DNA of 64,000 nt from Bolinopsis microptera (taxonomy: Eukaryota; Ctenophora; Tentaculata; Lobata; Bolinopsidae): contig NC_087072.1 of NCBI RefSeq assembly GCF_026151205.1, positions 10,764,169 through 10,828,168 of the forward strand, given 5' to 3'. Every line of letters begins with the position of its first letter. Positions within the stretch are counted from its first letter, which is position 1. Positions 1 through 64,000 of the stretch are shown here, piece after piece. The translations under genes were made by a program, and so were the position numbers. The notes beneath the pieces are model-generated. The model did no database searches, was not told the origin of the DNA, and was given only the letters and a program-made list of their open reading frames with translations.

Positions 1-529
1 GTACCTGGTACTGACTTATAACTTCTCTGAAAGTCCTCAAAACTTCCTGACATGACCACGTATCTGATATTATGAGCTCTTGTGGAAGGTCGCATGTTAA
101 TGTGGGAGTTTTTGAGTCCAACTGAATGGCAACGTGGTGTTCTCTGTTACTTTCGTCAGTGTGCCTCAAGATGACCTGCTTGAAGTCTTGGTCTATTGAT
201 TTAACACAGTCTGATGGTAGATTTGCGACTTGTTTGATGAGTATCAACAAGTGTTTACTATCCGTGGGACTAACTAGGATATCCTCTAGAAAAGTGACCA
301 AGTTTGCAACAAAAGATTCCAATGTTGCCGAATTTTCTACAATCTTTGCAAGTTTTGAAGGATATTTGTCGAATTCTAACTTGAGGTCATCGTCAAAAGT
401 CACTGCAGGAGGCTGACGATTATAGTCAACGGATATAAAATACTCGGAATTATCAGAAAGTTTAATGAAACCGGTAAGAGATTTTTTGGTGAGGGGCACT
501 AGTTGAGGCTGACTGGCTATTGTTACCAT
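1..529 (-). CDS. FANCL: FANCL-like protein, N-terminal part (partial at window edge)
   Basis: The minus strand is open from an ATG at 529 to the window edge (about 176 residues). The first residues (LVPLTKKSLTGFIKLSDN) match the start of the E2-like fold of FANCL, and residues about 125-176 (REHHVAIQLDSKTP, then TWSCQEVLRTFREVI) match the following double-RWD region in order and spacing. FANCL is the RING E3 ligase of the Fanconi anaemia core complex that monoubiquitinates FANCD2/FANCI during DNA crosslink repair; the RING part would lie to the left of the window. The frame stays open a few codons upstream of this ATG to a stop, and an acceptor-like TTTTAG lies there, so a short upstream exon is possible. 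Identification rests on remembered family similarity, not on a search. Confidence 0.72.
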   Translation of the reverse strand, partial: MVTIASQPQLVPLTKKSLTGFIKLSDNSEYFISVDYNRQPPAVTFDDDLKLEFDKYPSKLAKIVENSATLESFVANLVTFLEDILVSPTDSKHLLILIKQVANLPSDCVKSIDQDFKQVILRHTDESNREHHVAIQLDSKTPTLTCDLPQELIISDTWSCQEVLRTFREVISQYQV

Positions 530-756
530 TCCACTTTTATGCCAACTCTGTACAGCATGCAAGTAAGCGTTCTAAAATTTGTAAGGCATGACCTCAGACC
601 TTATGTACTTTGGATAGATTAATTTAAATTGTGGATAAATAAAGAAATAAATACGGATCTTGAAATAACATTAATTTTTAATTAGCCGATGTCAAGTTTC
701 TAATATGTGATTTCACGTATGAAATTTTATATAAATACGATTCAGCCAGTCAAGGC
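530..756. other. Intergenic, no gene seen
   Basis: AT-rich sequence between the FANCL start and the palindromic element. No supported coding or RNA feature was seen. Confidence 0.5.
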
Positions 757-2163
757 TTAAGGGGACATACACCAAAACCTTTTTTGCCGGGACCCGGGAT
801 TTGACTTCATATTATGTAAGTATAGACTACAACTGTAAGATATGAGGCATTGAAAAAATTTTTTGAGAGTACGCACTTTCGAAAAAAAAATTATTTTCTT
901 TTTCGAAAATTTTGAAAATTTTGAGAAGTCTGTCGCTGTAATACCGATATTTTAGTCATTTTAAAAGTTTTTTGGCTGATTTTTTTACTGAACTTTACTT
1001 ACAATCCGGGCAAGAAGCCTCTCAAAGGATTATACAAATATTTAATAAATGACGAAGTTGCAGACTGAACAAGGTCGAAAAATTGAAATTAAAATTGTTG
1101 CAAAAAATCAAAGTTCTACATTTTACCAATCACCCAGGTCATGAGATATCGCTTCAAAAATTTTTGTGAGTGTAGCTGATGATCATATCCTACTTTTTTG
1201 GAACAGGATTTCTCTCAGTTTTGAGTTTTAAGGCATGAAATGTGGCTTCAAACGACTTAGTAAAATTCATCGTAAAAAAGGGCCAAACGTGTTAGATTTA
1301 AGGCTTAAAATGCCTATAACTCAAAAAGTGTCAGTTTTTTTGAAATAATTTTTACATAATCGTAATCACCTTGATAAGACGAATCTTTTAGTACCAAATA
1401 GGTGATTTTAGAAGACAAATTGTCTTAAATAATTTTTTAGCTCGAACACAAGGGTCCCTTTCATCAATTTTGTACTAATTGTACACATTTTTTTACAAAT
1501 TTTGTGTCTTCAAATATTATAAATTTGGTACTAAAAGATTCGTCTTATCAAGATGATTACGATTATGTAAAAATTATTTCAAAAAAACTGACACTTTTTG
1601 AGTTATAGGCATTTTAAGCCTTAAATCTAACACGTTTGGCCCTTTTTTACGATGAATTTTACTAAGTCGTTTGAAGCCACATTTCATGCCTTAAAACTCA
1701 AAACTGAGAGAAATCCTGTTCCAAAAAGTAGGATATGATCATCAGCTACACTCACAAAAATTTTTGAAGCGATATCTCATGACCTGGGTGATTGGTAAAA
1801 TGTAGAACTTTGATTTTTTGCAACAATTTTAATTTCAATTTTTCGACCTTGTTCAGTCTGCAACTTCGTCATTTATTAAATATTTGTATAATCCTTTGAG
1901 AGGCTTCTTGCCCGGATTGTAAGTAAAGTTCAGTAAAAAAATCAGCCAAAAAACTTTTAAAATGACTAAAATATCGGTATTACAGCGACAGACTTCTCAA
2001 AATTTTCAAAATTTTCGAAAAAGAAAATAATTTTTTTTCGAAAGTGCGTACTCTCAAAAATTTTTTTCAATGCCTCAGATCTTACAGTTGTAATCTATAC
2101 TTACATAATATGAAGTCAAATCCCGGGTCCCGGCAAAAAAGGTTTTGGTGTATGTCCCCTTAA
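757..2163. mobile_element. 1.4-kb palindromic (fold-back) element with TTAA ends
   Basis: Sequence from 761 reads as the reverse complement of sequence ending at 2159 over almost its whole length, with the centre near 1460 and only scattered mismatches. TTAA lies immediately outside both ends (757-760 and 2160-2163), and the terminal bases are GGGGACATACACC and its complement. TTAA target duplications are typical of piggyBac-type transposition, so this is best read as a non-autonomous fold-back element of that kind. No transposase frame is present. The arm section with GGTACTAAAAGATTCGTC and the AATAATTTTT stretch is related to the fold-back element near 8.8 kb. Confidence 0.85.
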
Positions 2164-2464
2164 TAGTTAGTACACTATTCAAGAATAAAACAATGTTTCG
2201 TCACGATAAACAAACATTCTAATAAATAGACTCAACAGGGTAAAAACCGACACGTAAATTACAGAAGGAAGATATCATGGTAAAACTTTCAGTAAAATAT
2301 ATTACCAAGTATGAAAATGTATAAATTTAAGGAATTACGAATTACGAAACCAGGTAAATTTTTTCATATATTTTATCTGCATAACGAACCATACCATGAA
2401 ACAATCATATTATTAGAGCATTTATAAAACGAGGACTCTACTTTCAACGGGACACTAAGAAAAG
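2164..2464. other. Intergenic stretch 3' of the first glutaredoxin gene
   Basis: AT-rich; it probably contains the 3' UTR of the minus-strand glutaredoxin gene. Nothing else was recognised. Confidence 0.4.
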
Positions 2465-2916
2465 CTAAGCCATCTTCTGGAGGTCCCCCTTCTTGAAGGC
2501 TCGCTCCACATCATCTCCTCCTCCAATGAACTTGCCGTTAATCCAGACACGGGGTACACTCCGTGCACCGGTCAGCTTCTTGCAGTAGTCCTGTATAGCG
2601 TCCATCTCCGACATGTCCTCTATCTCTAATATCTTTGCATCTTTTATTCCTGTGAGTTGGGTTTTTTTTAATTACTCTGATTATTATAAAAGTGTAAACA
2701 CATGTTGTATTCGTGACAAACAATTTTAACTGTCATAGGATATCGAGTAATCTACAAGTTAATTATAGATATTATGATGATTAAGATATTATGATGGTTA
2801 CACTCACCAGCTTGGTTGAGGTATTTCTTAGCCTTGGTACAGAAAGGGCAGTAAGTTTTACTGATCACAAACACCTTGTTCTCCTTGATACCACTATCTA
2901 CAATTTGTTGAGCCAT
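2465..2916 (-). CDS. Glutaredoxin, cytosolic type (two exons)
   Basis: Exon 1 is 2808-2916 (ATG at 2916, donor GTGAGT) and exon 2 is 2465-2649 (acceptor CTCACAG, stop TAG). Together they give 294 nt, encoding 97 residues, the usual size of a classical dithiol glutaredoxin. The product reduces protein and glutathione mixed disulphides using glutathione. Residues about 17-26 (ISKTYCPFCT) contain the active site CPFC in place of the more common CPYC. The cis-Pro loop (ARSVPRVWING) and the C-terminal glycine motif (FIGGGDD) that binds glutathione are present. There is no N-terminal targeting extension, which suggests a cytosolic protein. A very similar gene lies about 0.6 kb upstream in the same orientation. 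Confidence 0.93.
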
Positions 2917-3503
2917 GGTGCTGTGATTTGCAGAACTGCTGGTCGCACCTATCGTGATTCTTGAGCTAGGTTTGATTTAAATCTTATTATATATTGAAAT
3001 TGGGGTAATACCTTTTGAGATGAAATAATGATGCTTGTACTTGGTTTGCTTATTCAATGAAATCATTGCGACAGGAAAATAAAACTATGAAAATGTTATA
3101 AATAATCTATTCTGAAAATATTTCATCTCCAGGTTAAAACAAACATTCTATTTGATAATACATTTCATTAGCGCACTAAAATTTACTACTAATTTATATA
3201 GCACTTTCTATAAATTAAAAACAAATCACACAAAAACGATACAAAATGAAATAAACATAGCATGATAAATAAATTAAAAGATTGAGATTTATTCAAGAGG
3301 GTCAGTACTCAGTAATTCAATCTAGTTGTAGAACTGGCCACCATACAGCAGCTAGATACACAAAGCTAATCCAGATTTATAAGAGGCATCGTATTACAAC
3401 ATTTAATCAAGAACTTTCACCCCGTTCTCATTTAATTGTAACTAATTATAACTTATTATAACTAATTATAACAGTCACTTAAATAAAACAATGCAAGTTA
3501 TGT
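2917..3503. other. Spacer between tandem glutaredoxin genes
   Basis: AT-rich sequence holding the promoter side of the first glutaredoxin gene and the 3' side of the second. No other feature was seen. Confidence 0.4.
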
Positions 3504-4245
3504 TCACAAAGTTCCGTCTTTATACGCTTTCTCTACAGCATCAGCTCCTCCAACTAATTTCTGGTCAATCCAGACTCGCGGTACAGACCGGGCACCAGTC
3601 AGCTCCTTACAGTAGTCCTGAATATCAGTACAGTCCTCCCTGCTCTCTATCTCCACCACTGACGCTTCTAGACCTGGATATTTATATGTTTGATATTCGT
3701 TGATTATTCGTTATTGATCCTGTGAAATAACTAGACTACACATATTTGACGTAGAGGACATCATAATTAATAATAAATAAATACTAAACATGAACGAAAT
3801 GATTTACGACCTAAGCTAGGGGGATAAAATATCAAATCCATCAGGACATCAGGTTAAGATTATGATAATAATAAATGAATGATATTCTTCTAATTTTATA
3901 ATGTAAAAAAATATCAAATGTAAGTTATTGTGATTACATCAAAAATAGTTGAAACCTGCAAATTTGAGGATTGCTTTGGCTTTCAAACAGAAAGGGCAGT
4001 ACACTTTACTGATCACAAATACTTTGTTATCTCTTATTCCATTATCAACCAATGCCTTTGCAGCTTGCGAATAGGTCCTGAAATGTAATTATTGTACTTA
4101 AAGCTAAAAATGGATTTCAGATTTAGTTAAGAAAGAAAAGGGGGCTATTTACGAAACAAAGAACGAAAAAAAAACGAACAAACCTTGATGTAATATGTAA
4201 TTGTGTAGATAATCTAAATAAGGAGTGTGTCATTCTAAGAGCCAT
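3504..4245 (-). CDS. Glutaredoxin, probably mitochondrial (three exons)
   Basis: Exons are 4184-4245, 3956-4077 and 3504-3673 on the minus strand. They total 354 nt and encode 117 residues, with phases that match at both junctions. Residues 1 to about 25 (MALRMTHSLFRLSTQLHITS) are rich in Arg, Ser and Thr with no acidic residue, typical of a mitochondrial presequence, so this resembles GLRX2. The catalytic motif is CPFC (VYCPFCLKAK). The cis-Pro (RSVPRVWID) and GGAD glycine motif are in place. The second intron has a weak donor (GTTTCA). The intron after the CPFC helix lies at the same place as the single intron of the neighbouring glutaredoxin, so the pair are tandem duplicates that differ by the presequence exon. 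Confidence 0.9.
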
Positions 4246-4616
4246 TCTGCTGGGATATGAAATTTTTATAGACCACTGCTAGGAACTACATATTATTGGG
4301 AACCTAGTTTCAATACAATATTGACATATTTACATATAACACTCAATAATGAAATGACGATCAAGATAAGAATATTTTGTAATGGTTCAGACTGTATCGA
4401 ATGTCTTAGAAGAACGCAAGAAAAAGCACATAATAAAATGTAAAAGATCAAAATAGTATGTCAAACTGTGTTAAAATAAATTAAGATAATAAATAACCCA
4501 GTTATTATTGCATATATGGTAGTTACTGTATTAAAACACTCAGCAGCAGGTAGTTTCCCTGGTTTAAAAATAGTTTTCCGATAACCTTATGAAAAGTGTG
4601 ATAACAGAATTTTACT
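4246..4616. other. Spacer between glutaredoxin and UTP6
   Basis: AT-rich; probably the 3' UTR of UTP6 and the promoter of the mitochondrial glutaredoxin. Nothing further was seen. Confidence 0.4.
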
Positions 4617-6254
4617 CTACAATAAGGTTGCAACCTGTGCTTCAGACAAACTGTTTCTGCATTTCCACAACACAGATGATATCTGTTCTGGACAATTCTT
4701 TTGACAGAACTCTAAATACATTTTCCAATTCTTAGTTGTATTGAAATGCGTGGTCAGGAGATTAAATGAGCGGCAGACTTGTTCCACATTTGTCCCATCC
4801 ACCATTTCGTAATTCAACATGGCAACAACAGCATTTTCGGGTACAGTGTGCAAGTTTTGAAGATCTTTAAATACTTTTCTAGCATTCTCCAACCCAGATG
4901 ATGTGCAGACATACTGTAGATATTGGGTAATAAGAGGGGAAGCAAAGGTCTCCTTCATAACTTCATCCCATTTTGCTCTGCATTTGGCTGGGTCAGTAAA
5001 GGACAAATTGGTGAGATATTCAGATAGTATGTCAGGATCGTCTGGTAGAGCAGAGAGTGCATCTTCTAGGTCTTTGCTGGGATCATCTGAGAGATTAAGA
5101 ATCTTGTAGAGCCATAAAGATTTAATCTTTGGGTATCTCTTTAGAGCAACGTCATATATTCTGGGGAGAAAATCGGCTAAATTGTTTGCAATCATCTTAT
5201 CTCCAAGAAAGATTACTGTATCTGGGCTGCCAATTGAAAGTTCATCAAGGCTTTTGTTCATAAATTCCATCATCATTTGTCGTATATCTCCAAGCTTCTC
5301 GGTGAACGTGATCATGAACAAAACTATATCTTTTAGACATTCAAATGTTTGAATTGTGTTGTATGCTGTCTGTAAGATACTTTGGGCTTTAGCAACATCT
5401 TTAGTGACTACGAATTCAGCTAGGCAGACCCACAAAGATGAATTGTCGGGAGATTGTTTTAGGGCAGCTTCAAACAAGAATTTCATGAGCTCATCTCCAT
5501 TAAATTCTAACTTTCCGACAACATCAGTAAATCCAGACAGAGTTTGAGAAGTCAGATTAATGGAACTGAGAGCATTTTTGAACACAATCCTTGCAGTCTT
5601 GAAGTTCATAAAATCATCCGTGGCTGCAAGAGCAGAAGGTTTATCACATGCATCCATGATTTGTCTGCGTTTTTGAAGTTTTTCAACATGTAAAACTTCA
5701 AGGCGGAAATATTCTGTCCACAATTCAGCAGAGTCTGAATTAAACTTTAACGCTTGCAGAAAAATCGATCGTGCAGCTGATATATTCTTATTCACCTCCA
5801 TCTCATTTTTGGAACTCATAATCCATAACTGAACACAATTGGGGTTTTGTTTCAGGGCTTCAACAAAAGCTAGGCCAAGTGATCGGGTACTTGAAACCTG
5901 TTTGCAGTATTGAATGTATCGAATCCAAAGAGGCACATCACTCTTGTATTTTCTCAGACATTTCTGAAAAATGAAATGAATACGCTGCAAGCTTCTATAT
6001 CTGGCTCCCTCACTGACATCATTTAAACCAAGTTGGAGGATTCTTGATTGCTTAAGTTTTTCAAGCTTGAGCTCAAAATCAATGAATCGAAGAAAATCCT
6101 GTTTCTTTGAAATGCGCCGTCGCATTTTATACTCAAAGTCTGTTCTAGTTTTAATAACTGATTTTCCCTCAACTGATGACAAAACACCTAGTTGCTGAAG
6201 TTCGTAAACCTCAGGCAACATCTCTTCGATATGACTTTGAACAACTTCAGCCAT
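4617..6254 (-). CDS. UTP6: UTP6, U3 snoRNP-associated small-subunit processome protein
   Basis: One uninterrupted frame of 545 residues, somewhat shorter than the vertebrate protein (about 600). The N-terminus (MAEVVQSHIEEMLPEVYELQ) and the following block on an RRRISKKQDFLRFIDFE theme match the conserved UTP6 N-terminal domain. After it come repeated HAT-type helical repeats with the W-x-x-Y pattern (LWIRYIQYCK, LWIMSSKNEMEVNK, LWTEYFRLEVLHVEKLQKR). The protein belongs to the UTP-B subcomplex of the nucleolar small-subunit processome and is needed for early 18S rRNA cleavage. The gene lacks introns, unlike its glutaredoxin neighbours. The ATG at 6254 is chosen because it begins the conserved N-terminus. 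Confidence 0.95.
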   Translation of the reverse strand: MAEVVQSHIEEMLPEVYELQQLGVLSSVEGKSVIKTRTDFEYKMRRRISKKQDFLRFIDFELKLEKLKQSRILQLGLNDVSEGARYRSLQRIHFIFQKCLRKYKSDVPLWIRYIQYCKQVSSTRSLGLAFVEALKQNPNCVQLWIMSSKNEMEVNKNISAARSIFLQALKFNSDSAELWTEYFRLEVLHVEKLQKRRQIMDACDKPSALAATDDFMNFKTARIVFKNALSSINLTSQTLSGFTDVVGKLEFNGDELMKFLFEAALKQSPDNSSLWVCLAEFVVTKDVAKAQSILQTAYNTIQTFECLKDIVLFMITFTEKLGDIRQMMMEFMNKSLDELSIGSPDTVIFLGDKMIANNLADFLPRIYDVALKRYPKIKSLWLYKILNLSDDPSKDLEDALSALPDDPDILSEYLTNLSFTDPAKCRAKWDEVMKETFASPLITQYLQYVCTSSGLENARKVFKDLQNLHTVPENAVVAMLNYEMVDGTNVEQVCRSFNLLTTHFNTTKNWKMYLEFCQKNCPEQISSVLWKCRNSLSEAQVATLL

Positions 6255-6482
6255 CTTGGTTTTTGGTCTACCCTAGAATGTATGGATGGTTTAAATTATA
6301 ACACAATATTTTAAAATATACATAGTTTCAAATAATAGGAAAACAGTCATATACAATATTAGATTAGTGTCTGGACATAACAGTTACACACAGGGCCTCA
6401 TGTATGTAATGTGTCACAGGCGACAGCAAACAAAAACGGAAACTTATAAAATTGGTGAAATAAGACACCACACGAGTACAAT
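6255..6482. other. UTP6 upstream region
   Basis: Likely promoter and 5' UTR of the minus-strand UTP6 gene. No specific motif is claimed. Confidence 0.3.
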
Positions 6483-6648
6483 CTCAGCCGCGCAGCGCAG
6501 TGTAATGGCACTAGCAGTCGATAGTTAAAATTGCAGGTTGTCCTGGACAACCTAGGACAACTTGATCATATAGATTAAGAGTACGTTGATGTGCTTTGTA
6601 CTTGTTTGCAATTAACTGAGTGTTAAAACTGCGCGGCGCGGCTGAGTT
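6483..6648. repeat. Short GC-rich inverted repeat, MITE-like
   Basis: A GC-rich end, CTCAGCCGCGCAGCGCAGT, near 6484 pairs with ACTGCGCGGCGCGGCTGAG near 6630 with one indel. The roughly 165-bp span contains an internal hairpin (GGTTGTCC/GGACAACC). This looks like a small non-autonomous element. No clear target duplication was found. Confidence 0.45.
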
Positions 6649-7159
6649 GTCCGAACGAGAATTGAACACCCGACAACACGATTGATCATGCATGCGCTTA
6701 CAATCGACCGTTTGAGTAAAATAAAGATCTTTTTCGCGGGGGCGCCAACAGGCAACGTTACACCACTATACAAATGAAGGGCTGGTCTCAAGTTCCCAAG
6801 GTGTCTACCACTCTCTGGGCATTTCCCCAGTTTGTTAGCAGAAAAAATTACCAATTATGAGCTTGTTCTACAAAAACAATCTCCTTTACTCATTTCTTTT
6901 TACCTTGACAGAATGAAATGGCCATCCCCTAATGCTCTTGTGGTTATGAAGAACATACTGCAATTCATTCACTGACCAGTTTTAGCCATGTTGACGTGTT
7001 TTAGCCATGTTCATATCTTATTAGTATTGTCAACGAGTTCTTTAATCTGAAAGAGCTGGACAATTCACATTTTGTGATCCTAAACTGGTCCAGAGATCCA
7101 AAATTCATCCAAGTCTACTATGTAATGGAAGTGTAAGTAATGATGAGCTCAAGCTTAGA

Positions 7160-7262
7160 AGGAAGATCTGTATTTATACGAGTCCCACCCACGCCTAGCT
7201 GGGGTATCCAACCCCTATACTAAACGGCCGATGCTCTAGCCATTGGTATGTATGCAGCCTTA
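7160..7262 (-). repeat. Possible tRNA-derived SINE fragment
   Basis: On the minus strand a TGGCTAGAGCATCGG box is followed 20-odd bases later by GGGGTTGGATACCCC, which resembles a tRNA D-arm/A-box and a T-arm/B-box stem-loop. The spacing is degenerate and no complete cloverleaf forms, so this is at most a decayed SINE head or tRNA-like sequence. Confidence 0.25.
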
Positions 7263-7291
7263 CTCAGGCCTGTAATAAATGGGGAGACCCT

Positions 7292-9164
7292 CTTTAGTCT
7301 ATGGAATAAACGCCATGAGTTGGCACGGAATTTTTTGTGCCTGAGTTTGATAAATTGGGTACCAAAAGTTACCTCTAACTGTAAATAATAACAAAAAACA
7401 CAGCCGATTTTCTTTTATGGATGACCCTTCAATTTCCCAATCACGATCCGTAATGGCGTATTTTGGTTGACGATGTCAACCCATCGAGATCGTTGTTCTG
7501 CGAAGCAGAGCAACGATCGACGATGCATCGACGATGCATTCGATGCGAAGCAAGAATGCTAGTTCGCGCGGAGCGTCGAAGCGGCGAAGTCCTCCAATGG
7601 CGTATTTTATTGTATTCCATATAACCTGGGCACCTCAGGTTATACTGTTTAAGCAAAAAGATATGGCGAAGTTACAGGCCGAGCTTAAAACTTATTGTTT
7701 TATTGAATGCTAACTGCAAAATAATATAAATAGTAGCAAGACCCAATATAAAAACAACCTTTCAAAAACTCAATATATTCCCCATCTCAAATATTGGGAG
7801 AAACATTTCAAACAGTATACACCATATATGCAATAAATTAAGTCAAGTGATGCAATTGGCGAAGAACAATGTTACATGGGGACCCCAGGCTATTATGTTC
7901 AAAACATAACAAATTTGGCGGTATGACAGGCTAAGCGCCTGTTTTAAAATTATTCTGCTCCTGAAATCTTGGCTCTAGTAATTAATAAATGTGATATGTA
8001 ATTGTTAGATAACAGTGAAACAAATTTATTTTTGGTGAAACAAATTTATAATTTCATCCTTTATTTTACAAATATATTATAATGATATTTATAAGCCTGA
8101 GTTTTGAGAATTTTTATTTTAAAATATTCATATTTCTATTTAAAATTCAATTTTATGTATAAATCAATAAATGGTCACCAAAGCCGCGCATTCCTAAAAA
8201 CAGGAGTAACAAGGATTGACATCTTGAATCAATGTATGTCACGTTAAAACCAACTTCAATTGTAGGTTTATAACTTTTTAGGACGCGCGCCGAGTTGGAC
8301 TCGTCGACGGTAATATTTTCGGAGTATCACCCGTTAAAACTTCAATCGATGTATTTTCGGACGCTGATTCCGAATCACCCCATGACATAGAGTTTGCTTT
8401 AAGTAGAGCCCTCTCGCTTGCAGTAACGCACGACCGCGTGAAAGAAGCGCGTCACGCAGTATAGTCAGTGTAAAAAGCGCCAAGTGCGAGCACAGAACTT
8501 TTTTTCTCCGATTTCGATAAATTGGTACCAAAATGTGTGTAAAAATGTGAATAAAATAAATCCACCGTGTAGCAATTTTCGCTAAAAATGCTACACGGCG
8601 ATTGTTCGCCGCGCGTTGATACATGTTACGTATCACAAATACGCGCGCGAAAAGTGGCATGCAACGTATGTCAAGCCGCGTTTTTTTGGCCTATAACTTT
8701 CACATTTTCAGTTATTATCACATACTTAGTATGGCATCGTAATCAGCTCATCGAGACGAAACTTTTAGTACTAATATTTCAAGATTTAAAGGAAAATTAT
8801 TTTCAAAATTTTTAAATCTGAACAAAAGGGTGAAATTTTGAAAAATTTTTGAAAAATTTGGTGCTTCAGATAGTATAATTTTGGTACCAAAAGTTGCGTC
8901 TGACTAAGCGCATTACGATGCTGTAATAATTATTTCAAAATATTTAATATTTTAGGAGTAATAGGCATTTTAAGCAATAAATTACCCATTTTTCGTCCTT
9001 TGTACATTCTAGTAATGCACAGGAGGCCCACATATAGCTCGATGTTATTTTGCTACACGGTGAATTTGCATTATTCACACTTAGAGGCAACTTTTGGTAC
9101 CAGTTTTATCAAAATCAGAGACAAAAAGTTCTGTGCCAACTCATGGCGCTTATTACATAGACTA
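7292..9164. mobile_element. Composite element bounded by about 90-bp inverted repeats
   Basis: The segment 7292-7382 is the imperfect reverse complement of 9078-9164; the shared blocks include GCCATGAGTTGGCAC, GGTACC and a TAGTCTATG end. The interior includes a CpG-rich stretch (7440-7600) with short repeats of CGACGATGCAT type, a dispersed repeat at 7740-7800 and a second fold-back at 8476-9165. It appears to be nested non-autonomous DNA elements. No transposase frame is recognisable. Confidence 0.6.
7740..7800 (-). repeat. Dispersed repeat, partner of 12394-12454
   Basis: This 61-bp stretch (centre CCATCTCAAATATTGGGAG) is the imperfect reverse complement of 12394-12454. The similarity fades on both sides, so it is probably part of a dispersed repeat family. 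Confidence 0.6.
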
Positions 9165-9165
9165 G
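8476..9165. mobile_element. Diverged fold-back element related to the 757-2163 palindrome
   Basis: Left-arm blocks (GCACAGAAC, GATAAATTGGTACCAAAA, ACCGTGTAGCA, GCATCGTAAT, GAGACGAAACTTTTAGTACTA) recur in reverse complement and reverse order in the right arm, with the centre near 8820. The block around GGTACCAAAAGTT, then AATAATTATTTCAAAA, then TAATAGGCATTTTAAGC is shared with the arms of the 1.4-kb palindrome. The two are therefore members of one family; this copy is older and more diverged. Confidence 0.7.
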
Positions 9166-9369
9166 TACGCGTAGACACATGGTTATGTGAAACATAAAGT
9201 TAAAATGCTCCCCTGACGAGATATTGGCGAAAAACTGTCTCGATCAAGTAACATTACACTCTGTTTAACTTTTAACAGTCTCAGTTGAAAAGTTAAACAG
9301 AGTGAGCTCCACAAATCCTAAGTTTCCACCCAAAACATCAAGGCAACTAATTGAAACCCTATTCCTAAG

Positions 9370-9700
9370 CTTTTTCTACTACCAACAACATAATGAATAA
9401 ATTTCTTCATTTATTGGACATGTAGTTAGAATGCCAGACTCTAGACTACCGAGGTTTCTGTTGAACTGGAAGCCAAATTATGGAAAGAGGTCAAGGGGCT
9501 AAGTTTACAGGTGTTGAAAACATCGACAACGACACAACAGAAGCTTTGGCCACCAACCGAGTACTGCAGTGGAGACATATGTTACGCCGCCAACGCAATG
9601 TGTGTGATGCAGGCCACTCCAACGACTAGGAGGAGACTTTACCATGTATGTACATGTAACATTTATTGTAAATAAATAAAAAATTATATTTGAACAATAA
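9370..9700 (+). pseudogene. Degenerate LINE ORF2 C-terminal tail
   Basis: A plus-strand frame reads IGHVVRMPDSRLPRFLLNW, then YGKRSRG and a stop. A shifted frame continues with WRHMLRRQRNVCDAGHSND and a stop. The GHV.RM...RLP...GKRSRG and W...RR..CDAGHSN strings are the hallmark end of many non-LTR retrotransposon ORF2 proteins. The stop and frame change show that it is dead. Only the 3' tail is left, as expected for a 5'-truncated insertion. Confidence 0.75.
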
Positions 9701-9766
9701 ATTGTAATAAGATTTATATGCATGTGAAAAGGTAGCTACCATGGCTACCTCGTTTACTTCTTTTAA

Positions 9767-9786
9767 GGGGGGGGGGGGGGGGGGGG
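9767..9786. repeat. Poly-G run
   Basis: Twenty consecutive G residues, a simple-sequence tract beside the LINE tail. The length may be unreliable in sequencing. Confidence 0.9.
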
Positions 9787-10000
9787 CCAATGTGCAATGT
9801 TTCCTGCATCAATCAATGGTATTGTACCACAGGCATAAAATCCCATGGCAGGTGGGTCACCTTGTGTAGTCCCTCCTTCACTAAAAATATGATCATCTCC
9901 TCCTGCAATGAACAGTCTAGCAGGCATTCTGTGGGTGTTCATTATGGGCTAGATTGTAGATAAGATGTTTTCTACAATCAAAGTTAAGGGGGGGAGCCAA

Positions 10001-11141
10001 TGGGTATTTTTTGTGAAAAACAAACTAGGACCAGTGACCGAACTTTTGAGGGGGTCCCGGACCCCAACCGCCAAATGGTACCCACGGGGCAGCCACGCCC
10101 ATATTTGGTCCAAATTAGGGCCAATTTAGCCAAATACCCTGAACATGCCCAAAACCCAGGTTTATGGTGCTCTACTTGCTCTAAAAATTTGGCGGCCAAA
10201 TTCTGAATTTTGCCATGCACATTTTGGAATTTGGCCGCCAAATTTTGTTGGAGGCCTAAATTAAAAATCGGCTTCCTAAAATAAGGTCGAAATGCGATTT
10301 AGAGTCGATTCCGAAAATTTCATGCAAAAATTTTGAAAACTGATTCGCAGTGCTCACATGTCACGGCCTGTACTGCGCGAACGACAGAAATATCTTGCTT
10401 CTGAAATTTTGGCTTTAGTAATTAAGAAATGCCTCCAGCTGCACCTAAGAATTTCTCAACAACTGTGGCTGTGTGCACGGCGTACTGTATATGTGGTTGA
10501 AATTGAAATTTGAATTTATTTATGAATATAACATTATGTATTGATTGTTTTGTGGTAAATACAAATTTTTCTTTCTTAAAAATTTTTTCTTTCTTGATTG
10601 AGTTATTTCCAAATTGATGAAATCAATTCCGCGAATATCGCGAACGAAGATACAAGCAATTTTGTTCATTTTTTGGGGTATTTTCGCCTTAGTATCCACA
10701 TTTAAACAGATATAAAGCTATAACTTACAGAGAATATGTAGTTTAGGCCTACCTTTCATATAAAGTTAGTCTAATCCAAAAATATTGATATTTGACCAAT
10801 TTATGGGACGAAATCTACCAAATTTGGTGCGTATGCCCAAATATGGGCATATGTGATATGGTTTTTGGCTCGTAACTCATTCATTTTTGTCCAATCTTGA
10901 TGACATTTCATATACGAGTTCAGGAGACCACCAGCTACAAGTAGAGTACCATAAACCTGGGTTTTGGGCATGTTCAGGGTATTTGGCTAAATTGACCCTA
11001 ATTTGGACCAAATATGGGCGTGGCTGCCCCGCGGGCACCGTTTGGCGGTTGGGGTCCGGGACACCCTCAAAAGTTCGGTCACTGGTCCTAGTTTGTTGGT
11101 CAACTGCTATCTTGAATTCAACTTTCACAAAAAAATACCCA
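10001..11141. mobile_element. 1.1-kb inverted-repeat element
   Basis: Sequence from 10001 (TGGGTATTTTTTGTGA) to about 10185 is the reverse complement of about 10930-11141 with few differences. The arms share the AACTAGGACCAGTGACCG and CATGCCCAAAACCCAGG blocks. The centre (10190-10930) holds no recognisable transposase. Open frames on both strands in the arms are mirror images of each other and are not genes. This is a MITE or fold-back DNA element of unknown superfamily. Confidence 0.75.
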
Positions 11142-11239
11142 CAAAAAGTTCAAGAATGGTGTCGTGATCTTAATCAGTTAAGTGATATAGCATCATGCAT
11201 CAAGAGAACCTCATATAGCATACAGTGCATACGTGTATG

Positions 11240-12330
11240 GGCTTAGTAAAAGATGGAACTGTGTGTGCAGAACTACCCCAGGAGTGGCAGATAGGCTTAA
11301 TCCTCTGGAACAAGTAACACGTGATGAGTTTATCCCAGCTATAATCAACAGACTTTTTAGCTGCACTGATGAACTAAGGAACATAATGGCTCTACCGCCA
11401 AGATATGAATGATTAGGTATTCCAGTTATGATGGACATGGCAGATTGAGAGTACTATATTCTCCTGTAAAGCTACAAAACATCTAAAAGAAGCCATTCTC
11501 AAGCAGGTAGACAACTACACAGAGGACTGGAAACACAGCAGAACCCAGGAGCTTGAGTCAACACCACTGGCAAAGTTCATGTTCCAACTAGCTGCTGAGA
11601 AAGGGGCAAGTGCTTGGTTAACAGCACTACCTTTAAAAGAGTATGGATATCTGATGAATAAACAACAGTTCTCAGATGCAATAGCTCTCAGATATAACCT
11701 GAACTTAGAGGATAGCCCTAAGACATGTACGTGTGGCCAGAAATACTCTGCAAACCATGCGCTCATCTGCAAACTTGGTGGGTATGTGTCACTGCGGCAC
11801 AACTCGTTTAGAGACACCTTTGCAGAACTAATGAGAACTATGAAATACAAGGATGTGCAGACTGAGCCAGTTCTTCTTCCAGTTGATGGTTTAGAGTAAC
11901 CTCAGGGAACAGTCCTAGGAGACCAAGCTAGGCTGGACATTTCTGCAAGATCGATTTGGAATGCTTCAGAGAGGGCATATTTTGATGTAAGGGTATTCCA
12001 TGCCCCAGCCCCCTCCAATGCAAGCAAATCGATACCAGCAATGTACCAGTCCCATGAAAATGAGAAAAAACAGTGTTACAATGCAAGGGTTCTGGAAGTA
12101 CAGAAAGGAAGCTTCACGCCGTTAGTTTTCTCAGCGCCTGGTGGAATTGGTGGTGAAGCTGAAAGACTAGTAAAGAAGATGGCAGTAAGATGGAATACCA
12201 CACAGGGCAAAAGTATTCAGATGCTGTGGGAATTGGGATACATAAGGAAGCGCCTTCGTTTCGAAATCCTAAGAACAACAGTGATTTATCTACGGGAAGA
12301 CAGAGGTGCGAGAAAGAACTTTGTTGATAT
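11240..12330 (+). pseudogene. R2-type non-LTR retrotransposon, C-terminal remnant
   Basis: One plus-strand frame, broken by a single TAA at 11897, encodes GASAWLTALPLKEYG, a zinc-knuckle-like CTCGQKYSANHALIC, then YVSLRHNSFRD, then ARLDI and AYFDVRVFHAPAPS, ending in KRLRFEILRTTVIYLR. The order CCHC-like knuckle, RHN, R-D and FFDVRV-like is the pattern of the restriction-like endonuclease domain at the C-terminus of R2/R4/NeSL-type elements. Upstream (11240-11460) further fragments (FIPAIINRLF, ALPPRYE) lie in other frames. The reverse-transcriptase part is absent, so this is a truncated dead copy. The family assignment is from memory. Confidence 0.7.
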
Positions 12331-12393
12331 AAATAGTTTAGGTTTGAATTTGGAGCCACAAGGCTGAAGGCCAAGGTCGATTTTCAAATTTGT

Positions 12394-12454
12394 CTCCCAA
12401 TATTTGAGATGGGGGACATATTGATTTTTTGAAGGGTTGTTTTTATATAGGGTC
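12394..12454 (+). repeat. Dispersed repeat, partner of 7740-7800
   Basis: Reverse-complement copy of the repeat at 7740-7800, lying directly after the retrotransposon remnant. The two copies together bracket 7.74-12.45 kb, but neither has an obvious target duplication, so a single 4.7-kb element is not claimed. Confidence 0.6.
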
Positions 12455-12710
12455 ATGGTGACAATTATGTGTATATTGTTTGAATAATTTACTTTTAAAA
12501 AACATCTAGCCCTAGGAACCTCCTGTATTACATTATAACATACATTGGCCAAACTTAACCCCTCCAAAAGTGTAGTTGTGGCCTTTAATTTTCATTCCCT
12601 CATTGACCATATGAATTGGTAGGTTCGTGATCTCATCACTCGAACAAATGCTTTTGACTAACTTATATAATTACTGCAGGGTCAGGTTTCATGACAGATC
12701 TGTCGACAAA

Positions 12711-14414
12711 ATGGCCCTTAATCAGGTGAGTGTCCCTACTGACTTTGGAAGACGGCACATTGGAGCTCCAAGTGATGGAGACCTTACCTTCAACCTCGGA
12801 GAGGGGGTTAAGACAATAAAAGCTGACTCAAACATTCTGTCCCTGAACAGTCCTGTAATCCATCACTTGACCACAGAACTTCAGCAGACGTGCCTGGAAG
12901 CAGATGATTTCAGTAGGGAGGCAGTGGATTGTTTCATCGAGGCTTGCTATACGGGGAAAGTGGAGGCATTGAACCAGGACAACTTCAGAGACGTGAACAA
13001 GATGGGTCACGTATTTCAGGTTGACTGGCTGAGTGCCAAATGTAATGAGTACTTTGTAGCATATGTGGAGGGATTGAGTAACTGGTCCGCAAGCTACTTG
13101 GATATTTTGTTTGCGGTAAGTGAGGCACTTTATGTAGTGATTGCTATCAAGAAAAATGAGTTCTACGATGTTGCAGTTACGAAGTTGAGCTCCATTTCTA
13201 CATTTGCTAGGAACAATTTCGTTAAACAGTACCTTCCTGATATCACATCATCTTCTAAACTTCAACTAGATTTTTGTGTGGCTGTAGTTAAATCTGATGT
13301 TCAAGTTTTGGCGGAGCTACTGGCAAAGCATCTCAAGGAGAGAGGTTATGGTAGTTTTGGTGAAAACTGCAAATATCTTCTGACTCAAATTGATTTGCAG
13401 AATTCTGAGGGAAGAGTTCTTGATATTCACTCGAAATTATTTGCTGTGTTAGAGGATCTAGAAAGTAGCACTGATACTGACCTGAAACTTCTTCGATATC
13501 TGTACAAGCAGAATTCTAAGCAGAATTCTAAGCAGATCGAGCAGCTTTCTGAGAAGTCTCACAAAGACTTAACACTTCTTCACTATAAATACGAGCAACT
13601 TTCCGATCAGTACAAGCAGTCTGAAAGCAACTCTAAACTGCTCCAAAGTCGGCCTTTACTTAATTCTCTTGGCTTCACATCTCTTCCGATATATTATGAT
13701 GACCGAATCAATTTGATATTTGAGAAGCTAGCTACAAGTCTTGAAGTAGATTCCATGTATTCATTGTTTGATGCCTTGTGGACTACTATCATTCATCATT
13801 GGGATGTTATTCCAACACATGAGGAACTCTTAGCTGTAAAAAAGAAACGAGGTTGGGGTAAGATGAACCGGCGTTACCTTGAAAGGATCTATAAATGTTA
13901 TCATCGGTCAAGGGATTTGGTTGATATTTTCATGGAATCTGACGAGCTAGTTTCAAGGGAGACTGAATTAAAAACTACTGCTATCTGTGAATATCCTGCC
14001 TCTCAGTTTGTAGACCAATTCTTTCTCTGTAACAAGGATATTAGGTTTTCCATCAATGGTGAGCAATTTGTGCTATCAATAACAACTGCACATGATACAG
14101 CTGAACAACCAGATAAATTTTGTGCAAAATGGCATTCGTTTGGAAGAAAGTGTCACCTCCAGTTTGCTTTAGAAATCGGAACACTATTCCCAATTACGTG
14201 GTTTGGTCAACCGACCTGGAAAAGCACTATAGAAGATGGAGTATCTACTAATGAATGGGAATGGGGAAATGTTTATTTCAGAATCCCCTCGGTCCTTTCC
14301 AAATCTAGAGTCAACTCGTATTTTAGTATTGGTTCTTTTATTTGTGGACAGACGGATTGCTGCCGCATAGGTAAAGACAATTTATGCAGACTTGTCGTCT
14401 TTGAAATTAATTAG
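12711..14414 (+). CDS. BTB/POZ-domain protein with a long C-terminal domain of unknown function
   Basis: A single frame gives 567 residues from the ATG at 12711. This start is preferred to the in-frame ATG 28 codons earlier because the broken copy at 18350 begins at the same ATG and because GDLTFNLGEGVKTIKADSNI is the usual start of a BTB fold. BTB spans about residues 20-120 (with SREAVDCFIEACYTGKVEAL), followed by a BACK-like helical region (about 125-235). A Gln/Lys/Ser-rich segment (about 255-320; YKQNSKQNSKQ, YEQLSDQYKQSES) could be a coiled coil. The C-terminal region (about 325-567, with FSINGEQFVLSITTA and FPITWFGQP) was not recognised. BTB proteins dimerise and often act as cullin-3 adaptors; no Kelch or MATH domain is visible to name a substrate. 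Two broken copies follow it. Confidence 0.8.
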   Translation: MALNQVSVPTDFGRRHIGAPSDGDLTFNLGEGVKTIKADSNILSLNSPVIHHLTTELQQTCLEADDFSREAVDCFIEACYTGKVEALNQDNFRDVNKMGHVFQVDWLSAKCNEYFVAYVEGLSNWSASYLDILFAVSEALYVVIAIKKNEFYDVAVTKLSSISTFARNNFVKQYLPDITSSSKLQLDFCVAVVKSDVQVLAELLAKHLKERGYGSFGENCKYLLTQIDLQNSEGRVLDIHSKLFAVLEDLESSTDTDLKLLRYLYKQNSKQNSKQIEQLSEKSHKDLTLLHYKYEQLSDQYKQSESNSKLLQSRPLLNSLGFTSLPIYYDDRINLIFEKLATSLEVDSMYSLFDALWTTIIHHWDVIPTHEELLAVKKKRGWGKMNRRYLERIYKCYHRSRDLVDIFMESDELVSRETELKTTAICEYPASQFVDQFFLCNKDIRFSINGEQFVLSITTAHDTAEQPDKFCAKWHSFGRKCHLQFALEIGTLFPITWFGQPTWKSTIEDGVSTNEWEWGNVYFRIPSVLSKSRVNSYFSIGSFICGQTDCCRIGKDNLCRLVVFEIN

Positions 14415-14589
14415 TAATAGTATCAGCGTAAGTTGATACGTTTACTAGTTGATTATACTGTTCTTATACACAAGTAGTCGGCTTAATACTTCCCTCGTAA
14501 TTTTACGTTAGTCATATTAGTTATTATATATCAGCTACACTATAAGGTCTACCCTATCCTTAGAGTGGTTGATTATCTTTTTTATCTTT

Positions 14590-15014
14590 GCTCCGTATAG
14601 CTGACGTTGCGAGTTGAGCTCCATTTCTACATTTAATAGGAACAATTTCGTTAAACAGTACCTTCCTGATATCACATCATCTACTAAACTTCAACTAGAT
14701 TTTTGTCTGGCTGTAGTTAAATCTGATGTTCAAGTTTTGGCGGAGCTACTGGCAAAGCATCTCAAGGTGAGAGGTTATGGTAGTTTTGATGAAAACTGCA
14801 AATATCTTCTGACTCAAATTGATTTGCAGAATTCTGAGGGAAGAGTTCTTGATATTCACTCGAACTTATTTGCTGTGTTAGAGGATCTAGAAAGTAGCAC
14901 TGATGCTGATTTTATTTGTATAAAGTACACGCGAAATGCTAAGCAAAGTCAGATCAGTATATTACCAATTCCTCTCAACCACAAAACGTATAGAAAATAT
15001 TGTGACGTAGTCAG
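14590..15014 (+). pseudogene. BTB-family copy 2, 5' fragment
   Basis: The part from about 14605 to 14915 is nearly identical at the DNA level to 13180-13490 of the intact BTB gene (SISTFNRNNFVKQYLPDITS through LEDLESSTDAD). It lacks the BTB domain itself and runs into unrelated sequence after 14915. The near identity implies a recent segmental duplication. The copy is cut at 15014 by the hAT element, and the rest of the gene resumes at 17106. Confidence 0.85.
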
Positions 15015-15264
15015 TAGGGTTGCCATTATCAGTACCAAATTTTTTATCGCGATAATCGATAATTTTTTCAAAATTATCGCGATAATATCGGTTATCGGCG
15101 ATAAATTTGGCAATATAATTGAAGTAATATTTGTATGCACTCTGCATACTTGAATTATGCTCATGTGTTATGTTGCATCTTGTGATGATTACTTTGTTAA
15201 AGAATCAATTGCAATATTGCCCTTTTATTTAACAAGCCCATATTTCATACTCATAGACAAAATA

Positions 15265-16200
15265 TGTTCTTAAAGACTTATTGCTTCTAGCAAAATTTAA
15301 AAAAGAAATCAGCATATCTCACTTTAGTGAGGAGCCTATTTGAGCATTGCTCGGTTATATGGAGACCAGTCACAAAATCCCAGATAAGCAAGCTGGAGGG
15401 CCTCCAAAAGCGTGCTATTAAGTGGATTCTTCACGAGGAGTATATGAGTTATCCACCATCCACATACATTCAAAAATGCAGACAGCTGAAGATTATGCCG
15501 ATTGAAGACCGCTTTGACTTCTTGGATCTCATCTTCTTCTTTAAAATTGTGAAGCAACATATACCTGTCACTTTACCCTCATATTTGCAACCATTTCAAG
15601 GCCACTCAAGGCTCAGAAATAGTCACATGGACTCTCTATGTTTTGTAAGCTCTATCTCACCTCGAGCAAGCTCCAACGCTTTTGCCAAGAATTTCTTCTA
15701 TAGGACCCACACTAAGTGGAATCACATTCCTCTAGATATCCGTGAGATAGAGAGTATCACTGATTTTAAAAGTAAACTTTCCACTTACATGTGGGGGAAA
15801 ATTATCCCGGTGGATTCGGACTCTGAACTTGACTATTCAATAGAAACAAATCCGTAAAATAGTTTATTCAAGATTATCTATTCTTGCTGTCTGCATTCAC
15901 ATATTTCTCAATTTCATCTCACAGCACAATATTTTATGAATTGATTGAATGGGTGTGTGATTTTGTTTAAAGTAACTTATTACAATTTTATAAGGGCCCA
16001 TGCTTGTGCAGGAGCTGCATTTGCACTCAATATCTGTGTTTTGGTGACCCTCAGGTCCTTTGGTTACATACATTTTGTCCGAGACAATTTCAACTTTGAC
16101 AATCCATGCTTAGAGGACAATATTATATTTAACTAATTCATTGTGTAAACTTGTATGTAATTGACTGATTTGAAAGATTTCAATAAAAAATATGCACGAC
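15265..16200 (+). pseudogene. LINE ORF2 C-terminal fragment and 3' end, nested in the hAT element
   Basis: The frame ending with a stop at 15857 encodes SAYLTLVRSLFEHCSVIWRP, then KLEGLQKRAIKWIL, and a FSSFAK-like tail region (NAFAKNFFYRTHTKWNHIPL). This is the region after the reverse-transcriptase domain in jockey/CR1-like elements and matches the corresponding part of the LINE at 62.1 kb. One in-frame stop lies near 15277. The 3' UTR runs to about 16200 with an AATAAA near 16182. The copy is 5'-truncated and dead. Confidence 0.82.
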
Positions 16201-16494
16201 GTATTTATTTGATAGTATCAGTTTCCTGCCTGTTAGCTGTGAACAGATCTATCTCCCGAGCAAGGGTATCTGTCCTTGCTACCGTAGTCGAATCGCTGCC
16301 CTAATGTAGGTCTGATAATTCTTTTGTCAGCGGGATAGGATTGGAATCTGGCATCTGAAGTTGTAGGAGTCCAACGATACGAAGTGAAGGTTCTTTCTCT
16401 TGGCATATCGTGTACGTAGCTTATCGAGAAGGGTTCGAGAAAGTGGCGAGTCTTATATTTCAGATATCTTCTAGCTTTACTTGCTGTCAATAAA

Positions 16495-16770
16495 CTAAAT
16501 AATCACTTCTGCTTGAGCGAGCTTGCTGTCTCTTTTACACAAAGACTCAGTTACAATCTTGAACGGTGCGAGAGTCTTGGTAATGTCTTTAGCTAACTCA
16601 GTCTCTTCTACATCCAGTTTTAGATTGCCTAGCTCCAAGTCATCTAAAATTCTGTGCACTGCATAAGTTATCCGGTCATATCTCTCCAACATACTGCACA
16701 GCGAGCTCCAACGGGTTTTGTAGTTTCGTTGCAGTCTGAGTTCCTTTTCGTGCAATTCAACAAACAACAA
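16495..16770 (-). pseudogene. hAT transposase fragment
   Basis: A 91-residue frame contains NYKTRWSSLCSMLERYDRI followed by a helical stretch and TKTLAPFKIVTESLCKRDS. The TRW-S...MLERL and L-x-PF-x-x-AT-x-x-L pattern is the core of hAT transposases just before the C-terminal dimerisation domain. The DDE residues and the BED finger are missing, so this is a remnant of the transposase of the surrounding element. Confidence 0.78.
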
Positions 16771-17105
16771 TAACTACGTCTGACCATACAACCTCCAAGT
16801 TACCTACTAGATGCGATAACGCAACATTTCAATGTTCACTTCCACAAATTCATACACACTACACAGTACACACTACACAGCACGTCAGCAGACCATCACA
16901 CTGAAAATTATGCTAGCACTGAGTTTTAACTTAACAAACAGAGAAATAGATTCGAAAAATATGTTGAATTTTGGCCATGTTACCCTTTAAATAAACATTT
17001 GTTGATTATCGCGATAATTCTCGAAAATTATCGCGATAATCGATAACGATTTTTGGGAAATTATCGCCGATAATTATCGGCCGATAATATCGGTTGGCAA
17101 CCCTA

Positions 17106-17910
17106 GTAGTCAGATGGTGAAACAATGTTTGAAAAAATGGCCTCCAGTTCTGAAGTGAATTCAATATATTCGTTTTTTGATGCTCTTTGGTGTTCAGAAA
17201 TTTGTTACCACAGTTCAAAGCCTTTACTCCGTATTATGCTAGAGGAGAGGAGAAACCAGAATTAATACAACAGACCGTAGCTGTGAAGGAGGAAAGAGGA
17301 TGGGGTAAGATAAACCACGATTACCTGAGAGGATATATACTGGATTCAGTAGGACAAGAGGATATGGTCAAAAGTTTCAGAAATACTGAGGAGCTTGTTT
17401 CAAGTGAAACAAAGTTAAGAACAACAATTATCTATGAATACTCTGTTTCTGAATTTGGGAAACGAATCTTTAAATTCGCAATGACAGTGATATTCGATTT
17501 ATCGTCAATGGAGAGCAATTCATGCTGTCTATAACAGCTGCAAAATATACTGAGGCGGACAAGTTCAGTGCGAAATGGTACTCACTAGGTAGGAAGTGCA
17601 AACTTCATTTTGCTTTAGAAGCAAAAGTTTCTTATCTATCTGAAGAATGGAGACTATTCCCCATCACCTGGTTTGGTGCTCCTAGCTGTGGTATCACTGA
17701 TAGGTATTGGAACTGACTGGGGAATATGCGGTTTCATGAGCAAGCTAGAGATATGCCTGGGACGACGGGCGATTTGGGCGGAGTGATACTATTGTCAGAT
17801 GGGAAAAGATTTGTTTTACAAAAGAAGGGTACAGATCAACAGAAGAGGAGGATAACTTTAAAATCCTTGATGATGCGTTGTGCAGGCTTGTAGCATTTGA
17901 AATCAATTAG
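17106..17910 (+). pseudogene. BTB-family copy 2, 3' fragment
   Basis: After the second GTAGTCAG the BTB-family C-terminal region resumes: FEKMASSSEVNSIYSFFDAL, then KEERGWGKINHDYLRGYI, ETKLRTTIIYEYSVSEF, and an ending LCRLVAFEIN with stop at 17910. Several frameshifts break it (for example near 17200, 17490 and 17710). It is more diverged from the intact gene than the 5' fragment. Confidence 0.82.
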
Positions 17911-18243
17911 TTCCCTCAACGAACACCTCTTGATAGAACTTTGAATAACAACTCTCGATGGTTTGTATTACTTAATCTTACGAGTTACGACATACTTCTA
18001 TAAACTCAATCTCTGCTTTGTGTTTCACCTCCTTCCATGCCTCATTTAAAAATTTCTTCAGATATTTCTCATCTTTTTATGACCCTGTCATTCACCCAGT
18101 CTTCAACCTTGTTCACCTTGTTTTGCTAAAACATGTTATATCAATTATTCTTACATTTGATCGAAAAAAGATTGGTTTTACTTTAGTATCAAAATTTCGC
18201 CTGTATTCTAAAATCGTTTTAATTTTATAAAATTCTGCCGCTC

Positions 18244-18293
18244 TTGTGTTGAAAAAAGCCTTGTGTTGAAAAAAAGCCTTGTGTTGAAAAAAA
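18244..18293. repeat. Short tandem repeat (three units)
   Basis: Three consecutive units of TTGTGTTGAAAAAAGCC type, about 16-17 bp each, just upstream of the third BTB-family copy. Confidence 0.7.
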
Positions 18294-18349
18294 CCTTTTA
18301 CCCACAGTTAATGTCAATACTTTACCAGGGTTAGAAGAGTCTTCATAAC

Positions 18350-19071
18350 ATGGCCCTCAATAAAGTTCAGGCTGACTTTGGAAGACGCCACATTGGAGAT
18401 CCTAGTGATGGAGACCTTACTTTCAACCTCGGACAGAACTTCACCAGGTTGAGTGACTGAGTGCTAAATGTAAAGAGTGAAACACCTTGAAAAGAGCCGC
18501 TATATGGTAGTTTTTATGAAAATTGTAGATAATATCCTCTAAGCCAAACTGATTTGAAGAGTTCCGAAGGACGAATTTTTGATGTTCATTCCAAATTATT
18601 TGCTGTTCTGGACAACCTTGCCGGTTTCCGCCGGCTCACGGAGTTTTTTCAGACTTGTCCAAGAATCTGATAAGCTTCAAGGAACAAGGGTTAAAAACCA
18701 CCACTATCTGTAAATATCCTGCTTCTGAGTTTGTGGAGAATATCTTTAGCAGTAACAAGGATATAAAGTTTCTCGTCAACGGTGAGCAGTTTGTGATATC
18801 ATGCTATCAAAATAACAACTGCAAAGTACATATAGGTAGTGACACTGATAAATTCATTGCAAGATGGTGGATTGTGGACGAAAGCTTAAGCTACACGTTG
18901 GAAAGTATGTACAAATATGCTGGGATATGGGAAATATTTCTCATCACATGGTCCTTAGCAGAAGCAGCAGCATGTGCAGACACCACGGTAACTTGCGATT
19001 TCATTGGTAAACTGTGGAACTGGGAAACGTTTTATTTTCACAAGGGTGAATCATACAGATATAATATATGA
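18350..19071 (+). pseudogene. BTB-family copy 3, internally deleted
   Basis: It starts with the same ATG and first 28 or so codons as the intact gene (DFGRRHIGDPSDGDLTFNLG). It then jumps through short pieces of the middle (GYGSF-like and VHSKLFAVL-like) to the C-terminal domain at about 18655 (EYPASEF-like, NKDIKFLVNGEQFVIS) and ends near 19071. Large deletions and frameshifts make it non-functional. Confidence 0.8.
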
Positions 19072-20317
19072 AATGAAATGAGCTATTTATATCCCGCTAT
19101 ATCAAAAACACAAGGAAGGTGGTTAACCATGTCAGAGCGGCTGACTGTGAGTGATGTGAGCAAAAGTGTAAATGTGAGCAAAAGTATAATTGAGGTGATT
19201 CATATATAATATAATATAATAATATGAAAAAATTTTGGACTTTTTAATTTATTATTCAATTTTTCAATGTTTCAACGGATTTCAAAGTTTTTCAAAACGA
19301 GTCTGTACTTGAAGGTATTTGATTTTAATTGAATGTATTCAGATCAGGTATTTAAATGCATGGTACTCATAATATAATTTTGTCGTAATTTATGGTGGGT
19401 TGTGGTGGGGAGGTAATCCATATCATATCGCTTAAAATATTGCACAAGAAAGTCTGTAGAAAGTTCAACGAGGTTGAAAAATTTTAGCAACGTTTTGTAA
19501 AACAACATTATTAGCTTATTATTTAAGCTTTTTTATGCCTATTTCAAGAGTTATATCAGTTTTCGTAGAGATAATATGGATCACCTCCCGCAATTGCCCA
19601 CGTTTTATGTCGAAAGTTATATTATATGCAAGTCACAAAGATAAAGATATTGAAAGCAGTGAGCGAGTGGCTACTAGCTGGATATTTTCTGCCTGAAAAC
19701 TTCATGGTGAGGTTATAAGATAACCAGTGATCCACCAAAGATTACTGAACCAATTATGAACCTCTTCTTCCTTTCTTTACGGTAATTTCGGATCAGCCGG
19801 TTTCAAAGAATGTAAAAACAAATGGTTGCACAGTACATGACTTTTCGTCCACAGATGGCACGTAAATTCTCTTATCTGGAAACATGATACCGTCTCAGAC
19901 TAACAAATTAACGTTATACTCAGTCAGCCGAGCCTCATCTTTCAATCTCTTTTGTTTGCTACATATAGATATCTGATGATTTATCAGTATCATCTTCCCT
20001 TCATGGTTGATTGTTAACTAGAATGTGTGTTTGATTGATGAATATGATCACAAGAATTTGTCGTGATAAGAAAATGTGATGGAACGCGTGACAGTCGAAT
20101 CAAAGTTTATTGAACAAAGTTTGGCATCGTTCTTGCATTTCAATTTCATTTATTTGCGCGCGCTAGTTTATCTTTGAATCGGCTAGTATTTACGTGAGAA
20201 GTGTTGTGTGTAAATTTCTGAGCCGTTTCCGGACCAGACTTCAATACCTCAAAGTTACATGTTCTATACAAACAAATCACAATAAAGTGTTAATTAACCG
20301 CTCTAACTGTCCCAGAC
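19072..20317. other. Intergenic; upstream region of the ankyrin gene
   Basis: AT-rich with short runs (ATATAATATAATATAATAAT near 19205). The last few hundred bases should contain the promoter and 5' UTR of the plus-strand gene that starts at 20318. No clear TATA box or factor site is claimed. Confidence 0.35.
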
Positions 20318-20454
20318 ATGTCAGATAGTTGTGCCAAGTGCTGCGAGCTGAAGAAGGAGTGCCGGTGTGGAAGATGTGCCTCCTGTGAAGCTGACATCGG
20401 TTCCGACAACAAACAACTCATGACTATCTTCAAGAAACGCAAGATATTCTGCAG
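20318..20454 (+). CDS. Cys-rich zinc-finger/ankyrin protein, exon 1
   Basis: The ATG at 20318 opens a 45-codon exon ending TTC TGC AG with donor GTATGT. It is strongly Cys-rich: CAKCCELKKECRCGRCASC, followed by a linker and KKRKIFCR. The exon ends in phase 2, and the exon at 52830 begins with one base that completes Arg and continues HCNLPLCGKC. Joined, KRKIFCRHC...CGKC...CSSC resembles the second half of a FYVE- or RING-like zinc finger, where an RxxxCRxC signature is followed by CxxC. The family was not identified. Later exons lie about 32 kb downstream, so the link is an inference from phase and domain continuity. Confidence 0.65.
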
Positions 20455-21517
20455 GTATGTGGTTTTCTATTCACTATAGTTATTTGGTACGTGGTATTAT
20501 ATGAAGTATGACAGCACGACCTTGCTTTGAGGTAATTTGAGCTGCTTTTTGCTTTCGTGTAATCAAATGGGCAAACTTTCAACTTATAACATTCATTTTG
20601 ACCGGAAAGCTTTCCTTCATTTCTTGATAATGTATTTCTAACGTTAGATAAAGGATTATTACAATAAATAAAACACAACCACTTAACGATACAAAAAAAT
20701 TTAATATTCAAAATAAATTATCAATTGGGGAGCGTTCAGCATAATTTACACAAAACAAAATACTTCTGATACAATTGAATTTTCAAGCGATAATGGATTG
20801 ACTGCTGATCGTTCGTGTTGAAAAAATTCTTGAGCAGTCCTTTCTGGCAAAACAAATATGATATGTATTACTTCCTTAAAAACCTTTGCCGCTCGACCTG
20901 TATATATAGCATTATACTTTGCAATATTCTTATGATTGATGTTCTACATAACGATAAAAACGTGTATATCAAAATAAAACAACAAAAAGCAGCCTAGATC
21001 TTGCTAGAATTTAACCTCTACATTCCTAATGAAATAATTTCTCTGTAAAAATGTTAGTAATTTCCATTAACAACAATAAAAATAAATACAAGTAAAGTAA
21101 CCACAATATTATCAATCCAGTTTGTCCGTCTTGTGCCCTAGAAATAATGCATCAATCCAGGAATGCTCGACTGAAATTACCAATCAGTAAAATCTGGACC
21201 ATCTTGTGCCCAAATGAACAGTCGTCGTTCTGAACGTTTTGTGCTCTGATCTTTGCATTCGATTTCTTCTGATTTCTGATTTTTTGTTAAGCTCACTTGC
21301 TCTGTCTGATATGTCTACTTTTTGACTATTTTTATTACCTGAAAATACATGTTCGGTTAATTTGAAATTTGGTTACTCCGAAATTGTTGTCTGATATTCC
21401 AAGCGATTGAAGGAAGATTAGAAAGCGTAATAAAAACTGAAATATTATATATATAACAATATATAAAGAAATTCGTAATTATTTGCATTAAAATTAGATA
21501 TCAAAACACATGAATCT
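20455..21517. other. Intronic stretch of the ankyrin gene, no other gene seen
   Basis: AT-rich sequence between exon 1 of the plus-strand gene and the 3' end of the minus-strand lectin gene, so it includes the latter's 3' UTR. Short frames here look random. Confidence 0.4.
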
Positions 21518-24500
21518 TCACCTCATAACAGCTAGAAGATAAGAGATGAATATTAAACTGATACTCCAATGAGCGCAGGAGCCGGCAGCGCCGATAGCAG
21601 CCTGTGGCTCGCACTCGGTCGGCTGACTGAACTGCCACTTCCCACTGGGGGAACACACCAGTGTCACTGTCTGGCCTGACTTGCACGATACTGTAGCCGT
21701 GTCAAACACTCCTATAGAACCTGGGATATAAAGTAGTTATTTGTTGGGCAAAATTTAGAAAAGTAGTTTTTTTCGAATTTTCGATCTTTTATCGAAGGTT
21801 CTAGATAACATTAGAAATCCTACAACATGATTATTACCTGCTTTCTTAGTGTAGAAGGCAACAGGGTACTCTTTAAATTCCTCGTCCTGGTCCAGGAGAG
21901 GGCAGGACGCGTTGTAATACTTGCACACGTACGGGAACGTGCTGTCCGTATTCGTCATATCCTCCCACTTTCCTTTAATAGAGTGGGATATTAACCTACT
22001 TACGTCATTGATAAGAATCAATGAGAACAAATGACAATTTGACGTGGCATTTCGTGAATAACAGGATGTTTTAATCGATTGAATCTTGAACTGGTCACAT
22101 ATTGTACATCTACTGCTGTTAAAACTAACCAGCTTTAGCGACGTCCATCACAGCGTAGTCACTGCCAGTTTTGCCCTCATTGTCCGGTTCGTCCTGTTTC
22201 CAGTTGCTGAACCTGGTAGACTCTTCCAAGGTGAACCACTGCCACTTTCCCTCCTTGCTCTCGTCCGTTAATCCTGTGGGTGGCATGGTTAGGCTACTTG
22301 TTTCTATCTTGTGATATCATGACGAGGAGCTTCCAAAAGTAAAAAGTTTTATTCGACCACAATATTCTTTTTTGTTCAGAAATATTCTGGATATGCCATG
22401 TCTGATGCGTCACTCTGAAGTAACATGTTTTCCTTACCTATCCAAGCTTTTTCGATGGTGTTATTCTGTAAAAGTCTGAAGACCCGGTCGTTTTGTTTAT
22501 TGTCCAGTATGGATACTAGCTGAGCACCAGGCTTCCAAGCTTGACAGGCCGCATGAGCATCCTGGATCTGGGGAGAGAAGAACGGTGTGATCGTAAGGTC
22601 TTAATAATCATAGATAATCAATAATCATAGTGTTTGTTCCTTATCATAACTCAGTTTTTTTCAAATTCTTTGGTGAGCAGAGTATTTTGTCAAATTGAAT
22701 GGTTTCACCTACCCCTTTCTTTTCCTTGAACAACTTCAACTCGAAGGGAGCATCAGGTTCCCATAACTCTGTGTTAACCTCATCACTATCTTCCTCATAC
22801 CTCTTGATGACCACATCTGTACTAGCCTGGACAAACTCCTTGGAATTGTACGCCAGGCACTGGTATAGACCCGGATCCCCATCAGTAGGATACTTGAAGA
22901 CAAGCTTCCGGATCCTGGATTCAGTGGTGACCACATCCTCTGTGTAGATCCTGTTGCTACCTGACACACTTTTACCGTCCTTGTACCAGCCAATGTACAC
23001 CTGAGGGAGCCAGGGTTTTAACATTTTAAGTGGCTGTATCAGTGTACTTTACGGGTAAAGACAAGCTGGAAACGTCGAATTGGGTTCAAATTTTAGAATA
23101 TTGGGTAAATGTTAAAATTACCAAAAAGAAAGAACTTACCGCATCAGTGGAGATGATATCTACAGCACAGGTCAGGTTGAAGGTATCATATCTGTTAGGA
23201 GTGATAGTGTACGATGGTGTGATGCCCTTAAAGTTGATCTCGTAACTTTTAGGTTCCTCCTCCAAGGTTAGCACCAGAGAGTTGAGTCCAGCAGAGTTCC
23301 TGACCTGACAGAAATACCCCCCAAAGTCACTCTCTTCCACATTTGTTATGACCAGTCTCCGACCATAGTCCTCGACACAAGTCTTCTCTCCACAGCCGGT
23401 GATACTGGAGGCTTGTTGGATAGAAGCTGCTTTAGCCCATGTGTATTCTGCTGGTGGGTACCTGGGGAAGGGATGTTTAAAACCAATGGATATCGTTTTA
23501 TAAGTTAAAGAGATATGATCCGACATTATAATTAATGAAATATTCGGTTGTATGATTCATTTTCGGAGACATACCCGTAAGCTCCGCAATAGAGTGTGGC
23601 GTCCTCTCCTAACTTGACCTTATCACCATAACTAGCATCCTCCAAAGCTACTGGTGAAGCACTGACTTGGTTCTGTGACCCTCTTATCTTGAAAGTAATC
23701 TGGGAGAGAACAAAGGTTCCTCCAACATCAGGGTCGTTCACTATTGCAATGCATTTATATACACCTGAGGATGGTTGAATGTTTTACCTTTTTAGGTATG
23801 ATTGTATTGCTCCAGACAAGTTTAAATTCTCGTTTCTAGGTGTGTTTATGAGACTTTTCTAAGTGAATCGAAAGAAGTTTTAATAGGCTTAGTTATGATC
23901 ACAAGAGACATTACTTCAGTAATAATACCTGCATGGTTCTCCTTCACGTTCAGAATGTAGAGATCCCCGAAGTTGCCTTGTCCAACTTTACTGTTCATGA
24001 AGACGTCAGCTTCACTGATGCTGTTCCCATCTTTAGTCCACTGTATCTGTGCAGGTGGATATGAAGCACTTGCCTTGTTACACTTCAGTATAGCTCGAGC
24101 TGAGGAACATGGATTAGTTCTTCTGAAGTTATCATGACGGGATACATTTCTTTGAACTCAAAATCATCATGATGGTTCTGCTCTTAAAGTGAAATAGTGA
24201 TAAATATCCCACCTTTGTTGGTGACGACACCATCCGAGGAGGTGACAGTGGAGTCGAAGCTGGTGTGTTTGACTAGGACCTCGCTGACTCTACTCAACAA
24301 AGAGTACCCGTCCTGGGACCTAGCTTTACATTGGTAGTAGCCAGCATCTGATACTTTGATATTCGATATTGAGATACTCGTTGAACCTTGGGAAGAGAGA
24401 GAGAGGAGTTGAGTGCTACGGATATTCTAAAGATGCAAATTATGACAAGCTTTAATATTATTTTGAAGTGGGTACCAGATATTTACAATTTTTTTGTCAG

Positions 24501-26806
24501 TTCTGAGCGGCAATTATTCGGTATTGTTGAGTCCGTGATATCTAAACCAAGATAAACGAACCTGCGAGATATAAGTTATCATCACTAGTCATGTCCCCGG
24601 AGGGGAGAGTGGACATCTTGTACCAGTAGTACTGGACCGGCTTCTCCGCACTTACGAAACACGACAGAGTCAAGGACCGTCCAGCTGTTATTACCTGGTT
24701 CTTCGGCTCCTGTGTTAAGAGAAACTGTGAAAAAATGTCCAGGTGTAAGCTGTAAGAATAATGAACTTCACCGCTGACATATTTATGATTAAGATCTAAT
24801 CCAATCATATAAACCTCCTTCTGCCATGGAGCTCACCGTAGAGAATTTAAAGTTCCTGAGCGCAGCAGGGCCAAGTTTAAACCAGTCAGGTTCCTCGCAA
24901 CTGTTAGCTGTAACACACACAGTCTCATGTTCCCGTTTCAGGACGGGTCTGTCCCGGGGACACACACATCTACTTATCGTCCTGCTCGGACACTCCTGAA
25001 AGAGGGGGTTTCAGACATGGGGCTTTTAAAGGGTTAGCATCTAGGCTAAATCAGTTACTGCTTGTACTGCTTCAGGATTTGTATGAGGTACGTAAATGAG
25101 GCAGGGATGGCAACTTGGTCGTTTAGCTCCGGACAGTCTATGCAACGTCTATGCAACGTCCATGCAACAACAAAAGAACCGTCTTTGCAACGTCTATGCA
25201 ACGTCTATGCAACGTCCCTGCACAATGAACACTCTATGCACACTCCCTGCACGGTCAGTCTATGCAACGTCTATGCAACGTCTATGCAACGTCTATGCAA
25301 CGTCCCTGCACAGTACCATATGAACACCGGCTACTAGCCGGCTACTAGCCGGCTAGTAGCCACTTTTGTAATAACAGCTCCTCAACTTCACATTAACAAC
25401 CGGCTACTAACCGGCACTTGAAAAGTGGTCACTACTAGCCGGCTAGTGACCACAAAGTGGCTACTAACCGGCTACTAAGCGGTCACTAGCCGGCTATTAG
25501 CCGAGCTCTAAAGCAGACCTACTAGTAGCCGGTTCCAAACCGGCTACTAGCCGGCACTTAGAAAGCGGTCACTAGCCGGCTACTAACCGGCTACTAACCG
25601 GCTAGTAACCACCAAGTGGCTACTAACCGGCTACTAACCGGTCACTAGCCGGCTCTTAAGCGGACCTACTAGCCGGCACTCGAAAAGCGGTCGCTAGCCG
25701 GCTACTAACCGGCTACTAACCGGCTAGTAACCTAACCGGCTACTAACCGGCTAGTAACCACCAAGTGGCTACTAACCGGTCACTAGCCGGCTCTAAAGCG
25801 GACCTTCTAGTTCCAAACCGGAACTAGAAGGTTAGTAGCCGGTTAATAGCCGGCTAGTGACCGCTTTCTAAGTGCCGGCTAGTAGCCGGTTTGGAACCGG
25901 CTACTAGTAGGTCTGCTTTAGAGCTCGGCTAATAGCCGGCTAGTGACCGGTTAGTAGCCGGTTAGTAGCCACTTGTTGGTTACTAGCCGGTTAGTAGCCG
26001 GTTAGTAGCCGGCGAGTGACCGCTTTTCAAGTGCCGGCTAGTAGGCGGTTTAGAACCGGCTACTAATAGGTCTGCTTTAGAGCCGGCTAGTGACCGGTTA
26101 GTGACCGCTTAGTAGCCGGTTAGTAGCCACTTTGTGGTCACTAGCCGGCTAGTAGCCGGTTAGTAGCCGGCTAGTGACCACTTTTCAAGTGCCGGTTAGT
26201 AGCCGGTTGTTAATGTGAAGTTGAGGAGCTGTTATTACAAAAGTGGCTACTAGCCGGCTAGTAGCCGGCTAGTAGCCGGTGTTCATATGGTACTGTGCAG
26301 GGACGTTGCATAGACGTTGCATAGACGTTGCATAGACGTTGCATAGACTGACCGTGCAGGGAGTGTGCATAGAGTGTTCATTGTGCAGGGACGTTGCATA
26401 GACGTTGCATAGACGGTTCTTTTGTTGTTGCACGGACGTTGCATAGACGTTGCATAGACTGTCCGGAGCTAAACGACCAACTTCCCGCAGGGATAAAGAA
26501 ATTACATTTTCATTGGACTCGAAAAATATTTATAGTTCATAAATTTTGCAGCAAACAACCTTGATTTAAACGGAATTGTGCTACACTTTTGGGGCTCTAT
26601 TAGTCTATAAACATCAAAAACTAAAGGTGGTCACATGGCACAGCCTACTCCATCTACACTTCTGCTCTTACCTGATAGTAAAATCTCTGAGGACAGGTAG
26701 AAATACATATAGGAGCGTCCTCTTCCCACTGCATATCACCCGAACAGTAACTGTTACACTGTACTGTGGACAGGATAAGTAGGAGCACGGTACCTCGGAG
26801 TATCAT
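21518..26806 (-). CDS. Secreted GPI-anchored protein: TIL domain, four Ig domains, C-type lectin, sushi-like module (12 exons)
   Basis: Exons on the minus strand: 26672-26806, 24837-24995, 24562-24724, 24213-24386, 23929-24099, 23575-23764, 23140-23461, 22713-23000, 22438-22567, 22130-22273, 21838-21972, 21518-21720. All are flanked by AG/GT, phases agree, and the total is 2214 nt (737 residues). A signal peptide (MILRGTVLLLILSTVQC) leads into a Cys-rich trypsin-inhibitor-like domain across exons 1-2. Four Ig domains follow over exons 3-8 (AGYYQCKA, GVYKCIA, GGYFCQV, GLYQCLAYN). Exons 8-11 encode a C-type lectin domain with an EPD sugar-site motif (KQDEPDNEG), and its usual second calcium-site WND reads WED. 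Exon 12 encodes a short sushi-like stretch (VSCKSGQTVTLVCSPSGKW) and a hydrophobic tail fit for GPI attachment. It is probably a cell-surface recognition protein; its ligand is unknown. An intronless paralogue lies at 35637-37895. Confidence 0.9.
25109..26486. mobile_element. 1.4-kb palindromic MITE with 8-bp target duplication, in intron 1 of the lectin gene
   Basis: The whole segment is a near-perfect palindrome centred near 25800. GCAGGGAT lies immediately outside each end (25101-25108 and 26487-26494), an exact 8-bp target duplication. The outer part of each arm is tandem GCAACGTCTAT units (11 bp). The inner part is tandem ACCGGCTACTA units (11 bp) and variants that are themselves self-complementary (CCGGCTACTAGCCGG). 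The 8-bp duplication points to hAT-type mobilisation; no transposase is encoded. The element lies in the first intron of the minus-strand gene and inside the large intron of the plus-strand gene. Confidence 0.9.
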
Positions 26807-28952
26807 CCTGCTATATCAAATAGGATATTGTTAGTCCAGGTGAGTTGGGTAAAAACGAAAGGTTATTATTAAGAGGTTTACCAAACACCGGATGTAACAT
26901 TTACTTTAAAACAAAATATGTGCGTGACAAATTCACGATAAGGTGTTGGGAGTTTCAAGCGCAAACATAAATCCTTAAATCGTTCAGCTGCAACAGAAAT
27001 CAAACTTCAAAAGAAAGCAATACGCTATGGTTTTCAGTTGACCTTAAAGCTTTATAAGGTTAAATCAGCGTACTATTTAGCTATAATAATTGAGCCTTTA
27101 TGCCACCAATATTGCATGCGCTTCTTGCCTCACGCTCACAGGAAAGTAAAGCGAGGATAATTGTAAAATATTAACGTCCCCCTTCATTTTGGTCCTAAAA
27201 TATGGTATGTAGGCTGACACTGGGCCTATTATCGGACATATCGAGACCTGTCAGATCAGTGTCCAGCATAGTCCACCATGTCTGGGTGTTTTTGTGTCTC
27301 AAATATATTTGTAACATACGTATATAGCTGGTTAAGTTATTGAAAAGCAGTTAAATGTTTTGTAAATATGGTTAATGATTTAGGGGGTGTGAGAATATGC
27401 AGCTTGACGGTTTAAGGTGTAGAAAATTACGATAGTTTTACATAATGAATAGTTTTACGAAATTCATAGCTTAAATTTCATATAACTCATTCCTCCAGCG
27501 AGACAAAGGTTATTACGGCTCCTAAAGCTATTAATCCCATTTATAGGCTGATATTGGCTGTAAAATAAAAGCTTACAATCCAACCAATCACACCCTGCAA
27601 AAAGCTACATATGATTGCTCTCAGCCAATCAGCACACAGAATCATCGTCTCATATCGATACTTGTTCTGTAAAACATATTGCATGCTAATGGGACTCCAC
27701 GAATCAGTTGACATCCGCTCAGCTCTGTCTGTTTGCATGGCTTGGGGATTGCGTCAATTGGTAATTTGATTCAAAAATTGCGGGGAAGTCATTGACGAGA
27801 ATGTTCATATCACACATAATCATATCTAACAATGACCCAAGTTCAAACAGATGGTGTTATTGACAAAACCTTAACGTTCAGAGTCTTTTAAGCAAATAGT
27901 GAGAAGCATGCTGACAGTAATGCTTATCTCTACTAATGGGAAAAAGATAGAGGTGTTGTTACAGAGCAATGAGGATATTATACCTAGATGGTAAAGTTCG
28001 AGAGTTTGGTAAACGTATCCACTCTGATAACAGTAGTGCACTTAGCCAGCCTGATTTGATTGTGCTATTTGGTCTTCTTCATATGAAAAGGTAGGTATGT
28101 TCATGTATATCTGCCTACAGGAGGAGCTTCAGAGGGCTTCTCAGTGCACCATGTTTAGATAATGGAGGGTTGATGAGTAATCAACTGACCTACTCGAGAC
28201 TAGCATGAGTTATCAGGTATTACCCTATAGAAGAGAAGAACGGAGTAGCAGACACTTAGCTGCTAAAAATCATCACTTCCAATCAAAGTAATTCTCGATA
28301 GTCAACATGAACAAAGAAATAAAATGAATAAAAACAAAGAAATATAGCGGATACTGGATACGGACAAAGTAGTGAAATAAATTGTGAAAAAGAGTTCTAC
28401 GCACGAATCATCGCATTGTACTACTAGTAGTTCTACTAGTGGTTATTGCTATCTGCCGCAACACTGCTGTATTTCCTACACCACAAATGTTCGCCGCCAA
28501 CCTCATCACCAAATCTCGAAAGTATACAAGCAAACTAGTGTGTCTGCAGTCTGCATTATGATAAAGTGAATCATTTCTATGAATACCATTTATAAAAACG
28601 GTAAGTTCTTATGATAACGAAGTTCTGGCCGCACTACAATTCGCACAGTATGTAGTTGTGGTAATTGAGTAACAGTAGTTCGGGTTCAGGAAGGTCGCTC
28701 AGATAGTGGACTCCTTCACAGATGTGCATAAAATGTGTTATGAAAAGGAGAAAAGCAAACGGGAATTGTAAAACGTATGGAAGAAATGCTCGAGTACAAG
28801 CGAGGTATGAAGTTGTGCCCCCATAGCAAGGCTAACACGTATGTACCCTTAATAGAGGGGCTACATCAAACCGGAAAAAATTGACTCGGGCACGATAAAC
28901 ATTACCATCTCCCGCCGCGCATGTGACAGCTTATCTGCTTTCAGACCAGCAA
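26807..28952. other. Upstream region of the TIL-Ig-lectin gene; no gene seen
   Basis: Noncoding AT-rich sequence. The first few hundred bases should hold the promoter of the minus-strand lectin gene. No supported frame or RNA gene was seen. Confidence 0.35.
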
Positions 28953-29067
28953 CCAATCAGCTGGCAGATCAGCCCACCACGTGACACAGATTAGCCAATA
29001 AGAGGACGAGAAGACGGATCACGTGGTGATAAACAACCAATGAGAATGCCAGAAAAATAAGCACGTG
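28953..29067. promoter_or_regulatory. Cluster of CACGTG E-boxes and CCAAT boxes
   Basis: Within 115 bp there are three CACGTG sites (28978, 29020, 29062) interleaved with three CCAAT motifs (28953, 28995, 29037). Each CCAAT starts 42 bp after the previous one, and the E-boxes show the same 42-bp step. More CACGTG sites follow at 29414, 30680 and 30731. CACGTG binds bHLH-zipper factors such as USF, MYC/MAX and TFEB/MITF, and CCAAT binds NF-Y. The regular spacing suggests a regulatory element, perhaps for the lectin gene 2.1 kb to the left or the receptor gene 2.2 kb to the right. Confidence 0.5.
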
Positions 29068-31287
29068 GGCGTGTGTCTGTGAGAGGGATATGTCTCCTAG
29101 GCAGGGAACACAGTACCATCAGATACAAAACAGAATATAACTTGACATATTCGTAAACAAAACCTCATCAACAATGACATTAACCCTAAGCTCCAAAACC
29201 GAGACATTTCACAAGGTAGAATAGGTGCTCTGCAACACTAAACACCTCCTAACTTTCTTACGAAACTAAATTAAGAATAAGTTATCAAGTAAAAGAGAAC
29301 CAACAGAAAAAGTGATATGAAAATTAAAAAAGGTGGACCCATTTCGAGCAAGATCACTCTTGTAAAACTACGTCACCATCTCAGCTGATTAAGGGGTGTT
29401 GTCTTGTTACTGCCACGTGACACCGTGTTTTACGGTAACATGCAATAACGATAGGATACAATTCGATCACGTAGTGGGAGTTCGAATACTATTCAATATT
29501 AACGATAATATCCGGTCATATTATTTGATCATTCGACGGTGCGGCGAAGTTAAAATTCAAAGCAGATTGCCAAACAATGTATCTTTGTAACAAAAGCAAA
29601 GTGCTTGTTTTTACTATAAGTATAAAAAACACTAAGTAACAAATGAATAAGCAAAGCACGAAAACACGGGTTTAAAGCATAATTCATGTATACTTACACA
29701 CACTTAGTAGACATTACTTACATTTTGAGAAAGTTCAGTTGAGGACCCCTCTAAATCAACATTATACACATACCTTCTGTTACATCTTCAATAAATGTAT
29801 TTAATTGTAATTGTGAAAATAGTTTAAAACTATCTAGAGAACCCTTCACGATTTTGAACGTAAACGAAGAATTGACACTGTTTGTAAAACTTTTGAATCC
29901 ATCGTGGAAGTTTGAACTTCACATAGTGGCAACAAACAACAAACCATGACTCACCTCATCATGCAGAACAGAACTGACCGGTAACAGCCACCAAAGTGGC
30001 ACACAGCACAACAAGTACTGCAAACGGTTACAAATAGATCAGTACAACAGCTACCCGTTTGTTTCAGACTTGTACAGAGACCAACTTACTCTCCCAAACT
30101 TACAACAACAATAGGAGACTTGGAGGTTCGTACAAAAGGGCCCGGTCACACCGGAAACCTGATAGTTAGGTCATATGGTAAGGGGAACATTGTTTAGTAA
30201 ATAATATGGGTAGGGGTGTGTAAACAATGTAGATCGCTCTGTTTTACCGCCATAAAACTAAATGTAAGGAAATTCGAGGTTCAAGTATATTAGAAACTCC
30301 TGAAATGTGAAACTTATAAACAGAACAGTTGATTCATAAAATTTCGTTCTCATAGCAATGAAAATATCGCAGCAGTCTGCAAACAAATAATGAAAATAAT
30401 ATCGCGGGCACTGCAACTGAGACGTAGGTGACTTACATATTACAAACTAACAGAGCACTGCTCTATATAAGCAACTGATGAGGTACTCAGATTGTTGTCC
30501 AACCCTGTTACGTGAGTACGGAGCTTCTTGTCATGCAGCTTGTGGAATTAGGGTCCTACCCACGGTACCCTTCATATCTCACACCAGCAAAACCAAATTA
30601 TTGGATATCTACTGGGTGCATTCCCCTCCTTCCCCGGTCCTGTCACTCCAAATTTGACCACGGGTTCTCGAAATTATAGCACGTGATGGTCACATGATCT
30701 GCACATGGTTTGTCATGGCAACCTGTCACACACGTGATCGTTCCGTGCGAAGTGAGATTGGAGTTTGGAGCAGCTGCGTGTGAGAAACTCTGCTTTACAA
30801 ATCGGTTACTAGCTTCAATGTCACACGGTTCTGGGTTTGATAGGGTGTTTAACTGTGTCACCCCTGGAGGAGCAGTGCATTGTCAGGGGTGTAATGAGAG
30901 GCATGCAACTTAGTCTTAGTAGCAGGGGTTTAGTACCGCTACATTCTGACTGCAGGCGGGATGGTTTACACTTTACAGTTACACACATTTACCGGGTCAA
31001 TAGATCGTAACACTACATTCCAACTTGGAAATCCAAGGAACAAATCTTTGAGTTGAGTACTTAGAATACCTTACGCATGGCTAACTTTCTGCACATTCTG
31101 CATTCTCTCTTTGTACAAGCTAAACTGTTGTTTCTTCGGTTATACCTTATCGACCCTAGCTGTGCCAACTTTGTCTCTATCATTAGGGTCAGCGAAACAA
31201 AATTCCGGTAGCAATTTCAGCCGGCAAATATTGGGCCAAAACATTAAGCTTTTGTTCGATGTAAAGTAGGAAGACCTCTGAAGGAGA
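29068..31287. other. Intronic region with scattered E-boxes; upstream of the 7TM receptor
   Basis: No coding sequence was recognised. CACGTG occurs at 29414-29419, 30680-30685 and 30731-30736. The end of this stretch should contain the promoter of the receptor gene. Confidence 0.35.
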
Positions 31288-32403
31288 ATGAACGAGTCTT
31301 ACTCCTCAAACTTAGATGACGTGTCCCTTGTCTTTAAAGGAGGAATATTCGACCTGGTCCCACTCAACATACCCCTCTCAATCATGGTCCTCATCCAAAA
31401 TATTGGTATACTCGTGAACTACTACCATGACAAAGCCAAGTTTGTGCCCTGTATATACATGGGCATTGCCCTCGCTGATATTCTCAAGGCTCTTGGACAA
31501 ATGGTGGTGTCAGTGATCAGTGTCTATGTGTTCAGGGTGTATCATGACTGGGATGATGACATGAGTGGTAGTGAGGACAGACTTGAGCTTCTCTTCAAGA
31601 GTCTGTACTGTTACATGGTAATAGCACTGCCGGGGATAAGCTGCTCCAAGCTTCTTAACATCATGCTTACTCTTACTCTCACGCTCAAGATAGTCAACCC
31701 TTTTAGAATGATCTGCACAGACAGGCTGAAGAAAGCCGCCTTGATCATTTGCCTGGTGATAGTGTGCCTTCATGTGTCTGAAACAGTTTGTATAGCTGTA
31801 TATTTTTCAAAGTGGTCAACTTATAACCACGTGAGGGAATATGAGAACATGGTATTCGGATATGAACTGCCAGGACTGTTGACCGTCTTAAGTCTATCTT
31901 GTTTCTCCCGAGAATGCTTCCCTATAAGTAAACATGTCAAGAACTTTCTACTGTACGGAGTGGCCGTCGTCCTCAACATGGCCATACCACCGATCCTTGT
32001 ATTGACTTGCATGGTGATTCAGGTGAGGTATCTAAAGAAGAACCTTCCTGAAGACGAGCCCGGTTTTCAAGGTCCACCCAACACCTCCAGACATGTGTCC
32101 ATCACCCTCTTCCTTATCTCCACTCTCTACTTCGTCTGCAACTTCTTCTTCTGTATTGGATGGGCTATTTACTCTGGAGTGGTTGGAAATTGGAATTCAC
32201 CCAACAAGCACTATGACCATGAGATGCAAGGTATTCTCTGTGGATTTGGAATGTCTACATTGCCGCTGATTTACGCGGTTTTGTTCCCTGTAATCTTAAT
32301 CTACAGAAAACCTGATCTGAGGGCTCGATATGTGGAATATTACCGGAGTCTGGCACCACCATGCTGCATTAGCAGCTATCGCAGTCTCCCGACTCAGGGT
32401 TAG
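31288..32403 (+). CDS. Orphan seven-transmembrane receptor, rhodopsin-like, intronless
   Basis: A single frame of 371 residues with seven hydrophobic segments at about 26-48, 52-82, 107-140, 150-172, 216-247, 269-299 and 313-339. The N-terminus is short and carries possible N-glycosylation sites (MNESYSSN). A Cys before TM3 (LYCYM) could form the usual disulphide, with a partner in the second extracellular loop not certain. The DRY box after TM3 is replaced by TLTLKIVNPF, which keeps the downstream I-x-x-PF part of class A receptors. The NPxxY motif of TM7 reads PLIYAVLFPVILIY. These departures make it an unusual class A-like receptor, and the ligand cannot be told. It lies on the plus strand inside the inferred 32-kb intron of the ankyrin gene. 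Lack of introns is common for such receptors. Confidence 0.82.
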   Translation: MNESYSSNLDDVSLVFKGGIFDLVPLNIPLSIMVLIQNIGILVNYYHDKAKFVPCIYMGIALADILKALGQMVVSVISVYVFRVYHDWDDDMSGSEDRLELLFKSLYCYMVIALPGISCSKLLNIMLTLTLTLKIVNPFRMICTDRLKKAALIICLVIVCLHVSETVCIAVYFSKWSTYNHVREYENMVFGYELPGLLTVLSLSCFSRECFPISKHVKNFLLYGVAVVLNMAIPPILVLTCMVIQVRYLKKNLPEDEPGFQGPPNTSRHVSITLFLISTLYFVCNFFFCIGWAIYSGVVGNWNSPNKHYDHEMQGILCGFGMSTLPLIYAVLFPVILIYRKPDLRARYVEYYRSLAPPCCISSYRSLPTQG

Positions 32404-32588
32404 CATTCCGATTAGGAGATCTTGTATGACAAACTAGTATAGAGACGGAACTCAAATTAATGATTTTGAAGACACGACAATTTGAATTTTTGAAGTTAAA
32501 AGTAAGCTGCTTTCAGTTCTAGTGGTATTCTACGTTGAAAATCTTTGCTTGGGCCTTGGAAACGTGTGAAGTTTGTGTGAAAATGTGT

Positions 32589-33356
32589 TACCTTACTCGG
32601 GATTATTACGACGGGTTTATTAACGACCGGTTAAAATATGGTTCGGGAAAAATATGGCGAAATTGCTCAAAACCCACCACATTTTCCCGGTCGCCATTTT
32701 ACCGGTGTCCAACCTTTCAATTTTAGATTCAAAAATTTTGTCTCAGATGTAAATTTCCTTATTAGAGATAAGCAAGTTTAGAAATTTTTGCATTGCTAAA
32801 ACTTGTGAAACAAGTCGAATTATCAATAATTGTTGAAAGTAGACAGAAATAATGACTCGTGGTTAATCAAACTAGACGGAAAATAATTTTCTTCGAAAGA
32901 ATGCATCGTTCACATTGTTTAGAATTATGAATAAATGACTGATGAAACTGATTCATGTTATTGACAGTTTTAATTAATTCAAGTTTTAATTTAACTGTTA
33001 CTTTTACTTTGAGTCCTATTTCATTATGTAGAGATAGTCAATACCTAAGAAATTAAAAATTGGCCTATTTAAATCAACTTTGACAATAAGGATATATGAC
33101 AAGAATTGGGCAAAAAGGTGAATTTTTTGTAATTTTAGCCAAATGAAGTCGAAAAACCTACAACAAGTGTCCCAATAGTCTTCTTTAGTGAATATAAGAC
33201 AACGATTAAAATATGAGCACCCATACCCCTTGGGAACCCTAAAAGCTGAGTCGGCGGGTTTATTAACGACCGGTGAAAATGTGGTTCGGGAAAAATATGG
33301 CGAAATTACCCTAAACCCGCCACTTTATCCCGGTCATAATAATCCCGAGTAAGGTA
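32589..33356. mobile_element. MITE with TA target duplication (mariner-like)
   Basis: Ends are TA|CCTTACTCGGGATTATTA at 32589 and TAATAATCCCGAGTAAGG|TA at 33356. Inner sequence (TTATTAACGACCGG, GGTTCGGGAAAAATATGGCGA) also recurs near both ends. TA flanks and short TIRs suggest a Tc1/mariner-mobilised non-autonomous element of about 0.77 kb. There is no coding capacity. Confidence 0.75.
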
Positions 33357-35636
33357 TCTGATCTATGTTTTACAATTAATCTAAAAATATTTAAAAACTA
33401 CCAAAACGTTATCATAAAATCGACTCCCTTACACAATTTGACCTCGCAGAAACATAAAAAAGAAGAAACGAATCACTAGGTAAAACAAAGGACCGCGGGG
33501 TGTAAGCTTGTGCGTTATCCGAAACAGGAAAATAATCCTCGACTAGGAACAACAATTTAGGCTCTCTACTAATGATATCACAGGACATTACACAACATTT
33601 TGCTATCAGGGTGGTGTGATACTGTGATCACTCCCCAAATAGTGATGTAATGGGGGTTTGTTTTATGTTTGTGTTAGAAGGTGCGAGATCAAGTGCCGGC
33701 CCACTAACGGTGTTAAGTACTGCTACAAATAGTTGGTGTGGTAACTTGTGCTGACTGGATACTTTGTGCTTACCTTTTTAAGGTGGTCTTCTTTTGTGAT
33801 CACGGTTATAATGCATTTTTGGTGACAAGGCTAGATGATTAGCTTTGAGTAGAGGAATGTGGATTGTGGAAACCCGGAAAATAAAAGTATAACTTTCTTA
33901 AAAGTGAATATCAGTTAATCAAGTCGTAGAGTTGCCTCTGATATAACAATTATTGTACTCAAGCTTACAATTTACATGGATTTGTAATGTTCCTCCGATG
34001 GAGGAATGGTCCTCATTCCTCAAATTCTACGTTGTTTTATCGAGCGTTTCGAAATAATATTTTATCTCATTTCAATGAGGACTTAAGGAGCACAATTTTA
34101 AACCAAATCTCAAAAATCAAAACTGTAAACGCTGAACAGGAAATAACATAAAACCGGCGGTATTGTATGATATCGACATATTTGGCAGTGAAAAGGCCGT
34201 TGCAACGAAGAACACCGATATTAAACACAGTTAATTAGCTCACCATTTTATCACAACTAATTAGTGCACCCCCAGGTAATTATTATAACCAGGTCCTAAA
34301 CTTGATCCTATCAACTAACTAGGTGGCTGGTGACACACACCTCAAACTGTTCACTACTGGCTCATGTGTAGTTATGTGATCATGTTTCCAATTGGCGCTT
34401 GTTGGTTTGTTTAATTAGCTTTAACGAGGCGTATTTGTTGTTATGCTTGGATATTTCAAGGCTCGAGGCTAGTAAACGGGGCCTCTGTTCTACCATGTTC
34501 CGTGAAAGTAAACCTAGACTGTAGACATCAAATCGGACGGTACGTGCTTATCAAAGGCAAAACTTACACAGGCACACAGCCTGCCGGCTGCCAAGCATAA
34601 TTTACCAACCCCACTTTACTCCTTAGTCTCCCGACAACCAGGGCGTATGTATTGCTAAAAACTTGGTCTTGGGGATTATATTCCAGTGAGGGAGGAACTG
34701 GTCCAAAAGTAGCGGAGCAAAATTTGAGCTTACTAGTAGAAAACATAACTGTTGAGTGTTGACACGACCAATCTTTTTGTTGTCAGTTGAGGGCCCTGTA
34801 AATACAGGTAGTGCAACCTGATATGTATCAGTTGAAGACATGTTCAATGTATTCATTCTCTACATAAGTTCCACCAGCTGATTTGTAAGGATAGAGGGCT
34901 TAGCAACATTGGTAGCATACTACAGCATACATTGGTATGTACTCGGTAGGTAGTTTATAGGCAATTTATTTTATACGTTTACAGTAGAATGGTTATTTTC
35001 ATTTTTATCTGGGAATTTACAAGGTGCTGTATAGTTTGGGATTGCAAATCACTTTGAAACGAATAAGGGACTCTTTTCAACTTGGTTAAGAAATTGAAAA
35101 TTCGCAATGATCAAATATATTGGTAAATTATATACAAATTCAATACAAAAAATAAATATGGCCTCTGGTTTGAACTGAGTTCACCTTCCGTCGGACATCT
35201 AACAAGGTTATTGCTGTAAACTTTTCATGTAGTTGGTATGAGCAGTAAATTGGAGTATGATTTTTGAGCAGTCAATTTTACAGCAATTACCCGAAAACAG
35301 TATTATTATTTCAAATAACTAAACACCACCAACAATGACAACATATGTGGTGAACAAAATCTTCCTAGTTAACAATAATCTCCATGGCTTGTTTATCTTG
35401 AGATAAAATAAGTAGTTTTGTAATGATAATTATTTTTAACTTGAAGAATCTGACATAAAATAAGAAACTTAAAACTTGAATGATATATCTGATTCAGTCG
35501 GAACATTTTTATCTGAGTCCCCAAGTGCTTGGTGTCCAAGTTAAGTATCCTCGTGCAATTACAAAATTTAATCAAGATAAAAAACCAATATTAAAAACAG
35601 CACGCGCGCGCAGTATATTCACAGCACAGATATACT
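33357..35636. other. Noncoding stretch between the receptor and the intronless lectin gene
   Basis: No coding or RNA gene was recognised. It should hold the 3' UTR of the minus-strand intronless gene near its right end. Confidence 0.35.
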
Positions 35637-37895
35637 TCACGTCAATAGATAAGATAAGATAAGAAATAGTGTAAGAGTTTGATACGTTAACCTAACTCCA
35701 CCGCCGGTGGTAGCCTCGCCTTGTTTGTCTTTAACAGCGTTTATCTCAGGACATGTGCTGCCCTCGGCGAGGACCCACTTTCCACTGGGGGCACACTCCA
35801 ATGTAATATACTCACTTCCACACTTCACACTTGCAGTATCGTACACTGAGATCTTACTGGTCAGCCTACGCTTGGTGTACTTATCAAATTTGATCTCCAG
35901 TTCTTGTTGGGTCTCCAAGTCTACGCACGAAGCGTTGTAATGCTTGCACACAAATGGTAGCTGCAGGTTAAAATCCCCACCAATCCAGTGTCCTGATTTG
36001 GCGGCGTCCATGAAGGCGTAATCTCGTTCAGCCTCCGAGTTATCTGGCTCGTTTTTCCACCAAAAACTGAACTTGTCAGACACCTCGCCAGACAGCCACC
36101 TCCAAACTCCCTCTGTTGTCTCGTCCGTCAGGCCTATCCAGGCTCTAGTCTCGTTCGTTGTGTCCTTGTTTGCCATCAAAATGTCAAACACAAGATCATT
36201 CTCCTTGTAGTTCAGAATGGTGGCAAGATGGGCGTCAGTTCGCCACTCCTGACACGTTCTGTCCGCCTCAGCGGCGTTCTTAGCATCGCTAAAGTACTGG
36301 TAATCCTTCACTGTGTTCGGATCGTAGGAATCTGTCGCAAATGCACTGTCGTTATCGTAACCTTCGTCCTCTACCCCTTGACTGGTGTACACAAACACAT
36401 CCGTAGTGGCTTGTTTGAAAGTTCTGGAATTATAAGCCAGACACTGGTACACACCATGGTCATCGTTAGTAGGGAAATCAAACACCAGCTTCTGGACGCT
36501 GATTCCGTTCTCCGAGGAGCTGAATATCCTGATCCTTTCTCCCTTGTCTGCGATACCTTGTGTGTTCTGGTACCAGCCCATGTAGGTCTCTGGGTTCTGG
36601 GATGTGTTCACTTCGCATGTCAGGGTAAAGCTGGTGTAGCGGTTGGGTAACACTTTCACGGGGTCTGAGATACTCTCAAAGTTAACTGCGTAGGAGCTGG
36701 GCTCTTTTGACATGGCTATTATCTTGGTGACGTGGTCGAAGGAGTTGGTAGCGACACATTGGTAGTCCCCAAAGTCACTGTCCTGCAGGTTGTATATCCT
36801 CAACCTTCTGCCTCCTTGGTCGACACACTTTGACTCGGTACACCCTGATATCTCAGGCTGCTCCTCCCCTATGGCTGCCACTTTGTACCACTTAATGTCA
36901 GGAGCAGGGAACCCGTACCCTGCACAGTACATCACTCCCTCTTCTCCCTTCTTTTTCTTTTCACCGAAGTTGGCAGTTTCTTTGACTTTAGGAGCTCCGC
37001 TGACGGTGTTTTGTGATCCCGTGATGATGACAGTCCTCTCCGCCAGGGTCACTGTTTTGTCAAGTTCTGAGGAGGCTCCCTTACAGGTGTACTTGCCAGC
37101 GTGATCAGCCTGGACGTTCTGGATGTACAGAGAACCGAAGTCTGGAGATTTCTCGTTCCTGTTCATGAAATAGTCGGCGTTCTCGAATTCAACCACTTTG
37201 TCTCCAAAGTACCACTTTATCTCCGGAGTTGGATCAGCGTAGATCTCCGCACATTTAATCTCAAATAAGGGGTTACTTAGTGTAACTCTATCATCAGTAA
37301 CGATGGTATCCTTAGTTGTAAAGTGTTTCACTCTGATCTCTCCTACTCCACTGATCATAAGAAAGTCAGAGGAAGCGACCGCTTTGCACTGATAGAAGCC
37401 TGCCTCCTCCGGGGTGATCTCCTTGAAAACCAGCTCGCTAGTTCCTGTCATGTAGAGGTTCTTCTCGGCCGTGCCGTCTCCTTGAGGCAGCTCATCCAGC
37501 TTGTACCAGATGTACTGGATAGTGTACTTGTTGGAGACTAGGCAGCTGATCGTTACTGAGTCCCCGGCTATCACCGTCAGATCCTCCGGTTCCTTGGTGA
37601 ACTTGAACTGGGCGGAGGGCTCATCCATGTACTTTTTTGTGGCCTGCCGACACTCTTTCGACAGAGGATCCACACAGACATCGCTGGTGTCCTCCAGTTT
37701 GATTTTATCTGCAGGGCACACACAGCGACCAATGGTCCTGGTCGGACAGAGTTCCTTGTCAGGGTAAAAGTGAGCCGTGCAGGTAGCGATGCAGATACTG
37801 GCCTTATCCTGCCATATCAAGTCACCTGTACAGGACTCGCCACTGACGTAATGGACAGAGATTAGGAGAACTGTGATCACTTCCAACGCTTTCAT
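35637..37895 (-). CDS. Intronless paralogue of the TIL-Ig4-CTLD-sushi GPI-anchored protein (candidate retrogene)
   Basis: One frame of 752 residues from the ATG at 37895; nine in-frame codons upstream are left out because MKALEVITVLLISVHYVSG is an ideal signal peptide. The order is the same as in the 12-exon gene: TIL-like Cys-rich domain (about 22-82), Ig domains at about 97-190, 195-290, 295-395 and 400-505 (GFYQCKA, GKYTCKG, GDYQCVA, GVYQCLAYN), C-type lectin at about 525-655 (WIGLTDETTEG, NEPDNSEA), sushi-like module (SVYDTASVKCGSEYITLEC) and a hydrophobic GPI tail (LTLFLILSYLLT). The second calcium-site motif of the lectin is lost (HWIGGD). All eleven intron positions of the paralogue are absent while the frame is intact, as expected for an old functional retrocopy. 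An acceptor-like CACACAG sits just before the ATG, so a 5' UTR intron is possible. Confidence 0.93.
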   Translation of the reverse strand: MKALEVITVLLISVHYVSGESCTGDLIWQDKASICIATCTAHFYPDKELCPTRTIGRCVCPADKIKLEDTSDVCVDPLSKECRQATKKYMDEPSAQFKFTKEPEDLTVIAGDSVTISCLVSNKYTIQYIWYKLDELPQGDGTAEKNLYMTGTSELVFKEITPEEAGFYQCKAVASSDFLMISGVGEIRVKHFTTKDTIVTDDRVTLSNPLFEIKCAEIYADPTPEIKWYFGDKVVEFENADYFMNRNEKSPDFGSLYIQNVQADHAGKYTCKGASSELDKTVTLAERTVIITGSQNTVSGAPKVKETANFGEKKKKGEEGVMYCAGYGFPAPDIKWYKVAAIGEEQPEISGCTESKCVDQGGRRLRIYNLQDSDFGDYQCVATNSFDHVTKIIAMSKEPSSYAVNFESISDPVKVLPNRYTSFTLTCEVNTSQNPETYMGWYQNTQGIADKGERIRIFSSSENGISVQKLVFDFPTNDDHGVYQCLAYNSRTFKQATTDVFVYTSQGVEDEGYDNDSAFATDSYDPNTVKDYQYFSDAKNAAEADRTCQEWRTDAHLATILNYKENDLVFDILMANKDTTNETRAWIGLTDETTEGVWRWLSGEVSDKFSFWWKNEPDNSEAERDYAFMDAAKSGHWIGGDFNLQLPFVCKHYNASCVDLETQQELEIKFDKYTKRRLTSKISVYDTASVKCGSEYITLECAPSGKWVLAEGSTCPEINAVKDKQGEATTGGGVRLTYQTLTLFLILSYLLT

Positions 37896-39422
37896 TTCCT
37901 GTGTGGGATAGAGGTTAATCAAACAAAAACTTCATTTTCGGGCATATACATAGTATAGAGTTAATCTAATAAATTTTAGGCGACACATGTAATGGATGTG
38001 AGAATTTCTATTTTTAGTCCAACTCTAATCTGGATATTAGAAATCGCTAAAGCAAGGAAGAAAAAAGATGGTTCACTCCAAAAGATCAGCTCCCTGGCAT
38101 GCATCTTATAAACTTTAAAGGCTGTTGACAACATTTTAGACCGATTAGCGCGGGAAATATAAATACGGGAAAATTGGACAAGCCAACAGGATAACCGACC
38201 ACTTGAGAACACATGAACTATATCATTCTTAAGAGTAACTCCTGGTAGGACACACATTCATCGGCACATTATCAAATCAGCGTGTTAAAACCCCTGCTAA
38301 CTAATTACAGTATCGGCTACTTCAGGTAAAACCTAGGCAGCAGCCTGGACTTGCTACTTCATTGGTAATGCGATATGTCGGGCAGTGGATTAAATTTAGT
38401 CAACAACCTACAATCTCGTTAACCAAACGGCCTTGTTACTTCCACCTCCTTGAAGTGTTGGGGGTAGTGAGCAGCGAGCACGCATCAACGTGTTACAACT
38501 AGAAAGGCTGTAAAAGTAATCTCATGTACCCACCACAGTACTGCAGAAAGCACTGTGTGGTGGGAGCGCTGATCTAGTTATAACAATATATAAGCTATAA
38601 GATTGCCATTAGAACAGTGAATTCGAGCATTTCTGTGCGGAATTTGAGAGCTGCTCCTGGTCGCTGGCACCTTCAAGGCAGCTAACTGTAGACCTTGGAG
38701 ATTGTTGTAGACTATGTAATTAAGCAAACTGCGAGACTGTTGGCATGAAATGGGATAATACATTTAGTGCTGACTATATAAACCAGATAAACTATATAGT
38801 ATATAACATAGAGGCCCTTATTAGTAAATGAGGTAAGTACTCAATAAGAGTAAAGTACTCAATTCCAAGTTATTGTTTAGGCAAAAGGAACCAGATGTTT
38901 GACGCCAAAAAGAGGGGATTAGATCCAATATTGAACTGTGTGATGAGTTAAGCAAAGCAACTAGCTATTTCAATCTTCAAGTAGTCTTGAATTTCAGTAG
39001 TACAGCTGATCGAAGTCGCCATTGTGGCGTTTGTGCGAAAACACTAAACAATGTTCAGTAAACACTAAGCATAACAATTAATTCCCGGAATAGTTTTGCT
39101 AAATACACCTTATAAACAAACAAATGATCAGCCAATGTACCATTTATAGACCTGCCAGCAAATCCAATAAGCCATTAGACTATTTTAGGATGTTTAGTAA
39201 CAACTCGCTTAATGGCTTGCCTACCGCGAATAGTACAGTGCAAGAAAAAGCTCATTTCTGTGTTACAAGTTTTAACAAAAGATCACAAGATCTCTTTACA
39301 CACTAATGCGAATTTTGATGAGCCTTTGTCGTTCAAAACAACCGTCAGAATTACTGAAACTATTAAGAGCAGATAGTAAACAATACGAGACATCGCGTCA
39401 GCATTATAGAAGGGAGACGATC
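37896..39422. other. Upstream region of the intronless lectin gene; no gene seen
   Basis: Noncoding. The 5' end of this stretch probably holds the promoter of the intronless lectin gene. No motif cluster was recognised. Confidence 0.35.
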
Positions 39423-39510
39423 AAGAAGGGAAATATGACGTTACAAGAAGGGAAATATGACGTTACAAGAAGGGAAATATGACGTTACAAGAAGGGAAAT
39501 ATGACGTTAC
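39423..39510. repeat. Four exact 22-bp tandem repeats containing TGACGTTA
   Basis: Unit AAGAAGGGAAATATGACGTTAC is repeated four times without change. The TGACGT core matches CREB/ATF half-sites, though function is unknown. Confidence 0.9.
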
Positions 39511-42500
39511 AAGAAATGGGCGTGCTCAGGGAGTGACCCTTGCAATCGTCCAGCACAGGAACCTGAACCCTGAGCTGACTTGATTTGCTTAGACGAGCAC
39601 AGGTCCCTTCACAGGGTACCTCTACACAGAGCCTGGTAATCCGCCCCTGATCCTGCATTCTATAGATTCCTAAGAACTCGCTACTTCAACTTCCTTCAGG
39701 ACCCACAAATATGTTCCAAATATGATCTTGAGTAACACTAAGTAAGGTACACTATGCAAAAGTTACACTGCATAATCAAACTACAGGCTACAGCTTCTGA
39801 ACTTCGTGACAGGACATGAGAACACGGCACGTTGTAAAGTGCGAGGTTACGCGCTGTAATTTGCATCTCAATGCGGCCACATTATTATACTGCCAAGTAG
39901 AGGGAGGGAGGATCTCGGCCCAATTAGACACAAGAATGAAAGAAAAGCATTGCATCAGATACAACCGGACAATGTTACAGACCACGCTTTTGGATGAGTC
40001 ATATTGTTGACGCCAGCGCCCAGCTGGATAATCAGCAACCTTCAACGTTCTTCGGAGCTTTTTTATTGAATTAATTAGTTTTCTTAGATGGTAAGGACTT
40101 CAACAAGCAAAGAAAAGACACCGCGATTTTCTCAAAAGCTCAAAGCCAACATCAAGTATAAAGACTGAGTCTAACGGCCGATAGTGCACTGCAAATAAAT
40201 AGATAGATGGTAAATAGAGGAAATAACAAACAAGCTAAACAAACGGCCTATACACACTGAATAAGAGTGATTATAAGCGGCAGTATATTTGCTGAGTACC
40301 GTTGTGGCGGGCTTAGTTAAACAGGGCTATTAGGAGAGACGTGGCCCCCCGCAACGAGCTACCGATAGAGTGTATAAAGCCGGAGTCAAAGAGCTGTGTA
40401 ACTGTGGGAATTGGACACTGTGGACTCTCAGCGATCGGAAGTTTTACTGATCCAAGGCTAGAAGCCCCCTTGGGGTTTTAGGTCTAACTTGGTGTAACAG
40501 CAAGGTCAAAGATGCATGGCTTTGCAATGGCTCATGTCTAAAAGGTTGATGGGTAATTACCTCCAGTATAACCCCTCTAACAATAGTATCATCACTCTTG
40601 ATACCCACATTATACAATAGCCCCCCGAATTAGAATCATGTGACTACCCCCGCAAAGAAGAAGAAAAAAGAGTCGATCTCTCCGAGAACATGGGTAATCT
40701 ATCATGAGGGTTAATATAACACGGGGGAGCGAGGGAAGCGTTAGCTCTCTTATATCAGCTAACACGAGACACCCGTTTAGAAGCTCTCTCTCCCTCCCTG
40801 GTTCTCGTAGTGACAGCTGAGGTGTATGGAGAGAGGGAGATCATGACTACCGAGAACCGAATCATTTAGAGTAGTGCTACCTAAAGGAGTATAATGAACC
40901 TGATTTTGACAACTCTCAGTAGTTGAGTATTGTGCTTGTTCAGTACCAGGGAATAAATTGAAATTTAAAGATCCATGTCTTAGGTTGATCTTCTACTGCT
41001 GGACTAGGAACAAGGAATCGAGCCTTCAAAAATAACTTTTCAGACTAGATAATCCTTCAGAGACATGGTTACTACCAAACTGGTAACTATTAAACTGGTA
41101 ACTACCAAACTGGTAACTATCAAATTGGCAACTACAAAATTAGGAAATCGGGGTTTTACTGTATCAAACTGGAAACTATCACACTGGTAGGCACCTATGA
41201 AACTGAGCGAATGTAACAAAAGTGAGGCAGCAGCTATAGATCTACAAGAGTCAAGACAACAACTAGATAAACTAGCGGAGGTCTCAATACAGGAGAGCTA
41301 TGTCATTGGTCGTGTACAGTACAGGAGCAAACCATTGTTTGGGAGCTTTATTATATTAAACTCAATGAGGGTACTATTCTCACATCTAGTGTGTGTGTGT
41401 GTGTGTTGGCTCACACTCAAGGTTCAACATTCGCGCTCTCAACGTACAACACTAACAGTGTGTCTAACACTAGTGTGTGTAGAGCGTATAATCGATTTGA
41501 TGATAATTGGTAGAAGGGTCTTTTGTCGCATCTGTCCTCCCCTTAATTTTGGACCTAAGAGAGCCTTTATATCCATGAATCAGTTCAGCAAGGTAAGATG
41601 GATTAGTCGGGTAATTACTAATTATTTGAATAATTATGAGTTTTATTCGCCATGAGGGAGACGTTATGTTCAACTGTTGCAAGCATTAAGATCATTGCCA
41701 GAACCAATTGGAAGTGTGGTAAAAACTCCATATTATGGTGTGGTTAAGGTACATTTCAGGCTGTTCATTCGGCATCAATTCAACAGCGAAATATGAGAGA
41801 AATTTGCTATAAAACGAACGACTGCAGCTCTTTGACGTGCGAATATATCATCGCTATGTAATCGAAACTATTTTGCCAGTGACATGCATACAATCAACCA
41901 TTTATACTTATTACCTTTCGTTACTGAATTCATGCGAAATTCGTGAGAGATTTTTAATCTGAGTCAAGCAAACATTTATTACAAATATGATCAGCAAAGC
42001 GTTACATTTGGCAAGGAAGTCCTAGGGCAATACTCCACAAAATTCCTCTTTGAGGACAAGAAATCAAGTAGTAACCTACGTCAAAGAATCCTATTACAAT
42101 CCTCAATTTGTCCAGAGAAATATGTATAGATTCTAGCAGCTGACAGACAGTAAATACACAAAACATCGAGTTTAAACCACACCCGGCCAACCGTTACAGG
42201 ATACGTTAACAACCGCAACCTACAAAATACATCTACAAATGATACGAATTAACAACCGCATGGTACCCCATGAGAGGAGCTATTTAGGGGGCTCTTGCCA
42301 CAAAGATATAGTACATCTCGGGGGAATGTAGAGTCCTGGGGGCTTTGTCAATGCAAATAAGGTAAAGTAACCCCACTTTTAAGATTACGAGCCATGACAA
42401 AGATTCCGGTTTTCAATATATTTTAATTGTTCGATCAAAATGATATGCAATTTTGCCTTACAACGACTAATGGGTTTTGACCGGCTTACAGACGAAGAGG

Positions 42501-44690
42501 TTATATCGATGAAATATCCAAATTTTATGCCATTAAAAGGTAACAGCAGCATTAAACAGCAAGAGTTACATATAAGATCACCAAATCAGTGATCTCACCG
42601 CTGGGATGTGATACACTGGCAACGGGAGTGGATGACATATTGCATTTGAAACAATGTTCAGGCAGGAAATGTGAAGCTCTCCCTTAGCCGTCTCAATGCA
42701 TTGTACTGACAGTTTTGGGCAAAATTTTAAGCCGTTCACAGTTAAACAAATAAAGTTTGAAAATTGTTAATTTTACAACGAGACGGTAAATCTAGAAACT
42801 GATTTCGTCGCTGTCATCTGGAATGAGATTCAGGTCTTTAACTGTCCCACGACATCTTCGAACACTTAACAATAACGGAAAAGTCACGTGAATCTGCCAA
42901 GTTAATGTCCGCATGATGTCACTGCGACACGGGACAAGTTCCATTTTCAAGAGATGTGTGTAGCATTAGAACATTAGCTCTCCATTAAGGAGATACAGTC
43001 CCCGCGGAGCAGGCCTCTGTACATTCCATTGTTTCATAATACCTAGTAACAATTGATGTTGCAATGCTAACTGGGGGCAGCAAGGGCGGCAACAGGCTGT
43101 ATTTGTCATAATACCACTAACAAGACAATGGGTATGTAAACTAGTGCAATTTGTACGAGCAGTGCAATTTGTATGAGATTTCAAAACATAGCCCTGACAG
43201 AGAGAAGGCGGTGTAGTGTCAGTGTCACAGTGTCTACTCCACTGCCACACAGCACCAACGAACAAACATAAAGCAGATATGCAGGTATTATAATACTGGG
43301 ACTCAATAACCAGGTACCGGGTAAGACGACCGTCCTTAGCCAGTAAGGACCCCTCGAGCAGAGTGAAATAATACACTCGTTAGCCACAAAGTACCTATAA
43401 TACTCTAAACAAACATCACCGTGAGGTTACCCTATCACTGGTGACTGGAAGATGATAAATTTACCTGGACCTTATGAAAACAGCTGTAACGGAAGAGCTC
43501 TCAAGACTGTTTAAACTTCACGGTACATGTTGGAAATGTAGTGACAAGTGCTGTCTGGAAAACACTAAAATAAACATCGTGTACTGAACTAGACATATAC
43601 GTAATAGTGCATCTGACAATCAAGATGTTGTGGAGATGATATTGGTCGGGATAAAATTAAGTTTTGTGATGACTGATGATGCAACGAAATGAAATCATTT
43701 CCATACAGCAGGAGTGAAGTGGTCGGATCTGGGAATATCACGTGAAGCCTCTGGTCGCTGAACCATGTAATTCTCTAATCAAGAAAACTAGTTACACGGT
43801 TTAAAACAAAACCGCAATGAAAGCTGAGACTCTACAATATCTACACAAAACACACACTACCGTGAAGAGAGAGTGTACACCTGGGGAGAGGGGAGAGAGC
43901 AGATCAAAAAGGGGCCGGGCTCGAACAATGAGCTTCCTGAATCAGCTCGATAAAACAATGTGAACAGTTATAAGGGGGTATATTAGACCATCTCTCTCAG
44001 GTATACCTTGCTAACTAAGTGTATCAACTAGTGACACAACACCCCCTCCGGCTGAAACCCCCTATCTAGAGCATATACGTAATGACTATTACATAATCCA
44101 GTTCGTTCGTTCTATGAGATACATCTTATTATTCATCAACCACCATTACCATGAGGCGTGAGTGGCCAATTCAATACATGGTAAATGACTAGTAGAAAAA
44201 TATTGCACTTAACTGAACTCTGCAAAATAGTTAAGAATTTAATGAAAAGTTGGCCGTTCTTAAAAGCGCAAACTGTTGGGAGTTTTAATCAGCTATTGTC
44301 TACAACAAGCACGACGATTCGTTAAAGACAAAAAGACTAACATATCTCTATTTCACTGTTATTGAAATGGTTAGATTGGTATTTAGTACGCAAGATTTAT
44401 CGGACGAAGCTGTTTATTCTAATCTGGAAGGTCGAGACTTAGAGACGTTTCCCTTTGATGAGCAATGAATAAGTACAGTGCAAGAAGAGATGTCATCTTA
44501 TAAACAGCCATAAGACAGACTAAAACGTCATGTTACATGTAAGTGTTACTTCTAATAAGAAAAACAACATCTCCTCCTGGATGTTGCACCACTACCCCCA
44601 CCAAGGTAGTGTTACTCGGTACATATTTAAATACAATCTACATAGCAAATACTTGACGGCTTCCTTCACATGTTATTCATGCGGGGGCTC
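39511..44690. other. Long intronic noncoding stretch
   Basis: No gene was recognised over 5 kb. It includes imperfect ACTGGTAACTA-type repeats at about 41069-41185 and a (GT)n run at about 41390-41405. A frame of 152 codons at 41197-41655 looks random. Confidence 0.4.
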
Positions 44691-44723
44691 CTGTGGATTG
44701 CGAAGAGTCTTCGCAATCCACAG
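44691..44723. repeat. Perfect 33-bp hairpin
   Basis: CTGTGGATTGCGAAGA, one G, then its exact reverse complement. It could form a tight 16-bp stem with almost no loop, and there is no U-tract beyond it. Confidence 0.85.
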
Positions 44724-44887
44724 TCTTCGGAAGACTAATGTGTTGACATAACACAAGATATTCGAATGATGCAGAAAACTGTAAACTTGCCAACTGGTAA
44801 AGACTTCGGTAAAAACCTGAGTATTTTTTACGATTCTGCTAAAAATTTGAAAACTTCTGAAGGCTTTGGTAAAAACTTAAAAACTTC

Positions 44888-44953
44888 TAAGCTAGACTCG
44901 ATCAAGCTCTAAGCTAGACTCGATCAAGCTCTAAGCTAGACTCAATCAAGCTC
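44888..44953. repeat. Three 22-bp tandem repeats
   Basis: Unit CTAAGCTAGACTCGATCAAG plus CT occurs three times, with one base change in the last copy. Confidence 0.85.
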
Positions 44954-45577
44954 TCTAGACAGCAAATAGTAAAACAAACCATCGTATCAAATTGCGTAAA
45001 CTTACAGAGAAGAATGAACTGTGTGAAGCTATTACGCCATTATATTTTTACAGGTAAGTGTTTTAAGCGCCACCTCAATTGCGATAATCACTGCTATTAT
45101 GTGCTAAGTAGCTATTTAGCAGTCCACACCCTTGAAAATATAAACTCTGCTGTTCAGTAGATCGCTGCAGTAGATTGAAGCTGTCGCAAATAGACATTGT
45201 GATCCTCCGCCCTTGTGCTTGGCAGTGTATTTGAGTAGTTGGTGAACACAACTTTAAACTCTAACAGAGATTACAGTAAAATTGAAGAGCCGTACATGAT
45301 GACTAAACATCGTCTTACTAATAGCGTAATGGCTGTGTGTTTATGAAAACGATGGAAATTTGTTTGGTTCATACCTGGGGGACGCCGCTAGTCACGTAGT
45401 CGTAATTACCTCTTCTTCTCTTCTTTCTCTTTGTTTCTTTGGATTGCGTTATTAAGATTGTGATCTCGCCGCGTCAGACGTCCTCTAATAATTTCAAAAT
45501 ATAGTAGTGTTCACAGAAAGTGATTTGCTCCAAAGTGATTTGCTCCAAAATTGGTTCCAAAATTACTTTTATTTCAA

Positions 45578-45672
45578 ACTTACCGACTCCATCGTCTTCT
45601 CCCATCTTCTTCTCCCATCTAGTGAACTTACCGACTCCATCGTCTTCTCCCATCGTCTTCTCCCATCTAGTG
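45578..45672. repeat. Two 47-bp tandem repeats with internal CATCTTCTTCTCC-type subrepeats
   Basis: A unit beginning ACTTACCGACTCCATCGTCT and ending CCCATCTAGTG is present twice, with internal TCTTCTCCCAT duplications. Confidence 0.8.
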
Positions 45673-48519
45673 TTTCAGCAGTTACAAGTCTAAATATTCA
45701 TATCTTTGGCAATGATCTTACCTTTGGTAATGGTCGAGTTCATTCTCCATACGATCACCTGAATCAATGGCAAAAACTCATCCGACTTAAGTTCTTAGTT
45801 TAAAACTTAAAGTTAAAAAACGATACCGTAGAATGGTAGCAAGATGTAAACACAGTGCTCGTTCACGGCTACAATTTACGATCAACACTAGAACCTGGCA
45901 ACAAAAGCAACAATTTTAAGTATAAAACTACAGAGATTGTCCAGAAGGGGCAAACAGGTGGTAACACATGTAGATAATACATTACATTATCTATTAGGAG
46001 ACAGTCTGTTACGATCCTGATTACGGCTAATCAGGGGGTTGACATGCTGGTAGCTTGTAAAACATGCTATCTTTCAAGGAGTGGTTAGTAGATCTAACAT
46101 TGTATCGATTAAGGTGGCAAGTAAAACTAACATTGTGTCAATTAGGGTTCAGATCTGTGGTGGCATGTATCAATGCTAATCAAGATTAATACTAATAACA
46201 CGTAAATAGTAAATACTTAATACCTGTTAATGGGAAAACATATAGATACACACGAGTGTCAGCTTGGAACTGGCTGAATTCCAGACAGACAAGTTTCACA
46301 AATAAAGGGCTGAGCCTTGGAGTCGGATCCAAGACGTCCTCAACACAATATTTAAACCACAGGAATGCAGCGGATCGTTAAGTTCGGTAAATATGTAAAA
46401 TAGCTGTAGACACAAGATACAAACGCTAATGGACACCACACGAGGGCTCTACCATAATACAAAGTATACAATCCTGTGATACTGATATAACGTTTTAAGG
46501 AGATCTGGTTCCATTAGGCTAATGTGTACTAATGTGTAGCTGTATCTGTACTTCTCATTGTAGCTACAGAGCTGTCGAATACTATCTACAGCTGGTGTAA
46601 TCGGACAGGTTGCGTTACTAAAATGTAAATGTGCGTGTTTTTACTTATTATATTTTAACATATGTCGCTATGACGTGTACAAATTGGTATTTGGTAAGCT
46701 GAACTTTTTTAAATTCAGGGAAATCGAGGACTGGAAAGACTAGGAGTAGACTTTACATGAAAACAGCCCTTTTTGCGTCGTCGCACAAGCTAACATTTCT
46801 AGGTGCAAGTCACCAGTGGTTGATCAAGCAAGGAGAAACACATTTCGTCTGGATCCAACAAACTTGAAAGTTCAGACTAGAACCCAGCAATATGTTGCTT
46901 GATTCATTCACAGTGAAATGAAGGAAAACATGTTCATATGCGATGCAGCAGATGATGTGGTCGCAGTGGAAGTTAAAGTGAAATTAAACGCTCCCAACAA
47001 GGTGGCTGTTAGTAGACCTCCCGCAAAGATCATCCATCAGAAAGTGAAATATCAGAAAATGAGCAGTATTTGTGATTACTAACTCACTACTGCTCTACTG
47101 ACTTACACAGATCTACATATCAGATGGTATCATGAGCAGTGTATTCGTGATACTGATACACTAGCTCTCATACACTTACAACAGCCGAAATATCAGGGAT
47201 AGTACTACACTACCAAAACTGAGGTTAGAGACACGGGAGATATTTCTGCCATAAAGGGAATTATTTTAGGATCGACTCCTCAGTACCCGTCGGTTTAGGA
47301 GACCCTCTTACCTGGTGGCACTTAAGTCGCGTTTGAGGTAATACTAATATCTATAATAATACGATTAGCGTGACATTCTCTCTTGGTTGTGCTGTAATCC
47401 TTTAATGGATTCAGGGAACGAAGTGCTCGGATCAAGACAACCTTTCAAAATGTTTATACCATTTAGGGTTAATAGATATTGAACTCACTAAACTGCTGAT
47501 TTGAGTTTAACCCCATCTTTATAACACGAATTTATAGGTGAAACTGTCGCGAAAACTTACACGTAAAAGTAGGTATTAATAAATTTGTCAGTAAGATGAG
47601 TGATTTTATGCTGTAGTTCATTTCAAGCTGAGGGAAATCCAATAAAAATTAGGTAGATGTTTACCCGTCCTTTGTACAAAACAATCGCGTAAAATCAAAA
47701 ATGGCCAACATACAATCACAAAGCTACCACGATCCTTACAATATCGGCTATAACACAGAATAGTGGTGAACAATATTCAAAGCTTGTACACATTACGCAA
47801 TGCCACACGATTAAGAATCTCGTGGCTGTACCCCCGGCCCACTAAGTGGGTATCCACCACACCGTCATGTACCAGTCAAGTCTCTAGCTATCAGATTTGT
47901 GGAAGTTGTAATTACAAGTGGCGTTATGTAGATTATGTAGCCAGTATCGGCTGATCACGATATTCATTATTACCAATAACCATCCTGGTGGAGCCTAGTT
48001 TAAGGTTCTCTACTGCATGGTATCTACTTTAACATATTATAGGGGTTGGTATGTTGCGGGCGCCAGGGAGGCGACATGTTGGGTGGTGGTGACTGGTTAA
48101 TATGACATGACTTGATAGATATCTCAGGTAGTGAAGGGTTAGAGGGGTCACTATCTATCACGCTGTTTTACTGTCAATACTCAAAATCAGTGACTAAGAT
48201 CCATTCTAGACTGGCTATCTAGGTAGCACCTAGTATTACTAGAACGAAAAAGGCTTACCATTGTAATCGTTACCATGGTAATACCCTGACTTTTTATCAC
48301 GTGACATACAGTCACATGATTTTGATTTGATTTGATTTGAAACTTTTACAAAATAGCAAATATACAAATGTACAGCAAATCGAACAAACATATAAAATGG
48401 GCCGAAATGTATAAATGCTATAAAGCGTGGGTCAGTGAAACAAGTACAGAGGACAACTTTTAAAACACGAGGTTTATGGCCGCCCAAAGTCTCAATAACG
48501 TCACCTCCACCTAGTAATA
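45673..48519. other. Intronic noncoding stretch
   Basis: No supported gene or RNA was seen. Open frames are short and without recognisable domains. Confidence 0.4.
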
Positions 48520-48597
48520 AAATTATGAAATATGAAGTGTGAAACAAATTATGAAATATGAAGTGTGAAACAAATTATGAAATATGAAGTGTGAAAC
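48520..48597. repeat. Three exact 26-bp tandem repeats
   Basis: Unit AAATTATGAAATATGAAGTG plus TGAAAC, repeated three times. Confidence 0.9.
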
Positions 48598-49092
48598 AAT
48601 CAAGAAATAGCTCGTATATAAATTATAAAATTGTCTCTCAAATACAGATAACGTCCGAAAACTATTAAGATACACAATACTCATTCAAATACTGATCAGT
48701 GTCCGAGAGACATGAGTTGCTTCATGGTGGTTTCTTATCACGGCTACAGACTTTCCCGTACCGGATATAGTGGTCGAGATGAGTCTAGTGGAGTGTACAA
48801 AGCGATACGTAGGAAGTCATTATTACATCGCTGGTTTCTTGCACGTGGGGTGGCAGTACTAGTAGCAGGTTAGTTATCGTATGTGTTACTAGTCTAGAAA
48901 GAAAACAATACCATGCTAAACGCCCGATCATCTCAACCGTGCCTTCTCATGATGGTCATTTAGCTATGAACGAAGTTTCGACAGAAATGTGTGTTGATAT
49001 CGGAGTTCAGATTTACGACGATCTGAATCTCAAAATTACTACGTTTTAAGGAGGGCTACCATTTACATCAGCCATGGCAGAACTGGTGACAT

Positions 49093-51024
49093 GGGGTCGT
49101 TCACATATTACGTAATCATTTTTTGGAACATTTTAACCCCCCCCCCCCCCCCTCCGTAATCAGTTTTACACATACCGATGCCCTTCAATGGTTGGAATTC
49201 GTGGATATTGAACATTCCCCAGTACAGAAGAAAGGCTTCAGATCGTTTACCTACGACTTTAACACTCGTCATAGAGGCCTTGAGGTCCGCTATGTCATCA
49301 TGTAGAGAAGATTGGTCTGAAGACTTCTGCCAATGGCTCACACAACTGGTGGAATTAAGCCTCAGATCCTCTGTTGGGGTGGTCGATCAAAATTGGTTCA
49401 TACAGCTCATTGGTATCCCTACGGGTGGATCACCATGTGTCCAAATCGCAAACATAGCAGTCTACTCCCTAATGAACAAATGTGTTTATAGTAACCCAGA
49501 GCTCATGAAGAAGATCGTATCAACCAGGCGTTACATTGACGACGGAGCAGGTTTGTTTGAGGGAACTACAGATGAGTTCAACATTTGGATTGCAGATGTC
49601 AACAAAGCACTCCTCCCCGGCCCCATGGCCTAATCATTGATGAGTACCAAATAGAAGATCCTGGTAAATACGTATCTTTCCTTGACATAATGTTCACTTT
49701 CGAAACGGATTTGTTCATATAAAGAAAACGGACTCTCGTTCATACTTACACTTTAAAAGCTCTCGCCCAAACCATATCTATTCCGGTATCGTGTACTCTC
49801 AATGCCTTAGACTCAGAAGGATCATCAACTGCCAAGAACGCTTCAAAGAACACCTCGCCAACCTCAAAAAAGCCTTCCTTGCTGCGTGTTACCCTAGGAA
49901 AATGGTTGAGAACATTAGTAATAAGGTTCTCAATTCAACAAGATCACTGTTACGCAAAGTTCAGACTCCTGAATCCTGATGACCAGACATCTTTACACCT
50001 TCTAATCAGGGTCATATCTACTTATGGTAGTGATGATGATCTGGTGTCTGTGACTAAGAAGTATGAAGAACACCTCTCAAGAACAAGGAGTTTCAGTGAA
50101 AGTGACACTGTTGAAACATCCCAAGAGACCTCCTCAACAGCTTCCACGCCTAGGAAGAAAATATTCAGTTACACCAAGAAGACAGGGCCAAGCCTAAAAT
50201 TTCGCCTCGTCAAATTGAAAGAACTTGCTTTAGGAGCTAAACATGGTCCAACCAGCAAATGCCATATGCCAAGATGCAAATGCTGCGAACTTGTCAAAGG
50301 CAGCCATGAATTCAAAGTGAACGGCAAGAAGGTTAAAGCTTCCCCTGGAAACTGCCTGAGTTACAACATCATTTATCTATTCCAATGTAGTTTCTGTGGA
50401 AAGGCTTACGTCGGTCGCACTACTCGCTCTCTACGGGTTAGGACTGGAGAACATAGGGTCAAATATTATAAACTTTAAATGGTGATAAGGTAGATGAAAC
50501 AAGTGATGAATATAGTTTGGGCTTACATTTGTTGGATCATGGTTTTAGACAAAGGGAGGATTTTAACAACATTTTCAATGTGGCAATTATTGATAATTCT
50601 AGTCCTAAAACTTTAGAAGTTCGTGAACATAAATATATTCAACAACTCAAGACTTTAAAACCTTTGGGAATAAACACTATAAAAGTATAAATCCTTTTGG
50701 CCTTCCCTTACTCCTAACATCTTAATATTAATTATATAACCGTTTTAAGAGTGTTCATATTTTTAAAGGAATTTTGGGTTTACTAACTTTTTACAATTTT
50801 TAGGCTTATGTCACTGAAGATGACGCATTGCAACATGTTTGACGATAGCCTGTAAATTGATAGTTTGATCTCAGTATTTACAACAAATCATCTAGCTTGA
50901 TTGATTCAAAGGGAGAATTAAATTCCTCTGTTACACATAGCTATTGTATCAAAATTACACTAGCGTAATCATTCGGAAATCCCCCCCCCCCCTCAGCTGA
51001 TTACGTAATATGTGAACGACCCCC
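49093..51024 (+). mobile_element. Penelope-like retroelement (degenerate) bounded by 26-bp inverted repeats
   Basis: Reverse transcriptase signatures lie at 49178-49633: IGIPTGGSPCVQIANIAVY, then RRYIDDGAGLFEGTT, followed in a shifted frame by YVSFLDIMFTFETD. The linker SYLHFKSSRPNHIYSGIVYS and LRLRRI follow. At 49879-50478 a frame ends in a GIY-YIG endonuclease core (NIIYLFQCSFCGKAYVGRTT), and the C-terminal extension continues to about 50690 (HLLDHGFRQREDFNNIFNVA). RT plus GIY-YIG is the Penelope-like layout. The 5' part is lost and there are several frameshifts. The copy is bracketed by GGGGTCGTTCACATATTACG at 49093 and its complement ending at 51023, each followed on the inner side by a poly-C run (16 and 12 C). 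Confidence 0.85.
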
Positions 51025-52829
51025 AAGAGGAGAGCTTTTAACTTTAAGAAGCTTAAAACTACAGCTCAGAAGGATGACAGAGACTGAAAAAGTTCATGTT
51101 ATCAAGAACAATAATATTGTTAGCTCTGAATTGGCCAGTGTGCCCGCCCTGGCTAACAATATGAACTGCTTGTTTCACATATCACATCCTGCAATTTGTT
51201 GTACTTTATTAATTGTATTTACTATTTTGGGACCATATAATTGCGGGCGCGGTTTATTGTGCATTACCGTGTTTGAGAATCCGTCAAATATATCATTTGG
51301 AGGCAATTTCTCGACAATTTCTCGCCAACCTGTTAACCCGTACTATAACCAGACTAGAATGGGTCTTAGACTTAGTATTAGTAAGAATCTTTAATCTGAT
51401 TAAAGTGAAAATTCAAAAAAAATGTTTGTGATGGAATTGCAATTTCGTGTGGTCAGCGTCGAATAACCGAAATTAAATTTGCAAAAATAATACAAACTGA
51501 GTCCTTTCAATATAAAAACCTTAATTAGTAACAGACAACGAATGCTATATTTAGAGTACAAGTTTGAAGCTGCTAAATGTGGTGATTTCTATTGTAAAAT
51601 AAAATGGTATCGGATGAACACTGTCAGATCTAAATCGATCAGCTCGCACTGCAGGGCTCGCACTACTAAAGGGACCGCGGAAATGAAAAGTGGGCATTTA
51701 TTAAAGAATCGAAAATCTGCAGCAACTAGCCCGATCTATTAAATTTCTGACATCCCGGCAACTTAATTAACCGGGCACAAAAGAATGCAGGTCTGAATTT
51801 ACGATTTCCCGGCAAGATCTAGGAAATACACTTTTCTTTGGAGTGCTCGATGGATTTATTGGCTGAATCGGTCCGGATTACTGTCTTCCACAATGGTAAC
51901 TTTAATAAATCGGTCAACTTCACGAAAGAAATTGGTTACAAATTACATATTATGTACTAGGAATTTAGATCTAAAAATATTCAATGCACAATTAGCATGA
52001 AGCAAACCAAATTCCAACTCTGACTAGGCACAGCCTTCCGCGAGAGGCACAAGTTATCGTAAACTGTCGTTCAAATAAGCTGGCTGTTGTCTACATCTAC
52101 CTGTGTAAGTGCCCATCACTCAAAACAAAAGAGCTCTAAACTTGGAGTTAAACCACAAACAATGTACCAGTAGCTGATTATAGAAGAGGACAGATTGCGT
52201 GCGGGAAGTTGGAGTTGCAGAGAGTAAGAGAGGGAGGATCCAATGTTACTCCTTACACAGCATGTGTTATAGTTGCAGACTACACTCTACAGTTACATCA
52301 TCCTGGTTAATACAACTATCTGATTATATTAATGAGAATGGCTGATGACTAATATTTGTAGAGGCACCTCGGGTATCAACTCCCTCATTGCCCCTCATTC
52401 GAATATGCGGTGATAAATTGATATATCCTACTGTTAACTAGTCTGTACTATAACAGCCTAAGTTACTAACATTGTTATAGGGGCTTGGTCGGTTGCGGGT
52501 ATATCGTCCAAGTACAAAATTAGACTGCACACATGGTTAGAATCTTAGATTGTAGCATAACAAGATCGCCATATCATTGGATAATGGATATTATCCTACA
52601 TAAATCTCTAAGTTTAGTAAACATTTAGGCTTACATAACCCCGCCCCGACAAACACAAAACATCTGATTTTGTCTAGTTAAGTAAGCACAAGTATTAAAG
52701 CAAAACTCAGCGAACAATTCGCTTATCATGGTACCCCGTTTAAAAGGTTTACATAACCAATAACTGCGCTGCCACCACAAGTTCCTGACTCGGTCTGGTT
52801 GAGAAGCTCACATTAAACCACCCTTCCAG
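51025..52829. other. Intronic stretch before exon 2 of the ankyrin gene
   Basis: No gene recognised. Short frames only. Confidence 0.35.
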
Positions 52830-52956
52830 GCACTGCAACCTTCCCCTCTGTGGAAAGTGTTTGGTGAACAGTATGTGCAGTAGTTGTAACAAGGTTCAGG
52901 ACTCGTACAACGCCCTCTGGAGGGAGATAGACGTCTCGCTGGTCCTGTCTTCTAAG
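52830..52956 (+). CDS. Cys-rich zinc-finger/ankyrin protein, exon 2
   Basis: The acceptor is CCCTTCCAG and the donor GTTAGT. One base completes the Arg codon of exon 1, then HCNLPLCGKCLVNSMCSSC gives three more Cys pairs that finish the zinc-binding module. The exon continues YNALWREIDVSLVLSSK and ends in phase 0. Frame, phase and Cys spacing fit exon 1 at 20318-20454. Confidence 0.7.
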
Positions 52957-54043
52957 GTTAGTGCTATACCGTTCTTTTAGCGTTCTTTTAGCGCTCTTAC
53001 ACGCCATTGAATCTTGGCTGCCAGCCATTCATTTTAGGAGAGATCTTTGAGGCTAATTGTTTTAGAGTTTTACGAGATGCAATTAAAAACGTAACATAGC
53101 ATGTTGAGTGCTTTGTTGGTATGTGGTGGATTCCTTGAAACTATGTGAACAATAGTTTGATTCATGGAAATGATGGTCGGACTACTCACTAGCTTCAGAC
53201 ATATCGGTTGATAAATTATCATCGAATTACATAAGTCCAACTAATACGCATTTTTGGCGGTCTTTTTCGAAATAAGTGCTCAACTTTGATGCGATACAAG
53301 TTTAAGGCGGATATATTAATATAAGAAAAGCTCAATAACCTAAACAAAGAGAAGACCACTGATTATATAGCGCGTGGGAGCGTGGGACTGACACAGTCAA
53401 GATACAAAAGCTAATGAGCAGTGCACTTCTTCCATGTACAGTGGAACGGCAGCTGTTATGTCTTTAAGGTGTCGTATTACTTGAACTATAATTAGACGTG
53501 AGTACTATTCTTCTCTCATCAAAAGGTGTCAATTTTTCCTTTTTTTGTCTCACCTTTTTGGAGTACAAAAAATCCTGGCAAGTAAGTATGTGTTTTCGAG
53601 ATTCACCCAAAGCAAGAACACAAGATTAAATTAAGAAGTAAAAGTTCGGAGTAGGTGCTATCGTAAATGCATTATTGCGTCATTTGTACTGCTTGGTCAA
53701 ATATATACATTTACCTTTCATGGCTGAACACTATCTTAAGTTTCTTGTCGTATCTGGTTACGACTCTTTTTTATGTTGCATTGTTTCCGCTAGTCCTACA
53801 TGTCCTCATGGGAAACATCATATCTCGATATGGGACCTTGTCCGTACAACTATCATATTCTCTGCAAGATGACGGTCAGTTCAAATTCTGTGGACTTCAA
53901 AACGGCACATATTACGAGTGACGACACTTGGAGTTTTAATTCGCCACAATGGAGCGGGAATATTATGAGAGTGTCATTTATTTGATTATATGATTATTTG
54001 ACGACTTTATTAGGTCAAATAAGATCATCTCATTACGTTTCAG
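52957..54043. other. Intron 2 of the ankyrin gene
   Basis: No other feature was recognised. Overlapping short frames at 53667-53985 do not resemble any protein. Confidence 0.5.
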
Positions 54044-54141
54044 GAGAAGGATTTTGACAACGCGCTTGACGACATGATAACAGCTATCAAAGAACAATCT
54101 CTGTCAACTGTAATGAACCTGTTGGAACATTGCGGCAAATC
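54044..54141 (+). CDS. Cys-rich zinc-finger/ankyrin protein, exon 3
   Basis: The acceptor is ACGTTTCAG and the donor GTAAGT. The exon opens in phase 0 with EKDFDNALDDMITAIKEQSL and continues STVMNLLEHCGK, a helical linker that looks like the start of an ankyrin array (xxDxLLxLLEHG-like). It ends in phase 2, matching exon 4. Confidence 0.7.
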
Positions 54142-56304
54142 GTAAGTAATTATTGTAGAATTAACATTTAGATTGGCAACAAAGAGTACGTTTTGAACAT
54201 AATGTAACTACAAGACATATTTCTATAGAGCTTACGGTACCTATGTAAAAAGTAAAACAGGTGGATAACATGGATATTATTAACATGTATTGCCCCTCCC
54301 GCCCTCGCTTATCAACAAGTCATACGTCCGGTGGGGGCTGGGGGACGTTGCAGATGACCTAAAACATGCACTAATTGTAGGTCTGATAGAGCACGCTCTG
54401 TTACAGCTTATAGCTAAATCAAGACGTATTATAGGAGCGAAATCCTTGAATACATCTCTACCTTAAATTCCGGGTTAACTTTGAGTAGTGGAGAAAACAC
54501 AAAGAGTTATAATCCCATTTGCCAGGCTGATTATAAGACAGAAACGATTGTAAAAAACCCCGCATTACTTCCAAAACGACATGTAAACAAAACAAACCTG
54601 TACAATTACCTACAATGACAAATGAAAGAATCCAAAATATCCATGAGTATCTAGAGTTGGGTGTGGGGAGAGACACACAAAATACCGAGTATAATCCAAG
54701 GTATCAAATGTCAGATCCTAATCCCTTGAATGGGATTAAACAGTAATGGTGAGATCCAGTGGCTGAGTGGAAGTGTGGTGGTAGTGAGAGTAGGTATATT
54801 AGGAGGAGGTCCTACTAATGTTGTGAGAGGAGTCATTACATTGATCACATTGTCTGAACTTAGATTCGTTTCCGTGTTTGGTGGAGTGTGATTTGTTCCA
54901 GACTTCAGTTGTTCTCCTTCACGACAAATGAAACTTAGCAAGTTCAAGCTGGACTATGAGTGCCAGAACAATTTGTACCAAGACCCAAATAGTGTTTACC
55001 TCTTTAAGCCTCGTACAAATGGTTGTTTGTGGAGGACCAAGCCAATGAAGATCAATGTTTCCCACCATGTTTCCGCAGAAACATATGAAATCGAAAACTC
55101 TGCCCATGAAATTATCTTGAAATTGAAAATACTGCACAAAAACCAGCTGAAATTGTGGTAAAAACAATATCCAGACTGTACTCTGCACTACGTAATGCTA
55201 AACTCCTTGGTCTCTCTCCCGCAGCCTATATAATGTTTCTAGAGAGCATAGCAACTGTGGAAGCAATGAGGACCTAATGTTTCCTGCAATTTGTGGCTCA
55301 TTATTACATGCGTTCAACTGGAACGCCGTACTAAGCAGCAGTACCTTGCAGTGATAACTTATCCTCCAAATCTCGCGAGAAAATTCAAAGTGATTCGTCC
55401 CCAGCCGCATTTAACAAAAGAGAAATTAAGATACTTACTTTAGAAACGACAAATGTGTCATTTTGAGGTGGCGAAACGCCATTGTGAAGTTGACACTTTA
55501 TTGAGCAATAAGCTCCTGTCATTTCTGAGGCATTCTAACGGTTTAGGTTGATCACAGAATTGTTCCTTCTCCAACAGAGCCATAAACATGACGTAATGTA
55601 GGTGTCATGAATAAAACAATGATATAAACAAACGTCCGCGTGGCATCGGCGAAAATGTTGAATATACAACACAATGCACAATACCTGTACCATTTATATA
55701 GTCCTTGGTTTATCATTCAGGCTTAACCATCATTAATTAGAATTTTGGATTCGGGAGCGACGATTCCCAAAACTCAAAAGACGAATATAAACGGCTCATG
55801 GAATTGAGTAATTAAGAGAACAATACAGTAATATAATACGGTGCTCATTTAAATTAGGAGGAGAATAATTAAAATGAGCTGCGTGGCTCGTAGTTGTGGT
55901 AATAACTAATTATTGGTTTTAAGAAGGAAGTTGTTAGCAAGTTATTGCAGCTTATAGCACTAAACCTGCTCGTTGGTGGACTTATTGGTAAAATTATAGA
56001 TCTCTTTTGGGAGCCCCGGTCAGGTGATCCCACGCTATTATTATGCTTCAAATATTATACTCTTGATAATCGAGATCCGGACATAAGTTTGAAAAGGGTA
56101 AAATCATGATTTTCAAGTTTTTAAGATTGTTACTTGAGAGAATGAGTGGCAGTATTTTAACACCATGACCATGTAACCTCATGAAGCATTACCACTAACT
56201 CCGAGATATACAATTAGGATTCAGGATGTTTAGTTTAGCGAGGTCCAGGTTAATAATTAATATATTAAAGTTATAAAGTTATAATTAGGGTAATAATTAG
56301 GTTA
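54142..56304. other. Intron 3 of the ankyrin gene, left part
   Basis: No gene recognised. A 77-89-codon frame pair at 54919-55188 has no recognisable domain. Confidence 0.4.
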
Positions 56305-57783
56305 TAATAGATGTGGATACTGGCGGGGAGGTGATCATTGTTTGTTTACATTAATAGTGAGCACATGTTAAGCAGGCTGAGGAGGTGATCATTGTTTGTT
56401 TACATTTTAGGTGGAGCACATGTCAAGCAGGCTGAGAAGGTGATACATATTTTGTATTATAGAAGGTTTGTAACACTTGTAACGCCTTCTTGTTACCCTC
56501 CTTTGAGGGCCCCGAATTATTTTCTGAACGAAAGCTCAAAAATAACCGAGAAATCGACCTTCTTATTAACTCATTTTGATGACCGTTTCTAACCTAAAAT
56601 TATAGGGGCCCGTTCAGAAAAATCTCATATTGTACATGGGCAGTGGGCACGGTTACATTGTAATGATCACGGTTCACACAATTTCTAGTTCTGTATGACG
56701 TAATCATGGCGTGTGTACCGAGGTGCAGTCTGCAGATAAGAGCACCTTGAAATTGCCAACCTGTGGCAGAGATAACAATGTGAACAAAGGGTCAAATACA
56801 GATAAGAAAGGTAAACATACGATATAATGTCCCTCTGCTCACTCTTCCTGTTGTGATTGGACGGATCAGCGTCACGTGACAGAACACCTCTATTACAATT
56901 GGTCGGGATCACGGAGCACATCAGGGCTGCCCGTCGTCCGAATAAATATAATTCAGTTGTTATTATGATTGTTATATACCTTTATTGTGTTTCTTTTGAC
57001 TTTTGCTATATCGTGCTCTGCTCTGAAAATTGTGATAGAACCTGTTCGAGTTGTTAATGAGACAATCTCCTTGTTCTTTCGTTGCAGAATCAACATGTTC
57101 TTTGTTTGAGTAACACAACAATTTTGAGGAAAAAGGAAGCGTTATTGGGCTGTAAAACCAACTTAAATCGATTTCTCGTTGTACAGGTGAGGAACAGTCA
57201 CCAAAATGAGTTGCTTACCTGCTGTGTTTTGTCGTACTCTGCTCTTCGCTCAAGTTCGATCAGTTAAGGTGAGGATTGCCTCGATCTTTCGGTTTCAGCC
57301 CTAGGTCAAGAGCTGTAGAACCGAAGGATCAAAATATATGTTGCTTGTTGCTCGCATTCTAAACTATAAAACATCGATTTTGAGGGATAAGGAAGTGTTT
57401 ATAGGTTCTGAAACCTAGCTAAATCGATTTTTCGTGCAATTTTAGGTTAGAAACGGTCATCAAAATGAGTTAATAAGAAGGTTGATTTCTCGGTTATTTT
57501 TGAGCTTTCGTTCAGAAAATAATTCGGGGCCCTCAAAGGGGGGTAACAAGAAGGCGTTACAAGTGTTACAAACCTTCTATAATACAAAATATGTATCACC
57601 TTCTCAGCCTGCTTGACATGTGCTCCACCTAAAATGTAAACAAACAATGATCACCTCCTCAGCCTGCTTAACATGTGCTCACTATTAATTAACTGATGTT
57701 TATCATTCAATTCTCCGACTTACAATAATCAATGATACTGCTGATTAGAAACTCGATAATAGTAGAACAGTTAGACGCGCGAT

Positions 57784-57868
57784 CACGTGGGCGCGTCACG
57801 TGCGTACCACGTGCCACCAATAGCATACGCCGAGTCCTATACCACGTGACACGAAAGCGCACCACGTG
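57784..57868. promoter_or_regulatory. Five CACGTG E-boxes in 85 bp with a CCAAT box
   Basis: CACGTG lies at 57784, 57797, 57808, 57843 and 57863, with CCAAT at 57817. Several are in the longer form ACCACGTGAC or ATCACGTGGG, close to TFEB/MITF and USF sites. The cluster lies within the segment that interrupts the right arm of the inverted-repeat element, about 170 bp before a possible exon at 58040. It may be the promoter of the gene from which that segment came. Confidence 0.55.
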
Positions 57869-58039
57869 ATATGAAACATCGTAACCGTCCACTTCTTTTA
57901 CACAGAATTCCTGGGAACGTTGCCAAAGCAGCTAATTCTTGGAATTTCTCCAACGCGTGGCGTGGAGAAGTTGGCGACTAGCCAGCTACCCTTGTCCGTG
58001 CCCTAAAAAATAGTATTGTTTTGCTTGCTCTCCTTCCAG

Positions 58040-58167
58040 CTCTTGTTCCTGCTAACGTTCAAGCTATTGCTCCACTATGACAGATCGGTTGACATTCAGA
58101 TTGATGAACTGCTTTCCAATCGTGTTCCGGACAGTACAGTTAGAGTCAACAACTGGGCTCTAAACAA
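58040..58167 (+). pseudogene. Possible captured exon with Crypton/DUF3504-like recombinase N-terminus
   Basis: A CTTCCAG acceptor is followed by an open frame encoding HYDRSVDIQIDELLSNRVPD and STVRVNNWALNK, ending at a GTAAAC donor-like site. The LL-x-x-R-x-P-x-ST-x-x-x-NNWAL pattern is reminiscent of the SAM-like N-terminal domain of tyrosine-recombinase-derived proteins. The exon end coincides with the point where the inverted-repeat arm resumes. Both the homology and the splice sites are tentative. Confidence 0.3.
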
Positions 58168-58730
58168 GTAAACAAACAATGATCACCTCCCCGCCAGTAT
58201 CCACATCTATTAGGGCTATTAAAGTAAGGTTCTTGCCAGGTTTCGTGACCGGGGCTAAAACATCGTGAAATAAGAACTCGCGCAGTTATAGGCACGACAC
58301 ACAGACTACTAGGCTGAGACGGCTGAACCAAATGAAGACAGCTCTGAGCCGTTGGTTGCATGCAATAACAACCCTATGTCAATACCCAGTACCTCATTGA
58401 ATTGAACTAAGTAGCTATTTGCTGCCATGTCATGTTTCTTTGCCTACTTACTGGTGACTTTTATGGGAAAATTTTCGTAATGTACATTCGACGAGTGGTA
58501 TTAACCATCCAATCAAATTTCATTCACGTTGGATCAGCTATATTTAACTGCTAATGGTCAAGAGTAATTGGGTATTGAATGAAATTATAATGATACAGAT
58601 TTGAGATACCCAGCCCAATATCTTAAAGTTATCACCATGATCAATCGAATGTTTCCAGATGGCTCGCCAATGCCATGAGAATAGTAAGGGATATATATAT
58701 ATAGACTAATTGATATTTAATGAAAGTTAG

Positions 58731-58942
58731 CCAGAAAACCACTAAACTCCACAATCCCTCTGCCAGCTACCTGGATATGGCAGACTCAGACGGACAGACG
58801 CTGCTGCACCACGCGGTGAAGACGGCTGACGTGGAGATATTACAGTACCTGCTGGACCAGGGCGGTAATGTGAATCTGGTGGATAACGAGGGGTGTTCTC
58901 TTCTGCACCATCTGGCAGCTGGACCAAGGACTCCCAAACAAG
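58731..58942 (+). CDS. Cys-rich zinc-finger/ankyrin protein, exon 4
   Basis: The acceptor is AAAGTTAG and the donor GTGCGT. One base completes a Ser codon from exon 3. Then come a short linker and two ankyrin repeats: DSDGQTLLHHAVKTADVEIL with QYLLDQGGNVNLV, then DNEGCSLLHHLAAG. The consensus DxxGxTxLHxA and LLxxGAxxN elements are clear. The exon ends in phase 1, so at least one more exon is needed, probably beyond the window. Ankyrin repeats mediate protein binding; together with the zinc finger they suggest a cytoplasmic adaptor or ubiquitin-pathway protein, which is inference. Confidence 0.85.
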
Positions 58943-59009
58943 GTGCGTGGATCTGCTAATTTGAGTTTGCAAGTGTTTTTAGCACTTGTGGAAGTTTGGA
59001 AATTATTTA

Positions 59010-59640
59010 ATGACTAGTGTAACCCGGCCTACGGCCGGGATTTCACTGCCGCAGTTAAAAAGGGTAGGAGTAATTACCCGCTGAGTCAAAACCCGGATTA
59101 GGCGAGCAATTCTATTCGGAGTGCCCTCACGTATCCAATAGTATGCTTAAAAGATAGTAATTCTTAATCAATAATCAATAGAAATTAACCCTTAACACCA
59201 TGCACCACACCAGCCTATCATATTTGTGAACATGCATTACATTGTCGTATGAAAGTATGAACTCTCTCTACAGTCCAAACAGACCGTTTGAGCACTCCCT
59301 CCCCTAATAAGTTTATAGTATTATATGACCATGTAATATATACGCCATGTAATATATACGCTACATATGCAGAGAGAGAGAGAGAGCTAGCCCCGTAACT
59401 CTTGCCGTTCTTCTCAAGCCATTTTATGTAACATATTTTGTGGTACAAAACCATCAATTAAACCACTTACCACCGGCCGATTTTTATAAAATTTGCTTAT
59501 TGGCTTCGTCAGAGTTTTGTCGGCACTATACCGAAAAAACCAGTCCCGTAACTATTACCGTTTTTTTTGTATAACCGTTCGGAAATTACACACAGACACA
59601 CACACAGACACACACACAGACACACACACATTCTGGTGTT
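59010..59640. repeat. Interspersed repeat with CCGGCCTACGGCCGGG head and (CA)n tail
   Basis: It begins near the hairpin ACCCGGCCTACGGCCGGGAT at about 59022 and ends in a (ACACACAGAC)n microsatellite at about 59588-59630. Two diverged copies of CCCCGTAACTCTTGCCG / CCCGTAACTATTACCG lie inside, and a (GA)n run is at about 59372-59387. It looks like a SINE or MITE with a microsatellite tail; the family is not assigned. Confidence 0.45.
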
Positions 59641-59916
59641 ATTAAGTTGATTGATCTTGTGGGGTGGTTGTCAGTTTATTTATTGCCGATTGTGAGAATC
59701 CAGCTCAGAGGGCATGGGACAAAATTAAATCTTGCTTAGATTAACTCTGCAAAATCTTAACAACATAATCATCAACCGATAGTTTATATTACATCGAAAA
59801 CAGAAAAGGTTTAAACAATCTAAAAAGCCTCAAAAGACAAAAAAATTCAGGGAATCGTTAAGCAGTGTCCGTAAACATGCCATCATTAAAAAAAAAGTTT
59901 AATTAGTGACGCATTT
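59641..59916. other. 3' side of the peptidase-lectin gene
   Basis: AT-rich, probably the 3' UTR of the minus-strand gene. No other feature was seen. Confidence 0.35.
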
Positions 59917-62044
59917 TTAGATCATTAAAAGTCCAAGTAGAAGGGCTAAAATTGCAGATAAGGTCGAGTGTCCAGCTTTAGCTGTTTGAAAGCTTTTACC
60001 TGAACAAAGTGTCTTTGGATTAAGTGCAGGCTGAAATACACCCTTGGAACATGTCATAGTCTGGCTGATCTTCTTATTGTTTACACATATTGCTTCCAAC
60101 TCTTCTCCATCTGCAATGAAGTCCTCCTCGGGTGGTTCTAGGATGAACAGATCTGATTTGATCACAGTACACTCACCATTATTAACATCATACGGGGCAT
60201 TGCCATTTGAACCTGATGGAAAGAAGTTTAAAACTGGCAATTGAAAAAGGCATATCGTCAATCGTCATCAACGCATCTTCGTTTAAATTCTAATTGCATA
60301 ACTTCTAAAAAGTTATGCAATTTTTCCAAAAACTCTTAACTCAATCCGCTAAGAAACTAGGGAACTGATTACTGAAATGAGATTTTACTACCTCCGTTAC
60401 TACATAATGGAAGAGGCTGATCCCACTGTCCCCCAATACACTGTAACGTATCTGAACCCACTAGTGTTCCCTCTTTACATTTGACCGTTGCCTCTGTGCC
60501 TTCAGTCAAATCTGCTTTGCTAAATCTAACATTCCCGTTTTGGACTGCATTTTCTATGTTCCAACAGTTCACTGTATTTGGAAAGAAGGGTTATGGTTAT
60601 TCTGAAAAAAGCTGTGTAATAAGTTACACGATTCTACTTATTCTTCTTGACAAATTAATGAATAGATAAGGGGTCAATATACTTAAATAACTAATAAGGC
60701 GATAAAATGTTGGGTTGTTTTATACCTGCCCGGCTGCAGAGACCCCTTGCTTCAAACGTGAGAGAATTCTTGGTGACCCATTCACCAGAGTTCTCATCTA
60801 TCAACCCATAATGATTCCCTCTACCATGACTCGGTATGTTGATATAGTTAGCCGGCGTAAACCCGTCCAGCCACCTGTATGCTCCAGTTCTATCTTCATC
60901 TCTGTTGTAAATAATTGCAATTAATTTTTGAGATTTCTCATTGGTTTTGCGAACCGAGACATTACCTGAACAGGTCTTAAAAGGTAATCTTCAAATGAAC
61001 TTTTATAGTACCCCTTTTATAGAACTCATTCAACAAAAACAATCAAGCTTCAGTATATGTATGTAACTTACAATAACCCAATCCAAAAGAGCTTAAATTT
61101 GTCATCTGTCTTCTCCCCAGGATAATCATCTGCTAATTTATCCACTAACAGATTGTTATGATACTCTGTAGGGATGGTCGCCAAATCCCATCCACTTTTA
61201 TGTTTTGTATCCATCGCTTGGCAAGAATCTTTGCATTGTTGATAGGTCGTCGGGTGCCCCTCATTACAATATGCATACTTCAGATCTGGCAGAACAGAAA
61301 AGTTACGTTTCATTACCAAGATATTAAAGAGAAGTAAATAAAATGAACATCTTGAACACAAATATTATAGTCTTCATTGTTACCTCTTCTATAAGTAGCT
61401 AAAAGTGAGAAGGCGTTCTTGTAGAACCCACAGTTCAGGAGACTCTCGTCTCCACGAGCATAGTCAATATATCCATTGTCTCCAAAATCAGTTCCGTAGC
61501 TTTGGGATATTTTGTTTGATGAAGTTCAAAATATGATTGAGAACTGAAAATAAGTCTCAAAGAAAATGTTCTTTTTTTCACCAAATCAGAGGAGTAAAGG
61601 TGATGATTCCTAATAATGTTGATACACATGTGATCATGATCTTACCTTGCTTTGACACGAAGTGTTTTGTCAGTGTATCCTACTAGTAACATGGCGTGAG
61701 GCATTGGGTTAGTAGCACACTGTGTGTCTCTATACTCTCCTGCAAATGTGAAACGTAGCATGTTCTAGACTTAAACTATTCATGTTATCTTTGGGGTGTC
61801 TTCCGATGGTTCATACTTTAAAGTGTATGGATAACTGTGTATAAACCCAGGCAGTGTAACTAACCTCCAGAATAGGCGAAGAGGTCATTGCCTATCATAG
61901 TTCCAAACGCAACTGGAGATGTAGTTAATCCTTCCAACATTCCAACCTCACTTGATTGGAGTGGCACGAAATCCTGTATCCATATCTTTGTCATGGCGTT
62001 ATTTTTAAAGTTGACGATGTCTTCCAGTATTTTGCACGGCGTAT
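59917..62044 (-). CDS. Fusion of papain-type (C1A) peptidase C-terminal half, C-type lectin and sushi-like modules with GPI tail (5' end outside the recognised exons)
   Basis: Seven minus-strand exons: 61865-62044, 61646-61739, 61384-61499, 61072-61285, 60726-60901, 60392-60571, 59917-60212. All phases agree, giving 418 codons including the stop. The first three exons encode the end of a papain fold: SPVAFGTMIGNDLFAYSGGE, the catalytic-His strand MPHAMLLVGYTDKTL, then VKASYGTDFGDNGYIDYARG, where papains have VKNSWG. The catalytic Asn is therefore Ala if the junction at 61646/61499 is right. Exons 4-5 encode a C-type lectin-like domain (GWDLATIPTEYHNNLL, LFWIGLLDEDRTGAYRWLDG). Exon 6 is a sushi/CCP module (ATVKCKEGTLVGSDTLQC). 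Exon 7 is a second Cys-containing module and a hydrophobic tail (STLSAILALLLGLLMI) suited to GPI attachment. The catalytic Cys half must lie upstream, beyond the LINE at 62142. Confidence 0.87.
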
Positions 62045-62141
62045 CTGCGGATTGTATCATTTTACTTACGCTAACACTTATATATCTTACTATATATAAA
62101 GCGAGACGATATATATATATTTATCTGTGCCATTTTACTGA
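62045..62141. other. Intron remnant between the peptidase-lectin exon and the LINE
   Basis: About 100 bp of AT-rich intronic sequence with an (AT)n run at about 62110-62120, adjoining the LINE insertion point. Confidence 0.5.
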
Positions 62142-64000
62142 CACCACGGCATCAACTTTGACATAAGACTTAACGCTAGAAAGAAAAAGTCTACCAAACG
62201 AAAAATCTATAGCTTCAAAAGGGCCAATTGGACTAATTTAAATAATGCACTGAATTCTGAAAACTGGGAACATCTACTTAGTGGTAAACCAGTCGAAGAG
62301 GCCTGGTCAGTTTTCAATACTATTTTCACTTCTCATTGTAATTCACATATTCCTAAGATATCTGTCTCCGATGAATTTCAACCCCCATGGTTTGACTCAG
62401 ATGTCTTTGATTTATGTAGAAAAAAGGAGCGACTACATGACGAATGGAAACAGTCTTCTAATCCAAAAAAATATTTAAAATTTTCCAAAGCTAGGAGGGA
62501 TTTTAAAAATCTCGTTGATGCAAAATTGGACGCAAACTTTGAAGATGATGATAACAGAAATCTCATTAACAAAAAGTTCTGGTCTTTTGTGAAATCTAAA
62601 TCAAACTCTAATCGCATTCCTGAAACAGACAGCTACAATGGTTGCCTACGGTCCGATCCGCAAGGACAGTGTGAGTTATTCAATAAATATTTTAACGAAC
62701 AGTTTACAGAGGGTAGTGATTATGATATAGATATCGACTTTTCCAGTGACCGTGATTTTCAGGTCAATTTCGACACTTGTAAAATCAAAGGTTTACTTGA
62801 AAATATTGATCCAAGTAAAGCGCAAGGGGCCGACAATATCCATGGAAGAATTTTAAAGTACTGTTCAGTGAGCCTGTCTAAGCCTCTTGCTATCCTTTTT
62901 GAAGCTTCTTATAAAACTGGATGTATTCCAGCAGATTGGAAAATGGCAAACGTTGTTCCAGTTCATAAAAAAGGCTCTAAAATTGAAGTTAACAACTATA
63001 GGCCAATTTCTCTGACAAGCATTATTATGAAAGTTTACGAAAAAGTAATCCGGGATGAATTGCTCAATCGATGTGAACATCTTATTGATCAACGTCAACA
63101 TGGTTTTATGAGTAGGAAATCATGTACAACTCAGCTAGTAAATTTCTGTGACAGCTTAGCCCTATCTCTCAATGACAATGTTCGCACTGACATAATATAC
63201 TTTGATTTCCAAAAAGCTTTTGATTCTGTCAACCACGACATAATTCTGTTGAAGCTCAAAGAACAATATAACATTGATGCATCTCTACTGAGATTCTTCA
63301 AGTGCTACCTTGAAAACAGATACCAAAGGGTTGTCATTGGAAATAAAATGTCTGCTCCCTGTCAGGTTAGATCAGGTGTCCCCCAGGGCTCAATTTTAGG
63401 GCCTACTTTATTTATACTTTTTCTTAATGACATTACAGAGGATTTGTCACCGGAAACAAATATAACCATGTATACTGATGATACAAAAATATGGCGTAGA
63501 ATCACGTCCCAGGATGACCATTGGCTGCTCCAGCGGGATATTAACAGTCTTCAAAATTGGGCTCATCATAATAAGATGGTGTTTCACCCTTCAAAAAGTC
63601 ACGTTCTTTCTATTACCCGAGCATATTCTATGAATCGTAGTGTTAATTTTGTGTACTCAATGAATGAAACGGCTATCGAATACACAGACATTGAAAAAGA
63701 TCTTGGAGTACATATCAATAGTAAGTTAGATTGGTCACATCACTGTGATATGATATACTCTAAGGCTAGTCAGAGGTTAGGCCTTCTAAAAAGAACATGT
63801 TACTTCACCAAGAACACTAAAAAACGTCGGGCCTTCTATCTATCTCAGGTTAGAAGTCATTTCGAACACTGCACAATTGTCTGGCGGCCTCATTCAGAAA
63901 CCTCGGTGGAGAAACTTGAATCGATACAAAAAAGAGGTATCAAGTGGATCCTTAATGATATTTACTTGAGCCTTAGGGACAAAAAAAGGTATTTCATAGC
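62142..64000 (+). mobile_element. 5'-truncated LINE with open reverse-transcriptase frame (continues beyond window)
   Basis: The plus-strand frame is open from 62142 (after a TGA at 62139) to the window end, about 619 codons. It starts in the linker between endonuclease and RT (NWTNLNNALNSENWEHLLSG). The RT motifs follow in order: NVVPVHKKGSKIEVNNYRPI, SLTSIIMKVYE, YFDFQKAFDSVNH, SGVPQGSILGPTLFILFLND and the catalytic MYTDDTKIW (YTDD rather than the usual YADD), then HPSKSHVLSI and LGVHINSKLDWSHH. The thumb region continues with FEHCTIVWRPHSE and KRGIKWIL. The family is jockey/CR1-like. Lack of any stop over 1.8 kb indicates a young insertion, although the endonuclease domain is missing. It lies antisense in an intron of the peptidase-lectin gene. 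Confidence 0.93.

Follow-up and report, generated by a model that had tools for sequence, protein, structure and literature searches.

Descriptions of animal peptidases of the papain family (C1A) generally present them as lysosomal or as secreted in free form, with Cys, His and Asn as the catalytic set; ordinary cathepsins mature by acid autolysis. The usual calcium and sugar motifs of C-type lectins are EPN/QPD and WND. In Marasmius oreades agglutinin (MOA), the lectin part is a β-trefoil, and we know of no sushi modules or GPI tail in this protein. MOA is reported to be an active papain-like chimerolectin in which Glu takes the place of Asn, its papain-like domain being convergent, fungal and metal-dependent, and the same report, citing Vernet 1995, calls Asn175 of papain important but non-essential (PMC8244254). 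An immune survey of Mnemiopsis describes ctenophore proteins in which C-type-lectin-like domains (CTLDs) occur together with Ig, EGF, sushi and further domains; the first part of its section 6 and the legend of its Fig. 3 name no C1 peptidase partner, and the words papain and cathepsin are absent from its main text (PMC11797021). Among the matches listed, no title or abstract opening in the open-access literature describes a fusion of a C1A peptidase with a CTLD.

Such a fusion is encoded at one end of the stretch of DNA analysed here (the window, 64,000 nucleotides, C1:10764169-10828168), which belongs to the 264.65-Mb assembly of 232 contigs that was searched. The predicted product and its paralogues resemble animal cathepsin L/papain-type C1A peptidases (PF00112) in having equivalents of Gln19, Cys25, His159 and the Gly pair GG65-66, a signal-peptide-like start and an N-terminal pro-region. 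They differ from these enzymes in the loss of Asn175 in 8/9 members, in a Tyr at position 177 in 9/9, and in the lack of an I29 propeptide match in 3/3 members scanned, and they add a dibasic site before the mature chain and a C-terminal CTLD followed by sushi modules.

Gene model and family of loci

Spliced alignment yields a predicted 11-exon gene on the minus strand with GT-AG introns, encoding a stop-free protein of 627 amino acids. The order of its parts is signal peptide, propeptide, complete C1A peptidase, CTLD, sushi modules (one clear and one probable) and a GPI-like tail. Exons 5-11 occupy 59917-62044. For this interval the sequence-only reading had claimed seven phase-matched exons, and all seven were recovered, with GT-AG borders and phases that fit together; its start (62044), end (59917) and 61646/61499 junction agree exactly with the spliced alignment. 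Exon 5 (61865..62044), bounded by phase-1 borders, encodes the middle of the C1A domain (TPCKILEDIVNF...LFAYSG). Exon 6 (61646..61739) carries the His strand PMPHAMLLVGY and ends in VKA, at the site that corresponds to papain's catalytic Asn when papain and 38 other C1A sequences of the genome are aligned with it, and exon 7 (61384..61499) continues with SYGTDFGDNGY to the end of the domain. The two halves of the CTLD lie in exons 8 (61072..61285) and 9 (60726..60901), and sushi (CCP) module 1 in exon 10 (60392..60571). Exon 11 (59917..60212) encodes a sushi-like module 2 with four Cys, a spacer and the hydrophobic, GPI-signal-like C-terminus LSAILALLLGLLMI before the stop codon, 232 nt past which an AATAAA on the same strand (59679..59684) is a possible polyadenylation signal.

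The first four exons, which encode the signal peptide, the propeptide and the catalytic-Cys lobe, lie upstream of the window and were located by aligning an intronless paralogue to the genome. In window numbering, exons 4 to 1 stand at 67318-67132, 67754-67539, 68068-67975 and 68318-68188, all on the minus strand (locus L009, G000:C1:10824000-10833990). The catalytic Cys sits in NQASCGSCW (exon stretch NQASCGSCWSFPN), about 5 kb upstream of exon 5. The start of the gene is signal-peptide-like, with a second possible in-frame ATG nine codons upstream. Exons 4 and 5 are separated by intron 4 (62045-67131, of which 62045..64000 falls in the window), and an antisense reverse-transcriptase frame of a non-LTR element, outside the gene and RT-like by eye, lies in this intron on the plus strand (62142..64000, read as open over 62142-63560). 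The Cys exon is found beyond this retrotransposon, and the idea of a missing catalytic Cys was rejected. Also rejected was an extra exon restoring Asn-Ser-Trp, since VKA runs straight on into SYG through a Ser codon (AG|C) split across 61646/61499, and L011, the intronless paralogue, reads VRGSYG within one frame.

When the genome was searched with three parts of the protein, the fusion was found at no fewer than nine loci on six contigs, always in the order peptidase-CTLD-CCP; nine is a lower bound, as the search scored the best candidates. Besides the window gene these are its tandem neighbour L010, the intronless L011 on C3, L012 on C5, L013 on C10, L014 on C1 at 8.77 Mb, L015 on C11, L016 on C2 and L017 on C3 at 14.7 Mb. 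All 21 matches to the CTLD-CCP query at E<=0.001 fall within these loci, and two peptidase queries returned the same nine together with further C1A genes of clearly lower score. The intron-bearing members (8/8) have eight intron positions and phases in common, and 7/8 share a ninth, an agreement that is favoured by building the models through alignment to family members, although the borders are nevertheless GT-AG. L011 has a single frame of 552 codons that can be aligned with the other members across the peptidase, the CTLD and the first CCP module, with 45% (CTLD) and 49% (CCP) identity to the window gene. This is an old copy, its silent sites being near saturation against L017, with a peptidase dN/dS of ~0.14.

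The joining of these parts, which the earlier reading had proposed for one gene, is hence not a chance arrangement, because eight other loci repeat the order, their introns are shared (8/8) and one member reads as an uninterrupted open frame. That the peptidase and lectin exons come from neighbouring genes, or from a misjoined assembly, is extremely improbable against the same order on six contigs, the shared intron positions and phases and the intronless copy, and separate transcripts are very unlikely because L011 holds the parts in one open frame. The claimed fusion therefore stood up to a check against all nine loci; as to the further parts claimed with it, the second CCP module is judged probable from its four Cys, and the tail GPI-like from its composition.

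Catalytic residues, putative activation site and selection

In the spliced window gene, Pfam matches Peptidase_C1 with 115.4 bits over profile positions 1-217 of 220. The part within the window, spliced and scanned by itself, gives Peptidase_C1 at 2e-10, Sushi at 1.4e-4 and Lectin_C at 0.0015 (19.7 against a cutoff of 22.6 bits). The replacement of VKNSWG by VKASYG with the His strand kept, noted in the sequence-only reading, is real in this model, and it belongs to a pattern that runs through the family. In alignment with papain, Gln19, Cys25 and His159 are kept in 9/9 members, while the Asn175 position holds Ala in six, Gly in two and Asn in one (L016). For the controls, 40 sequences with the best scores were taken from the 87 C1A matches outside the family, and 38 of them yielded a frame (L031 and L045 did not) under a pattern that required [SA][WYF]G and made no demand for Asn. 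Asn175 is kept in 38/38 of these controls and lost in eight of the nine family members, and Trp177 is Tyr in every member as compared to 2/38 controls, counts in which the sequences share ancestry that Fisher values ignore and in which the controls include the near-copies L034/L035, L033/L044 and L024/L025. Because all controls keep the Asn, its loss marks the C1A-CTLD family among the sequences examined and is no artefact of alignment. We would place the window gene in C1A on grounds of descent, although it lacks the canonical triad.

Among the 38 controls with Asn, one has Ser in place of Cys and three have no aligned Cys. The C1A copy L054 (G000:C11:2635770-2639078) has Ser at the catalytic Cys and keeps His and Asn, which is the opposite of the family pattern. 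A tree built from the nine members together with papain and a subset of 16 of the 38 controls joins the members at 100/100; the Ala group has a support of 62/53 under a long-branch warning, and the Asn may have been lost once or repeatedly.

A dibasic pair precedes the mature-chain Trp by no more than 30 residues in 9/9 members and in 0/30 controls, the other eight controls having no usable stretch. In seven members it lies within 22 residues, and in L012 and L017 it lies at 23. The site of the window gene reads RSKR and stands just before the mature N-terminus LPKTFDYW, whose start was placed by alignment with papain. From this motif we infer cleavage by a convertase, and a surface or secreted enzyme that depends on a convertase for activation would require such a site. 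The pro-region of the window gene has a weak ERFNIN-like look. At E<=0.1 the Pfam I29 propeptide profile matches none of the three members scanned, and at E<=0.01 it matches 2/3 conventional cathepsins; because of this lack of a match, zymogen control may differ in the C1A-CTLD family.

Selection was assessed in six pairs of members, two of which gave no peptidase ratio. Silent sites are unsaturated in one pair alone, L014/L015, and its peptidase dN/dS is 0.18 (9 silent and 6 replacement changes), which shows that the peptidase is under purifying selection in this usable pair. The other parts of the same pair have ratios of 0.42 for the CTLD (5 and 8 changes), 0.43 for the CCP (2 and 3) and 1.3 for the pro-region (1 and 5); the numbers of changes are small for all parts, the peptidase included. 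Three further pairs give peptidase values of 0.11-0.14 at near-saturated silent sites, and in every comparison that gave ratios the peptidase value is the lowest among the parts.

Lectin-like and sushi modules, C-terminal tails and neighbouring features

Scanned alone, the CTLD of the window gene reaches 22.8 bits against the Lectin_C cutoff of 22.6, and within the whole chain it scores 18.7 bits, below that cutoff. Seven of the nine family CTLDs were scanned, and six match Lectin_C at E<=1, the best at 1.4e-6. In a PDB profile search the top matches are LY75, the PLA2 receptor and mannose receptors, with scores that are summed over repeats. The EPN/QPD-type and WND motifs are absent from the CTLD in 9/9 members, exon 9 of the window gene included, so that what had been called a lectin domain keeps its fold assignment and loses the implication of a sugar-binding type. 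Four Cys are present in 7/9 CTLDs, with six in L017 and three in the model of L013, whose CTLD end is poorly modelled. The domain probably lacks the inner long-loop disulfide, and proteins or other ligands would be as likely as sugars. Sushi module 1 exceeds the PF00084 cutoff of 20.7 bits in the window gene (21.9 bits) and in L016 (35.2 bits), while module 2 of the window gene is sushi-like in its four Cys and gives no Pfam match. In L011, Pfam at E<=0.1 finds only Peptidase_C1; its CTLD and CCP module were identified by alignment with the paralogues.

The C-terminus of the window gene has a composition that fits a GPI signal of small residues, a spacer and a hydrophobic end with no cytosolic tail, and the mean hydropathy of its last 14 residues is 2.85. 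Its tail fits surface display of this copy, and the product may be GPI-anchored. Tails were read from open frames, leaving out the end of L015, and a GPI-like composition is found in two of the nine, the window gene and L010 next to it in tandem, and not in the other paralogues with readable ends. The tail that had been proposed as a GPI anchor thus appears GPI-like by composition in these two copies. L014 and L016 continue into sushi arrays, and L011, L012, L013 and L017 finish in basic, acidic or short stretches. L017 closes with Asp/His-rich repeats (HFDDDGHDHSAEED), possibly metal-binding, and a Lys run in place of a GPI-like tail. In L014 a long open frame from ~7758 to 9800, the end of the locus, was read over 681 amino acids and consists of near-identical sushi repeats of ~56 residues, which suggests a recent expansion of the array.

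Several other features were observed in the window and the genome. A single-frame gene on the minus strand, 22 kb away (35637-37931), encodes a strong CTLD along with Ig domains in four Ig_3 stretches, and its product ends in a hydrophobic, GPI-like segment; Pfam finds no Sushi match in it. Its CTLD is weakly similar to that of L011 (E 0.039) and is not among the 21 CTLD-CCP query matches. Related Ig-like pieces that score below the Pfam cutoffs lie at 22644-23556. At 56350-57689, inverted repeats of 252 nt, 99% complementary and 836 nt apart, likely represent a non-autonomous DNA transposon. Conventional C1A genes of the genome (L024-L063, for example L057, L059 and L041) bear C-terminal extensions, in which Pfam recognises ShK-like modules in 2/3 scanned; a terminal motif C-x-DG-(V/I)-C-(K/R)-HEHMC occurs in 5/9 inspected, and HAHMC in two more. 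An aequorin query returned 55 matches, among them dozens of photoprotein copies with unbroken frames, many in tandem ~1 kb apart and with arrays on C13, C5, C1 and C3, and the best match has as its top PDB hits the ctenophore photoproteins berovin (E 2e-103) and mnemiopsin 1 (6e-102).

Proposed mechanism and comparison with known systems

We lean towards reading the window gene as a peptidase that is activated by a convertase and works through a Cys-His dyad, either surface-held or secreted, lowered or tuned in its activity and aimed by its C-terminal modules, as opposed to a dead scaffold. The signal peptide would route the product into the secretory pathway, where a furin-like convertase would cut after RSKR and free the mature enzyme, and a GPI anchor would keep it at the cell surface; the sister proteins would be secreted, with long sushi arrays or with basic or acidic tails. 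Cleavage would be carried out by the Cys-His dyad with the oxyanion Gln intact, and loss of the His-orienting Asn together with the Trp177 to Tyr change would be expected to lower or retune activity without eliminating it. The CTLD and sushi modules probably bind a partner or a non-self surface and may in this way aim or limit cleavage, the likeliest settings being defence or extracellular digestion. A broader proposal, which is tentative, is that the nine loci represent a family of surface and secreted ctenophore cathepsins in which a Cys-His dyad stands in for the triad, convertases rather than acid autolysis act as the switch, and a CTLD free of sugar motifs is combined with sushi modules for aiming, giving an early-animal effector that would recognise and cut and for which the papers listed show no parallel.

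The sequence-only reading had offered a pseudoprotease or a low-activity surface enzyme, and of this the loss of Asn stands. A pseudoprotease receptor, with the C1A fold as a catalytically dead scaffold and binding left to the CTLD and sushi modules, would account for the loss of Asn in eight members and the altered Trp177 in all nine, and the Cys might be kept for a non-catalytic reason. The surface-type domain set also resembles receptor-like CTLD proteins as described in the survey of a ctenophore (PMC11797021). We nevertheless consider this reading rather unlikely, and a dead enzyme is not our first choice, because the Cys exon exists, Gln, Cys and His are retained without exception and the peptidase is under purifying selection in L014/L015. 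An activation-like dibasic site in every member also speaks against it, as does the loss of Cys in known C1A-like pseudo-enzymes such as silicatein and TINAG. An active enzyme could also serve digestion, secreted or surface-held in the pharynx, with the CTLD and sushi modules attaching it to prey or mucus. Digestion in ctenophores takes place outside the cells, in the pharynx, and cathepsin B-like activity has been suggested for Pleurobrachia in one report (PMC6733828). The C1A repertoire of the genome is large, with at least 154 exon-level PF00112 matches (150 of 281 candidates scored), and its conventional members also bear C-terminal modules. However, a GPI-anchored enzyme of low activity would be odd as a bulk digester, and this account, which we judge improbable as a separate explanation, overlaps with the convertase-activated surface or secreted peptidase and differs from it in setting alone.

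The convertase-activated, Cys-His-dyad peptidase that we favour can be set beside three described systems. The CTLD immune-type proteins of ctenophores, as presented in the Mnemiopsis survey, likewise join a CTLD to sushi modules (PMC11797021). That survey could have missed the peptidase fusion because it was Pfam-based, while the CTLD of the window gene scores below the cutoff when the whole chain is scanned. A join of CTLD and sushi modules to a peptidase near the base of animals may have supplied an effector to a phylum with little-known immune receptors. Silicatein and TINAG share with the family a non-lysosomal C1A fold with altered catalytic residues and, for TINAG, extra modules, but they change the Cys, whereas the C1A-CTLD family keeps the Cys and loses the Asn. 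MOA and related fungal chimerolectins, as far as their published description goes, resemble the family in placing a lectin and a papain-like protease with a Cys-His dyad and no Asn in one chain. Compared in this way by description, MOA would be an analogue of the window-gene family, the peptidase here being an ordinary C1A by Pfam. With Cys and His kept in all nine members, Asn lost in eight and kept in one, the family may offer a naturally occurring test of the role of the Asn, made by selection instead of mutagenesis.
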